This document shows positions 1-49,776 of a stretch of DNA of 49,776 nt, in pieces; position 1 is the stretch's first letter, and every line of letters begins with the position of its first letter. The translations under genes were made by a program, and so were the position numbers. The notes under the pieces are model-generated. The model worked only from the letters and a program-made list of their open reading frames with translations. It was not told the origin of the DNA and did not search any database. The stretch is taken from the IMG/VR virus record IMGVR_UViG_3300032288_003855, positions 1-49,776 of that record. One strand, 5' to 3'. This DNA comes from a virus.

Positions 1-51
1 AAAAATATTGTCGTATTGGCAAATGCCAACGGCATGTTCTTTAAATTTCAT
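1..51 (-). CDS. N-terminal fragment of an unidentified protein
   Basis: An ATG at 51 opens a frame that stays open for 17 codons to the left edge of the window. It begins just after the stop of the neighbouring 82-residue gene (TGA at 53-55), the close packing typical of this gene series. The upstream bases contain only a weak ribosome-binding match. Too little is visible to suggest a function, and the frame could be spurious. Confidence 0.3.
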   Translation of the reverse strand, partial: MKFKEHAVGICQYDNIF

Positions 52-52
52 G

Positions 53-301
53 TCATCCAACGATTCTTCCGCGGATTTCCTCAATTTTTTCTAATGCCTC
101 AAGGGTGCGGGTAATTTGTTCCCGCCAGCCAGAGTTTTCTTCAGAAATGTCTGTTGCTGGATTGAAAGTTTCCATATCAACCAAATCTGGGTCTAATCCT
201 GCAGCGACCATACTTCCAAACAACTGTTCCTTGAAACCTGCTGCTCGTATTTCAATCGCTTGCAATTTGCGTTCATTTGTTAAAGAATCAAAAAAACTCA
301 T
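53..301 (-). CDS. small acidic hypothetical protein
   Basis: This 82-residue acidic protein starts at an ATG preceded by a strong AAAGGAGA ribosome-binding site, which supports it as a real gene. The N-terminal third and the C-terminal 20 residues (around LEALEKIEEIRGRI) look helical, and the middle is an acidic, Pro/Asn-containing linker. There is no signal peptide, membrane segment or cysteine motif. It follows the gene at 304-750 with a two-base gap, so the two are probably co-translated. Its position after the tail-fibre genes is compatible with a fibre accessory or assembly role, but the family is not recognised. Confidence 0.7.
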   Translation of the reverse strand: MSFFDSLTNERKLQAIEIRAAGFKEQLFGSMVAAGLDPDLVDMETFNPATDISEENSGWREQITRTLEALEKIEEIRGRIVG

Positions 302-303
302 CG

Positions 304-750
304 TTATCTCCTTTGTCCATCGTGTACCGTAACTTCATTCTTGCATATTTCCATGTCGTCGCGCGTCGCTATGACAATATATTTTCCTGATTTAAGGAAC
401 CTGTGTTTAACAACAACGCGATGCTCTTCTATTATTTCTGGTGTCATGTCCCCCACGACTCGCACAATATAATCATCATTATCTACTTCTACGAGACGAA
501 ACTTAACTTCTTTGCATGACTCAAAATCATCAACAAAAATAAAAACAAACAGTTCATTTGTTCCAATTTTGGGACTATAGTCCACGTATTTTTCAATCGG
601 AATTGAAAGCAAAGTCACCTGAGAATCATCAAAATCTAAAGTTTCTGTTCTTTTGGAATGCCCATTGAGTATTGGCAGCATCCATGACCGAGCAAGTTTT
701 GATGCTTCTTCAATCATTGATTCGTCTGGACAAAAAACTACGCGGTCCAT
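304..750 (-). CDS. hypothetical protein next to tail fibre
   Basis: A 148-residue soluble protein with mixed alpha/beta character; the family is not recognised. The first half has strand-like stretches (VTLLSIPIEKY, ELFVFIFVDD). The C-terminal half alternates charged and hydrophobic residues, as expected of a beta-rich domain. Its ATG overlaps the stop of the upstream His-rich fibre gene (TAATG at 750), so its translation is probably coupled to that fibre. Coupled small genes behind fibres are often fibre-folding chaperones or terminal tip proteins; here that is only inference. Confidence 0.7.
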   Translation of the reverse strand: MDRVVFCPDESMIEEASKLARSWMLPILNGHSKRTETLDFDDSQVTLLSIPIEKYVDYSPKIGTNELFVFIFVDDFESCKEVKFRLVEVDNDDYIVRVVGDMTPEIIEEHRVVVKHRFLKSGKYIVIATRDDMEICKNEVTVHDGQRR

Positions 751-2501
751 TAGATGTCAATTGCTTTTGTATATGGGAAGTTGCTGTGGCTCATCTGTGT
801 GTTTGCTGTTCCGAGGTTGCGTGCAATGATAATAACACCACCATCGCTCCCCGTCACTCCAGTTCCACCGGCGTTCGCTGTCCCTGCTGTCCCTGCTGTT
901 CCTGCAGCACCCCCAGGACCGCCAGGCCAGTTGGGGTGTGGTGTCGCGGATGGGTTGGCTAGGGCATTGGAGCCGGTACTTCCTGCTGGATGGTTCGCCG
1001 CAGGGAATGTAAAGTATCCAGCGTTATGAAAAGCGGGATGTGGAGTGGCATTGGAGTTTGCATTGTAGTGCGGTGCGAATGGCCCAGATGACCACGGTGT
1101 GGCATTTGCGGGCGATGTTCCTGCTGGTTGCGTATGTGCGCCAGAGTTATGTCCTGTGTTCCCTGCGTGGTGTCCATGCCCAGAGTTGTGGTTTCCGCCA
1201 TGATGTGATGCTGGGTGAGCGTGGTGTCCGTGTCCAGAGTTATGGTTCCCCCCGTGATGCCCTGCGGGGTGGTGGTGATAGCCGTGTCCAGCATTATGGT
1301 TTTTGCTTGGGTTTGCGGTGCCATTGTGGTTGCTGAAGTTTCTTGCACCATTTGCAGGGTGTGAGCCGTGAGTATTTCCTGCGCCATGATGACTTGCATT
1401 TGGTGTGGCGTTGTGGTTTGACCAATAAACATGTGTGTTGGGGTTGTGGGCGCTGTGGTGACCGCCTGCGGCCTGATGTGTTGCATTAGATGTCGCGTTA
1501 TGGTTTGAGAATGCGCCATGATAGTTGGGGTTATGCGCACCCGTAGCGGCGTTACTGTACGGGGTAGAACTGAATGTTGGACCGACAAAGAAAGAGTCTG
1601 CGGGGTGATGGAATGTGCCAACATTGTGAGATGCGCCGACCGGGTTTCCTGTCGTGTGTCCATACACTGGTGCACTACCAGCAGGGTGAGGATGGTTTCC
1701 AGAAGGGTGTCCTCCGGCATTATGGCTCGCAGGACGCGTCGGTGCAGTCGTTCCTGCGCTACCGGCAGCACCAGCATTCCCAGGAGTAGCAGAGTTTCCG
1801 GACGAACCTGTAAATCCTCTACTTAAAATTGAGCCTGTTGTTCCAGCAATAGTTTTGGCGACAATAACAACTAGTCCACCACCGAGACCGCCCGCACCAC
1901 CAGTTCCTGCAATAGCCGCATTACCAGAACTTCCAGGGTTTCCGGGGTTTCCTATGCCCCCGGCCTGACCTGCATTGGCTCCAGGGAAAATACCTAGAGG
2001 GCCAGCATTACCAGTACCACCAGCACCACCAGCGCCCGCATTCGTAGCAATTGCTCCAGCATTACCCGTTACTCCGAGTGAACCAGAACCAATTTTTGTT
2101 TGAGTTCCGTTCGCAGTAATAAACCATCCAGCAAGCGCATCATCCAAATCGTTCAATGCTGAACTACTAACAGCACTAGTACTAACACCCCAAGCATTCG
2201 CTGGGTTCAAAGAACTTTGCCTACCAGCAATCGTTCCGCTACCATCAGAAACGTTCGCTGCTGTAGCGGCAGGAAATCCTATTGTCCCATTGTTGGTTAA
2301 AGTCCCCTGGACAAAAACACGGAAACCGTTAGTGAACAATGTTCCACCAGAGTCAACGGTTAGTGAGGAATAGTACATATCTCGTGTCAAATATGTTGTC
2401 GTGCCATTAGCGATAGTCACAGAGCCATCCAGGCCTGTGCCAAAGATTGAGTCCCCACCAAGTCTTTGAACTAGCGATTTATTTGTTCGTCTAATTGCCA
2501 T
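750..2501 (-). CDS. glycine-rich, His/Asn-rich putative tail fibre or receptor-binding protein
   Basis: A 583-residue predicted virion protein. Residues 1-100 form a beta-rich module (DGSVTIANGTTTYLT, GFRVFVQGTLTNNGTIG). This is followed by a glycine-rich stretch (about 140-250) with GGAGG-type runs around a hydrophobic strand GGLVVIVAK, as in glycine-rich phage adhesin tips. Residues about 255-545 are low-complexity and dominated by His, Asn, Gly, Ala and Pro, with near-tandem 18-residue units containing NHNSGHGHH. The end returns to a Gly-rich strand, DGGVIIIARN. The next gene upstream (2503-3282) shares the same N-terminal and Gly-rich modules, so the two look duplicated. Metal binding by the His tract is plausible but not shown. 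The tract also keeps other frames open, which are shadows. Confidence 0.85.
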   Translation of the reverse strand: MAIRRTNKSLVQRLGGDSIFGTGLDGSVTIANGTTTYLTRDMYYSSLTVDSGGTLFTNGFRVFVQGTLTNNGTIGFPAATAANVSDGSGTIAGRQSSLNPANAWGVSTSAVSSSALNDLDDALAGWFITANGTQTKIGSGSLGVTGNAGAIATNAGAGGAGGTGNAGPLGIFPGANAGQAGGIGNPGNPGSSGNAAIAGTGGAGGLGGGLVVIVAKTIAGTTGSILSRGFTGSSGNSATPGNAGAAGSAGTTAPTRPASHNAGGHPSGNHPHPAGSAPVYGHTTGNPVGASHNVGTFHHPADSFFVGPTFSSTPYSNAATGAHNPNYHGAFSNHNATSNATHQAAGGHHSAHNPNTHVYWSNHNATPNASHHGAGNTHGSHPANGARNFSNHNGTANPSKNHNAGHGYHHHPAGHHGGNHNSGHGHHAHPASHHGGNHNSGHGHHAGNTGHNSGAHTQPAGTSPANATPWSSGPFAPHYNANSNATPHPAFHNAGYFTFPAANHPAGSTGSNALANPSATPHPNWPGGPGGAAGTAGTAGTANAGGTGVTGSDGGVIIIARNLGTANTQMSHSNFPYTKAIDI

Positions 2502-2502
2502 T

Positions 2503-3282
2503 TTATGCTACCTGTAAATAAATAGATGTACCAGCGGCACATCCCGTACCACCGACAACACTAGTAGTCACCCCAGTAAGTAGCGTAGGGGCAGATGAGA
2601 TAATGATAACCACCCCACCCCCACCCCCACCTGAACCAGCAGTTCCGGGAGCGTCAATAGTAGCGGAACCACTGGAAAGACTAATATATCTTGCGGCCAC
2701 AATGACTACTCCCCCTCCTGCTCCAGAAGCACCACCAGCACCGCCACGTAAAAATGTTGCGCTTGTAGAACTGCCAGTAATTGAGTATCCACGAACTGCC
2801 TGAAGGGGCTGATAGTAGTAGTTTGTTCCGCCAGTCACTGCTGTTGGTGCGGTCGCAGTCTGTGTTGCGCTTGACCCACCAAGACTATGAGTAACCGCAG
2901 TTGCGGTAGCGCCACCCTGTTGTATTGACCCAGCAGTAGAAAAACCAGTCGTGTATCCAATGGTTGAGCCGTTACCTAACATCAAAATGTTTTGAACAAA
3001 AATACGGTACCCCGCAGGGTTGAGGCGCACCCCGGCTGAAATAGTGAGGTTATAAAAATATAGGTCTCTTGTGGCTGTCTGAACAGATGATGATGGTGCG
3101 GCCATGCCTAGGGTTGTATACGTTGACGTTCCATCTAAAGTGACACTGCCGTCTCCAGCAGAACCATAAAGTGTATCTGGGGCATCAAGAAAGCCAGTTA
3201 AGTTGGAGTTCGCTTTTGACGTTGTTGATGGTCCAGAGGCGACACTCAGACCACCGCCATTCGTAAAAATGAACTTTCCCAT
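2503..3282 (-). CDS. glycine-rich putative tail fibre protein, paralogue of the His-rich fibre
   Basis: A 259-residue protein with the same architecture as the gene at 750-2501 but without the His/Asn tract. It has a beta-rich N-terminal module (DGSVTLDGTSTYTT, GYRIFVQNILMLGNGSTIGY), then Gly-rich strands (GGAGGASGAGGGVVIVAARY) and a second run of consecutive glycines before VVIIIS. Matching blocks occur in the same order in both proteins, indicating duplication and divergence. A receptor-binding or tip-fibre role fits glycine-rich loops in phage adhesins and the position among fibre genes. It is separated from its downstream paralogue by a single base, so both are probably made from one mRNA. 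Confidence 0.82.
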   Translation of the reverse strand: MGKFIFTNGGGLSVASGPSTTSKANSNLTGFLDAPDTLYGSAGDGSVTLDGTSTYTTLGMAAPSSSVQTATRDLYFYNLTISAGVRLNPAGYRIFVQNILMLGNGSTIGYTTGFSTAGSIQQGGATATAVTHSLGGSSATQTATAPTAVTGGTNYYYQPLQAVRGYSITGSSTSATFLRGGAGGASGAGGGVVIVAARYISLSSGSATIDAPGTAGSGGGGGGVVIIISSAPTLLTGVTTSVVGGTGCAAGTSIYLQVA

Positions 3283-3283
3283 T

Positions 3284-3652
3284 TTAGTATTCCACGTATC
3301 CGTTCAAAATTATATTAACTGATGTCGCGCTTGCCAGGCCACGTATTTTATCTGAATTTGTATCGCTGGCGGCGCTTCCATTATTGGTCAAAACTAACGA
3401 TGTTGAGAAAGTTACTGTCTCATTTGCAGCAAGCGACAATGAGTTAATAAAAATATGAGAACTTGCAACTGTGTCACCCTTGGGCTTCAAGTAGAGTGTT
3501 ACTGTTTGTGCGGAACCAGATGTATTGCAGAGGATGATTTCCTTAATAACAGCAGTTGTCGTGCTCGTTGTTTCATTTGTTGCTTCATATATATCCGCTG
3601 CCGATGTTGCAAAAGCGACAGGACCAGCCAGTCTATGTACTATTAATGGCAT
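3284..3652 (-). CDS. small beta-rich virion-type protein
   Basis: A 122-residue protein rich in Thr, Ser, Val and Ala with alternating beta-strand patterning and no charged core. The stretch KEIILCNTSGSAQTVTLYL is typical of small phage beta-sandwich proteins near fibres. It probably forms a structural or connector piece of the fibre region. Its ATG overlaps the stop of the gene upstream and it ends one base before the next gene, consistent with a coupled fibre operon. A similar composition is seen in the separate protein at 42021-42428, although the sequences are not clearly homologous by eye. Confidence 0.72.
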   Translation of the reverse strand: MPLIVHRLAGPVAFATSAADIYEATNETTSTTTAVIKEIILCNTSGSAQTVTLYLKPKGDTVASSHIFINSLSLAANETVTFSTSLVLTNNGSAASDTNSDKIRGLASATSVNIILNGYVEY

Positions 3653-3837
3653 TACATTACCTCCATTAAACTTCTTATATTATCTCCCATAGTGACTGCT
3701 TTTTGCATAGAATTCGCTTTATAATCAGACTCATTAGAAATTTCTAGTGCATCTCGTGCTGTTTCTTCACCAGCACTAAAGTTTTCTGTTGTTTCTGTTT
3801 CGGTAGAACCGTCATATGTGTATTTAACTCGTGGCAT
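3652..3837 (-). CDS. small hypothetical protein
   Basis: A 61-residue acidic protein with a good ribosome-binding site (AGGAGA, six to seven bases before ATG). Its stop overlaps the start of the next gene (TAATG at 3652). The N-terminus has strand-like MPRVKYTYDGS, followed by a Thr/Glu-rich segment and a helical C-terminus. No family is recognised. Lying between the collagen-like fibre and a small virion protein, it may be a minor virion or assembly factor. Confidence 0.65.
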   Translation of the reverse strand: MPRVKYTYDGSTETETTENFSAGEETARDALEISNESDYKANSMQKAVTMGDNIRSLMEVM

Positions 3838-3849
3838 TATTTTCTCCTA

Positions 3850-6849
3850 TTAATTTGTGTATCCATAAAGTTTCCATGAACCTGAAAGCGCAACTGAACT
3901 GGCACCTAAACGAAAATCCGAAAGTTGAATTCCGTTATAGGAAGTAGACCCAGCATGAATTACTGTTCCAGTGTAATCGCCAAACGTTGAGGCATTATGT
4001 GATGTGACTGTTGTGTTGTCAGCAATGAACGGCCTATATATTTCCATTGCAACGTGACTATCATTATTTGCTAGCACGCCAGCAACTCCGAAAATAGTAT
4101 TTGCACCATTATAATAATCGTTGGTCCCTGAATAAGTAAATCCCCTAACTGCATAGTAGTAAGATGAGGTCACTGGTGTGCTGCCAGATAATAAAGTAAA
4201 TGTAAATAAATACAAATCGGAACTCGCAACTTGAAGATTAGAAAGTACGAGTCTGTAGTTGTCGTACGTTGAACTAAATACTGATGTCAAGTTTACTGTT
4301 GTGGCACCAGAGAATGTTCCACTAGCAACGTAGACAAGACCAAGGTCTCCAGTTGTTGCAACGGTTCCTGATTTGTTTGGCAGCGTAATGGTTCTATCGG
4401 CAGTAAGCGTTGTTGGGGTTAGCGTAACTTCATACGTACTCGCGCCACCTGCACGACCAGCAAGCGCAACACCATCTTGTGTGGCTGCAGTACGCACAGT
4501 TGTTGTGCCAATAACGTCTAATGCTGTCGCTGGTGAAGACGTATTTACACCAACGCGATTGTTTGTCGCATCAACATATAGTGTATTGGTATCTACTGTC
4601 AGTGCTGCCGCCGTAAGCCGCGTTCCATCGAATGTGAGGTTTGCACTACCTGCCGCAGCGTTAGAACCGTCTTTGTAAACAACTTGGTTGGCAGAACCAG
4701 CAACTGGGCCGGTCGCCCCCTGAACACCCTGCGTTCCTTGCGCGCCAGTTTCGCCCTGAACTCCTTGCGTTCCCTGTGCTCCGGTATCGCCCTGAGCACC
4801 AGTACTACCTTGCGCCCCCGTGGCTCCTTGTGCTCCAGTGGCGCCCTGTGAACCAGTTGCTCCTTGGGGTCCTTGTACTCCTTCGGAACCTTGCGCTCCA
4901 GTTGAGCCTTGGGGTCCTTGGGCACCAACGCTTCCCTGTGAGCCCTGCACGCCTTGTGCGCCAGTATCTCCTTGAGTTCCCTGAGGGCCTTGTGCTCCCG
5001 TTGCACCTTGCGAGCCCTGGGAGCCTTGAGAGCCTTGAGCACCTATATCTCCATGGGAACCTTGAGGTCCTTGCGCTCCAGTCGCTCCTTGACTACCCGT
5101 TGCACCTTGAGTGCCTTGCGAGCCCTGCGCTCCAGTTGCTCCCTGGGCACCAGCATCACCCTGAGTACCTTGAGGTCCTTGTGCCCCCGTTGACCCCTGG
5201 GTACCAGTCGCGCCTTGTGGTCCTTGCGCACCAACGTCGCCCGTGCGAGCGAATGTAATAATGATGCTCTCGTTATTGCTAAACGATGAAGCAGAGCCAG
5301 ACACATACGAGCAAGAAACATCAAAGAATCCAGTTTCCTCAGTGACAGCAGAAATTGTGAATACTGCGAAGTCCGAAGAATCTGCTTTATTTGAAATCCT
5401 GAAGTGACCCTTTATCGTACTAGTAGAGTCATCGATTGTTCTTAGGTAAGACTGAATATCAGTTGAGTTAACGTCAACGTCATCAATCTTGAGTTCTGAT
5501 GTAAGAGTAATATTAGAATTACTGAATTTTAATTTTCCTGCACCTGGGTCGGTATGGGCGGTGTCAGTATCGAATACATACTCAAAGGTAACTCCACCGA
5601 AGTTTCCCTGGACGCCTTGTGAGCCTTGAGAACCCTGTGACCCTTGTGCTCCCTGAGACCCTTGGGCGCCAGTGGCTCCCTGAACGCCTTGCGAACCTTG
5701 GGCACCAGTAGTGCCTTGAGCACCAGTAGAACCTTGTGCTCCTGTTGTTCCTTGTGCGCCAGTCTCACCTTGCGAACCTTGGGGTCCCTGCGCACCGGTA
5801 GCACCTTGAGCACCAGTATTGCCTTGCGGCCCCTGAGCGCCAGTATCTCCTTGAGTTCCCTGAGGTCCCTGTGAACCCTGAGCGCCAGTAGAGCCCTGCG
5901 CTCCCTGTGACCCAGTTGTTCCCTGCGAACCCTGAGCGCCGGTAGAACCTTGAGAGCCAGTGCTACCTTGAGTACCCGTATCTCCCTGCGTCCCCTGTGG
6001 ACCCATATCGCCTTGCGGTCCTTGCGCTCCAGTGTCACCCTGTACTCCCTGGGGCCCGATGTCTCCTTGGGGCCCCTGCGCCCCAGTGTCACCTTGCGGG
6101 CCAATATCTCCCTGTGGACCAATGTCTCCTTGGGGTCCCTGTACGCCAGTCGTACCCTGCGCCCCCGTATCACCCTGCGTCCCTTGAGGTCCTTGCGAGC
6201 CAGTTGCACCTTGAGCACCGACATCTCCCTGAGTGCCTTGGGCACCAGTAGCGCCTTGCGAGCCATTGGTACCAGCGGCGCCTTGTGCTCCCGTTGCTCC
6301 CTGAGCACCAGCATCCCCCGTGGCTCCTTGTGCTCCAGTGGCGCCCTGTGAACCAGTTGCACCCTGGGGGCCAGTAGAGCCTTGCGCTCCAGTATCACCT
6401 TGAGCGCCAGCACTGCCTTGTGAGCCCTGCGCTCCAGCACTGCCTTGTGCTCCAGCATCTCCTTGTGGTCCTTGGCTTCCGACAGCACCCTGCGCTCCAG
6501 TAGCACCCTGAGCCCCTTGAGGGCCCTGCACCCCGACGACACTAGATGGAACGAACTTTGCCCCATCAAATTTCAAAACCTGGTCAGAAGTAGCGCCCGA
6601 AGTGTCAACTTCAATTCCATCAATGAATAAAATTGGAACCTTTAAGGTGTCGTCAGTTTTAAGGACATTCGCTGCATCGCGATATAGATTTACATCGCCA
6701 GCAGCAGAGCCGTCGCCCCAGACGAGTCGTCCGCCACCCTGAACCTGTAATCGTGCATAAGTTTCGCCGTCAAGAAAAATTGTTAGACCATCAGAGCCAG
6801 CAGAAGATAACTGCTTAATCGTGATTGGTGTTATAAATTTTTGAGCCAT
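3850..6849 (-). CDS. collagen-like tail fibre protein
   Basis: A 999-residue fibre. Residues 1-105 form a non-repetitive N-terminal domain whose MAQKF start is shared with the neighbouring fibre at 6895-8571, probably a common attachment module. Two long Gly-X-Y collagen-like blocks, about 106-415 and 537-712, use units such as [10 protein letters not shown] and [10 protein letters not shown]. They are separated by a beta-rich domain at about 416-536. Residues 713-999 carry a repeat-free C-terminal region that starts with a tail-fibre motif ([21 protein letters not shown]) and ends in a probable binding head. Collagen-like triple helices give phage fibres a rigid trimeric shaft. Asp and Thr appear in many Y positions and no hydroxylation is expected. 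A GAGGTC ribosome-binding site precedes the ATG. Confidence 0.9.
4815..4860. repeat. 46-bp exact direct repeat, copy 1 (collagen block 2)
   Basis: These 46 bases are identical to 6315-6360. The copies lie exactly 1500 bases apart, a multiple of three, in the same reading frame of the collagen-like fibre. Flanking bases differ on both sides. Recombination between the copies would remove the inter-block domain and shorten the fibre without breaking the frame. Confidence 0.95.
6315..6360. repeat. 46-bp exact direct repeat, copy 2 (collagen block 1)
   Basis: Second copy of the 46-base repeat at 4815-4860, in the same frame and strand. Elsewhere the collagen repeats diverge at third codon positions, so an exact match of this length suggests recent copying or gene conversion rather than a shared protein motif alone. 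Confidence 0.95.
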
Positions 6850-6894
6850 GACCTCGGTCGTCTCTTATGCCAAGCCCCTCAGGGCAGTTCTTCT

Positions 6895-8571
6895 TTAGCC
6901 TGTTATTACGATTGTGTAGTCATTGAGAGAAATTGTTCCTAGAAGTGTCACGGTAACAACGTCTGCGCTACTGCGAACAACATCACCAATAACAGTGGCA
7001 CCAGAAGACACTTCAAAAATTTGAACAATAACATTAGTGGTGTTAAAGTTATGGGTAACAGTAGTCGTTGAGGTGCCACTAATGCTGGCAGCACACCCTT
7101 GCTTGGCAATACGAGCAAGAACGGGGGTAGAAGTTGTTGCGCCACCGGAATTGGCGGTACCAAGGTTTGCACGAGCATCTGCTGCGGTTGAGGCCCCAGT
7201 ACCACCATCAGCAACGGCAATGTCGGTACCATTCCACGTACCTGTAGTAATAGTTCCAAGTGTGGTGATACTGTCATCGCCAGTATATGTTCCACCAGCA
7301 ACGGCTGCCAAAGTTGAGTTATACGCCTGGACGTCTGTTCCAATGACCAAGCCAAGAGTTGAGCGTTGTGCTGCAGCATCTACGTCGTCAACGAGGGCGC
7401 GACCCGCTGATGAGAAGTCAGCGAGTGCGGCAGTACCAGCACCAGTGAAGTAGGGGACCTTGTTCGCAGCAGAAGTCAATCCTGCGATTGCGGCAAGTTC
7501 CGCGTCATAAGCCTGAACATCTGTGCCAATTGCTAAACCAAGGTTGGAGCGAGCGTCTCCAGCGCTCGTTGCCCCCGTGCCGCCAGACGCGATAGCAATG
7601 GTGGTTGCACCAGAACCCCAAGTACCAGTGGAGATTGTTCCAAGGGTTGTGATGGTTGATTGACCCACGTAATTAGAAGCAATGTCAATGCTGTCGGCAT
7701 TGGCGGTAATTCTGTCAGCAGTACCGACTACGTTGATGGTATTTCCACTCTTGGTGAGACCATCGCCAGCAGTGATTTGTCCAGCACCAGAGAATTGAAC
7801 GAAAGTTAGTCCTGTTGAACCAAGGGTAATGGTGTCGTTGGTTGAAAGAACCCAACCGGAATCGGCGTTTACGGTACCTTCAGATACGAAGGTAAACATT
7901 CCTGTTGTAACTTCTGCTGATGTGTCGGCGTCCGTTGCGCGACTTGCAGCACCAGAAGCAACAGCAACATAAATACCGTTCTCAGAGGCAGTGCCTTGAT
8001 GCTTGACAAGGACGCGGTCACCAGCAACAAGCGTCACCCCGTCAATGACATCGCCAGCCTCAAGGTCACTTGAAAGGTTGATTGCGGCAGTTGTCGCCAC
8101 ACGAACCGATGCCTTGACGTCCAGGCCCGAGCGAGCCGAGTCCACATATCCCTTGGTAGCAGCGTGACCATCGTCAGTGGGGGTGGCAACGCTTATATTG
8201 CCATTTCCATCACGTTTTACAAGTTTGTTCGCAGTTGCGCTAGATGTTGCTCCATTGAGGTCGCCAAAGAATGCGGCGCTGAGCAGACCTGCGCTATCGG
8301 CGTCAGCGACATTCAGGGTGAGGGTAACGGTACCGTTGGATTCCGAAACTGTAAGGGCTTCTGCAATGCCTTCGCCACCACCCGAAGTAATGCTATGTAC
8401 CGTCTTTCGCCATGCGCTGTTCGCATAGACCATAAGGCTATATGTGGCAGTATTGAAGTACATGCGGCCTTCAAAGTTGCCGCTGCTAGGGTTGGTGGCC
8501 AATGCCTCAAATTTTGCGTTAACTAGTTGATTCTGATTGAGGTCAATGTTTGTTAGGAACTTCTGAGCCAT
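6895..8571 (-). CDS. tail fibre protein
   Basis: A 558-residue tail fibre. The start [19 protein letters not shown] is typical of phage fibre N-termini and resembles the start of the adjacent collagen-like fibre. Residues about 150-260 hold a module ([26 protein letters not shown]) that recurs twice in the protein at 9908-12292. The C-terminal half contains fibre shaft repeats: two GTDVQAY segments and three GGTGA-type motifs followed by AR-NLG. The last about 75 residues are a small beta domain. It likely forms a trimeric shaft attached to the baseplate. A ribosome-binding site, AAGGAA, precedes the ATG. Confidence 0.88.
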
Positions 8572-8580
8572 GGTGTTTCC

Positions 8581-8919
8581 TTAGGTGAGGTAAGCGAATC
8601 CCGAGAATGCAGCACTAAATATTATTCGTACCTGAGTGCTAGATAGATATTGTATCTCACCATAGACAACCGTATTGCTAGAATCCACGACCATAACGCT
8701 AGGATTGCCTCCTAGAGCGTGAGTAATGGTCCATGTTGAAGATACTGACCCTTGTGTGTGGACGTGTCGCCTAGTTGTGCCAGAAGCAATGGAGCCCGTG
8801 GTCACCGTAACGTTGTTGACCGTTGTTTGTACGGTAACTAGATTCTGGTCTTCCTGATTTACGGTGACAGTATTCGGGGTGTCCTGCTGAATGTTGACCG
8901 TATTGGGTATACCAGTCAT
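8581..8919 (-). CDS. small virion-type protein in fibre cluster
   Basis: A 112-residue beta-rich protein. The N-terminal half is a Thr/Val/Asn repeat (NTVNIQQ, NTVTVNQ, NLVTVQ, NNVTVT) that would form a regular short beta helix. The C-terminal half contains an HVHTQ segment and WTITHALGGNPSVMVVD, a pattern common in small phage tail and baseplate proteins. It overlaps the start of the neighbouring 122-residue gene's stop by four bases (8916-8919). Possibly a fibre-network or spike-tip component; the exact role is unknown. Confidence 0.75.
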   Translation of the reverse strand: MTGIPNTVNIQQDTPNTVTVNQEDQNLVTVQTTVNNVTVTTGSIASGTTRRHVHTQGSVSSTWTITHALGGNPSVMVVDSSNTVVYGEIQYLSSTQVRIIFSAAFSGFAYLT

Positions 8920-9284
8920 CGGGTAACCTCAGGAAGTAGCGTAAATGCACCTTTGAGGAGTTTTGACACTTCACCAGCCCCATTGATTATCTCAAGGTCA
9001 TATACCCCACTTGTTTCAAGTGCGGCAGTCTGTACTGCGGTCATGCGAACGGTCAATTCACCACTTGCCGCATTAGTATATTGTATGCCATTATTTGCCG
9101 TCGTGAGTTCAATCATGACGACAGACGACTCAATTGTTCGCCGTATCTGCATTCTGCCGGTATAGCCAGTGAAGTTGAACGGAAGCATGGTGCTGGCGTC
9201 GTTGGGGTCGGGATACTCCACCGTAATGACGCGGCTAAATGTCGAGCCCTGCTCGCACGTTATGTTGTAGGTACCAGCAAGCAT
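8916..9284 (-). CDS. minor tail/baseplate-type protein
   Basis: A 122-residue protein with the pattern of small phage baseplate or upper-fibre proteins: a beta-rich N-terminus with GSTFSRVITVEYPD, a central FTGYTGRMQIRR and a terminal LLKGAFTLLPEV. In many phages comparable domains link fibres to the baseplate (BppU N-terminal-like), but that similarity is judged by eye. An AGGAG ribosome-binding site lies about eight bases before the ATG. The 62 bases separating it from the holin hold no other gene, only a short GGGA/TCCC hairpin. Confidence 0.72.
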   Translation of the reverse strand: MLAGTYNITCEQGSTFSRVITVEYPDPNDASTMLPFNFTGYTGRMQIRRTIESSVVMIELTTANNGIQYTNAASGELTVRMTAVQTAALETSGVYDLEIINGAGEVSKLLKGAFTLLPEVTR

Positions 9285-9346
9285 GGGCTACTCTCCTCTA
9301 ATGCTTAAAACATTGTAGACGAGGGAAGTCCCTGCTGATAGGAGTA

Positions 9347-9562
9347 TCAGAGGACCGAGCCAGAATCCTTGTTTGGCCCGACCTTCTTGAGCCCAAATGC
9401 AGCAGCAATAACGGCAACGCCAGCAATTGCTCCGACCTTGAGGTTGTCTGCGTTGACGAGGGCGTCAAAATCTGAACCAGCCTGAACCCAAACACCAAGG
9501 TACGCAGCAACAAATGCCGTGACTGCTCGTTCTACCGTATCTTTAATAAATTTAGTTGACAT
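9347..9562 (-). CDS. r1t-type holin
   Basis: A 71-residue membrane protein. The start FIKDTVERAVTAFVAAYLG closely follows the signature of the phage r1t holin family. Two hydrophobic segments, about residues 13-29 and 41-58 (AIAGVAVIAAAFGL), are joined by a polar linker, and the C-terminus is charged. Holins of this type form inner-membrane lesions that time host lysis and release the endolysin. A strong GGAGG ribosome-binding site precedes the ATG. No endolysin gene lies beside it; the only peptidoglycan-hydrolase-like domain in the window is at the end of the tape measure. The family is typical of phages of Gram-positive hosts. Confidence 0.8.
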   Translation of the reverse strand: MSTKFIKDTVERAVTAFVAAYLGVWVQAGSDFDALVNADNLKVGAIAGVAVIAAAFGLKKVGPNKDSGSVL

Positions 9563-9584
9563 ATTTGCCTCCTGGTTAATTTTA

Positions 9585-9905
9585 CTACATCATACTCAGT
9601 CCGGCATCCATATGGAGCCGGATTAGAGGGTCACGAATAGTAGCAATGGCATTATTGACATAAGTCTGGGTGGCAATATCGACATAATCTGCGCCGCCCG
9701 CCAATGTCGCATTGTAGATTTGGAAAGTATTGGAAGCAGTCAAGTAGACCGCACGCCCATGGAATAACGCGGTACCAACCGTAGTGCCAAGGGCAGTATC
9801 TCTTGCCGTTGAGTCAGTAAATACTAAAACTCCCTGCATGAGAAAACTATCGAGGTCGCCCTCGGATAGAACTGCACCAGATTGAAAATCTTTATATCCC
9901 GGCAT
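9585..9905 (-). CDS. hypothetical minor tail protein
   Basis: A 106-residue protein with a beta/helix mix. The segment ARDTALGTTVGTALFHGRAVYLT matches a common fibre-domain pattern in which a short name-like strand is followed by a small beta sheet (LTASNTFQIYNATLAGGADY). It is placed directly between the large fibre at 9908-12292 and the holin. It probably serves in the virion as a fibre-associated protein; the specific family is not recognised. Confidence 0.72.
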   Translation of the reverse strand: MPGYKDFQSGAVLSEGDLDSFLMQGVLVFTDSTARDTALGTTVGTALFHGRAVYLTASNTFQIYNATLAGGADYVDIATQTYVNNAIATIRDPLIRLHMDAGLSMM

Positions 9906-9907
9906 AA

Positions 9908-12292
9908 TTATCCCAACTCTCCTGTACCAATGATACTCGAACCGATAGTGAATACAGCGAAGTTGTCCACCGCTACGTTACTCACCGTGAAGCCCATGGG
10001 CACAATGGGCGCAATGGCATTAAGAATGAGTTCAGATGAATTAATTGCATCATAAATACCCAATGTCTCATCCTTCAATGTGCTGATGATAATTTGGAAA
10101 GGGTGAGTGTAATTAATTCTTATATCTTTGGTGCCGATTAGATAACGTTTTACAGTTTCCTCAAGTGATTGCAGTGAGCCTGCCTTATAGCCATAGTATT
10201 TATTCTGTATTTGCCACAATTTGAATTCTTCTGGGTCGTCCCATGCAAATGGCTTTCCTGTTGCGGTAAATGCCAGAGAATCTGTACCCACAACACCATT
10301 GCCAGCAAGGGCAAACATTGTTTCTGCATTTTGGGTCCCCGACCCCCATACATAGGTTCTGAATCCAGATGAGAGCGATGTTGTGGCGGGCAGATTGGAT
10401 ATTCGCACCGGTGGCGCCGCAACTTCGTAAACCCCATTTTGACTTGCTGTAGTCTGATTCTTTACAAGTACATAATCCCCAGTAGCGAGAACTACCCCAT
10501 CAATTGAAAGGGTATCAAGTAGCGCATCTGCAATAGTGATATTCGACGTTGTTGCTAGTTTTGCAGCAACTTGCTTAACCGCAAATGTGATATTGTTTGT
10601 TCCAATCACTGGCCAACTTGCATTAGATGGTGACCACATTGTCATTTTATTAACAGTACCCTGTCTAACAAAAATCAAATCAGGGGTCGTAGTATTAACT
10701 GCACGTTTTGCCGTTGCCGAAGATAGAGTTGCTGCAGCAACTTGTGTAGTTTCTACAACAAATGTGGTTGTACTTGGGACGGAATATACGGCATATTGCC
10801 CGTTGTATCCCGATGGCGTAACTCCAGCAATGACGATTGCATCGCCAACTGAAAAGCCATGCGTCGCACTTGTTGTGAATTGCGCATATCCGAGCGATGG
10901 GGTTACCGGCGCAACAGCAGAAATGCTTGCTGATGACGCAGTCATACCAGACCACCGCACTGGGGTGGTGTCGACAATATATATACCGTTTTCACTAGCA
11001 TCTGATTGATTTTTTACTAGAACTCTGTCGCCAACAGCAAGAGTCACTCCATCGATAACGTCGGTGCCAGGGGTATTCAGTGCAGTTGAAATTGCAATAT
11101 TGGCCGTAGTCGCACAGCGAACCTTGATTGTGGAGCCATAGTCGGCTGCTTTATTGGAGTAAATCGATGCATATGGTTTTGTTTGCCCAACAATTTGCGT
11201 TAACCAGTCATAGTATTGCGGTAATGCAATGTCTGGGTCAACCAAATAACTCTTATTAGCATCATCATCAACTGCAACGAATCCTGGGCGTAGATTGGGG
11301 TCTACGCGGTCAAGTGATGCATATTTGTCTACTACGCCCTCAATACTGCTTGTCAGTGAATGTAACAAGCGGGCTACGGGGTACGGTGGAGTTGAAGCCT
11401 GGTCAATGTCAATTAAAACCTGGGGCAATGAACTCATCCCGAATCTTGTTGAATAAGAAGCGAATATCCTATTCATATCTACTATTTTTGGGATAGTGAG
11501 ATATACCTTGTCCCCGTTATGCCCAGAAATTGTAAAAGACAAATCGCATAGAAGGTCTTCGCCTGAATATTCGCGAAATGGCAGTGATTCTTCAGATGGA
11601 ATTGGGCTTGCTTTTTCTGCATATGCAGTGCTTGGAAAAACGTGACCTGTCACGCTGCTATTAACAGTAAAAAATTCACTAGTAGCATACTGCACTGTGG
11701 TTGGGGTTGTTTCAAAATCAAGCAATGTGCTGTTATGGATGTTTATACTTTCTCCACGAACAAAGGTATTGCCACCAACATACTTAACAAAAGTTCCATT
11801 ACCAAAAACTTCCGATATAAGTGATGTCTTGTTTCTGAATACAGATATTTCTCCACTTTTCGCAGGACCCTGGATGGAGGCTGTAAAATTTGTCAGAGCG
11901 GACCTGGATGTGTTGCGCGAAGAATCAAGCGTTGACCTAACGCCAAGAGTGGAATTGACGGCGATTGCGCTGTTTGATTTAAATAGTGCATGACCCAGTA
12001 ATTTATATGAATTTAAATTAGTGGCAACGACACCAGGTACGGTGATGTTGTTTATTGAAATTGATACCGCACGTAAAGCGCCTGGGTTTATTTCAAAGGT
12101 ATAGAAATATGGATATTCTCGATTTTCTATGCTTATTGAAAAACTCGCAGTATTTGGCTCTACGCCCACAGCATTGGTTACAGTCCAACCAGTCATTGCA
12201 TTAGTGAATTCGGTATATGCACGAGTAACCCCGCTATCAGAAATAGCGTACAAACTTTGGTCGCGCGATAAAAAACTCTCTACGTACGGCAT
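9908..12292 (-). CDS. large baseplate/tail fibre protein with repeated beta modules
   Basis: A 794-residue virion protein following the J-like wedge, with the start overlapping its stop (TAATG at 12292). The first about 370 residues are unique, beta-rich and Ser/Thr-rich. Between about 390 and 660 lie two copies of a module ([19 protein letters not shown] and LSIDGVVLATGDYVLVKNQ, each followed by a NGIY/NGVY motif), also present once in the fibre at 6895-8571. Between the copies is a different module with a VTPSGYNG core, also seen in the connector and terminator genes. The last about 120 residues resemble the C-terminal domain of phage I-like wedge proteins. Possible roles are a wedge protein fused to a fibre, or a baseplate-fibre adaptor. 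Confidence 0.8.
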   Translation of the reverse strand: MPYVESFLSRDQSLYAISDSGVTRAYTEFTNAMTGWTVTNAVGVEPNTASFSISIENREYPYFYTFEINPGALRAVSISINNITVPGVVATNLNSYKLLGHALFKSNSAIAVNSTLGVRSTLDSSRNTSRSALTNFTASIQGPAKSGEISVFRNKTSLISEVFGNGTFVKYVGGNTFVRGESINIHNSTLLDFETTPTTVQYATSEFFTVNSSVTGHVFPSTAYAEKASPIPSEESLPFREYSGEDLLCDLSFTISGHNGDKVYLTIPKIVDMNRIFASYSTRFGMSSLPQVLIDIDQASTPPYPVARLLHSLTSSIEGVVDKYASLDRVDPNLRPGFVAVDDDANKSYLVDPDIALPQYYDWLTQIVGQTKPYASIYSNKAADYGSTIKVRCATTANIAISTALNTPGTDVIDGVTLAVGDRVLVKNQSDASENGIYIVDTTPVRWSGMTASSASISAVAPVTPSLGYAQFTTSATHGFSVGDAIVIAGVTPSGYNGQYAVYSVPSTTTFVVETTQVAAATLSSATAKRAVNTTTPDLIFVRQGTVNKMTMWSPSNASWPVIGTNNITFAVKQVAAKLATTSNITIADALLDTLSIDGVVLATGDYVLVKNQTTASQNGVYEVAAPPVRISNLPATTSLSSGFRTYVWGSGTQNAETMFALAGNGVVGTDSLAFTATGKPFAWDDPEEFKLWQIQNKYYGYKAGSLQSLEETVKRYLIGTKDIRINYTHPFQIIISTLKDETLGIYDAINSSELILNAIAPIVPMGFTVSNVAVDNFAVFTIGSSIIGTGELG

Positions 12293-13824
12293 TACGACGG
12301 CTCTGTAGAAAGTGTTACGTTAATAGCAGTTGTTGGGACGTCAGGCAAAACGCCACGGTTAAGGAAATTCAACGTAGTGCTAGCCGAAGTTTCGTAGAAA
12401 TTCTCCCTCAAGGAACTCGCAGCCACGTTGGTGGTGTAGTCAGTCTCTATCGTGAATGTTGTTGTATTAATTTTAGATTTAACTGCTATTGAATTATCGG
12501 TATATGCAGTGCCCGAAACGTCAGTAAGCCTTATTCGTTGTCCAACTACTAGTTTTGCTACGTCTTCTACCGAGGCGGTGATTTTTACGTCTCCTGTAGT
12601 GTTCTCCGTTACTCCACTTCCGGTCACTACCGTATAGGACAGTGCTGCAGGCGGGGTGAATTGCACTGAGTTCACATACCTCAATCCAGGAACCGTAGAA
12701 AGCAATCTTGAAATAAGTGTTGATTCTCTGATTCTTGGCGACGCAACGCTCAATTCTTCGTATGGGAAATTTTGTGGAGACAAAAAGGAAGAAATTGATA
12801 CCTTAATCAATTCTTCGGCATAAGCAAAATCGTAGTTGGAATCAATTGCGGCGTCTACAACAACGCCACCACTTGTCGCAAGTTGAGCAGTTTTGAAATT
12901 GTATGTGCCCACTTCTAGGCCAGCCATTACTCTTTCTGTGGCAAATAGTTGTACTTCACTTAATTGTCCACTTGATAATTCGCCAGTATATCCGTATAGA
13001 AAAATTGAAACAAAACCTCTATAGGACGGGTAGGTTGCGTATGTTATGCTCCTCGTTGCATCTGGCGTGAATGTCAAAACTCCTCTATCTGGAGGATTCG
13101 TAGCACTGGGAATCCCGGCATTCATCAGGTCGTAAACCTTGCAGCGTGACACGTATGGGAAGTTTACTAAAATCGCTGCTTCTAATTGTTTTGCGGTGAC
13201 AAATGTAGTTGAGATTGATTCAAGAAAAGTTTTTGCCGAACTGAGATATTCTTGGTCAGTTAGTGGATTGGTTCCATTTTGGAATGTTGTAAAAGTAACA
13301 GTATTGATGTTTGTATCAATTGATAGTGGCATAAGCGTGCTTTCGCCAACTGTCGGTACTGGCATTTCCCCAAACTGACCGCTTACTAAGTTGATGACTC
13401 CAGTGGGGGTGCCTGCATCAACAATAACAGTGTCTTCGGAAGTAACGAATAAATAATCCGTCTCATACCCCGCAGTCGTATTGGTATATCTGTACCTAAA
13501 TTCTGTGCCAGAAGGTATGATTTCTCCAGTTGTTCCATAAAGAACCACTGTCGCAGTAGCCGTTGCTCTTGTGCCAATGGGACGCTCGTAGCCCATTAGA
13601 GATACGATGCCTTGCATGATTCCATTGGGGACTCTATTGATTGAGTTTGTAGCAGTAGCAGCCAGATAGGCACAACTTTGGAATAGGGCATCTTCCAATG
13701 TTCCGCGCCTTAGGTTGAAGTCAGGCATGACAGCACGAGCAACTTCAATCATTTCTCGATATAGAGTACCGGCGTCTTTGTCGTGCACTGTCAGGTTAAT
13801 ATATTCTGAAAAATCTGCTGGCAT
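12292..13824 (-). CDS. baseplate wedge protein, J-like
   Basis: A 510-residue protein with the hallmarks of baseplate J-like proteins. The N-terminus contains ARAVMPDFNLRRGTLEDALFQ, followed by a family-typical GYERPIGTRATATATV beta segment and a middle LTDQEYLSSAKTFLES helix. J-like proteins form the baseplate wedge of contractile tails. The start chosen is the ATG at 13824, preceded by GAGG at eight bases; a longer frame starting at 13884 adds a hydrophobic stretch that overlaps the gp25-like gene and is unlikely. Near the C-terminus a small inserted beta module (VGQRIRLTDVSGTAYTD) resembles modules in neighbouring structural proteins. Confidence 0.88.
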   Translation of the reverse strand: MPADFSEYINLTVHDKDAGTLYREMIEVARAVMPDFNLRRGTLEDALFQSCAYLAATATNSINRVPNGIMQGIVSLMGYERPIGTRATATATVVLYGTTGEIIPSGTEFRYRYTNTTAGYETDYLFVTSEDTVIVDAGTPTGVINLVSGQFGEMPVPTVGESTLMPLSIDTNINTVTFTTFQNGTNPLTDQEYLSSAKTFLESISTTFVTAKQLEAAILVNFPYVSRCKVYDLMNAGIPSATNPPDRGVLTFTPDATRSITYATYPSYRGFVSIFLYGYTGELSSGQLSEVQLFATERVMAGLEVGTYNFKTAQLATSGGVVVDAAIDSNYDFAYAEELIKVSISSFLSPQNFPYEELSVASPRIRESTLISRLLSTVPGLRYVNSVQFTPPAALSYTVVTGSGVTENTTGDVKITASVEDVAKLVVGQRIRLTDVSGTAYTDNSIAVKSKINTTTFTIETDYTTNVAASSLRENFYETSASTTLNFLNRGVLPDVPTTAINVTLSTEPS

Positions 13825-13825
13825 T

Positions 13826-14116
13826 TCATCGCCTCGTAAAAGTAAAAGAAATAGAATGATTGTCTTCGGATTCGGAAATATCAATACCTAAAATTCTGAT
13901 TTCTGGGACATAGCGTGATGCTAATATCAAAAACTTGCCCCTATCGCTGACGTTGAAAGTTGGGTCGTATACGCCGAATTCGGGGAAAATTGGCTGAACA
14001 CCGGGCTCGGTACGGGCAGATATGGACAAAATTTGCTTATAGTAATCGTCTGTACCGTCAACTACGTGCTTAAGGCCATTAATGTCATATTCAATTGGTA
14101 TTTTGATTGTGTCCAT
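13826..14116 (-). CDS. gp25-like baseplate wedge protein
   Basis: A 96-residue protein with the gp25/gpW fold signature: an IL-arm (YKQILSISARTEPGVQPIFPEFG) and a C-terminal EPEIRILGIDI-like strand (here YVPEIRILGIDISESED). gp25 proteins clamp wedge complexes to the sheath and initiate sheath assembly in contractile tails. The start was set at 14116 because a strong GGAGGA lies five bases before that ATG. The stop is one base from the next gene. Gene order gp25 then J is the classical one for contractile-tailed phages. Confidence 0.88.
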   Translation of the reverse strand: MDTIKIPIEYDINGLKHVVDGTDDYYKQILSISARTEPGVQPIFPEFGVYDPTFNVSDRGKFLILASRYVPEIRILGIDISESEDNHSISFTFTRR

Positions 14117-14182
14117 TACTTCCTCCAAGGCGTAATGCAATAATACAGCATCAGGAAGCCCTCCAATTCCGCAAAGGGACCC

Positions 14183-14341
14183 TTACTCTGGCGATACTTC
14201 TGCAGTTGCTCGTGATGCACTGAGAGCACTCTTGAGCGACGAGGCAGTTGCCTCAAGGACAGCAATCCTCTGAGCCTGTTGTGCAATTTGATTCGTCAAA
14301 GATTCAATAATCTTATTGACATCAATCTGTACGTCATCCAT
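14183..14341 (-). CDS. 52-residue coiled-coil protein
   Basis: A small frame opening with ATG at 14341 and ending TAA at 14183, filling the gap between the halogenase-like and gp25-like genes. The product starts MDDVQIDVNKIIESL and runs through an amphipathic helix with heptad-like spacing (QRIAVLEATASSLKSAL), suggesting a coiled coil. Similar tiny coiled-coil proteins are common in phage tail clusters. Upstream sequence lacks a clear ribosome-binding site, so confidence is moderate; translation might be coupled to the preceding gene. Confidence 0.55.
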   Translation of the reverse strand: MDDVQIDVNKIIESLTNQIAQQAQRIAVLEATASSLKSALSASRATAEVSPE

Positions 14342-14357
14342 AGGGCTAGATTAGCAC

Positions 14358-15536
14358 CTAGTGCTCATGCGCTGGCATTAGGGCATGTAATTCTGTCGCA
14401 ATGTTCAGATGGTGGACATTTTGTGAAAAAGAAAATAAATTCCACGTACCGACATCTCGACCGTACCGCAAACTTGGGTGACGGCCATGCAGTGCGCCAT
14501 CAACGATGGCCCTAAAATCAGGATTACCCTTGAGCGTTAACCAAAGTTTTTCCTCAGCCAGATATGTGGCATTATTCCAGAATTCAGTATCAAAACCTGG
14601 ATTTTTGAGATAATGCATGGAAATCATCGCCTCTATCTCGTTGATGTCTTCTGAGTAAATTGCATTACATGCGTCGGGCGTTGCCCCTTTTATTCCTGAC
14701 CACATATCGTAGGCTAGAGAATTGACACCCAGGGCCGTCGTTGTGGATGTGGCTTCCATGGGGTCTACGAAAAAGGATTTATTGCCATTAAAAGCAACAC
14801 GCTCAGTAAAATTAATTTTCTTTTTATAATTAGCAAAAGAAATAGATGGAGTGGCATACGGCTCTAGATTATGTTTCTCAACAACTTCGCGCAAACCATT
14901 TTCAATATCAGAAATATTAGTTATGTTAGAATTGTGCACATAGCCAAAACTGCATCTTGCTTGGAGCGGGATAACGAATATCCATCCATGTGGCATGGCT
15001 ATTGCTTTTGTATAATCAAAACGCGGAGAATCCCACGAACAGTGAGCCACGAGACACGCATTGGTAATTGTATATTCCATTAGTTCATATGAATCATCAA
15101 GTTCTGGACGTCCTGAACAGTCCATAATGAAATCTGAATCAATATTTTCTAGAGACGTATTGCCCTCTATTGTTCGTACCGAGGAACAGTCGGATAGGTG
15201 CTCAAAAAGAAACTTCTGAAGTGCTTCGGCGGAGAAATGTACACCCGTAAGACCGAGTGCAAAATTATGCATATAGTCGCCGGAGCCAGACCAGCCAATT
15301 TTATTAATTCCTCGCTTCGTCGTTCCGCCAACGGCCAGGAGGTCCTCGTAGGAAAAAACTATACTGTCATGTAGGCGATTTGGGAGCATCGCTGTCGTCC
15401 CCTCGCCAACGCCAGAAGGTGGGGTTTCTGGGTCGTAGTGCCATTCAATTTCCCAATCCGTCCAGTGTAGGAAATCTGCAACAGATATACAGCCGACGGT
15501 ACCGCGACCAATAATAGCCAACTTTTTGGTAGTCAT
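14358..15536 (-). CDS. flavin-dependent (tryptophan-type) halogenase-like enzyme
   Basis: A 392-residue protein with the motif set of flavin-dependent halogenases. An FAD-binding GRGTVG lies at residues 10-15 and a GVGEGT loop at 42-47. Lys74 sits in a TTKRG context, matching the catalytic lysine. A WIFVIP stretch at 185-190 is a variant of the WxWxIP motif. FVDPMEATS at 256-264 aligns with the family's FxEPLESTG, keeping the glutamate but not the following serine. Such enzymes use FADH2, oxygen and halide to halogenate aromatic substrates and need a flavin reductase partner, none of which is visible here. The ATG at 15536, not an upstream TTG, is preferred; it follows the previous stop by five bases. 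The protein is shorter than bacterial homologues (about 500 residues). Substrate unknown. Confidence 0.82.
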   Translation of the reverse strand: MTTKKLAIIGRGTVGCISVADFLHWTDWEIEWHYDPETPPSGVGEGTTAMLPNRLHDSIVFSYEDLLAVGGTTKRGINKIGWSGSGDYMHNFALGLTGVHFSAEALQKFLFEHLSDCSSVRTIEGNTSLENIDSDFIMDCSGRPELDDSYELMEYTITNACLVAHCSWDSPRFDYTKAIAMPHGWIFVIPLQARCSFGYVHNSNITNISDIENGLREVVEKHNLEPYATPSISFANYKKKINFTERVAFNGNKSFFVDPMEATSTTTALGVNSLAYDMWSGIKGATPDACNAIYSEDINEIEAMISMHYLKNPGFDTEFWNNATYLAEEKLWLTLKGNPDFRAIVDGALHGRHPSLRYGRDVGTWNLFSFSQNVHHLNIATELHALMPAHEH

Positions 15537-15541
15537 TATTG

Positions 15542-15853
15542 CTAACCAGCACTCCAAGGGTTAATGAGTTCGGTGCCCAGAGAAGGTACGAATGCTACAT
15601 TTTCCAAATCTGGCAGCGAGGGCAAATCCCGCAACCACAATCTATAAGTGCGCCACTGTTCTTTTTGTTCCAGTGTTAATGGACTGTCGGGCATTTGTGT
15701 CCAGTCGCTAGCAATTAAGCGGGCCTGGCGCCACCATCTTAGAAACGACGCGCGACGTTCTTCCGTCCACGCAAATTCATTGTCAGCATCATTTTGCATA
15801 TCTTCACTAGACGTGTACCATGATGCGGGTGGGTCAAAGTCACTGAATGCCAT
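15542..15853 (-). CDS. tail assembly chaperone of the APC type
   Basis: A 103-residue acidic, Trp-rich protein. The C-terminal half matches the phage tail assembly chaperone (APC) signature, with SDWTQMPDSPLTLEQKEQW followed by YRLWLRDLP. Members sit next to fibre or collar genes and are thought to help fold or attach the fibre. Here it lies between the spike-collar fusion and the halogenase-like gene, and its stop is only five bases from the halogenase start, so the two are likely translated together. Its N-terminal half (WYTSSEDMQNDADNEF) is not recognised. Confidence 0.82.
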   Translation of the reverse strand: MAFSDFDPPASWYTSSEDMQNDADNEFAWTEERRASFLRWWRQARLIASDWTQMPDSPLTLEQKEQWRTYRLWLRDLPSLPDLENVAFVPSLGTELINPWSAG

Positions 15854-15865
15854 AAAATCAACTTA

Positions 15866-18061
15866 TCACGTTTTGATGATATACATCAGGACGAGATACG
15901 GCTGCATATTATTGTGTGCTGAAGACGAGCCGGTTGAGCCCGACGTTCCGGTAAATGCATCAAGGTCCACAGAGTGTGTATGTGATGATTCATTGCCAGT
16001 ATTGACCGTAGCGTCCGTGACGGTGCCACTCATTGTGTGGCTATGGCCGGAGCCAGAACTGTGAACGCGAGCATACTGCGCGGCATCAAATCTCGTTGTA
16101 TTGGCGGGGTTGAAGTCCCAGTTACTACCACCACCACCGATACGTTTTGTGTAGTAGTTGCTTGTTTGTGCGTTGGTGTCATTGTTGACTTCATTATGAA
16201 AGTGCTCTCCACCGCTGGAAGCACTGATGCTATGTCCGTGTCCGTGGTTGGCACTATGGACGTGTGAAGACCCGGCGCCGCTAGTCTTTGCCGCATGGTC
16301 GTGGTTGATTGTGTGCGTATGTGCCCGCAATTCCGCTTCTGTCAGGGTATGTGTTTCTAAGCCAGAACCATTGCCACGAGCATTGTTTGATGTCACTCGT
16401 CCGGCAGCGGTCGTCACCCCGCCAGCGGACATTGTATCGGCGGCAATAATAGTTCTTCCGCGCAAATCCGGCACACGAACATTCCCGGCGGTTTCCCCAC
16501 CAGTGTTATATGTTGTGCTCAGGATGGAGCCTAGCGCTGACGAAGACAGTACTTGTTGCCCATTGCAGAAAAGCCATCCCGTCGGCTGCGAAGAGCCAGC
16601 ATAGGGAATAATACTACCCGTTGGAACGAGAGATAGATTTTCCCATACAGAACCAGAATATGCCAAAACCTGATTGGCTGATGGTGACACAATCGACACA
16701 TCACTCGCACTATCAAGAGGTATGGAGCCATTAACCCAATTCGACCCATCATATTTTAGGACGTCATTATTGGCGGGAGTTGTGAGGCTCACATCGGTCA
16801 GTGAAGAGAGTGCTGATGCCCCAATGCCAATGTTGATGGCCTGATTTGCCCTAATGTCGGCGATGCTGGCAAGACGTGACTTTACGGCATTCGTGTACCC
16901 AGTATTGGTTTCATAAATCAACTTATAGAGCGGCCGAATCTCAACAATCGGCAATCCCGTCAGGTCTAAGTCCGCATAGGAAACATCCTCAGCCTGACCA
17001 ATATTGTCGCTAACTGTTTGTCCTAGGATTCCTATGACTGGCTCATTGAGGTTGTTTGTAGCGACAATCCAGGTAACTCCGAATTTGCCACTTGTCATGT
17101 CAGGGGTTGACCAAGTGCCACCAGATGACAAGTTATATGTTGCCCGAGCACTTCCGTATTTAACGGGGTATGCAGTTGCTGTATCTAGGCGCCACGAGCC
17201 ACTAGAGCCAAAACGGTAAAACATTGGAATATACGCAGGTGATTGAAGTCTTTGTTCCCATGTGTTGGCGGTTGGCGTTGCGCTATGGGTGATATTGACT
17301 TCTAGGTCTTCGTCAAAGAATGTTCCATTCTCAATACTTATCTGCATATCGGCGTTAGAACTGCCAGTACCAGCGAGGGTGTAGCCACTTGCCCCTAGGC
17401 CTTCTGCTAACGAGGCACCGCGAGTTCTATGAAGATACTCGTGTGTTGCCCAGTCAAGAGTTACGCCGTGTCGTTCGTCAGCAAAAAACTCTGCTTCAGC
17501 AGTTGCGGAGTTGTAATAGATGTATGCTGTCGGAGCATCCTGGTCCCACGTAAAAAACGATGTCTTAGAGGATAAAACCCCAGTAGAACTGTAGTAGATA
17601 TAATAAAGACCAGTCGTGTTAGGAAGGGTGATGCTTTCTGCAGCAGTCTTAGTATAACGCTTTCCAACGCACCAGACATTGAATGAGTCTCCAACGGGGG
17701 CTATGGTAAAAACACGAGTGCTGTTATTGAAAGAGATAACACTTTCTGTTTTATCTTCATGTCCAATTGGCTCAGTGGTTGCTGCTTCTACCCCAGGACG
17801 GTCGGTAAGGCGACCAATGACGACCATCTCGCTTTTCTGGTTATCCAGATACGCAACCAGAACCTCATCATTGACGACGAATTCTTCGTCATGCTGTTTC
17901 CCGACAATACGGCATGGTCCGACGTTGATGCCCAGCGTTCTGACGAATACGCGAACGGTCCCACCTTCGTAGACGAGCGTTATTTTACCCTGGAATATGC
18001 CACCAGGTTCATAACCGGTGCTTGCGCTGCCATTGCGGCTTGAGCGTGGATTCAGAGCCAT
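15866..18061 (-). CDS. baseplate spike protein fused to tail-collar fibre
   Basis: A 731-residue protein. Residues about 15-90 look like the OB-fold domain of gp5/gpV-type spikes (IFQGKITLVYEGGTVRVFV, VGKQHDEEFVVNDEVLVAY). A fibre-like middle region follows. A phage tail collar domain starts near residue 485 with GSIIPYAGSSQPTGWLFCNG and VRVPDLRGRTI. The C-terminal region contains many HxH pairs (THTINHDH, HSANHGHGH, HTHSVD), typical of metal-binding collar proteins such as short fibres, and ends QPYLVLMYIIKT. It likely sits on the central axis of the baseplate and extends as a fibre. It overlaps the hub gene stop (TAATG). Confidence 0.85.
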   Translation of the reverse strand: MALNPRSSRNGSASTGYEPGGIFQGKITLVYEGGTVRVFVRTLGINVGPCRIVGKQHDEEFVVNDEVLVAYLDNQKSEMVVIGRLTDRPGVEAATTEPIGHEDKTESVISFNNSTRVFTIAPVGDSFNVWCVGKRYTKTAAESITLPNTTGLYYIYYSSTGVLSSKTSFFTWDQDAPTAYIYYNSATAEAEFFADERHGVTLDWATHEYLHRTRGASLAEGLGASGYTLAGTGSSNADMQISIENGTFFDEDLEVNITHSATPTANTWEQRLQSPAYIPMFYRFGSSGSWRLDTATAYPVKYGSARATYNLSSGGTWSTPDMTSGKFGVTWIVATNNLNEPVIGILGQTVSDNIGQAEDVSYADLDLTGLPIVEIRPLYKLIYETNTGYTNAVKSRLASIADIRANQAINIGIGASALSSLTDVSLTTPANNDVLKYDGSNWVNGSIPLDSASDVSIVSPSANQVLAYSGSVWENLSLVPTGSIIPYAGSSQPTGWLFCNGQQVLSSSALGSILSTTYNTGGETAGNVRVPDLRGRTIIAADTMSAGGVTTAAGRVTSNNARGNGSGLETHTLTEAELRAHTHTINHDHAAKTSGAGSSHVHSANHGHGHSISASSGGEHFHNEVNNDTNAQTSNYYTKRIGGGGSNWDFNPANTTRFDAAQYARVHSSGSGHSHTMSGTVTDATVNTGNESSHTHSVDLDAFTGTSGSTGSSSAHNNMQPYLVLMYIIKT

Positions 18062-19263
18062 TACAAACTAGTGCCAAAATCGGAACCCAATAATATACCA
18101 ATTGGGATGTCGGTGACGTACTTGTCTTCTCGTTCTGGTTTTTTGAAAGAAATCTGCACAGGAGAAGTGGATAAGTGCTCAAATGAAACATCTGTAATGA
18201 TATAAAAGTCTTCAAATGTTGGCACTCCATCTACATAGATTGTCATCCCTGGGCGCAAGGTCATGGCACTATGTCTATCTAGGGACATGGAGCCTTCAAC
18301 TTGATAAATGTCACTGTCTGAGCGTCTAAATGTTGGACACTGCAGTGGGATTAATGTGTCAGCCAACTTGCTTTCGTTCCTTACGCCTGTGATAAATAAT
18401 TGAGAGTCTTTATCTGGGTCCCTAAATCCTTCATATGGATAATGAACGTACCAAGAATTCATGAGACGTAGTTCTTGCTTTGTATTTTTTTCATTGATGA
18501 GCACCCCCGCGAATTGGTTCGGCCCCCATAGTCCATACAATTTTCGCATTGAAGCAAAAATTAAAGTTCCGTCTACTTCAAATATAGAAAACTTAGCCTC
18601 GCTAGCAAGACCACTCAACACATCCCAAAGGGAGTCTGCCCTTTTGTCCGTGCTTGCTTTATTTATCTTTTTATCCTTTTGCGTAGTTTCAGTATAAAAA
18701 TTTAAGCCGTATGCTAATGCTGCCTGTTGAACAAAGACATGACCTTTCCCATTTATTGAGCCGGGTTTCCTGTCTCTTTTCATTTGCATTATTGGATAGG
18801 ACCTTAATTCGAGTGTTATGGAAGGCGAGGAGCCTTGTCCTGGGGAAACGGAAAGAGATGTAAGTTCAAAAGTGCGTATCACGTAGCCTAATTCTGTTTC
18901 AGCAGGATTGCTAACTTTTGGTACTTGCTGCCCTGAGTCGATTTCTGTTTCAAATTTATCTATCAACCTTCGTTGGCTACTTTTGTAAAAGAAAAGTCTT
19001 CCAATACTGAAGTAGTTATTTTTAAGCATTTCCATATTCACATCAAATAATTGGACTGTCACCTGCGGGCAGAAGTCCATAGAAAAACTCACACTAACTG
19101 ACTGTATGGCGCGAGCAATGTGAATCATTTCTTCGCTTTGTATATCTGCTATGCCGAGAAGAAATGTGGGGTCATCGAGCGAATCAATGTATGCAGAAGC
19201 GTGAAGTGTTGTTCCATATTCGGATAAAACTAATGGCTCCTTAGATACCCCAACAGTAGCCAT
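18061..19263 (-). CDS. baseplate hub protein, gpD-like
   Basis: A 400-residue hub protein, comparable to phage late control gene D and VgrG N-terminal domains. It has beta-rich halves with IRTFELTSLSVSPG, a conserved AALAYGLNFYTE region, and WDVLSGLASEAKFSIFEVDGTLIFAS, which resembles the hub fold with a characteristic hydrophobic strand pair. gpD-like hubs connect the tail tube to the spike. The start at 19263 (TAATG overlap with the gene upstream) is chosen; the longer frame to 19326 lies inside that gene and is unlikely. The neighbour downstream is the spike, the usual order. Confidence 0.8.
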   Translation of the reverse strand: MATVGVSKEPLVLSEYGTTLHASAYIDSLDDPTFLLGIADIQSEEMIHIARAIQSVSVSFSMDFCPQVTVQLFDVNMEMLKNNYFSIGRLFFYKSSQRRLIDKFETEIDSGQQVPKVSNPAETELGYVIRTFELTSLSVSPGQGSSPSITLELRSYPIMQMKRDRKPGSINGKGHVFVQQAALAYGLNFYTETTQKDKKINKASTDKRADSLWDVLSGLASEAKFSIFEVDGTLIFASMRKLYGLWGPNQFAGVLINEKNTKQELRLMNSWYVHYPYEGFRDPDKDSQLFITGVRNESKLADTLIPLQCPTFRRSDSDIYQVEGSMSLDRHSAMTLRPGMTIYVDGVPTFEDFYIITDVSFEHLSTSPVQISFKKPEREDKYVTDIPIGILLGSDFGTSL

Positions 19264-20648
19264 TATGGTTGTCCGCCAATTGTCGTACTCGCATCCTCTG
19301 GTTGGTCCTCGAATGTTGGAGTCCATCGTGGGTATTCAAGGTTGAATGGGTCTTTTCCACCTTTTTTAGGAGGCGGGATAAATGGAGACTGTATAGGGGG
19401 GAGTGCTACTATTCCGACCACCTCAACAGGTATCTCCGTTAGCGTAATTTCAACTTGAGCAACTGCTATTTGCGATGGAGTCGTAGGGGTGCCATCCGTG
19501 GGGTCTGTTGTACGTCTTGTTGCGGTAATGCTTAGGTCGTTGATGACAAATTCCATATTAGGGGATGTCCGATTGGCAGCACCACGACGTAATTGAAACG
19601 AAAGCATGTCGTCAAAGTTAAACAACATAACAGGGTTTTTGCGTTGCGCCATTCGTCTTAGTTGTTCAATCTGCGAGTCAACGGAAGATTCTAGACCATC
19701 AGGAACTACGCGCCCTCCTGTCTCCGTTCTGTCGTTGGCAATAATAAATGAAAAACTCACCTTCATTAATTGCCAGCGAGCCCAATCGACGAATGGTATG
19801 TCTTCAGCACGAGGGATTTCTATCCACTCTGAACCAAGTCCACTATATTTAATCCCCTGTGGTACATAGCGAAATGTGAAAACATCATCAAGATTTACGG
19901 CTTTTGCATCGCCTTCAGCCGGCTTGGTGTATCGCTGAACCATTTGGGGACGCGCCGATGCTGCTGCTCCCCTGCCAGCATAACCCCTTGGCATGCGTGT
20001 GACTATTTTGACTACCGGCGCTGGCAATGTCGGTTGTTCTGCTGGTCCGTTCTTGTCCTTTGGCCGCCCACCACCCGACCCCCCACCAGTAGTCTTATTG
20101 TTGACAGAGTCTGCCGCTATGGCCATTTGGTCTTCAGGGATGCCTGCAATGCCTCCCTGTAGAATCAATTTCCATACGTCGTCAATGGTCCCTGTGGCAA
20201 AAAAATTGGGGTTTTTTCTGAGCAGTGCGGCGAATATCTCTGCAATCTGACTTACGCTGTAACTCTCTTTAGCAAGAGTGGCTTCAATTGTGGCCCTAAA
20301 ATCTGTTTTATCATTACCGTATCTTCGGCCCCTAAGCCTGGCAGCGTATCTCCCACCACCCTGCATTTTGCCATATGCGACAAAACGATTAGTACCGGAT
20401 ACTCTCGTATATACACTGGAAGCGGGCGAGTTGAAGTTTGGATAAGTGAATTGCACTTTCCATGCCCGAAACGCTATATTGCCGCCTCGCGTGTTGACCA
20501 GTACAAGATAATTAGTTTGTTCAAACGTTAGGGTGTTATCAACTTTGCCGTATGTCGCTGGCTTGTCCCCACTCACTCCTCTAATGTTGGCTGACTTATT
20601 TTCGTCGGAAAGAAACCAACCTTCAGGCCATTCATCTGCTGATTTCAT
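19263..20648 (-). CDS. tail tip/baseplate hub-associated protein
   Basis: A 461-residue protein. The N-terminal third is helical and Gly/Arg-rich. A flexible linker around residues 185-240 is rich in Gly, Pro and Arg. The C-terminal half (about 265-430) is a beta-rich domain with WIEIPRAEDIPFVDWARWQL and GLESSVDSQIEQLRRMAQ and ends in VEITLTEIPVEV. The pattern is known from baseplate-hub proteins between tape measure and hub in contractile and long-tailed phages. It overlaps the tape-measure stop by four bases (ATGA). The specific family could not be named; a tube-initiation or hub role is inferred from position. Confidence 0.75.
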   Translation of the reverse strand: MKSADEWPEGWFLSDENKSANIRGVSGDKPATYGKVDNTLTFEQTNYLVLVNTRGGNIAFRAWKVQFTYPNFNSPASSVYTRVSGTNRFVAYGKMQGGGRYAARLRGRRYGNDKTDFRATIEATLAKESYSVSQIAEIFAALLRKNPNFFATGTIDDVWKLILQGGIAGIPEDQMAIAADSVNNKTTGGGSGGGRPKDKNGPAEQPTLPAPVVKIVTRMPRGYAGRGAAASARPQMVQRYTKPAEGDAKAVNLDDVFTFRYVPQGIKYSGLGSEWIEIPRAEDIPFVDWARWQLMKVSFSFIIANDRTETGGRVVPDGLESSVDSQIEQLRRMAQRKNPVMLFNFDDMLSFQLRRGAANRTSPNMEFVINDLSITATRRTTDPTDGTPTTPSQIAVAQVEITLTEIPVEVVGIVALPPIQSPFIPPPKKGGKDPFNLEYPRWTPTFEDQPEDASTTIGGQP

Positions 20649-23600
20649 CTGCGTTCTCCATTGCTTTTATTTATCATTGCCATTTTAGCCATGACAGCAT
20701 TTGCAATTTCCTGTGGGTCTGACCCTGTTATGTAGAAGTTATTACTATTAGATACAACCTGCGCTCCGTCTGCTGCTCCAATATTGGAGGATACTGCCGA
20801 GACCGCAGTCATTGAGTCACCCAAACTGCGACTTGGTGGGACAACATGCAAATGTCGTGTATCTCCCTTGCCGTGGAATTCAGCAAGACCACCGGCAGCA
20901 GTCATCTTGTCACGATAAGAGACAAGGTTGTCTCCAACCATATCCAACGCACGGCCAGTTACGTGGTCTGACTTCAAAGAGCCAAGGGCGTAGTTTCTAT
21001 ATCCCGATGTTATTGTTCGGTTGCCTGCAATGGAGCCACTAATTGCAGAGTGATTAGATAATGTGTTGCCGAGATTACGAGAGGTGGTATCTCCAATTGC
21101 CCCACGGGGTGTTCTTGTGTCTTGAGTTGAGTTAAAAAGCGCTGTAGCCGCTGCTAGTAGTTCCGCGCTGGCATCCTTTAATGTGTTTGCTGCCTCTCCC
21201 ATGGGCTCTATGTATGTTTCAAATTTGACTCCAAAATCACCCAACCCCGCCGCATCAAGAAAACTCTGCACTTCTGACTGTCCGCCCGAGGTACTTAAGT
21301 CCACTCGTTCCAATAGAGCCGTTAGATTATTCATCATATTCGGGTCATTGGCCAGTGCCGTAGAGAGCCCAGCAAGGTCGCCGGTAACGGTCTGGCCTGC
21401 CATCATTCCCCGCGAGGTGATGAATTCACTTGCATCGGAAGCGCGGCCTAGTTTGCTGTCTGTAATGACCTTGGTAATTTCGGGCCCAATCAACTCAAGC
21501 ATCTTTGGTCCCATCCCTTCAAATATTCCTCCCTCCCTGTAGGCGCTGCCGCCTTCCCCTAACTGTTCGTTAAATGTCTTGTCGGCAAGGCCAACATCCC
21601 CCTTGAAAAACGCAATGAGTTGATTGCGCGTATTTTCCGCAAATGAGAGCGCGGTTTTTTTATCCAAGCCCCCCTCGTTAAATTGGCCCCTCAGTGCAAA
21701 GGCTCCTTCGTCAAGCGCCTCCCTGCCCTCGATGCTTTCTCTCGCCGTCCTGAACACATCAGTGCCTGCGGCGAATCTATCTTGTATGGCAATTTCCATC
21801 TCTCGTTTGGTATTTATCATTGCTTCGCCCATTTTTTTAATTTGCTCAGTGGTCGCTATAGTGACATCATATAAATCCAACCCAATTGTGTCTGCCAACT
21901 TCTGCACTTCTTCTTCGCTTTTATTCATAATATTAGATAGGTTGCCTATTCTTTCAATTCCATAATCAGTTACTAGTTTGAAGGCATCTTTATTTAATTT
22001 TGCTTGCTTATCGTATTCGTTTACGAATGTTTCTACGTCCCCGATTGCTGCTTCGTATTGGTCTGCTGTCATTTGGCCAAATAAACCCAATCCCAACATG
22101 CGTTGCTTCTTTGCATATTCTGTTATCTTGTCAGCATCAAATACGTCTTGGCCCCCGGCGTCAAGTGCTAATAGTTCTTCGATGGTGCTGCTTCCCGCAA
22201 TTCTTTCTTTTCCGTCGACGCCCTTGTCGTTAAGTAGGAATCCGAGGCCAGCATTTCGGGTCGCCCACCCGCCCCAGCCTGTTTCAAAATCACCACTAGC
22301 AGTATTTCCAGTACCGGCGGCCAACGACGCTTTTCCGCGACTATTGAGCAATCCACTCAAGTCTGCGCCTCCAAAGAAATCGGCTGTCAATTTTATTTTT
22401 TCTTCTAGTTTTTTTAGTCCTTTTGCCTGTTGTGCTTTTAAGGTGGTTTTTTCAGTGTAATTTCCAGTCTCAATTGAGTCCTTGATTCCATCACGGAAGG
22501 CCTGCATTGTGTCTGTAGCAAATGTATTGGCTATATTGCGAGCCATCGCGGTTGCTTCTTTTTTTCTCTTTGCTGTCGCTCCTCTAATTCCCATCACAAG
22601 GCCACCAACGACGCCTACAGCAAGACCTGCGAGCGGGTTGACCATAGCGACCGCCGAACCTAAGGCAAGGGCTCCCTGGGCTTCCTCGGGCATGAGTTTT
22701 GATGCCACCCCAAGCGCGACACTGGCGCCCAATCCGGCACCCATCGTATTGTTGATGCCCTTCTTTATGTTGGGATTATCTTTGGTGCCAATATCTCCAC
22801 CGAATATTCTCTTGTAGCCAGCAGAATCCCGCATCGAGCGGATACCCTGTGTATAGCCCCTTGCCGTTCTAAAGAAACCCTTTCCTTGATATCCCGGCAT
22901 TGCAGCCTGCCGTGCCGCTTCTTCTTGTCGCATTTGAGCATTGGCTTCAGAGGACATTCGGAAGTTCCTATTGAACCAAGTGTTCTTGCGCTCGGCATAA
23001 GTGGTAGGACCACTTGGGTCGTATTGGGGTAACTTAATCGTCCCTCGGTTTGCCTTAAATTCAGCCTTGGCGGCTCTTCGTGCTTCTCTGTAGGCGCTAA
23101 TCTTCCCGCGTATGCCCACTTGTTGCAATTGAGCGGCTGGTTGATTACCAAGTGCGGTTTGTACGGATTTCCCAGCAGTAGCCGCAGACCTGGTTGCTTG
23201 TACTTGTGCCTTTGCTTGTTCTTTTGCTTGTGCTTTTGCTACGCGTTCCGCTTTCGCTTCGCGTTCTTGTTTTTTCCTGGCAGCGCGCGTGGCTTCCTTG
23301 TCTGAAGAACTCATAACAGTCATGCTTTGGACACTCATTTGCATAACCCGCTGTTGGTTGACGGACTGAGCGGTCTTGGCGAGTCTTTCGGCTCGCGCTT
23401 TACCGCCTTCTGTGACGTTGCCTTTTGCTGTTTGGCCCGTAAGAGGGCCCTTATCAATCCTAGTTTGTGTCGTGTCCTTTAGCCCATAAGAAGCAATGAC
23501 GCCACCGGTTGTTTTCTTCATTGCCCGCCCACCTGCGAGCAATTTGGCGATGAGTATGAAAGAACCCATCCCACCACCACCCATCAGGTCTCTAAACCCA

Positions 23601-25051
23601 CCGAGGAGGCTCATGAACATGTCAACCATTCCAGTTAGGCCGTTGACAATCTTAGTAATAAATGGGAGTGCATCTATGAATATGTCTCGCACAACCGAGG
23701 CATACTTGGACATAACCACAACGAACTTGCCAATGGCGTCACCAAACTCATAGAACTTGTCAGCATTTGCTACGACTTGCTCATTAAAGCCCCCAAATGC
23801 ATCCGACAGAGATGCGCCAATTGGTCGCAATACCCTCAGGATTGTTTCTTCAAAGACCTTCGCTCCATCAATGAGGGGACGTAGTTTGTCTACAATCATA
23901 CTCCAGCCCTCTTTGAAGCGGTCCCACCAACCCCCTAAACTGCCAAACATGCCATCTACTTTGGGTAGATAGTCACGTATGAACTTAACAAAGAAATCCG
24001 CTATTTTCCCAACGACGCCTTCTACGTCGCCAAACAACCCACCTTGAGCGAATGCCGCTATATCACCAGCAACTCTTCCAAAAGCATTGTTAAATATCCT
24101 AACTACGCCCTCGAACATTTTTTTGGTTGGGGCAAGTAGGGGCTCGCCAAAATCGGCAAAGTCCTTTTTGATAAGCGCAAATGAAGATTTGAACCTATTA
24201 ACCAACGTGTCGTTGACTCTCTTGAACTGCCCATCAACTCCACCGGCAGCGGAGAGCGTTCCATCCATGATTGCTTTTTTTAACTCATCAGCAGAAGTGA
24301 TACCTAGGTCACTTATTGCCTTTTCCATTTCAGGACCAAGTTCTTTGGCGGCTTCTTTCATTTTGCTGAAAGAACCCTTGGGGTCCTGCATTGCTGCAAT
24401 GAGTTTACCGGCCGACTTGGCACCTTCTTCAAGCGGCTTTCCAGCCGAAGCAAAATCCATAAGCCCTTTAAGGAGATTTTGCGAGCCCGCACTGAACGTT
24501 GAGGTTTTGGATACTTCGGCAAAAACGGCATTAAGATTAGCCGCACCGACAGTAGCCAAATCTGCGTCGGCAGCCAATGCACGCATTGCGACTGATGCAT
24601 TTTGATAGTTGTTGCCACCCTTGTATGAGTACATCGCTATCTGTTGCTCGCGTACTGCTGCCGCGGCTATAGATGCTGCTGCGGCCAAACCTGCAGCGGC
24701 TCCAGCGGCGCCCGTTGCTAGAAATTGAAAGGCCTTTACTGCGGCATTACCTAGTACGAAAGCAGCGTGCACTGCCATCATGGCTACTCCGAGGGCTCCG
24801 ACCTGCAATGCCGCAAACTTAGCGCTTTTCGTCACAAATTTGGTAAGCATTCCACCAAACATCTGAATACCCTTATCAACGCTGTCAAAGTGCTTTTTCC
24901 ACTTTACGTTGGTGGCCTCAAGACTACGGGAACTAATAGAGCCATAACTATGGACCAAGGTTTGCAACTTGAGCAATTTGCGCGTTACCGAATCAATTGA
25001 CCGGTCGCCAATAGTCTTTACCCTGAGTGTTAAAGTTGAAGTTGCGGCCAT
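20645..25051 (-). CDS. tail tape measure protein with C-terminal M15-like peptidase domain
   Basis: At 1468 residues this is the longest protein in the window, mostly helical. It has an N-terminal coiled coil, a hydrophobic segment at about 75-130 (GVAMMAVHAAFVLGNAAVKA) and another at about 770-815. Near the end, residues about 1342-1405 hold a peptidase M15/VanY-like signature, SGYRNY, SDHVTGRALDM and HLHVVPP, with the Zn-binding His-Asp-His pattern. Such a domain could cut peptide cross-links of peptidoglycan during DNA entry. Tape measures set tail length and lie directly downstream of frameshifted chaperones, as here. The start is the ATG at 25051 with AGAGGTGG upstream rather than the GTG at 25060. 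The C-terminus overlaps the next gene (ATGA). Confidence 0.9.
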   Translation of the reverse strand: MAATSTLTLRVKTIGDRSIDSVTRKLLKLQTLVHSYGSISSRSLEATNVKWKKHFDSVDKGIQMFGGMLTKFVTKSAKFAALQVGALGVAMMAVHAAFVLGNAAVKAFQFLATGAAGAAAGLAAAASIAAAAVREQQIAMYSYKGGNNYQNASVAMRALAADADLATVGAANLNAVFAEVSKTSTFSAGSQNLLKGLMDFASAGKPLEEGAKSAGKLIAAMQDPKGSFSKMKEAAKELGPEMEKAISDLGITSADELKKAIMDGTLSAAGGVDGQFKRVNDTLVNRFKSSFALIKKDFADFGEPLLAPTKKMFEGVVRIFNNAFGRVAGDIAAFAQGGLFGDVEGVVGKIADFFVKFIRDYLPKVDGMFGSLGGWWDRFKEGWSMIVDKLRPLIDGAKVFEETILRVLRPIGASLSDAFGGFNEQVVANADKFYEFGDAIGKFVVVMSKYASVVRDIFIDALPFITKIVNGLTGMVDMFMSLLGGFRDLMGGGGMGSFILIAKLLAGGRAMKKTTGGVIASYGLKDTTQTRIDKGPLTGQTAKGNVTEGGKARAERLAKTAQSVNQQRVMQMSVQSMTVMSSSDKEATRAARKKQEREAKAERVAKAQAKEQAKAQVQATRSAATAGKSVQTALGNQPAAQLQQVGIRGKISAYREARRAAKAEFKANRGTIKLPQYDPSGPTTYAERKNTWFNRNFRMSSEANAQMRQEEAARQAAMPGYQGKGFFRTARGYTQGIRSMRDSAGYKRIFGGDIGTKDNPNIKKGINNTMGAGLGASVALGVASKLMPEEAQGALALGSAVAMVNPLAGLAVGVVGGLVMGIRGATAKRKKEATAMARNIANTFATDTMQAFRDGIKDSIETGNYTEKTTLKAQQAKGLKKLEEKIKLTADFFGGADLSGLLNSRGKASLAAGTGNTASGDFETGWGGWATRNAGLGFLLNDKGVDGKERIAGSSTIEELLALDAGGQDVFDADKITEYAKKQRMLGLGLFGQMTADQYEAAIGDVETFVNEYDKQAKLNKDAFKLVTDYGIERIGNLSNIMNKSEEEVQKLADTIGLDLYDVTIATTEQIKKMGEAMINTKREMEIAIQDRFAAGTDVFRTARESIEGREALDEGAFALRGQFNEGGLDKKTALSFAENTRNQLIAFFKGDVGLADKTFNEQLGEGGSAYREGGIFEGMGPKMLELIGPEITKVITDSKLGRASDASEFITSRGMMAGQTVTGDLAGLSTALANDPNMMNNLTALLERVDLSTSGGQSEVQSFLDAAGLGDFGVKFETYIEPMGEAANTLKDASAELLAAATALFNSTQDTRTPRGAIGDTTSRNLGNTLSNHSAISGSIAGNRTITSGYRNYALGSLKSDHVTGRALDMVGDNLVSYRDKMTAAGGLAEFHGKGDTRHLHVVPPSRSLGDSMTAVSAVSSNIGAADGAQVVSNSNNFYITGSDPQEIANAVMAKMAMINKSNGERR

Positions 25052-25079
25052 CGGCCCCACCTCTCAATAAAGGCTTCCG

Positions 25080-25783
25080 TCAGGAACGACGACTCTTCGA
25101 CTGACGTTCCTGCTCCTCGCGGTCTCTCTCTATAACTTTAGCACATGCCATTAATATTAACCATTCATCATCATTTAATGACAGTAATTCCACAGGATTG
25201 ACGTGCCATAATTCCCCCAGTCTTGCAGCACTCTTTATGTAGGAGTCTTCGATTAGTTCGTCGAAGACCCCCTCGTAGGGTCCTCTACTTCAACTGTGTC
25301 CCCATAGCCCGAAGCATCAAGAATTGCCAGTGCTGCCGATTCTACGTGAGCATCAACGCCAAAAAAGGCACGCACGGCGTCAGGGACAGGGCGAGACGTG
25401 TCGGTTGCAGCCATAATTGATGCTGACGCGAAGTTCATGGGGTGGCCATCCTCTTCAACGTCCTCGTCATTAATCATGATTCCGACCGTCGTATGGCCAA
25501 TGACGTAAGCGCCAAATTTTGTGGAATCCATCCCATGCTTGGAGTCTTCTCCAGCATTCTTTCTCCATGCGCGAATTTGCTGTTGAGTAACATTAGGAGA
25601 GATGCGGAGTTTGACTCCAGGGCGAGACGGAACTTCTAACAAAACTTCAGGAATCTCAACCTTTGAGGCGATGAGCGTAAGGAGTCTGTCTAGGGGAGTT
25701 TCGGACTTGGCTGTCTTGGCCTTGGGGGCCTTGACGGTCGCTTCTGTCGCTTCTGCTTCTTCGTAAAGTGGGTTTTCGTTCAT
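25080..25783 (-). CDS. tail assembly chaperone, -1 frameshift product (GT-like)
   Basis: Reading through the GGGGG run at 25268-25272 in the -1 frame extends the chaperone by about 62 residues to TGA at 25080-25082. The extension starts VFDELIEDS, contains LGELWHVNPVELLSLNDDEW and ends in a charged helix ERDREEQERQSKSRRS. This is the length and character of T-domains in G/GT-type chaperones, which bind the tape measure's N-terminus and the tail tube subunits. The extension ends 28 bases before the tape-measure ATG. Without a shift those bases have no gene. The two products normally occur at a fixed ratio; the ratio here is unknown. Confidence 0.75.
25253..25783 (-). CDS. tail assembly chaperone (unshifted product, G-like)
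   Basis: A 176-residue protein between the tail tube and the tape measure, the canonical place of the tail assembly chaperone. The N-terminus is Ala/Lys/Glu-rich; the middle has PEVLLEVPSRPGVKLRI, and the body is alpha-helical (ESAALAILDASGYG). The ordinary product ends just after the slip site. It likely binds the tape measure during tail tube assembly. The frame immediately continues in the -1 direction, giving the longer gene product listed separately. Confidence 0.82.
   Translation of the reverse strand: MNENPLYEEAEATEATVKAPKAKTAKSETPLDRLLTLIASKVEIPEVLLEVPSRPGVKLRISPNVTQQQIRAWRKNAGEDSKHGMDSTKFGAYVIGHTTVGIMINDEDVEEDGHPMNFASASIMAATDTSRPVPDAVRAFFGVDAHVESAALAILDASGYGDTVEVEDPTRGSSTN
25267..25273 (-). 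promoter_or_regulatory. putative -1 ribosomal frameshift site in chaperone gene
   Basis: On the minus strand the zero-frame codons are AGG GGG T, within a run of five G. Slipping the GGG back one base continues with GTC TTC GAC and opens the -1 extension. It is a one-tRNA slip on GGG rather than a perfect tandem X-XXY-YYZ site. Two zero-frame ribosomes would stop at the TAA of 25253-25255. Confidence 0.65.
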
Positions 25784-25831
25784 ACGAGAAACCTACCACA
25801 CCTTATTTTCCTGTAGTGCAACTACCGAATA

Positions 25832-26302
25832 CTATGAACCAGAGGCTACAGTGGAGATGCTAAAGGTAAGAGAGAATGTTGCAGGAGCACCTGACGAAGA
25901 GTCACCATCAGGTTCTGTAATGCCGACAAGGAGTGCTCCGGTATAGATGCGGTCGTTGCCAATTTCCTCAATATCGCAGTTATATGTCTTGATATTGATG
26001 TCGTAATATGCTTTTCCAACTAATTGGCGCAAATCGCGAATTTTTCTAGCAAGTCCAGAAGCGGTATTGGTAAGGTCTCCAGTGAACTCATCATCATAAT
26101 GAGCGGTGAGTGTAATGTCACCAATTTCAAAGGGGGCGCACAGGACCGTTGGGAATCGTGCTCCACCTTCGTAGATTTTTTCTACAGATGCAGTAATTTC
26201 GCCGCCGGAAACTTGGGCGAACTTGAACCCAATCCATTTGGGGTGATTCTGATTGACAGGACTGATGTCTGCCAGAATCTGCCGTTGAGATACCTTTGCC
26301 AT
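25832..26302 (-). CDS. tail tube protein
   Basis: A 156-residue beta-rich protein located immediately after the sheath gene, the usual order sheath then tube. It has a sequence pattern typical of tube subunits: KWIGFKFAQVSGGEITASV near the N-terminus and VLCAPFEIGDITLTAHYDD in the centre, followed by a helix (LARKIRDLRQLVG) and beta strands to the end. Tube subunits stack as hexamers to form the DNA channel. No obvious immunoglobulin-like C-terminal domain is present. Confidence 0.85.
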   Translation of the reverse strand: MAKVSQRQILADISPVNQNHPKWIGFKFAQVSGGEITASVEKIYEGGARFPTVLCAPFEIGDITLTAHYDDEFTGDLTNTASGLARKIRDLRQLVGKAYYDINIKTYNCDIEEIGNDRIYTGALLVGITEPDGDSSSGAPATFSLTFSISTVASGS

Positions 26303-26328
26303 TTAAGCCTCCGCTACTAGAACTGAAC

Positions 26329-27861
26329 TCAGACCACTGACGTGGTGAGGTTTGACTTGACGATGTCGACTTGGATTGAGTCGCCAATACTTGATACTCG
26401 CAATCCGACTCTGGCTGTAACTGTGCCATTAACGAGTTGCGATAGGGGGTTGATTGAATTATTGCACTTAACAGTGTATCCCATGTCAATACGACGACCA
26501 TTTACGTCAAATGCTTCGTAGAGTGCGCCCAGGGCTCGCAGCGGCTCCATAACCGCAACAAGGTGAGCCTCAATTGCCGCAAACATTCCACCGCGCCCAT
26601 CAATTGGGCTGAAGAGAACATCTTCCAGTGCACGGTTAGCCTGGACTACAACGTAGTTCACGACATCTTGTGAACTGATGTAGCGATAGTTGCCAGTGTC
26701 AGGCGAACATGAGCGTGCTCCATAGATGCGTACTCGGTTATTGATGATTCTGATGGCATTGACAGAATCGGCGTCAAGAATGTCGCCATTGGTCTTGTCG
26801 ACCGATGCATAGACACCGTTGACGAACCGGCCATCCGAGATGATTCCAGCACCAGGCTGGTGAGGTCCGACCTGGTTATGAGCGCGTGCGCGAGCACCAG
26901 CAACATAGCCGCTCGGCGGGATGAAGCGATTCACTCCAACAGTTCCAGTCGGAACCGAAACCCATGGGTAGTAAACCGCAATATGCTCTGAGTTTTCTAG
27001 CGACTGTGCTTCTTGCGCTACTCCACGGATAGTGGCAATGCTGTCGGTTGCTGCGCCATGAAGGGCAGCGATGCGACTGTAGGTGTTGCAGTGTGCGATT
27101 AATGCCGTAGTAACAGCATCAAATGCACCAGAGGTAACGACGCTTGGTACTTCTGGAATGGCAACAAGGCCAGTTCCAAGTGAGTCAAGGAAGAATCCCA
27201 AAGCCGTCGTATATTGTGCATCAGCAATTGCAGTGGCTCCGATAGTGCCGCCAGTGAAGTCTGTTTCCGTTGCATTAACGACAGGCATACTGAGGGGGGT
27301 TGTAGATACGCCAGCGTTTGTTTCAACTGCTTCAACCAGGAGCGACGCTACTGGGTGTGTATTGATTTTGCCCACCATTTGAGCCGTATTGAGGCAGGAG
27401 CCGGTAGTCATAATGACGCGGCCATTCAAATATAGAGTCAGGGCACGCGCATCAGCGACTGAACCAACTTCTACGGTGTATGAAAGGCCACCGGCGGCTC
27501 CGTTTGCCCAGGTACCAGGGCCGTCTGCGGTCAAAGTGATGGCAGTCGTTGGGGTTGCAAGGTCATTAGGAACCGTGGCAGACGCTGAGGCTGAGGCCGT
27601 ACCTGATGATGTTTTTTCAACTCTAGCGACATAACACTGAGTGCCGCCTTCTTCAAAGAATGCTTCCACAGTTGAGTGCAGATAATATCCACTCACGAAA
27701 TTGCCAAACTTGAGTTCAAAATCTTCAAGGCTTGTCACCAATAGCGCCTTGTCGATGGGTCCACGCTCCGCCTTGCCGACGAAAAAGGCCTGAGAGGACT
27801 CCCGAACCGTCGTGTTGGTGGGGCCAGTTCTTACTGCTGTTGAAATCTGAATACCAGGCAT
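26329..27861 (-). CDS. contractile tail sheath protein
   Basis: A 510-residue sheath protein. The N-terminal segment GPTNTTVRESSQAFFVGKA and the following RGPIDKALLVTSLEDFELKFG plus EAFFEEGGTQCYVARV are hallmark sheath sequences. The C-terminal domain includes GRGGMFAAIEAHLVAVMEPL and a conserved end region. A sheath defines a contractile tail (myovirus morphology) and explains the gp25, J and hub genes nearby. The protein is of normal length for the family. It starts the tube-sheath pair followed by the chaperone and tape measure. Confidence 0.92.
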   Translation of the reverse strand: MPGIQISTAVRTGPTNTTVRESSQAFFVGKAERGPIDKALLVTSLEDFELKFGNFVSGYYLHSTVEAFFEEGGTQCYVARVEKTSSGTASASASATVPNDLATPTTAITLTADGPGTWANGAAGGLSYTVEVGSVADARALTLYLNGRVIMTTGSCLNTAQMVGKINTHPVASLLVEAVETNAGVSTTPLSMPVVNATETDFTGGTIGATAIADAQYTTALGFFLDSLGTGLVAIPEVPSVVTSGAFDAVTTALIAHCNTYSRIAALHGAATDSIATIRGVAQEAQSLENSEHIAVYYPWVSVPTGTVGVNRFIPPSGYVAGARARAHNQVGPHQPGAGIISDGRFVNGVYASVDKTNGDILDADSVNAIRIINNRVRIYGARSCSPDTGNYRYISSQDVVNYVVVQANRALEDVLFSPIDGRGGMFAAIEAHLVAVMEPLRALGALYEAFDVNGRRIDMGYTVKCNNSINPLSQLVNGTVTARVGLRVSSIGDSIQVDIVKSNLTTSVV

Positions 27862-27952
27862 GAGACCTTCCTTGGTTGCTCTATTTTCGGCACGTTTGTT
27901 TGGCTACCCAACCGACGCGTTGACCGTAGTTCGCTTCAAAAGAATACCAAAC

Positions 27953-28330
27953 TCACTGACCACTCTCTTGCACCTCGGGGTCTTTAATTTCATTAGAAAC
28001 CTCGATTGAATCATCCGATTGGGGTAATTCATCTGCAATAACAATGTTCTCTTCGTTTGTATCTTTTGATTTCTTTTTATTTTTTGATGTTTCTAGCACC
28101 TCAACGATAGGAGACTGCAAGGTACTTTTAACCAAACTGATGTGACCCTCGTTGGATAAACCAAGTAAGTAATCCTCGTCACCCTTTACTGCAGCCCACT
28201 TCTGGGCATATAAATCTGCTTGCAACGCCACTAAACGGATTGGAAAACTTGTCAGGTTGTTGATGACCGAATACCCGCGATTTAAGTACGATTCAATTTC
28301 GTCTAGATTGTCAATATCATGGAATTCCAT
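27953..28330 (-). CDS. hypothetical acidic protein upstream of the sheath
   Basis: A 125-residue protein. The first 70 residues are folded-looking, with EIESYLNRGYSVINNL. The last 45 residues are an acidic, Lys/Asp/Glu/Ser-rich tail (KNKKKSKDTNEENIV onward), likely disordered. The family is not recognised. A 91-base gap separates it from the sheath gene. Its position between the head-tail proteins and the sheath suggests a structural or assembly role. Confidence 0.65.
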   Translation of the reverse strand: MEFHDIDNLDEIESYLNRGYSVINNLTSFPIRLVALQADLYAQKWAAVKGDEDYLLGLSNEGHISLVKSTLQSPIVEVLETSKNKKKSKDTNEENIVIADELPQSDDSIEVSNEIKDPEVQESGQ

Positions 28331-28376
28331 TGTGTCGCTCCGTTGGGTTGCTATGACAAAATATTACATCATTTCA

Positions 28377-29204
28377 CTAGATTGTAGAGTATGCATAGGC
28401 GATGCCACCGCCAACATAGGAGTCAAACGCTCCGTCTATGCCTGAAATTGTAAAATTACTATTTGTTCTGGCAGAAATGACAACCTGAGAAAGGTTGTAG
28501 ACAGTTGGGGATATCCCTACTATTGTGACTTTTTGCCCAGTCACAAAGTTATTTGCAGCGGTATATACAATATTCTTGCCCGTTTTCGTCGCTCCAGTTA
28601 TTGACGAAGACCTTGTTTCGGTCACGCCCTTCTGGATGACTTCTAGGTCTATGGAATTGAGTATTGCAATTGGTTCGCGCATTACAATTTCATCTATATC
28701 TAGTTCATAGGAAATATATGAACCTGCCAAAACCCTGTCGCCCTTAAGGAGAGTCAAGTCTGAGTATTCTTCACGAATGGAACTTTCATCAATCGTTGCT
28801 TTGAACGTATCCCGGGGGTCTGTCGCTTTCAGGCAAGGATAATCAAGAAGTGCCGCACGCACTACCGTAGTCAGTCTATCTCGCATGATAGTTGCCTCTG
28901 CCGACTGCTCTGTCTTTACCCAAACATATGTTCTCATTGAGTATTTGACGCGATACAAGGGGTTGCCTCTGTCGTAACTAATGCGCTCAAGGCCAGTCAT
29001 GGATGTTGCGGTGGTGATGATTGTCGGCCATTCGTCTAGTGCTATTGGCTCGTAGGTTAGATACTTGACTGGACTGGGGAGGGTCATGTCATCAATGCCC
29101 CAAGCATTTCTATAACTAACTAATCGTCCAGGTAAGTTGGCCGTCAAATATGCGCCTACATATGATTTTGCAAAATGGGCTCCATGCATCGGTTCGATAG
29201 CCAT
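28377..29204 (-). CDS. putative tail terminator/completion protein with extra beta module
   Basis: A 275-residue protein. Residues 1-190 have tail-terminator-like features, with helices and a sheet (YRVKYSMRTYVWVKTEQSAEA; SAEATIMRDRLTTVVRAALL). From about 200 an extra beta module begins (TGKNIVYTAANNFVTGQKVTIVG followed by PTVYNLSQVVI). The same module type recurs in the connector protein at 29661-30521 and in the large fibre protein. Terminators cap the tail tube after its length is reached. Position directly next to a gpS-like protein fits that role. The assignment is by position and pattern rather than a clear motif. Confidence 0.68.
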   Translation of the reverse strand: MAIEPMHGAHFAKSYVGAYLTANLPGRLVSYRNAWGIDDMTLPSPVKYLTYEPIALDEWPTIITTATSMTGLERISYDRGNPLYRVKYSMRTYVWVKTEQSAEATIMRDRLTTVVRAALLDYPCLKATDPRDTFKATIDESSIREEYSDLTLLKGDRVLAGSYISYELDIDEIVMREPIAILNSIDLEVIQKGVTETRSSSITGATKTGKNIVYTAANNFVTGQKVTIVGISPTVYNLSQVVISARTNSNFTISGIDGAFDSYVGGGIAYAYSTI

Positions 29205-29211
29205 AGTTCAC

Positions 29212-29661
29212 CTACCCAGCAGCGTGCTCGGCCGCTGCGTCTGCCCACTTGCGCTCATACTGCTCGGTAACGAAAACGACAGGGCGGGCGGGCATATTGC
29301 GCGTACCCGACTGATGGAACTCTGCATATTTGATGTTTGTACCAAAGGTTGCTTCTTTTTTATCTATTTTATTAGGATTACCACGCAAATCGGAGAGTGA
29401 CTGAAATAGTTTTCCACTACGAATCATGGGTCCTCTTCCGGGAAAGTGAACAGATTTCCATGAGCCATACTCTGCGTCGAGAGGCTTCCAACCTCCAGCG
29501 GGCAGTCCATTTTGTAAAAAGTTATTCTTCCAAAGTGTTTTAAGGTCTTCTTTTGCTTCTTTGAAAACTGGGCCAAAGTCATCTAGGTTGTCTTTGATTT
29601 TTTCAATTTCATCAGGGATGTCGTTGTCAATCATCCGAACCTTGATGTCTATGCTCGCCAT
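29212..29661 (-). CDS. gpS-like tail completion protein
   Basis: A 149-residue protein matching the phage virion morphogenesis/tail completion family (gpS-like). Its helices are followed by NGLPAGGWKPL, then MIRSGKLFQSLS, and a C-terminal YAEFHQSGTRNMPARPVVFV. These proteins seal the head-tail interface or help tail completion. The start overlaps the stop of the connector gene (TGATG at 29659-29663), implying coupling. Confidence 0.82.
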   Translation of the reverse strand: MASIDIKVRMIDNDIPDEIEKIKDNLDDFGPVFKEAKEDLKTLWKNNFLQNGLPAGGWKPLDAEYGSWKSVHFPGRGPMIRSGKLFQSLSDLRGNPNKIDKKEATFGTNIKYAEFHQSGTRNMPARPVVFVTEQYERKWADAAAEHAAG

Positions 29662-30521
29662 CAGGAGACCCTAACTCGCCGGTATCGCTTGAGTGTCATT
29701 AACTCACGCTCAGTGAATCCAGTTTCTAATGGGGCAACATTGCGTGATTCAAGGTCTTTGATACCAACGACATCGTCGTGCATGTTCTGCATCTCACGAG
29801 TAGCGGCACGCAGAATCATTAACTTGAATACGGGAATATTAGAACCGTCAAGACCAGCATTATAGGAAACCTCGAATATATCGTTAGCGAACCCACGATA
29901 AACATCTATGCCATATCTTCTAACTGTGTAGTCATAGCCAAAGGCATTTGCCAAACCGCCTGAAACGAATGCACTGATATTGCTCGTGAATCCATCAACA
30001 ACGAATGTTGATGAGGTTACGCTCGTAATCTCTCTGTCAACGATGTTGTAGCCAGATGGAGTAATCCCAGTTACGGTCACATGCTGCCCTCTGGTAAAGC
30101 CGTGCGATGCTGCGGTGTAAGTAACGTTAGTGCCAGCCTTGACTGCACCAGTCACCGTAGCGCGTCTATCTACTGCCTCTGCCATATAAAGGCCAGGAGT
30201 TGATGTATTGATAATTTTTACATAATTAACTTTAGAAACAGGAGAATTACGAAAAACAATTGTCGGCGATGGCTGAGAGTACGACAGGGGATTCATCGTT
30301 GTATCCAATGAGGTGTTGTAGAAGAACGACGATGTGGGCATCCCTACGTGGTCATACGGTAAAACATATTGTTCCGTGAATTCCTCAACCTCTATCGGCC
30401 TACGAAGATATGATTCCAACTCGCTTTGAAGACCTTCAAGGACATATTCGGCAGCATCCTGCTGACGCAGGCTAAAGGAGATATCCATGTAGGTGACAAG
30501 GTCATTTACTGTGACCAGCAT
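29661..30521 (-). CDS. head-tail connector/adaptor protein with beta module
   Basis: A 286-residue protein. The first about 115 residues look like a helical connector domain (QQDAAEYVLEGLQSELESYL) typical of gp6-like head completion proteins. Residues about 120-195 are an inserted beta module (GTNVTYTAASHGFTRGQHVTV, then PSGYNIVDREI). The C-terminal region has IPVFKLMILRAATREMQNMH, as in head-tail connectors, and ends with a basic stretch. Its start has a strong GGAGGT ribosome-binding site. It follows the portal's role in the head; the portal itself lies far away on the other strand. Confidence 0.78.
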   Translation of the reverse strand: MLVTVNDLVTYMDISFSLRQQDAAEYVLEGLQSELESYLRRPIEVEEFTEQYVLPYDHVGMPTSSFFYNTSLDTTMNPLSYSQPSPTIVFRNSPVSKVNYVKIINTSTPGLYMAEAVDRRATVTGAVKAGTNVTYTAASHGFTRGQHVTVTGITPSGYNIVDREITSVTSSTFVVDGFTSNISAFVSGGLANAFGYDYTVRRYGIDVYRGFANDIFEVSYNAGLDGSNIPVFKLMILRAATREMQNMHDDVVGIKDLESRNVAPLETGFTERELMTLKRYRRVRVS

Positions 30522-30547
30522 AAGTCACCTCCGATTCGTGGAATACT

Positions 30548-30697
30548 TCAGCGTCCTCTGGATTTTTTGCGAGCGGCTTTGACGGCTTTTCTGGCTGCAC
30601 GGGCCTTACGGAAACGACCGGTCACTTCGTTGGCCTTCTTTCTGACGGCACCAGCGGCCACATTAAATGCTTTGCGTAGTTTACTGGGCTCGGGCAT
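30548..30697 (-). CDS. small Lys/Arg-rich protein
   Basis: A 49-residue very basic protein starting MPEPSKLRKAFN, with repeats of K, R and A (KARAARKAVKAARKKSRGR) at the end. The chosen ATG at 30697 has a strong GGAGGA six bases upstream; a longer frame to 30790 has none. The C-terminal stretch looks helical and could bind nucleic acid or capsid. No family is recognised. Confidence 0.7.
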   Translation of the reverse strand: MPEPSKLRKAFNVAAGAVRKKANEVTGRFRKARAARKAVKAARKKSRGR

Positions 30698-30761
30698 ACT
30701 TCCTCCAAAATTAGAACTTATACCTCTGAAGTATACCAGCGAGCATTGCTTGGCTACAGAA

Positions 30762-31316
30762 CTACCTATCGCTGTTGGGCGGTGCCTCAATAACTATTGA
30801 GCCAGCGTTCTCAATGGTCCCTGGTGGGGCCTCAACGGGAACCCATGCCCGAGAGTATGTATGATTTTTTATATCGCGATGCTTAAGGATTGTGGCATTC
30901 AACATCAACTCTAGTTCCAGTGGCTTCATGGCAAAATGTCTTACAAAATCTGCTTCAGAAAACTTGCCCGTCATTGAAAGCATTCTGACGATTCCTGAAA
31001 GTTTTTTGGCGACCATAGTGCCACGACCACGATTTGCCTGAACATGCATAATCATTGCATCAATTTCATCAACATCAACCCAAATCACCGGAACGACCCC
31101 GCCCGTCAGGGACATGAGGTGCTTGTTCCCAATAATTAGACGAAGACGCTGGGTCCCATCAATCACTAGGCGGCCACTTTTCTGGACGAGGAGCGGGGAC
31201 AGAAGGCCATATTGACCGATTGATTCCGCCAAAACAAGCAAGTCAGGTCGGAGAATATGTGTGGCATTCCACTTTGGTTCAATTAATTCATTGACATTGA
31301 CATTCTCGATGTCCAT
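30762..31316 (-). CDS. ParB-like protein paired with PAPS reductase-like gene
   Basis: A 184-residue protein. Residues about 20-85 match the ParB/Srx domain, with ESIGQYGLLSPLLVQ, IDGTQRLRL (52-60) and VPVIWVD. The remaining C-terminal 90 residues contain helices (VAKKLSGIVRMLSMTG). A ParB-like protein immediately after a PAPS-reductase-like gene is the arrangement of the IbrA/IbrB pair described in bacteria and prophages. Its function is not established; proposals include regulation or nucleotide/DNA modification. It starts one base after the neighbour's stop. Confidence 0.78.
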   Translation of the reverse strand: MDIENVNVNELIEPKWNATHILRPDLLVLAESIGQYGLLSPLLVQKSGRLVIDGTQRLRLIIGNKHLMSLTGGVVPVIWVDVDEIDAMIMHVQANRGRGTMVAKKLSGIVRMLSMTGKFSEADFVRHFAMKPLELELMLNATILKHRDIKNHTYSRAWVPVEAPPGTIENAGSIVIEAPPNSDR

Positions 31317-31317
31317 T

Positions 31318-32454
31318 TTACAATTCCTCTTCTAGTTGTTGAAGTGCCGCTTGGCGGACCGTGTGTGCGCGGGTCTTTGGCCCCACGGGGGTGACCGTAT
31401 GTCCCCATAGGGCATGCATAAACAATGAGCGAATTAGTGATTCCAGTGGATAGGAATATGGGTCCTTGGCGTGTTTTTGCCTAAATTCTGCAGAATAGGC
31501 TTTTGCTCGCTGAGCCGTATCCTGCCCCCAGCAGAATTGTTTAATAAATGGCATGACGCCATCCCAGCCTTTTGCAGCAGTCATTGCAATCAACTTCTCA
31601 ACATCAAACTCCGACCACCACCGTCTCTGGGCATCAATCATTGGAAAGACATCGTAAAGACGGTCATAAAAGTCTGGCTCTGTTGCGATTACGTCACCAA
31701 TGCGTCTCGCTGCAACGCTATGGAGCGGATGCCCAACACGATTATTGGAGCCAGTTAAGGCTGCTAGGTCGTAATACTCGCAATATGGGGCATTGTGCTC
31801 TTCGGAAAGAAACTTAAAAACATCATCAATCTGCCAATCGTAAATAATTTTTGCAAACTTTACTGGCAACCCCTTCTTGGATTTGAATGGGGTAACGATG
31901 TAGTTCTCATTGAGTTTCTGAACGCACGACCTGTACCGGACCATGGACTCTGCTGCTCGTACACCAGTAATAAAAGCAATATTGCCTCGCTTCCCAGCCG
32001 TCGTGTAGTAATCAATGTGTTCGGGGATTGGCGTATAATGGTCCAGACCAAAGTGATATGCGGTTATCGCGCCGTCAGGAATGGGTCTAAAAAGACGATT
32101 GCTTTCAATTCTGGCACCAGACCAAATCATTTCATCAAGTCGGCGCCCGAGGGACCACACCTCGAGGCCCTGGGGCATACAAAACCACTCCATGTCAATC
32201 CAGTCAAGCCCCCTGATGTACTCGACGTAGCGTTCTACCGCTGGGCTGACGAATTCTTCATCACGAAAAATAACTTTAACTGGGCCTAGTCCACGCTCTT
32301 CATGGATTTCTTTGGCTAAGTAAAGGACTGCAGAGGAGTCTTTTCCTCCAGAGAATTGCACACACACCGAATCAAAGGTGTCATATACGTGCCTGATTCT
32401 TTGCCTCGCAGCCTCCACGCAAGAGATATCCAAGAACATGCGCTGACGGGTCAT
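31318..32454 (-). CDS. PAPS reductase family protein (IbrA-like)
   Basis: A 378-residue protein with the adenine nucleotide alpha-hydrolase/PAPS reductase signature, VCVQFSGGKDSSAVLYLA (SGGKDS at 35-40). After it come a FRDEEFVSPAVERYVEYIR region and a long C-terminal half with DVFKFLSEEHNAPYCEYYDLA. Members of this family in phages and genomic islands (DUF3440, IbrA) are not biosynthetic PAPS reductases and lack the pathway's other enzymes. Here no sulfate-assimilation genes accompany it. Its start overlaps the stop of the preceding gene by four bases. Likely acts with the ParB-like partner downstream; substrate unknown. Confidence 0.85.
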   Translation of the reverse strand: MTRQRMFLDISCVEAARQRIRHVYDTFDSVCVQFSGGKDSSAVLYLAKEIHEERGLGPVKVIFRDEEFVSPAVERYVEYIRGLDWIDMEWFCMPQGLEVWSLGRRLDEMIWSGARIESNRLFRPIPDGAITAYHFGLDHYTPIPEHIDYYTTAGKRGNIAFITGVRAAESMVRYRSCVQKLNENYIVTPFKSKKGLPVKFAKIIYDWQIDDVFKFLSEEHNAPYCEYYDLAALTGSNNRVGHPLHSVAARRIGDVIATEPDFYDRLYDVFPMIDAQRRWWSEFDVEKLIAMTAAKGWDGVMPFIKQFCWGQDTAQRAKAYSAEFRQKHAKDPYSYPLESLIRSLFMHALWGHTVTPVGPKTRAHTVRQAALQQLEEEL

Positions 32455-32831
32455 TCGTTCACCCTAACCCATCCCTGTTCCAAATATGAGTCATTAAGTG
32501 TTTTGTACTGAAATGACTTCTTCATGAGGTATCCGTGCTTGCCGGTCACTTCGCAGGTCATTGAACAAATCTTTTCGTATTTCCTAATAACTTCATCAAT
32601 TTTTGAACCATGAATCGGGCTTGATGGAGAGCAGTAGTAGCGCAATCCCCCAAATTTTTCTTTAATTTGGAATATTGTGTAGTTAGGGTCGATTGCTGAA
32701 ATTTCCTTGTCACAGTTGGCAATCAAGGTCCACCAACCCTCGTCGCACCAAATTTTCTTCGGTGACTCTGACGTAAAGCGAATTAAAACAGGCGCTAGAT
32801 ATTCAGGATATTCCATTAATTCCACTCTCAT
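32451..32831 (-). CDS. conserved phage hypothetical protein (KEKFGGLR family)
   Basis: A 126-residue protein with the pattern common in a widespread uncharacterised phage family: a Trp-rich start (CDEGWWTLIANC), a conserved QIKEKFGGLRYYC stretch and a C-terminal cysteine region (CSMTCEVTGKHGYL). The start may be the ATG at 32831 or at 32816; the latter has GAGAGTGGA just upstream. Its reading frame overlaps the next gene upstream by up to 29 bases, and it is joined to the PAPS-reductase-like gene by ATGA. The role is unknown; a metal site is plausible. Confidence 0.75.
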   Translation of the reverse strand: MRVELMEYPEYLAPVLIRFTSESPKKIWCDEGWWTLIANCDKEISAIDPNYTIFQIKEKFGGLRYYCSPSSPIHGSKIDEVIRKYEKICSMTCEVTGKHGYLMKKSFQYKTLNDSYLEQGWVRVNE

Positions 32832-33024
32832 AATGGTCTTTGCTTATGAATTCGACGAGCGTTTCCCTGTCGCGCCCAACAGGGTCGCCACTGGGCCAAA
32901 TTTGCTCCATGGGGGTTTCTCTCGCGTATCTGATAACCCCATCGTAATCAAGCACCTTAAACTTCAGTACTCGTTCAATGGTGGGGGCAAGACGTATTCT
33001 GTCAATATCTTCGTTGTGGGCCAT
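32803..33024 (-). CDS. small hypothetical protein
   Basis: A 73-residue protein, MAHNEDIDRIRLAP at the start, with an acidic C-terminus (LVEFISKDHYESG). It overlaps the gene downstream by 14 to 29 bases. The ribosome-binding site is weak. The family is unknown and the sequence is probably folded and soluble. Included because it fits the tightly packed gene series without leaving a gap. Confidence 0.55.
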   Translation of the reverse strand: MAHNEDIDRIRLAPTIERVLKFKVLDYDGVIRYARETPMEQIWPSGDPVGRDRETLVEFISKDHYESGINGIS

Positions 33025-33042
33025 ATTCTTGTCAGCGTGCCG

Positions 33043-33207
33043 TTAGGAGTTGCTGTCTTTGCGAAGGATTTCCAGAATCTCAGCAAGAAGACTCTTGATA
33101 TCTCTCAGCGTCTCATGCGACTCTCGTACTGGTTGGGCTGCTTGAAAAACGTGACGTTCCGCTGTTAGGCGCTTATTCGCCTCAATTGCTGCTTTATTCA
33201 TCTCCAT
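33043..33207 (-). CDS. 54-residue coiled-coil protein
   Basis: A short frame with ATG at 33207 and TAA at 33043. The product starts MEMNKAAIEANKRLTAE and ends with a strong amphipathic helix (SLLAEILEILRKDS). An AAAGGAG ribosome-binding site six bases before the ATG is among the best in this region, which supports expression. It fills the space between tRNA-Arg and the 73-residue gene. The role is unknown. Confidence 0.72.
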   Translation of the reverse strand: MEMNKAAIEANKRLTAERHVFQAAQPVRESHETLRDIKSLLAEILEILRKDSNS

Positions 33208-33225
33208 GATGTTCTCCTTTGTTTT

Positions 33226-33301
33226 TGGCTGGCGAGGCAGGATTCGAACCTGCGGCAGACGGTTTAGGAAACCGCTATTCTATCCACTGAATTACTCGCC
33301 A
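33226..33301 (-). tRNA. tRNA-Arg (anticodon CCT)
   Basis: A full cloverleaf on the minus strand. The acceptor stem pairs TGGCGAG with CTCGCCA, the anticodon loop TTCCTAA reads CCT (codon AGG, Arg), and the T arm is GCAGG-TTCGAAT-CCTGC. The 3' end has discriminator G followed by an encoded CCA (33226-33228), so no CCA addition is needed. It probably supplements the AGG codon, which is rare in many hosts. Confidence 0.93.
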
Positions 33302-33342
33302 TAGTTCGCGTACGAACAATAACACCGTTGAGGCGGTATCAC

Positions 33343-33624
33343 CTACCACGCAACTCCTTGAGCGACTTCCTTGCAAGTATCGTATTCTGCGTGCGCGTAT
33401 TCTTTTTTGCCGAGTTCGGTGGCGAGGTTTTCTGCGACTTCTTTCCATAAATCACGGTCGGCTCGCAATTTGTTAAACATCTCTTTCAGGGCGTGGAAGT
33501 CATTTTCGCAACCAGCAAGGTCACTCCGTAAACGCTCAATCTTGTCGGCAGCCTCAAACATTGCACTAAACGATGGCTGCTGGCTATCCCATTCCATTGG
33601 CTGGGGCACGATATTGTCATCCAC
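33343..33624 (-). CDS. helical hypothetical protein
   Basis: A 93-residue protein with a coiled-coil character from about 30 to 75 (KIERLRSDLAGCENDFHALKE). The start was set at the GTG of 33624, preceded by GAGG; the GTG overlaps the stop of the preceding gene (GTGGATGA), typical coupling. A longer frame to 33669 overlaps that gene further and has no ribosome-binding site. The family is unknown. It shares an IERL pattern with its upstream neighbour, which might reflect distant duplication. Confidence 0.65.
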   Translation of the reverse strand: MDDNIVPQPMEWDSQQPSFSAMFEAADKIERLRSDLAGCENDFHALKEMFNKLRADRDLWKEVAENLATELGKKEYAHAEYDTCKEVAQGVAW

Positions 33625-33823
33625 GACGCGCCTCACGTTCCCAGAGGTCGCGTTCAACCTGAATGCCATCTATCGTAGAAAGCAAGCGCTCGATAGTGTC
33701 TGCCGCTTGGTGTAGTAGCAGGCAGTCCGCGTGACCGTGGTCCGCCTTTGGGTCAGTCTTTGTCCATGGCTTGCCAGCAGGACAAGCGCGCTGGCGTAAT
33801 TTGCTAACAAGTTCTAGGCTCAC
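33617..33823 (-). CDS. small hypothetical protein
   Basis: A 68-residue protein starting at GTG 33823 with strong GAGGAG five bases upstream. It has a Cys/His-containing middle (DPKADHGHADCLLLHQAADTI) and a helical end with DTIERLLSTIDG. The family is not recognised. Its stop overlaps the GTG of the next gene. Confidence 0.7.
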   Translation of the reverse strand: MSLELVSKLRQRACPAGKPWTKTDPKADHGHADCLLLHQAADTIERLLSTIDGIQVERDLWEREARRG

Positions 33824-33832
33824 TTCTACTCC

Positions 33833-34096
33833 TCAGGCCCTGTCATTAACTGTAGTGACAATTCTTGCTTGATGCGTTGTCTCTATCCACACCTGAGCGC
33901 CGCAGGACAATGGCGTGCTTGGGCTATAGAGAACACGAGCAACAACATTCCCGCTTTCATCGCAAATTTCTACTTCATTGCAATAGGTTGCCTTGCCACT
34001 TCTCGTTTTTCTAACACTGAGCGGAGGAAAGTCTGTTTCCTGTTTGCGATTAGTTCGTATTGTGTTGCTATTGACGTGAATTATCGACATGCTCAC
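33833..34096 (-). CDS. small beta-rich hypothetical protein
   Basis: An 87-residue protein with strand-like stretches NEVEICDESGNVVARVLYS and AQVWIETTHQARIVTTV, possibly a small beta barrel. The start may be GTG 34096 or ATG 34090. No strong ribosome-binding site; TAGGT lies upstream. The family is unknown and it is separated from the following gene by nine bases. Confidence 0.6.
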   Translation of the reverse strand: MSMSIIHVNSNTIRTNRKQETDFPPLSVRKTRSGKATYCNEVEICDESGNVVARVLYSPSTPLSCGAQVWIETTHQARIVTTVNDRA

Positions 34097-34130
34097 ATAC
34101 TACCTAATCCCATTGATTTTTAGGACCTGA

Positions 34131-34631
34131 TTATTCCTTTACCAGATTCGCATAAACGTACAAGATGTGGTGTTGTTTGTGCCATGGACTTGGGAAATCC
34201 TCCCACACATTGCCCGAGAATCTGGCTTTGATTCCAGGGACAAAACGAGCCTGCTCCTCGCGCATGTAGTACCAGAATGAGTTTGGGTTCCAGAACGAAC
34301 AGTGCGTTGGGTCCTGAAATGCCCCACGACCACCCGTTGATGGGGTCATAGACAACAACTGACCACCAGGTGCCAATACTCTATGAATCTCGTTCATCAA
34401 CCCAACGGTACAACGACAAGCGACGTGTAGGCATGTTGAATCCCGGCAGTGAGGGATATGTTCCAAGAAGTCTTGTGCCCTAATAATTCCCACTGAGTTG
34501 TCGTCAAATGGTAGGCCATCACGAATATCGCAAACTACGTCTGCTGTTTCTATGATGTCAACTGAAAGGAACCCCTCGGGGGTATTTGAACCCCCGCCGA
34601 GGTCATACTTGGGTAAGTTGTCAATTGTCAT
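34131..34631 (-). CDS. class I SAM-dependent methyltransferase-like protein
   Basis: A 166-residue protein with the layout of a small class I methyltransferase: a glycine loop YDLGGGSNTPEGFLSVDI near the start, an acidic position later (VDI), a GIIRAQDFLEHIPH segment in motif-II position and LMNEIHRVLAPGGQLLSMTPS, the usual post-II motif. An insertion between EHIPH and LMNEIH carries several cysteines (CRDSTCLHVACRC), suggesting a metal-binding loop. Target unknown (DNA, protein or small molecule). It overlaps the RNR stop by four bases (ATGA), so it is likely expressed with it. Confidence 0.78.
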   Translation of the reverse strand: MTIDNLPKYDLGGGSNTPEGFLSVDIIETADVVCDIRDGLPFDDNSVGIIRAQDFLEHIPHCRDSTCLHVACRCTVGLMNEIHRVLAPGGQLLSMTPSTGGRGAFQDPTHCSFWNPNSFWYYMREEQARFVPGIKARFSGNVWEDFPSPWHKQHHILYVYANLVKE

Positions 34632-36553
34632 TTTATTGGGCAGGCTCCAGTGGCACAGTCATCCAACTCCATCAAACCATCGAATGCAGGACGATGCAAG
34701 GGGATTGAGAAGTCAATCTTGCTCAATGACTTCTCATAAGCCTCTTTAGTGCATTCCTCGTATGGAGGTAGTGGGAAGTTGTGGTCGGTGTGAAGAAGGA
34801 ATGAAACAGACTTCACTGAATCATCATAATTCTTTGAGAGCCATTCTTTGATTTCCGCAAGTTCTTCCTTGCGATAATACACAGTAACCGAAACGGCATT
34901 GTCTGCCCATTCCGTCTGCATCTTCTTCACCCACTCAAGTTGTGACACGGCAGTCATACTGCGTGCCAATACAGAGCCCTCAGGGGACTCACAGGGGAAC
35001 TCTACGACGAAACGGGTGTGGTCTTCGCGGCCATCAATTCCAACGTCATAGCAAACCTTATATCCACGCTTACGACATGCTTCCACCAATGGGTCAGAAG
35101 AACCAAAACGAACACGACGAATATAGTACGGAGCAAATGCTGGGTGAATACCAGGAGTAACGCCGGGCAGGAGTGAAAGAGTTCCTGAAGGCTGAACAGT
35201 TGTCAAGCGAACAGAAACAGGGAGACCATTTTCTTTTGAATAACTGGCATCCAATGCTTCCAAGTATGTGTACGCATCTGACAGCCAAGTAATCTTTTCT
35301 TCATCACACTGAAGAATTCCAGTAATTGACTGACCAAGACGTGCATTCTTCTGAACAATCTTGGTCGTCTTCTCGTATGGGTAATTCATGCGAGTGATTT
35401 GCTTCTGCGTCTTATAGAGCAAGTACGAGATGTCTTTGAACTGCTTCAAAGAGGTCACGTTTGGAAGGAAAATCGTTGATAAGTTGCATGATTCTCCATC
35501 GCCTAGTGCAATTTCGGCACACGGGTTGTAGCCCTCAATGGTGGGGTCTGCCTTCGGATGCCCAACGCGTCCAAACTTACGAGCAAGTTTGCGGTTGACT
35601 AAACCGTAGGGCTCCCCAGTGCCGTCGTAGCCCTTCCAGAGTTCCGTAGCAATCTCTTCGTAGCCATCTGCGTAGATGCTGTTATTGCTGTTTGCCCGCC
35701 ATGCGGGAACGTTTCCTGAACCCCAGTTCTTTGCACGGAGGAATAAGACATCGTCAGGGTCACCAATAGCGATTTGTGCCGAACGGCGCGACGAACCCGA
35801 AACGACGATGCGACCAATGATGTTACAAATATCCAATACGTCAATAGAGCGCAACTTCTTGCCAACACGATTTTCAAGAACCTTACAAATATCAACAACA
35901 CCATCAATGAGTGCGCCTGGACCTGAGGCTGTGCCGCCAAACTTCTTCAATGGGGCACCATACTCACGAACGAGAATCGTTGAATAAGTAAATGACTTGC
36001 CTGTTTCAAAGTATGACTTCAGAACTGCGTGAAGAAGGCGACGCCAGCCCTGACGACTATCAGGAACGATGATGTCTGCATCGTTGGTTCGCTCGTGAGT
36101 AATAGCAACTCCACCCTTGACTTTGGGTAGGTCGTGAATCTTTGAGCGTTCAACCGAAAAACCAACTCCACCACCAAGCATGAGGTAATCAAAAAGAAGT
36201 TCAAAGTCTTCAATCTTCTCAATGTTGGTGAAATAACAGTTATTTAGGCTCGTTCCAGAGAATTCTTTAGTCAGCGGCGTGCCAAGTTGCCACAACGAAC
36301 GACCCGAGAATGAGCAACGAAGATTAAACATATGGTCAAAGAGGCGTTCCGCTTCTTCTTGCGTATAGGGGACGCCAATTTCAATAGCGCCGTTGATTAC
36401 TCGCTGGAGCGTGTCGGTCCATGTCTCGGTGTCGCCATTTTCTTTCTTACGACTATACGTGCGCAGGAAAACAATCTCTCCCATGCCATTAAAACCCCAT
36501 GGTGGTGTTTGTGAGGAGTAAGAGCGTACGAAATCATCAGAAATGCCAACCAT
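34628..36553 (-). CDS. nrdJ: class II (B12-dependent) ribonucleoside-triphosphate reductase
   Basis: A 641-residue monomeric class II ribonucleotide reductase. The PWGFNGMGEIVFLRTYSR start is characteristic of Lactobacillus-type RTPR. Catalytic residues seen are Cys106 in LNNCYFT, NPCAE at 343-347 (Cys345 as radical site), Cys356 eleven residues on in GESCNLS, and the C-terminal pair Cys633-Cys638 in CATGACPIK. The enzyme makes deoxyribonucleotides using adenosylcobalamin and works with or without oxygen. It is about 100 residues shorter than the bacterial enzyme, and allosteric regions may be reduced. AAAGGA precedes the ATG. It supplies dNTPs for phage DNA and sits near the dCMP deaminase. 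Confidence 0.9.
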   Translation of the reverse strand: MVGISDDFVRSYSSQTPPWGFNGMGEIVFLRTYSRKKENGDTETWTDTLQRVINGAIEIGVPYTQEEAERLFDHMFNLRCSFSGRSLWQLGTPLTKEFSGTSLNNCYFTNIEKIEDFELLFDYLMLGGGVGFSVERSKIHDLPKVKGGVAITHERTNDADIIVPDSRQGWRRLLHAVLKSYFETGKSFTYSTILVREYGAPLKKFGGTASGPGALIDGVVDICKVLENRVGKKLRSIDVLDICNIIGRIVVSGSSRRSAQIAIGDPDDVLFLRAKNWGSGNVPAWRANSNNSIYADGYEEIATELWKGYDGTGEPYGLVNRKLARKFGRVGHPKADPTIEGYNPCAEIALGDGESCNLSTIFLPNVTSLKQFKDISYLLYKTQKQITRMNYPYEKTTKIVQKNARLGQSITGILQCDEEKITWLSDAYTYLEALDASYSKENGLPVSVRLTTVQPSGTLSLLPGVTPGIHPAFAPYYIRRVRFGSSDPLVEACRKRGYKVCYDVGIDGREDHTRFVVEFPCESPEGSVLARSMTAVSQLEWVKKMQTEWADNAVSVTVYYRKEELAEIKEWLSKNYDDSVKSVSFLLHTDHNFPLPPYEECTKEAYEKSLSKIDFSIPLHRPAFDGLMELDDCATGACPIK

Positions 36554-36625
36554 TGTAAGTCCTTTAAGTCAGAAGTGAATTTGCCAGAGCAGCAATTGTA
36601 GACGAGACGAGAATAAAGAAAGTGT

Positions 36626-36937
36626 CTAGATAAGACCTAATCTTTTTGCTTCATCGTGTCCGATGCTCTGACCCTTCTTGTATACCAGAACTCGTGCCTT
36701 TGTATACGGCGTTATTGCACGCTCTTCCCAAACATCTTCCTCAAGAAAAATTAAAGGGGTGTTATCTTTGCCTGCTACGTCGAATCCAACTATGTGCGTT
36801 GGGGTTGATGTATCCGTCGCACAGTCGCCAGTTGGGTGGCCACATACCAGGCACGGCCCCCTGTCTGCGCGAGAAAATTTAACATCCCTGAATAGGTCAC
36901 CACTGGCGCCTAGGTGCTGCGAAAAATACAAATCCAT
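36626..36937 (-). CDS. hypothetical protein with Cys-rich zinc-like motif
   Basis: A 103-residue protein with CLVCGHPTGDC (an N-terminal treble-clef-like cysteine set) followed by THIVGFDVAG and a charged C-terminal half. Its position beside the ribonucleotide reductase and similarity in pattern to small proteins of actinobacterial phages make it likely real, though the start has no clear ribosome-binding site. Function unknown. Confidence 0.7.
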   Translation of the reverse strand: MDLYFSQHLGASGDLFRDVKFSRADRGPCLVCGHPTGDCATDTSTPTHIVGFDVAGKDNTPLIFLEEDVWEERAITPYTKARVLVYKKGQSIGHDEAKRLGLI

Positions 36938-36974
36938 ACATGAATTGTATCACTCTATGAAAATGTCCCAAGGG

Positions 36975-37050
36975 TTCGGGCGGCGGGATTTGAACCCGCG
37001 TGTCACCGCTACGGTTTCTACACCTTATAAGAGTGAGCCGATACGCCCGA
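36975..37050 (-). tRNA. tRNA-like gene (tRNA-Ile(TAT)-like) lacking a normal D arm
   Basis: On the minus strand a perfect 7-bp acceptor pairs TCGGGCG with CGCCCGA and a perfect T arm is GCGGG-TTCAAAT-CCCGC. Between them is a hairpin with the 7-base loop CTTATAA, which would read TAT (Ile, codon AUA). Only seven bases separate acceptor and that stem, too few for a D arm. The variable region is long and holds an ACCG-TAG-CGGT hairpin. No CCA is encoded (discriminator A followed by CCC). It may be an armless tRNA, a decayed tRNA, or a tRNA-like RNA. Confidence 0.55.
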
Positions 37051-37058
37051 CTGTCAAA

Positions 37059-37694
37059 CTAGAAACCTTCTATGTTGAAGCCGATGGATATTATTTTATT
37101 AAACAATATATCTATATCGTCATCGCTGTAGTAGTCGTTGCCCGATTGTCCAAGCGCATTGCGCAACATCTTAGAAACGCTGGATGTTTTCAATACCTTG
37201 TCCATACCGCTTACGAATCCTAGAGGCTTTCCCCAGTCAATCTCTCGGCCTATTTTGTATTCATAGGGCAATGATAAAAGAGTAATCTCCAGGCCTTTAG
37301 TTTGGGGGAGTTTTTCACAATGAGTCACTGTTATGCACTCTCTGACCAGGTCGTCTTCTTCGATGAAGGCACTCCTTAAGTCTCTCCCACGCAAGCGGCT
37401 CTTGTCAAGTGTTTCAAATCCTTCAGCAATAAATGAAATTGCTGTCACTGAAGGAACGGCAGAACAAATTGCCATACACATGGTTTGGCATCGAGATAAT
37501 CTCGCCTCTACGGGCTGCTGCATTAATTCACGTTTAATTTGAATTGCCAGGGTCAGGTCTCCGCCGCTCCACATAAAAAAGGTGAACGGGAGTTCCTCCC
37601 CAACGCCAAAATCTTCCACCATAAAATTTTTCGCAACCTGGGAACTGGTTAGACCCAAGGCCATTTTGCTCATCGCATCATCGTACTTATCCAC
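37059..37694 (-). CDS. hypothetical protein
   Basis: A 211-residue protein of mixed alpha/beta character, with no family recognised. Features are a strand-helix MWSGGDLTLAIQIKRELM, a hydrophobic segment AICSAVPSVTAISFI, an acidic loop and a C-terminal helix DIDILFNKIISIG. It is the first leftward gene after the rightward island and starts at a GTG (37694) or an ATG at 37673. It is transcribed divergently from the AT-hook protein gene. The tRNA-like gene follows its stop by eight bases. Confidence 0.7.
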   Translation of the reverse strand: MDKYDDAMSKMALGLTSSQVAKNFMVEDFGVGEELPFTFFMWSGGDLTLAIQIKRELMQQPVEARLSRCQTMCMAICSAVPSVTAISFIAEGFETLDKSRLRGRDLRSAFIEEDDLVRECITVTHCEKLPQTKGLEITLLSLPYEYKIGREIDWGKPLGFVSGMDKVLKTSSVSKMLRNALGQSGNDYYSDDDIDILFNKIISIGFNIEGF

Positions 37695-37757
37695 AAACTT
37701 AAACTAACCCAAAAATAGTTCCACCATTGCAACAATGATTATGCTAGGTTTCGCAAT
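37695..37757. promoter_or_regulatory. divergent intergenic region
   Basis: This 63-base AT-rich stretch separates a leftward gene from the rightward island and must hold promoters for both or for one of them. A TATGCT hexamer at 37740-37745 resembles a -10 element for the rightward genes, but no good -35 is seen at the expected distance. The ribosome-binding site of the rightward gene is a weak TAGGT. Confidence 0.4.
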
Positions 37758-38210
37758 ATGAGCACAAACAAAAAGCCCACCCCCAAGAAAAATGCAAAGA
37801 AGACCGCCCCCACGAAGGCTGCGCCCAAGAAGCAGGCTCCCAAGGCGAAGTCTGGTCAGACTCAAAAATTGAGTGCACCAGCGAAGGCGCCCCAATTGAA
37901 GCCTAAGGCCAAGGACGGCGATGGAGACGGTCTCGTTCAGGACGGAACCAACCATGAGCGACGCAAGCCAGGGCGCCCCAAGAAGCAGGCACCAGTAGTG
38001 GCGACGGTAAGTAAGTCAACTTTCGTTGTTACGCCGAACGTGAATGTGCAGGCAACCGGAATTGATGTTGCTTCATCGTCAACGACGACGACGGCAAGTG
38101 GGATTATCCCGCCAATCATGCCCAAGACAGCCGCTCCAGCCAGGGTCCCAACGCAGAAAAAGCGTGGTTTCTTTAGTCGCATTTTCCGACGCAACAAAAA
38201 GTCTCGCTAA
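37758..38210 (+). CDS. Lys/Ala/Pro-rich AT-hook and DxDxDG protein
   Basis: A 150-residue, mostly disordered basic protein. The first 50 residues are Lys/Pro/Ala-rich like histone H1 tails. DGDGDGLVQDG at 53-63 looks like an EF-hand-type acidic calcium loop. RKPGRPKK at about 69-76 is an AT-hook core (GRP). Residues 80-130 are Thr/Ser/Val-rich, and the end is again basic (RIFRRNKKSR). A nucleoid- or DNA-condensing role, or a role in the virion, is plausible. It heads a rightward set of small genes and is followed by a 46-base gap. Confidence 0.75.
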   Translation: MSTNKKPTPKKNAKKTAPTKAAPKKQAPKAKSGQTQKLSAPAKAPQLKPKAKDGDGDGLVQDGTNHERRKPGRPKKQAPVVATVSKSTFVVTPNVNVQATGIDVASSSTTTTASGIIPPIMPKTAAPARVPTQKKRGFFSRIFRRNKKSR

Positions 38211-38256
38211 TCCAATCGTGCGATTGTGATGTATTATTTTGTCCGAGGTGAATCAT

Positions 38257-38436
38257 ATGGACAACAAATTCAGCGCAATTTCCGAAGCCGCAGCACTTAT
38301 AGGCGCTAGCGAAGACTCATTGACCGAAGAGCAGGCACAAAAACTTCTGCGTTCTCTTGTAATTTCAAACAAAAATATACGCATCAGAAAGGCACGCGCA
38401 GGGGTAGAAAGAATGCGCGAAGAACGCAATGAGTGA
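38257..38436 (+). CDS. small helical protein
   Basis: A 59-residue protein starting at ATG 38257 with GAGGTGA six bases upstream; the longer frame from TTG 38239 is unnecessary. It is helical with EAAALIGASEDSLTEEQAQ and ends in a basic helix. Its 3' end overlaps the following gene by eight bases. Function unknown. Confidence 0.72.
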   Translation: MDNKFSAISEAAALIGASEDSLTEEQAQKLLRSLVISNKNIRIRKARAGVERMREERNE

Positions 38437-38683
38437 ACTTGTCAATAAAATCCATTCCTTAAAAAAGACAATCATTGGTCTGCGAGAAGAGGTTGCATCC
38501 GAACGTGCCCGATACGTAGACGAAGTGGACCATTCCGAAAAACTTGCATTTTGTTTGGCTTCAATCATGTCTGGCGCAACTGGCGATGTGGGTACAACTG
38601 CTGAATTGACCCTCAAAGAACACCATGCAAGAAGGGTGGCTGACGAATTATTGCCACCACTATTGTCGCTTGACGATGAGTAA
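38429..38683 (+). CDS. small coiled-coil protein
   Basis: An 84-residue helical protein with a heptad-like start (LVNKIHSLKKTIIGLREEV) and a Glu-rich middle. It has no membrane segment. It overlaps the genes on both sides (8 bases each), typical of coupled translation in the rightward island. Function unknown. Confidence 0.72.
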   Translation: MSELVNKIHSLKKTIIGLREEVASERARYVDEVDHSEKLAFCLASIMSGATGDVGTTAELTLKEHHARRVADELLPPLLSLDDE

Positions 38684-38891
38684 AGTCTTTAGAAAACTTG
38701 ACGAGGCCCACTTGACTGGTCCCTTCGCAGTTGCCTTATTTGTTCTTGCGTATGATGTTTTTGCGATACGACGCAATAGGAGTACAATAACCCGCGACGT
38801 GCATCACCTAAAGACACTCGGGTATGGGCCAGAGATATCGGGCGCAGTTGCCGGATTATTATTTTTCCATCTGCTTTTTCGCGATAGGTAG
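38676..38891 (+). CDS. small membrane protein
   Basis: A 71-residue protein starting MSKVFRKLDEAH at ATG 38676, overlapping the stop of the previous gene. Two hydrophobic segments (FAVALFVLAYDVFAI and ISGAVAGLLFFHLLF) flank a basic loop, suggesting a hairpin in the inner membrane. A longer frame starting at 38625 is a shadow of the previous gene. Possibly a lysis regulator or exclusion factor, but no evidence favours one. Confidence 0.72.
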   Translation: MSKVFRKLDEAHLTGPFAVALFVLAYDVFAIRRNRSTITRDVHHLKTLGYGPEISGAVAGLLFFHLLFRDR

Positions 38892-38894
38892 ACG

Positions 38895-39221
38895 ATGCAC
38901 CTAAAGCACCTAGAGGACTATGTTGTTGAGTTGGCATCAACAACCTTAGAAAACACAGGTGAGTTCACCAGTACTGGGGAGGTCGTGTCGCGACTCATGG
39001 AAATCCTCGTCTTAGAGGAAAGCCTTATCCCCGACTTCGTAGTTAACGGTGATTCGGCCTCTGAATTTGAAGGCTCATTCTTTGGCGTCAACGAATATGA
39101 TGCTAATCTACATAGAAAATCGGCAGATGGAGAAAAGATGAAGACACTTGCATGGCTCGGTATTGCAGTAATAACGGGTGTGGTTGGTTTTCTTGTCGGC
39201 TTTTTCACAGCCCCAGCCTGA
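38895..39221 (+). CDS. protein with C-terminal membrane anchor
   Basis: A 108-residue protein. The first 85 residues are acidic and soluble, with a helix HLEDYVVELASTTLENTG. A single hydrophobic helix at the end (LGIAVITGVVGFLVGFF) would anchor it with the N-terminus in the cytoplasm. It follows the small membrane protein with a three-base gap. The family is unknown. Confidence 0.7.
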   Translation: MHLKHLEDYVVELASTTLENTGEFTSTGEVVSRLMEILVLEESLIPDFVVNGDSASEFEGSFFGVNEYDANLHRKSADGEKMKTLAWLGIAVITGVVGFLVGFFTAPA

Positions 39222-39230
39222 GGTAAAACA

Positions 39231-39572
39231 ATGATTCCGCCAGACCCTGAACAACTCACAATTATCACTGACCCCAAAGATATCCCACAAGTAGAAACCG
39301 AATGTTTCTATGTTGCCGTTAGGGCAAGATACCTTGGGCGACTATGGGAATTGAGAATTGATACAAAATCACACTCAGCAATGCTTTCAGTCGTAACCAT
39401 AGACAAAGTATCACGTGGTGAATTTGTTAAAGCCGTCAAGTACATCTCTGATGGATTGCCGCCAATCGACGTCGTTGGCTTGGCGGGCATGGCAGCCCAT
39501 ATTCAGGTTCTTGTCAATCAGATTTCGCACAAAACATTCACCCTTGAGGGAGAGGCAAAAAATGTCGTCTGA
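39231..39572 (+). CDS. hypothetical soluble protein
   Basis: A 113-residue protein with alternating strands and helices (ECFYVAVRARYLGRLWELRI, HSAMLSVVTI, FVKAVKYISDGLP). GAGGT precedes the ATG at 39231. The fold is probably alpha/beta; no family is recognised. It overlaps the following zinc-ribbon gene by 11 bases. Confidence 0.7.
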   Translation: MIPPDPEQLTIITDPKDIPQVETECFYVAVRARYLGRLWELRIDTKSHSAMLSVVTIDKVSRGEFVKAVKYISDGLPPIDVVGLAGMAAHIQVLVNQISHKTFTLEGEAKNVV

Positions 39573-39771
39573 ATCAAATGACTTGCCAGAAGTAGGCATT
39601 GACGGGGATATGGACGCCCCAAACTATGCGGTTAAAAGATGGAATATCTGCATCGCATGTGACCGACTCTTCACTCCCACCAAAACGTGCAAAGAGTGTG
39701 GTTGTTTCATGAAGATTAAGGTTCGCCTAAAGGGGTCTAGTTGCCCACTCGGCAAGTGGTCAGCACTCTGA
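39562..39771 (+). CDS. small zinc-ribbon protein
   Basis: A 69-residue protein starting MSSESNDLPE at 39562. The C-terminal half has six cysteines at 30, 33, 43, 46, 48 and 61 in a CxxC...CxxCxC...C arrangement, CIACDRLFTPTKTCKEC. CPLGKW near the end is a conserved ending in phage small zinc proteins. It likely binds one zinc; nucleic-acid or protein binding is possible. GAGAGG precedes the ATG. Its last 12 bases overlap the end of the leftward ParB-like gene, so the two transcripts converge. Confidence 0.8.
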   Translation: MSSESNDLPEVGIDGDMDAPNYAVKRWNICIACDRLFTPTKTCKECGCFMKIKVRLKGSSCPLGKWSAL

Positions 39772-40557
39772 ATGTGCGTCAATGAACGATATTAGTTTCT
39801 CTGCATTTGTATCGCCATCGTAGGCTGCTTCATTACGCAGCCACCTAATAAAGTCATACCAGCGTCTCTGCTGGTCTGGGTCATCGAAAACAATCGTGTA
39901 CTGAACGACCGCTTTCGGCGTGTTCGCTAATTGCGACGTAACCAAGCCACTGCCTTGTACGGCAATATCCCTGTGTTCAACGTTTGAGGGTGCCACTATT
40001 TGTGATTCCCCTTCGCTGTTCTTTTTTACCATAGAAGATAGAATTGCCTCATTGATATCGGCGATTGGCTGAATCACTGGGGGGATGTATTGCGGTGATT
40101 CTCGTGACTCCGTATTTCTTTCCTGCATGAAAGATTCCTCTTCCATTGCTGCAATCTCAAATTCATCCCACCCAAGACCATTGAATAGGTCCCCGTAGTC
40201 ATCTACGATTGAGCCGAGTAAATCTGAAATCATCCCATCATCAGTCTTGCCGAGTTCTGAGGTCCTGTTGTCAGCAAGGGCGAATGCGATAGCCCGTGAA
40301 TCATCGGCATCCATCCGAACTGCTGCTATATGTGTCCACCCAAGTTTCCTGGCAGCCATTACCTGGTGATTACCAGCGATAATTGTTGCAGTGCCATCGT
40401 CGTTGGGTCGAATAACTACGGGCTTAACCTGCCCAAATTCGGCATACGACGCGACAATGGCGTCGATGTTCCCTCTTCTTGGGTTCCCCGCCAAAGGGAC
40501 CAATGTGTCAATATCAACCAAGAGATTGGATAAAGACTCGTCTGCGTTGTGATTCAT
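39760..40557 (-). CDS. ParB-like nuclease-domain protein
   Basis: A 265-residue protein with a ParB/Srx-like domain in its first 130 residues: NPRRGNIDAIVASYAEFGQVK, then AGNHQVMAARKLGW (61-74) and FALADNRTSEL. The C-terminal part is acidic with a helix-rich end (RRWYDFIRWLRNEAAY). Proteins of this type are frequent in actinobacterial phages. It could act in DNA nicking or methyltransferase pairing; its role here is not known. It overlaps the dCMP deaminase stop by four bases (ATGA). Confidence 0.8.
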   Translation of the reverse strand: MNHNADESLSNLLVDIDTLVPLAGNPRRGNIDAIVASYAEFGQVKPVVIRPNDDGTATIIAGNHQVMAARKLGWTHIAAVRMDADDSRAIAFALADNRTSELGKTDDGMISDLLGSIVDDYGDLFNGLGWDEFEIAAMEEESFMQERNTESRESPQYIPPVIQPIADINEAILSSMVKKNSEGESQIVAPSNVEHRDIAVQGSGLVTSQLANTPKAVVQYTIVFDDPDQQRRWYDFIRWLRNEAAYDGDTNAEKLISFIDAHSEC

Positions 40558-41024
40558 GACGCCTCCATGAGCGATTGACTTACTTCAACTAACTCTATCC
40601 CAGCAGAAGTTAGCAAATTGAAGGAACGCCCAGCATCACTATAAGAAGAATCCTCTAGATATATAACCCTGCGTATATTTGCAGAGGCAATTTGCTTAGC
40701 GCATCCAAAACATGGAGGGCCATTAACAATGAGTGTCCCACCTAGACGCAAAGACGGGTCAGACCAAAGTAGTGCATTTGCTTCGGCATGCTGTGCAATA
40801 CAGTTATCGTAGTTGGAGCCAGGCTCACTATTCTGCGAGTATCTAGGACAGTGGCCCTCGTTGCAATGGCCAATTCCTGGGGGCGAGCCATTATACCCAA
40901 CGCCAGCGACTCGTCCATTTGCCATTAACACGACTGCAAAATATTGCCTCTTAGAGCAAGTAGAAAAAGTGGTAGCCAACTGAACGCAGGACTTCAACCA
41001 ATTGAGTTCACGGCGTGACGGCAT
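40554..41024 (-). CDS. deoxycytidylate deaminase
   Basis: A 156-residue deaminase with the zinc site HAEANA (His79, Glu81) and PCFGCAK (Cys105, Cys108), plus a second Cys/His cluster GHCNEGHC typical of the dCMP deaminase family. The enzyme converts dCMP to dUMP, feeding thymidylate synthesis. It works with the class II ribonucleotide reductase upstream. The start overlaps the stop of the previous gene. Confidence 0.9.
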   Translation of the reverse strand: MPSRRELNWLKSCVQLATTFSTCSKRQYFAVVLMANGRVAGVGYNGSPPGIGHCNEGHCPRYSQNSEPGSNYDNCIAQHAEANALLWSDPSLRLGGTLIVNGPPCFGCAKQIASANIRRVIYLEDSSYSDAGRSFNLLTSAGIELVEVSQSLMEAS

Positions 41025-41371
41025 TACGGCATTACCTGAGCACGCACATTGGCGTTCAGAGTACGCATTGCATCTATTGAGGTTCTTAGAGAAAGTAACT
41101 TTTCTCTTTTGGATTTAACTAATGCTTCCGAAATCTTGTAATCAAAGTGTTCGTCGGCCAATTTATAATCAGCCCAAGCCTCACGTTCCTTGATTGAGCC
41201 TTTTGCTGCGAGATATTCTTTTGCCCAATTTGCTTTATAGATTGCTTCCTTCTTGGCAGCATCTCCTGCAAGTTTTTCAAATGCTTCAGTCTCTTCTTCA
41301 AGCATGTCAATAAGACGCAGAAGTTCAGACTCAATCTCTACTTGACTAATGGGGCCATTACGTATTCCCAC
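41024..41371 (-). CDS. helical hypothetical protein beside RuvC
   Basis: A helical protein of about 115 residues. It has a long first helix (QVEIESELLRLIDMLEEETE) and a middle KKEAIYKANWAKEYLAAKGS, followed by further helices. Similar proteins occur beside recombination genes in other phages, but the family is not named. The start is uncertain: GTG 41371 is given, and TTG 41377 is possible with GGAAG upstream. It overlaps the RuvC end by a few bases and the deaminase start. Confidence 0.68.
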   Translation of the reverse strand: MGIRNGPISQVEIESELLRLIDMLEEETEAFEKLAGDAAKKEAIYKANWAKEYLAAKGSIKEREAWADYKLADEHFDYKISEALVKSKREKLLSLRTSIDAMRTLNANVRAQVMP

Positions 41372-41894
41372 GAACAATACCTACTTCCATTAGGGGTGAC
41401 CAATCCACGTTCTTAATAGAGTCCATACTCAACTTAGGCCAATCATAGTGCCCCATGCCCTGTGATGTCCAGCCCATCTCTTCAAGTAACCAGGCATCAC
41501 ACTCATCGTCGGCGCTCTTGCCAGACCAAATCAAACCCGTTCTCGCTGATACTGCCGAAATTACCTCTGTTTTGGCTGCATTACCGCGACCAGTGGCAAA
41601 TTTTGCACGACAGGTAGGTGGGACATCAATGAATGGAATATTCATCTCGTAAAGAAGCAAGCGAACAACGCCGCCAAGTTCACCAATTTTATGGGATTGA
41701 GAATTGCGAGCCGCAAAGGCATAACCCTCAACGATAACTCCCTGCGTGCCAGATTCAATGAGCACCGCAGATAGTTGGTCGCGTATGTCAGCCAGACGTT
41801 TTGTTTCTTTGAACTTACTAACTATGGCTTGCGTCTTGCCGTTAATTGAAATGCCAGTTGACGTCAAAGAAAGGTCGAGACCCATGAGAACCAT
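41358..41894 (-). CDS. RuvC-like Holliday junction resolvase
   Basis: A 178-residue protein of the RuvC/RNase H fold. It opens with GLDLSLTSTG (Asp7), has VIVEGY (Glu56) and DDECDAWLL (Asp129/130, Asp133), giving the acidic metal site of the family. Such phage enzymes resolve Holliday junctions and branched DNA before packaging. It is in the same region as the Rad52-like and Cas4-like genes, which suits joint recombination. Ribosome-binding site weak. Confidence 0.85.
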   Translation of the reverse strand: MVLMGLDLSLTSTGISINGKTQAIVSKFKETKRLADIRDQLSAVLIESGTQGVIVEGYAFAARNSQSHKIGELGGVVRLLLYEMNIPFIDVPPTCRAKFATGRGNAAKTEVISAVSARTGLIWSGKSADDECDAWLLEEMGWTSQGMGHYDWPKLSMDSIKNVDWSPLMEVGIVRGNT

Positions 41895-41921
41895 TCACGA
41901 ACAGTATCATCAGGAAATGCC

Positions 41922-41945
41922 AAAAACGGGAGGTCTCCCTCCCGT
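41922..41945 (-). terminator. rho-independent terminator
   Basis: On the minus strand an 8-bp perfect stem (ACGGGAGG, CCTCCCGT) with a four-base loop is followed by TTTTT. It lies downstream of the small virion protein at 42021-42428 and upstream of RuvC on that strand, so it probably ends that gene's transcript. Confidence 0.85.
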
Positions 41946-42020
41946 CAGTGACTCCTAAGGTAACGGAACTGTATACCTAAAGGTAATTCGTTTGTGTCGC
42001 ACCGCTAGACGGTGCCGCTA

Positions 42021-42428
42021 TCAGGCTTGACCGAAGCGGTTGTCAGGAACGATGGTGATGGGGGTGGTCTCTTCTTCGTCGAGTTCCACGAGAACTGAAA
42101 CGCCCAAGTTGGAGCCAGCAGTGCCGGAACCAATCTGGTCAATATCAAGGCTCAATAGGTCGCCAGCGGCGAAGGTGAGGACTTCAGGCGTACCGGCCAA
42201 AGTTGCAACAACTGCTGCAGCAGCAATGGTGGGACGATTGGCCTGGGTGGTGAAGATGGTGGTGCCATTCTTGTTGATGTCAACAATAATGCTTGAACCT
42301 GCGGATGTGGTTCCGACTCGGGCAGAGATTTTCTTGATTGTGCCACCGTAAGGGGCAACAACGAAAGCCTTACCGGCAGCAGCGGTGAGGACTCCGACGC
42401 TTTGGAACTGAAGAACTGCTGAACTCAT
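42021..42428 (-). CDS. putative virion decoration or structural beta-sandwich protein
   Basis: A 135-residue protein, nearly free of helix. The N-terminal part (VGVLTAAAGKAFVVAPYGG) and the middle (IIVDINKNGTTIFTTQ, LLSLDIDQIG) have a beta-sandwich pattern seen in phage decoration and structural proteins. A GGAG ribosome-binding site precedes the ATG. It is flanked by its own promoter-like sequence and terminator, suggesting strong separate expression, as expected for an abundant virion protein. Not near other head genes. Confidence 0.75.
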   Translation of the reverse strand: MSSAVLQFQSVGVLTAAAGKAFVVAPYGGTIKKISARVGTTSAGSSIIVDINKNGTTIFTTQANRPTIAAAAVVATLAGTPEVLTFAAGDLLSLDIDQIGSGTAGSNLGVSVLVELDEEETTPITIVPDNRFGQA

Positions 42429-42476
42429 ATTTTTTCTCCGTGTCTAGTGTTGGTTACGACAAATAGACTTTACTAC

Positions 42477-42505
42477 ATTAAACGGCCCCCGTAGTGAACA
42501 ATCAA
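42477..42505 (-). promoter_or_regulatory. candidate sigma-70-type promoter of the virion gene
   Basis: On the minus strand TTGATT (42500-42505) and TTTAAT (42477-42482) are separated by 17 bases, matching four of six and five of six consensus positions. It would start transcription about 40 bases before the ATG at 42428. Position and the downstream terminator make a compact unit. Confidence 0.5.
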
Positions 42506-42522
42506 TCCAAATTTATGGCGAT

Positions 42523-42831
42523 TTAACTATCTCTTTCCCAGCCATGCTTGGCCAAACCTAGGTCAAAGGCCAATTGGGGCTCACGACCTATGCGGTTATG
42601 GCACTCGCGACATACCGCCATAAGATTAGGTTCATCGATTATTGAGCCGCCTTGAGACCGTCTGACAATTTCGTGGATATCCACACTGCCTCGCCGTACA
42701 TACGAAACTTTGTCGTCGTGTTTGGCGAATTTCGGACATGCCTCGCAGTATGGGCGCTCAGAAAGCAGACGCTCAACCACTTCTCGGCGTATTACATATT
42801 CTTTTTCGCGTTTTTTACTGCGCCTACGCAC
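42523..42831 (-). CDS. HNH endonuclease
   Basis: A 102-residue HNH protein. The zinc ligands are Cys29 and Cys32 (YCEAC) and Cys74/Cys77 (CRECHN). DIHEIVRRSQGG (His53) and NLMAVC (Asn69) complete the motif. Small HNH proteins near terminase genes of phages can be required for packaging, or act as free-standing nucleases. The start is GTG 42831 with AAGGA upstream. Distance to terminase is about 2.7 kb. Confidence 0.88.
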   Translation of the reverse strand: MRRRSKKREKEYVIRREVVERLLSERPYCEACPKFAKHDDKVSYVRRGSVDIHEIVRRSQGGSIIDEPNLMAVCRECHNRIGREPQLAFDLGLAKHGWERDS

Positions 42832-42844
42832 TAGTACGTCCTTG

Positions 42845-43354
42845 CTATAAGAGGGATACGTCTATCTTATCAAATAACCATTTATCCGATAAAGAAGCCC
42901 ATAGTGCTTCATCAATGGGGGTTGGCTCTAGGTCGTACTTGTCCATTAATTTGCGATGCTCAAAAATTGCACGCTTGTAGAATTCAATTACTTCCCATGG
43001 ACTGGACTCTGGTGCAACCCCTGTCTCAATCATTTTGGTTACTTCATCCAGGCGCTTATTCACGTGAAATAGGAATCTTTCAACACGAAGACGGCGGTCC
43101 GCATAGGCGCCATGCATTTCTTTCTGCATCCGCTTGCTGCCTATATTCTCAAACCGACGCTCATCTTCGGCTTCTGCTCCCGCTATCTGCTCAATCTGTT
43201 CGTTGAGGTTTTCTGTTAGGGCGATAAGCGCTCGCTGCCACCTGCCCCAGTTGTCGCGATGAAGTAGCACATTGCGCTGCATGGGGGACAACTTGTTTTT
43301 GACTTCCTCTGCGACCATATAGGCCAAGGCATCGTCACTAATAGTATCTGTCAT
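42845..43354 (-). CDS. hypothetical helical protein
   Basis: A 169-residue helical protein (MTDTISDDALAYMVAEEVKN at the start). The last third has a Pro/Trp-rich segment (SSPWEVIEFYKRAIFEHRKLM). The ATG at 43354 overlaps the nuclease stop (ATGA); the longer frame to 43372 is less likely. Sits in the recombination cluster but no family is recognised. Confidence 0.72.
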   Translation of the reverse strand: MTDTISDDALAYMVAEEVKNKLSPMQRNVLLHRDNWGRWQRALIALTENLNEQIEQIAGAEAEDERRFENIGSKRMQKEMHGAYADRRLRVERFLFHVNKRLDEVTKMIETGVAPESSPWEVIEFYKRAIFEHRKLMDKYDLEPTPIDEALWASLSDKWLFDKIDVSLL

Positions 43355-44142
43355 TTTTTCCATCCTGGGCATATTGACTTATAGGCACACCAATCACATA
43401 GGCGAGACTTGTTGTGTGCAAACACCCCAGTTTCACATGCCTCTTGTATTGCATCGTATGTGCCTTGAACGTAGTTTAAGGTATTCGTAAAATCTTCAGG
43501 TACGAGTTTATGTTGGAAAATTACCCCATCCTTGAGATAGAGCAACTTAATCTCAGAAGCATCTGCTATCTCCAAATTCCTCAACAGTGTTGCATAAATT
43601 TGGAGTTGCAAATATTTATCTACTACCCATATTTTTTTCTGGGGTGTTTTGCCAGTTTTATAATCAGAAACACAGACACCATTTTCCGTGCCATCAAGTC
43701 TGTCAATAAAGCCCTTGACGGTAGCGGTGCCAATGAGCCCGTTAACTTCTGTTTCTATCCCCTTAACCTCAACGGTCGTAGGGTCTTCGACTTTGAAGAG
43801 ATTTTCAACGCACCACCATGCTGACCAGCGAAACCGATTAACCTCGGCCTCTTTGACGAACCCCTTAATTCTATTGGACCAATCACCGGTTTCCCAAACT
43901 TGACGGGCTAGTGCTTTGGCATAATCCATAGTGCGTTCGTTAAATGGCAGAGCATAGAACCCTTCCAATGTCTCATGAACGAAGTTACCCAAGAGCGTTG
44001 CTGATGATGGCAAATCTGGTATTTGGTCAATTTTGTTAAACTTGAATTTTAACGGGCATTGATTGAAGGTCCCCATTGATGATGCGGACAGGTATGGGGG
44101 AGGCGTGAACGGTGGTCCTCCAACACCATCTGACAAGGTCAC
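43351..44142 (-). CDS. PD-(D/E)XK nuclease, Cas4/RecB-like
   Basis: A 263-residue nuclease. YLSASSMGTFNQCPLKFKF starts the fold with Cys29, then FVHETLEG (His56), GFIDRLD (Asp147), DYKTGK (160-165) and YLQLQIY. Cysteines 249, 252 and 258 (CDWCAYKSICPGW) with Cys29 make the four-cysteine Fe-S cluster seen in Cas4 and AddB proteins. It probably degrades or trims DNA ends, giving single strands for the Rad52-like protein next to it. It starts with GTG. Confidence 0.88.
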   Translation of the reverse strand: MTLSDGVGGPPFTPPPYLSASSMGTFNQCPLKFKFNKIDQIPDLPSSATLLGNFVHETLEGFYALPFNERTMDYAKALARQVWETGDWSNRIKGFVKEAEVNRFRWSAWWCVENLFKVEDPTTVEVKGIETEVNGLIGTATVKGFIDRLDGTENGVCVSDYKTGKTPQKKIWVVDKYLQLQIYATLLRNLEIADASEIKLLYLKDGVIFQHKLVPEDFTNTLNYVQGTYDAIQEACETGVFAHNKSRLCDWCAYKSICPGWKK

Positions 44143-44145
44143 GAA

Positions 44146-44973
44146 TCACTCTTCAACGATGATTTGTGAGCCAGGGAAACTAATCCTCGTGCATTCCTCA
44201 ATGAGAGCCATGAGGATTTGTGGCGTTGCCGTCTCTAGGGTTGGCTTTGGTGCGCCATTGGCAAACTCGTTCCAGAACTGGCCCAACTGTGCTTTTTGTT
44301 CGGCGTTGAATGAGCCACTCAGTGTTCGGAATTGCTCCCACAGGGCAGCAACCTTGGGGTCAATCTGTGGTCGTGACTGCGCCATATCGTGCTCAATCTC
44401 AATGCTGAGTGCTTCATCCGAGCGAGCGAGGTATAGGGCTACACCGAATTGCTGAGCAGCCTTTTTGAGTGCGTCAGAAACAGCGCCCTTGAACTCGTCG
44501 CCAAGGTCAACAATTTCCCCTGCTTTGGTTCGCTTGATTTTTTGTCCACCGAAACCATCTTTGGTCACTGCCATCCAGCCATCACCACCGTGTGTGCTTA
44601 AGCGAACATGAGCGACAATGAAATCGGGGTCCAATGGGTCGCGTTCGCACCTGATGATTTCTGAAGACCAGCCTGCAACGCCGAAGCAACGATTAAGGCG
44701 TGCAATAACTTCACTAACAGGGATGTATGTGAGTGCCGTGCCGCCCTTGCGAAGTTCCCGCTCCACTTCCGGAGGGAAAGGCTCGCTCAAGTCCATGAGG
44801 AGACGATGGCCTTCCTCTTTGCGCTTTTGCTCGTCCTTGGCCCGCTTCTCGGAATAGAAAGCATCTTCCGCAATGCGTTCCTGCAGGTAGTTGTGTGTTA
44901 CTTCGGGTAATTCGCTGTGCACTTTTTCGTCTCCATTTATCTCATTGGTCGGTTGTTTTTTTGCTGTTGCCAT
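44146..44973 (-). CDS. Rad52-like single-strand annealing protein
   Basis: A 275-residue protein of the Rad52/Rad22 type. LSEPFPPEVERELRK, TYIPVSEVIARLNRCFGVAGW and FKGAVSDALKKAAQQFGVALYL are the conserved blocks. Rad52-like phage proteins anneal complementary single strands during recombination. AAGGAA precedes the ATG. Directly upstream of the Cas4-like nuclease, a pairing common to exonuclease and annealase systems. The C-terminal about 90 residues are less conserved and may bind SSB. Confidence 0.88.
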   Translation of the reverse strand: MATAKKQPTNEINGDEKVHSELPEVTHNYLQERIAEDAFYSEKRAKDEQKRKEEGHRLLMDLSEPFPPEVERELRKGGTALTYIPVSEVIARLNRCFGVAGWSSEIIRCERDPLDPDFIVAHVRLSTHGGDGWMAVTKDGFGGQKIKRTKAGEIVDLGDEFKGAVSDALKKAAQQFGVALYLARSDEALSIEIEHDMAQSRPQIDPKVAALWEQFRTLSGSFNAEQKAQLGQFWNEFANGAPKPTLETATPQILMALIEECTRISFPGSQIIVEE

Positions 44974-44990
44974 AGCCGTTCCTTCTTCTA

Positions 44991-45476
44991 TTACTTCTTG
45001 GACGTTATGGAAATACTGACTTTGCCTTCGGACTTTTCACAATATGAATCAGCCGAAACGCCAATTTTCCCCAGTTCGCCGACACGCCAATACGACGGTG
45101 CTGCGTAATCAAGCATTTTCGCCATCATCTCCATTGGAGACAATAGGACCTCGCCTGTGTCCATGTCAATGGATGATTCGTAGATTCTGTTGGCGACGAT
45201 TGAAGCGAGACCCTTGTGGTCCCATGCTTTTCTATCTGCCCCAGTTCGGCGCTCAACCTGTTGACCCGACGGGAGGACAATAATGTCTTCTCCCATCTTG
45301 CCAATCGCAGCCTGCTCGAGTTCGCTGTCTAACATGCCAATATCTCTCTTGAGTTCGCGAAATGCATATAAAATTTCACAAATCTCCGAGACCTCTAGGT
45401 CTGGCGAATTCACTGATTCGGCGATGCAGTTGCTTAGAACCTGCCGAATATCGGCAATGCGCTCTAGTGCATTCAT
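44991..45476 (-). CDS. hypothetical protein in recombination block
   Basis: A 161-residue protein, helical in its first half (LERIADIRQVLSNCIAESV). A conserved-looking middle (VLPSGQQVERRTGADRKAWDHKG) and an ordered end follow. It resembles unknown proteins found with phage annealases in actinobacterial phages. It lies between the terminase and the Rad52-like gene with small gaps. No activity can be inferred. Confidence 0.72.
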   Translation of the reverse strand: MNALERIADIRQVLSNCIAESVNSPDLEVSEICEILYAFRELKRDIGMLDSELEQAAIGKMGEDIIVLPSGQQVERRTGADRKAWDHKGLASIVANRIYESSIDMDTGEVLLSPMEMMAKMLDYAAPSYWRVGELGKIGVSADSYCEKSEGKVSISITSKK

Positions 45477-45502
45477 TGGAACCCCTTCCGTATTAGGTAT
45501 CT

Positions 45503-46807
45503 TCAGACGATGATACCCACACGCCTACGTTGAGGCAACCCCAAACCAGCAAGATGTGTGAACGCGCCAACGGCAGAGTCCACTTGGTCATCGTGGTCGC
45601 ATGCCTCGGGGAAGGTTGATAATTCGTCTAGCCAGTCTGTTAGCCACGGGCCACGAACGCACCTCACGTTGCCATTGGCTACGGCTGCGGCGAATGGTCG
45701 CGCCCTCGTGACTTTATCGCCCGTGGACCTGATTCCCAAAAAATCAAATCCTGGAAGGACGTACCGCGCGTACTGGTCAACCAACCCCTTACCAGATGAG
45801 CCTGGCTCTTGTTCCATGCGGATTGCAACCGTTCCCCCATCTTCGTAGGCGGTTTGGGAGATAAATTCTTCTACCTTCTCGCCTCGGACCCTGGCTCGGC
45901 GGACATCGAGTATGTAGGCTATTCCGCCATCAAATAACATCAATGTCCCAACAGTCCAGTCAGGATTTGGATTCGTATGAGATGGCTCCGTGGCAGCAAG
46001 GTCCCAGAATCTAACGGCACGCGCAGACGTAGAAATTCTAGGGATATCGGTTTGGTCAATAATTACGATGGATTCTCGTTGGAACATTGAACCAAGGGTT
46101 GTCGCCCACCAGTCGCCCTCCTCAAGACGGCGACGTTCAAGTGGGTCTAGGGCTTGCAGGGCAGTGCGATAAGAGTCAGCATCAATTCCGGGGTTATCTG
46201 ACAATTTGGATGGAACAAAAATACGACCCTCAGTCTGCCCTTCTACGATAAATCGTTGGCGGACCCAATTGGGCGCAGGGTTGCAGGCGGAGCGCATTCT
46301 TAGGGGAACCTGAGCCAGCGGACCCGAAGCAGGGCGACGCAGACGGGAGAACATGTATCTGTAGTCCGATTCTCTAATTTCGGTGACTTCGTCCATGCCA
46401 ATAAATTGGAATTCGGCACCCTTGTAGCGCAGGAAGTCCTGCTGGTTGTTGAGGTAGCCGAAAGAAAGTCGTGCTCCGGAAGGGAATATCGCCGTGTAGT
46501 TGTTCGCATTCCAGCGAACATCGTCAACGGTTGACATCCAACTAATAAACCGGTCCATGATGGCTCCGGGAAGTGCCAAGTCGGCATAGGTACGACGGAA
46601 GATAATGGCAGAATAGCCAGGAACGTCGACGTATTGCAACGCTGACATTAACAACGCGGAAGATTTCCCACCACCAGCCGCTCCTCCGAATAGTGCCTCT
46701 AATGAATATGTTCTGAGGAAAACCTTTTGAGTAAGAGAAGGTTCTTCTGGGCAGAACGATGGTTGCTTTGGCTCCAAAAATTGGAGAACTTTATTCCAGT
46801 CCGTCAT
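45503..46807 (-). CDS. terminase large subunit
   Basis: A 434-residue packaging ATPase-nuclease. Walker A is GGAAGGGKSS (41-50) and Walker B FIGMDE (135-140). Nuclease carboxylates include Asp269 in RFWDLA and DHDDQVDS near residue 404. The ATG at 46807 is preferred over TTG 46819, with GGAG just upstream. It drives DNA into the prohead through the portal; the portal gene is transcribed in the opposite direction just to the right. No small terminase is seen in the window. Confidence 0.93.
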   Translation of the reverse strand: MTDWNKVLQFLEPKQPSFCPEEPSLTQKVFLRTYSLEALFGGAAGGGKSSALLMSALQYVDVPGYSAIIFRRTYADLALPGAIMDRFISWMSTVDDVRWNANNYTAIFPSGARLSFGYLNNQQDFLRYKGAEFQFIGMDEVTEIRESDYRYMFSRLRRPASGPLAQVPLRMRSACNPAPNWVRQRFIVEGQTEGRIFVPSKLSDNPGIDADSYRTALQALDPLERRRLEEGDWWATTLGSMFQRESIVIIDQTDIPRISTSARAVRFWDLAATEPSHTNPNPDWTVGTLMLFDGGIAYILDVRRARVRGEKVEEFISQTAYEDGGTVAIRMEQEPGSSGKGLVDQYARYVLPGFDFLGIRSTGDKVTRARPFAAAVANGNVRCVRGPWLTDWLDELSTFPEACDHDDQVDSAVGAFTHLAGLGLPQRRRVGIIV

Positions 46808-46833
46808 CATCCACTCCAAACGGCTCGCAATGT

Positions 46834-46862
46834 ATTAGATTGTCTCTCGTGAATCACTTCAA
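46834..46862 (-). promoter_or_regulatory. candidate promoter for the leftward operon
   Basis: On the minus strand TTGAAG (46857-46862) and TCTAAT (46834-46839) are 17 bases apart and resemble -35 and -10 elements, five of six for -10. Transcription would begin roughly 20 bases before the terminase ATG. On the plus strand a TATAAG (46867-46872) may serve the rightward genes but lacks a good partner. Confidence 0.5.
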
Positions 46863-46883
46863 GGCATATAAGCACGATAGCAT

Positions 46884-47093
46884 ATGAAAACAATCATCGC
46901 GAAATTGCTAATCAAGTTACGGATACACCTCCAAAGGGAACGCATCATAACCCGTTCCTTTTCTGCCCATTGTTTAATGGTATTGTTTATTTTGCTTACG
47001 GCCATTGGAGCAGGTCTTTTATTGCCGCCTTTGGCCCTTATCGTGGCAGGTGTAAATTGCGGACTATACGGATATCTGCTGGGTTCTGATTAA
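46884..47093 (+). CDS. small membrane protein upstream of portal
   Basis: A 69-residue protein. A basic N-terminal half is followed by two hydrophobic segments (CLMVLFILLTAIGAGLLL and ALIVAGVNCGLYGYLLG). It is two bases before the portal start, so it is likely co-expressed with it. Not recognised; membrane-associated head-assembly or exclusion roles are possible. Ribosome-binding site weak. Confidence 0.65.
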   Translation: MKTIIAKLLIKLRIHLQRERIITRSFSAHCLMVLFILLTAIGAGLLLPPLALIVAGVNCGLYGYLLGSD

Positions 47094-47095
47094 CT

Positions 47096-49120
47096 ATGGC
47101 ATGGAACAAAACTGAAAATAAATCACTCGAAAATCAAGCGCAAAAATCTGCATTTGGTCCGGGTGGAACGGTTGCTCAAAATGCCTCGTACGTAGGCAAA
47201 GGGTATCGTGACCCATGGGATATTGAGCGAGCCTACAAAGAGGGCATGCAAAAGGTTACCTGGGTTGCACGGTGCATCGATGCCATCGCTGGCAACCAGG
47301 CAAGATTGCCTATTGTCTTACGAAAAGATAACTCGCCTGACGGAATGATTGTCAAAGGTAAGACAGCAAAAAATAGTGGCTTACTAGACATCCTAAACAC
47401 TAAATCTAATATTGGTGAAAACTCTTTTATCTTTAGGTACAGAGTCTCGTCACAACTCCTACTAGGAACGCGCGGAGTCTTTATTGAAAAGGTGCGTGGA
47501 CGTGATGGGGGCATAATTGGACTAAACCTGCTCCCCCCGCAGTCAACCGCCCCAATTCCTGACCCAAAGACATTTGTTTCTGGCTACGAAGTACTAATGC
47601 CCAACGGCGACAAGGTCATCATGAAGCCAGAGGATGTGTGCTGGATTCGTAGACCACACCCAATTGACCCATATCTTTCGCTCACGCCGATGGAGTCAGC
47701 GGGTATTGCCATTGAGATTGAAAACCTTGCAAAGTTATACAACAGAAACTACCTACTCAACGACGGTCGTCCTGGTGGATTGCTCGTTTTACGTGGGGAA
47801 ATTGATGACGACGACAAGGATGAACTACGTAATAGGTTCAGAGGCAACCTCGGTCGCGTAGGTCAAACAACCGTAATTTCCGCTGATGATGGGGTCGACT
47901 TTGTTGATACATCATCAAGCCCACGAGACGCCGCCTATATTCAAATGCGCCAGATTACAAAAGAAGAGATTCTTTCTTCATTCGGCGTTCCGGAATCAGT
48001 TATTGGTAATGCTGCGGGCAGAACGTTTTCAAATGCAAGCGAAGAAATTCGTGTTTTTTGGAATGAAACAATGTCCCCGCACCTTGAAGTCATCGCCCGT
48101 GCGTTAGATGAACTTGATGCAGAACATTATATTGATTTTGATACTTCAAGTGTTCCAGTCCTAATTATTGCGAAACAAGAAGTTGAGCGATATTTGCTGG
48201 ATGAATTGCGTGCTGGACTAATTTCAGTCAACGAATACAGAACTGGCACTGGGCGCAAGGATGTTGAGGCAGATTTGGCTGACAGCCTTCTCATGAACCC
48301 TAACCTCACTCCTATTGCCAATACAAAGAAGCCAATGGCACCTCCTCAAGAGGGAATGCCAATGCCAGGAGCAGGCGGCCCAGGAATGCCTCCAGGTGCA
48401 CCAGGAATGCCTCCAGGGATGCCAGGAATGCCTCCTGGAGCCCCAGGCGGAGGAATGCCAGGAATGCCGCCCGACATGCCAGCAACGCCTCCTCCGGACC
48501 CGACCACGATGGCTGGAGCAATGGCTCTTGAGTCTATGGGTGGTGGAGCGCCCCCAGGGATGGCGGCGATGGGCGCTAGCACTTCTGAAATCCTGACAAA
48601 AGATGATTCCAGTGAGACGTCACTGTCTAGGTGGACAGAAATTCTTGACCGAGGAATTGAGCGAGTCTTAGAGCGCATGCAACGAGTTGTTATAGAAAAA
48701 ATGAACGGGCAAAAATCTCGCAAGTCCTTAATGCAGGGCTCACTTGATATTGATTCGGTTTTTTCTTTGGAAATCTGGCATAAACAACTAGAGGAAGACA
48801 TTAAACCTGTTCTTTCTACGATTATCCGTGACTCTCAGGCTCTTTATTTTGAGAAATCTGATGGCTACAGGATTCCCACAGCCCAAGATACGGTCATTAA
48901 CATTGATGCACAAATGACGCGAATTAAAGAAATCATTGACAATGTTCATACGCAGGTGGGGTCAGCAATCTATAACTCGTACGGCATCAATGATGAGGCT
49001 GCTCGTAATTCAGCCCTTCGTTCATCTGTGACTTCTATATTCATTGATGCAATCGCCAATATTAAGCCGCGAGTTGCGTCTGGCGAAGCCCGCCGAGCAT
49101 GGGAATTCAGTCGCCCTTAG
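47096..49120 (+). CDS. portal protein with Met/Pro/Gly-rich insert
   Basis: A 674-residue portal, recognised by an HK97-type layout: VTWVARCIDAIAGNQARLP, LSLTPMESAGIAIEI, EEILSSFGVPESVIG and a following helix-rich clip. Portals form the dodecameric vertex for packaging and tail attachment. Residues about 416-483 contain an unusual stretch of PGMPPG and PGAP repeats plus alternating Met, probably disordered. The C-terminal helical part (residues 510-674) is longer than usual, with ERVLERMQRVVIEKMN. It is opposite in direction to the terminase. Confidence 0.9.
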   Translation: MAWNKTENKSLENQAQKSAFGPGGTVAQNASYVGKGYRDPWDIERAYKEGMQKVTWVARCIDAIAGNQARLPIVLRKDNSPDGMIVKGKTAKNSGLLDILNTKSNIGENSFIFRYRVSSQLLLGTRGVFIEKVRGRDGGIIGLNLLPPQSTAPIPDPKTFVSGYEVLMPNGDKVIMKPEDVCWIRRPHPIDPYLSLTPMESAGIAIEIENLAKLYNRNYLLNDGRPGGLLVLRGEIDDDDKDELRNRFRGNLGRVGQTTVISADDGVDFVDTSSSPRDAAYIQMRQITKEEILSSFGVPESVIGNAAGRTFSNASEEIRVFWNETMSPHLEVIARALDELDAEHYIDFDTSSVPVLIIAKQEVERYLLDELRAGLISVNEYRTGTGRKDVEADLADSLLMNPNLTPIANTKKPMAPPQEGMPMPGAGGPGMPPGAPGMPPGMPGMPPGAPGGGMPGMPPDMPATPPPDPTTMAGAMALESMGGGAPPGMAAMGASTSEILTKDDSSETSLSRWTEILDRGIERVLERMQRVVIEKMNGQKSRKSLMQGSLDIDSVFSLEIWHKQLEEDIKPVLSTIIRDSQALYFEKSDGYRIPTAQDTVINIDAQMTRIKEIIDNVHTQVGSAIYNSYGINDEAARNSALRSSVTSIFIDAIANIKPRVASGEARRAWEFSRP

Positions 49121-49154
49121 TTTCAGTAAACTCACGTAGAATTATTTACTGAAA
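49121..49154. repeat. 10-bp perfect inverted repeat after the portal gene
   Basis: TTTCAGTAAA (49121-49130) and TTTACTGAAA (49145-49154) form a perfect stem around a 14-base loop directly after the portal stop. There is no U tract, so a terminator is unlikely. It could be an operator, mRNA-stability or processing element. A second small hairpin (ACTCAT/ATGAGT, 49179-49195) covers an upstream ATG. Confidence 0.8.
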
Positions 49155-49228
49155 CTCCATCTATTTATCCCTAGTTGCACTCATAGTTGATGAGTAGAAC
49201 TATCATTAAGAGCGTCGTTAGGAGCGGT

Positions 49229-49776
49229 ATGTCTACAGACCAAATCAGTTTCAAGGCACTAAATGGCCAGATTAATATTGATGAAGCACAAGGTATTGTT
49301 GAGTGTTTTGTTGCCGCGGTTGGCAACAAGGACTCAGTAGGCGATGTTGTCGCTACTGGTGCGTTTACTGAAAGTCTCAAGCGCCGCAAGCCTCGTGTTG
49401 TTTGGGGGCACAGTTGGAACGACCCAATCGGTAAAGTTCTAGAAATCTACGAAGTTCCTACCAGCGACCCGCGATTGCCAATGAAGATGAAGCAAGCCGG
49501 TGTTGGGGGACTGTTTGCGAAGGTTCAGTTTAACTTGGCTACAGAAAAGGGACGCGAAGCATTCGCTAGCGTTGCCTTCTTCGGCCAAGAACAAGAGTGG
49601 AGCATTGGCTATAAGACGCTCAACGCAACATTCGACCCTGGCTCACAGGCAAACATCCTTCACGAAGTTGAATTGTACGAAGTGAGCCCGGTTCTTCACG
49701 GAGCAAACCAACTCACCGGAACAATCTCCGTCAAGAGTGATGAGGGTGAAAAGTGCGGGGGCCCCATGGCCCACAT
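49229..49776 (+). CDS. prohead protease (N-terminal part, cut by window edge)
   Basis: The frame runs off the right end after 182 codons. His61 in VVWGHSWNDPIG and Ser125 in EWSIGYKT match the U35 (HK97-type) prohead protease catalytic residues. The start at 49229 has AGGAG four bases upstream; an earlier ATG at 49190 is in a hairpin and less likely. The enzyme cleaves scaffold and capsid N-termini during head maturation. The major capsid gene should follow downstream. Confidence 0.87.
   Translation, partial: MSTDQISFKALNGQINIDEAQGIVECFVAAVGNKDSVGDVVATGAFTESLKRRKPRVVWGHSWNDPIGKVLEIYEVPTSDPRLPMKMKQAGVGGLFAKVQFNLATEKGREAFASVAFFGQEQEWSIGYKTLNATFDPGSQANILHEVELYEVSPVLHGANQLTGTISVKSDEGEKCGGPMAH

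Follow-up and report, generated by a model that had tools for sequence, protein, structure and literature searches.

A compact flavin-dependent halogenase gene behind tail-fibre and chaperone genes of a phage, with likeness to peptidyl-tryptophan brominases

Flavin-dependent halogenases share a mechanism in which FADH2 and O2 yield a flavin hydroperoxide, halide is converted to hypohalous acid, and a lysine/glutamate pair passes the halogen to an aromatic ring (PMC8407142). One of them, SrpI, is a peptidyl-tryptophan brominase, in which the leader of the peptide binds loop 104-110 (PMC10858898). Halogenase genes of cyanophages have long been known, with their function unknown (PMC2984593, PMC10452541). 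For two decades phage genes have been annotated as 'tryptophan halogenases', and no substrate of theirs is known. An earlier note on the DNA studied here, made from its sequence alone, called such enzymes rare in phages. This is ruled out by the 20 of 153 cyanophages that carry the gene (PMC10452541), by 48 phage records with relatives found by tblastn (all at most 60% identical, the best, Cyanophage S-RIM4, being 40% identical over 98%) and by the 357 loci of a marine subgroup that one IMG/VR scan returned; another scan returned 220 relatives from the subgroup nearest to the phage protein. Such halogenase genes are common among aquatic phages and, as the cyanophage examples are of long standing, carriage by a phage is not in itself new.

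The window analysed here is the whole of IMG/VR record IMGVR_UViG_3300032288_003855 (positions 1 to 49,776; 49,776 nt). The halogenase open reading frame starts with an ATG at 15536, spans exactly 14358-15536 on the minus strand, as do its neighbours named below, and encodes 392 aa free of stops. Its product matches the PF04820 Trp_halogenase profile with 96.2 bits against a curated cut-off of 21 (E 2.7e-27) and phrog_2928 'tryptophan halogenase' with an E-value of 8e-59, and a sequence search against the PDB retrieved halogenases with E-values down to 4.9e-13. The AlphaFold (AF2) model, built from a 77-sequence input, reached a pLDDT of 94.6 and a pTM of 0.92. All of its 50 best fold matches in the PDB are flavin-dependent halogenases (TMq 0.68-0.80), and the structure comparison proposed in the earlier note thus brought up no other FAD-dependent fold. 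Both sequence and model place the product in the class of flavin-dependent halogenases. Comparison with two homologues, 97% and 71% identical, gave dN/dS ratios of 0.08-0.13 and 0.085, respectively, indicating that the gene is under purifying selection.

The residues on which the first reading of this gene was based are well conserved. Of 88 aligned relatives, 87 retain the glycines of the FAD-binding GxGxxG motif, GRGTVG (residues 10-15, 15492-15509), and the remaining one is gapped. Loss of the lysine and the glutamate had been named as grounds for abandoning the assignment, and both are kept: Lys74 (15315-15317) aligns with the catalytic lysine of RebH and is present in 88/88 phage and 17/17 bacterial relatives, and Glu261 (14754-14756), within FVDPMEATS (14745-14771), is Glu in 86/88 relatives and Gln in two. 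The two Gln-bearing proteins, at loci L010:3998-5101 and L012:4998-6197, are distant relatives, one of them from a Campylobacter phage. The histidine and phenylalanine of the HxF motif, here HNF (residues 90-92, 15261-15269), are conserved among compact forms, and the sequence FVDPME agrees with the FX[DE]PX[EFL] motif. At residue 45, we also observed a change from GVGE to GVGQ across most of the marine subgroup (52/88 sequences of the phage compact family).

Two departures from the classical motifs had been thought capable of altering substrate or selectivity, namely the change of the second Trp of WxWxIP to Phe (GWIFVIP, 14967-14987) and an Ala directly behind the catalytic Glu. Both are family-wide: WxFxIP replaces WxWxIP throughout the compact group (Phe in 85/88 phage relatives), Ala occurs in 39/88 phage relatives, and all 17 bacterial compact proteins aligned have the two together. 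They therefore give no sign of special selectivity and do not mark out this protein. Variants of WxWxIP are known among PF04820 halogenases, and the motif is missing from some true halogenases.

What is new here is the type of the enzyme. It aligns with long halogenases over its full length except for one segment directly behind HxF, where it has a 7-residue loop (residues 93-99, 15240-15260), as seen in the alignment counts and in the profile alignment. Of 34 phage compact forms, 33 have 7 residues in this loop and the last has 27; bacterial compact forms have 8-9 and long phage forms 53-58. The C-terminal part, too, is mostly shorter in compact than in long forms. By its alignments the protein is thus a compact enzyme that dispenses with the 50-60 residue insert found behind HxF in RebH/VirX1-type halogenases. 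The earlier note had taken VirX1, the iodinating cyanophage enzyme, as its point of comparison, but VirX1 is a longer form, of the 480-530 aa kind, and matches with an E-value of 2.7e-8; length (392 aa) and score rule out a VirX1-like iodinase as the nearest kind.

A scan of prokaryote genomes yielded 18 loci whose products are about 30% identical to the phage protein; since the scan was built on patterns of the compact family, it favours compact relatives. In 17 of these 18 loci the halogenase, once its start is trimmed, is 414-448 aa long. Many of these genes belong to RiPP clusters, and among the products of neighbouring genes are NHLP and Nif11 leader peptides, LanM, YcaO/TOMM maturases, a PoyD epimerase and NHLP exporters; NCBIfam confirmed RiPP-type neighbours at seven loci, the two exporters falling just under the equivalog cut-off with full-length matches. 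The phage family profile scored 212-238 bits for the bacterial compact proteins and 96-144 bits for long phage halogenases, and blastp with the phage protein gave 105-127 bits against 48-57 bits. Judged by published residue positions, one bacterial protein (L214) has the Lys84 and the P105-Q106-Q107-V108-S109 stretch of SrpI (PMC10858898), and another, from Moorena (L219), has the Lys73 of MppI (PMC11791876). The leader-binding loop 104-110 of SrpI coincides with the insert site of long halogenases. A careful tree recovered three clans, phage compact (support 100/96), bacterial compact (97/90) and long (100/100). As this tree is unrooted, with one clan per group, it does not by itself make the phage and bacterial compact forms sisters, and we do not claim such a relation; their apparent nearness rests on scores and on the shared compact build. 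With this in mind, bromination of peptide-bound tryptophan appears to be the activity of the nearest bacterial relatives.

The genomic setting, a run of tail and baseplate genes, agrees with the earlier note, which had placed a halogenase inside a phage baseplate gene cluster, between an APC-type tail chaperone and gp25. The tail-fibre assembly chaperone (APC) gene (15542-15853; PF16778 6.6e-14, phrog_4912 tail fiber assembly) ends 5 nt before the halogenase ATG and itself lies behind a gene for a tail fibre or spike of 731 aa with a collar domain and a His-rich C-terminal part (15866-18061; PF07484 2e-14, together with phrog tail matches). On the other side follow an ORF of 52 aa that reads as coiled-coil-like and has a homologue translated in locus L016 (14183-14341), a gp25-like baseplate protein (13826-14140; phrog_5026 2e-7) and, adjoining gp25, a baseplate J-like protein (12292-13884) whose PF04865 match (E 0.0032) lies under the curated cut-off. 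The fibre-APC-halogenase order is kept in L014-L016, whose halogenases are 71% identical. We also noticed that the APC has eight Trp in 103 aa, all of them matched in its L016 homologue, and that both proteins end in NPWSA, with a Trp near the C-terminus; by sequence, these shared Trp and this shared end may be taken as a lead.

Is this arrangement recurrent? We grouped halogenases into 118 clusters at 90% identity and counted neighbours at positions within six genes. An APC lies immediately before the halogenase in 10/117 clusters and at 0/1000 of the other positions, with a Fisher p of about 1e-10 in which clusters are counted regardless of shared ancestry. In the 10 APC-linked clusters the frames abut or overlap and the downstream genes differ, and wherever the contig extends that far (9/9) a large fibre-like ORF precedes the APC; several of these ORFs have tail-fibre PHROG matches, while the one in L188 has no PHROG match. 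The order is kept among halogenases that are 38-71% identical. An AU test does not reject a single origin of the ten linked genes (p 0.916); they may thus share one origin, so that the ten cases are not independent, and the order looks like a single cassette that has been retained through deep divergence. Repeated independent linkage, for which a quick tree had given two changes, was dropped, as grouping the ten gave the better likelihood. About 90% of the halogenase relatives are not beside an APC, and the marine subgroup is often beside other genes, for example head genes in Sf-CH8. Inspection of the linked fibres and chaperones by eye identified no conserved target residue in the fibres, and the fibre ends differ. 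Fibres near compact halogenases (L034:6837-8568 and L043:3817-4710; also L188, L199, L204, L205 and L210) often have a Gly-rich end with terminal aromatic residues, and PF21722 was matched in both of the fibres tested.

We tentatively propose, with somewhat less than even confidence, that this is a compact phage halogenase of the peptidyl type which draws on host FADH2 and acts on a protein at an aromatic residue, the tail fibre or chaperone encoded with it being the most likely target. GRGTVG would bind reduced FAD delivered by a host reductase; the earlier note had reported no flavin reductase in the window, and Flavin_Reduct (PF01613) indeed has no match anywhere in the 49.8-kb record; for other reductase families the search extends to the larger ORFs, which were scanned with Pfam. 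The FADH2 would therefore have to be supplied by the host. Reduced FAD, O2 and halide, with bromide as the best guess, would then give hypohalous acid, and Lys74 with Glu261 would hand the halogen to an aromatic ring. Because the 50-60 residue segment behind HxF is missing, a polypeptide should have access to the active site, which would be open in the manner of SrpI and MppI. The substrate would most likely be a Trp (or a Tyr or His) of the tail fibre or of the APC, whose genes directly precede the halogenase and are probably expressed with it. We infer from all this a halogenating activity, its halide, a protein substrate, co-expression and an effect on the virion, for example on adsorption or fibre stability. 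We hold it moderately likely that the enzyme acts in the way of a peptidyl halogenase; that it modifies the virion is a testable lead. The strictest form of the proposal, in which a dedicated peptidyl halogenase of the fibre-APC-halogenase cassette halogenates the fibre or chaperone at an aromatic residue as a post-translational modification of the virion, is possible though rather doubtful. The earlier suggestion that virion proteins may be the substrate draws indirect support from the likeness to peptidyl-tryptophan brominases and from the recurrent gene order.

Tail-fibre operon ends are usual landing sites for cargo genes. The halogenase could be a moron or auxiliary metabolic gene lodged behind the fibre and chaperone genes. 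Its substrate would then be a small molecule, for example free Trp, indole or a metabolite of the host or of algae, and its role might lie in signalling, in harming rivals or in host metabolism; such roles have been proposed for the halogenases of cyanophages. We consider this less likely, though it has points in its favour: the surroundings of most relatives are varied and not those of tail genes, the long viral form VirX1 iodinates numerous small aromatic compounds in vitro (PMC8407142), and Gordonia phage GMA6, an isolated relative, has no such gene at the matching place between tail genes and gp25, so that the cassette looks acquired. However, the enzyme is of the compact form and scores closest to peptidyl brominases, its start lies so near to the APC stop that a separate promoter would not fit between them, and the APC order persists across widely diverged halogenases although the genes downstream change.

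Less probable still is that the substrate is some peptide or protein besides the fibre, be it a RiPP-like peptide of the phage or a protein or antimicrobial peptide of the host, modified as such or in counter-defence. The compact relatives of bacteria either function in RiPP clusters or are encoded there, and a 2OG-Fe(II) oxygenase gene is found at most three genes from the halogenase in 30/118 clusters, as in multi-step tailoring of peptides or proteins. Yet no RiPP maturation enzyme is found among the window ORFs scanned with Pfam, and the sole small neighbouring ORF, that of 52 aa, has no Trp. One to several such oxygenase genes adjoin the compact halogenase at L024:4998-7814, L034, L004:4110-5867 and L008:7351-9101; a profile search found no 2OG oxygenase (PF13640) in the 49.8-kb record. 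Elsewhere, compact halogenases occur as tandem pairs, end to start, with the catalytic residues kept in both copies (L027:5007-7348 and L032:3844-6167). Finally, a halogenase fold that now serves a hydroxylating flavin monooxygenase or has lost its activity is improbable: the WxWxIP motif, to which a block on monooxygenation has been ascribed, reads WxFxIP in this protein, the sequence departs from the proposed Fx.Px.Sx.G motif at its Ser and Gly, and two distant relatives have Gln for Glu, but the same Phe occurs in all 17 bacterial compact relatives, a group that matches the proven brominases SrpI and MppI, and the protein keeps Lys74, Glu261 and FX[DE]PX[EFL] under purifying selection.

The tail sheath (26329-27861) and the terminase (45503-46819) are closest to those of Gordonia and other actinobacterial phages (37-44% identity), which by sequence hints at an actinobacterial host. 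The record further holds a PAPS-reductase-domain protein among structural genes (31318-32454), a B12-dependent ribonucleotide reductase (34628-36553), a 999-aa protein with six collagen-like stretches (3850-6849) and a tRNA-Arg (CCT) gene (33226-33301).

A large compact subset of phage halogenases that resembles peptidyl-tryptophan brominases, some of its members locked behind a fibre and its chaperone, raises a testable question: are residues of tail fibres halogenated? We found no statement in the open literature searched that links compact phage halogenases, peptidyl-tryptophan brominases and the tail fibre or chaperone. If the proposal is true, phages would have halogenation as a further means of altering the parts that bind receptors, and the enzyme toolbox would gain hundreds of new halogenases for peptides or proteins.

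Among known systems, RebH, PrnA and PyrH share the fold (TMq 0.7-0.8) and the catalytic residues with the phage enzyme, but act on free tryptophan and have the long insert behind HxF, a longer C-terminal part and the second Trp of WxWxIP. VirX1 from cyanophage Syn10 is likewise viral, belongs to PF04820 and has the catalytic Lys and Glu; in contrast to the phage enzyme, it has 531 aa with the long insert, and the two are weakly similar. The copies in phrog_2928 or cyanophage T4-GC 212 (S-RIM4, S-SSM5, S-ShM2) are of the same family, with the Lys, WxFxIP and a compact length of 360-400 aa, but reside in T4-like cyanophages beside varied genes, whereas the present copy lies behind an APC in a myophage of roughly 50 kb. 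SrpI and MppI, whose published residue positions L214 and L219 match, have in common with it the compact build, WxFxIP, the Lys and Glu and the best non-viral scores; they are about 27-31% identical to it and are encoded in RiPP clusters alongside leader peptides, whereas the phage enzyme is encoded in a tail operon and does not conserve the leader-binding loop PQQVS of SrpI. We would thus class the phage enzyme not as a distant VirX1 but as a compact variant that resembles peptidyl brominases and has a recurrent link to tail fibres.
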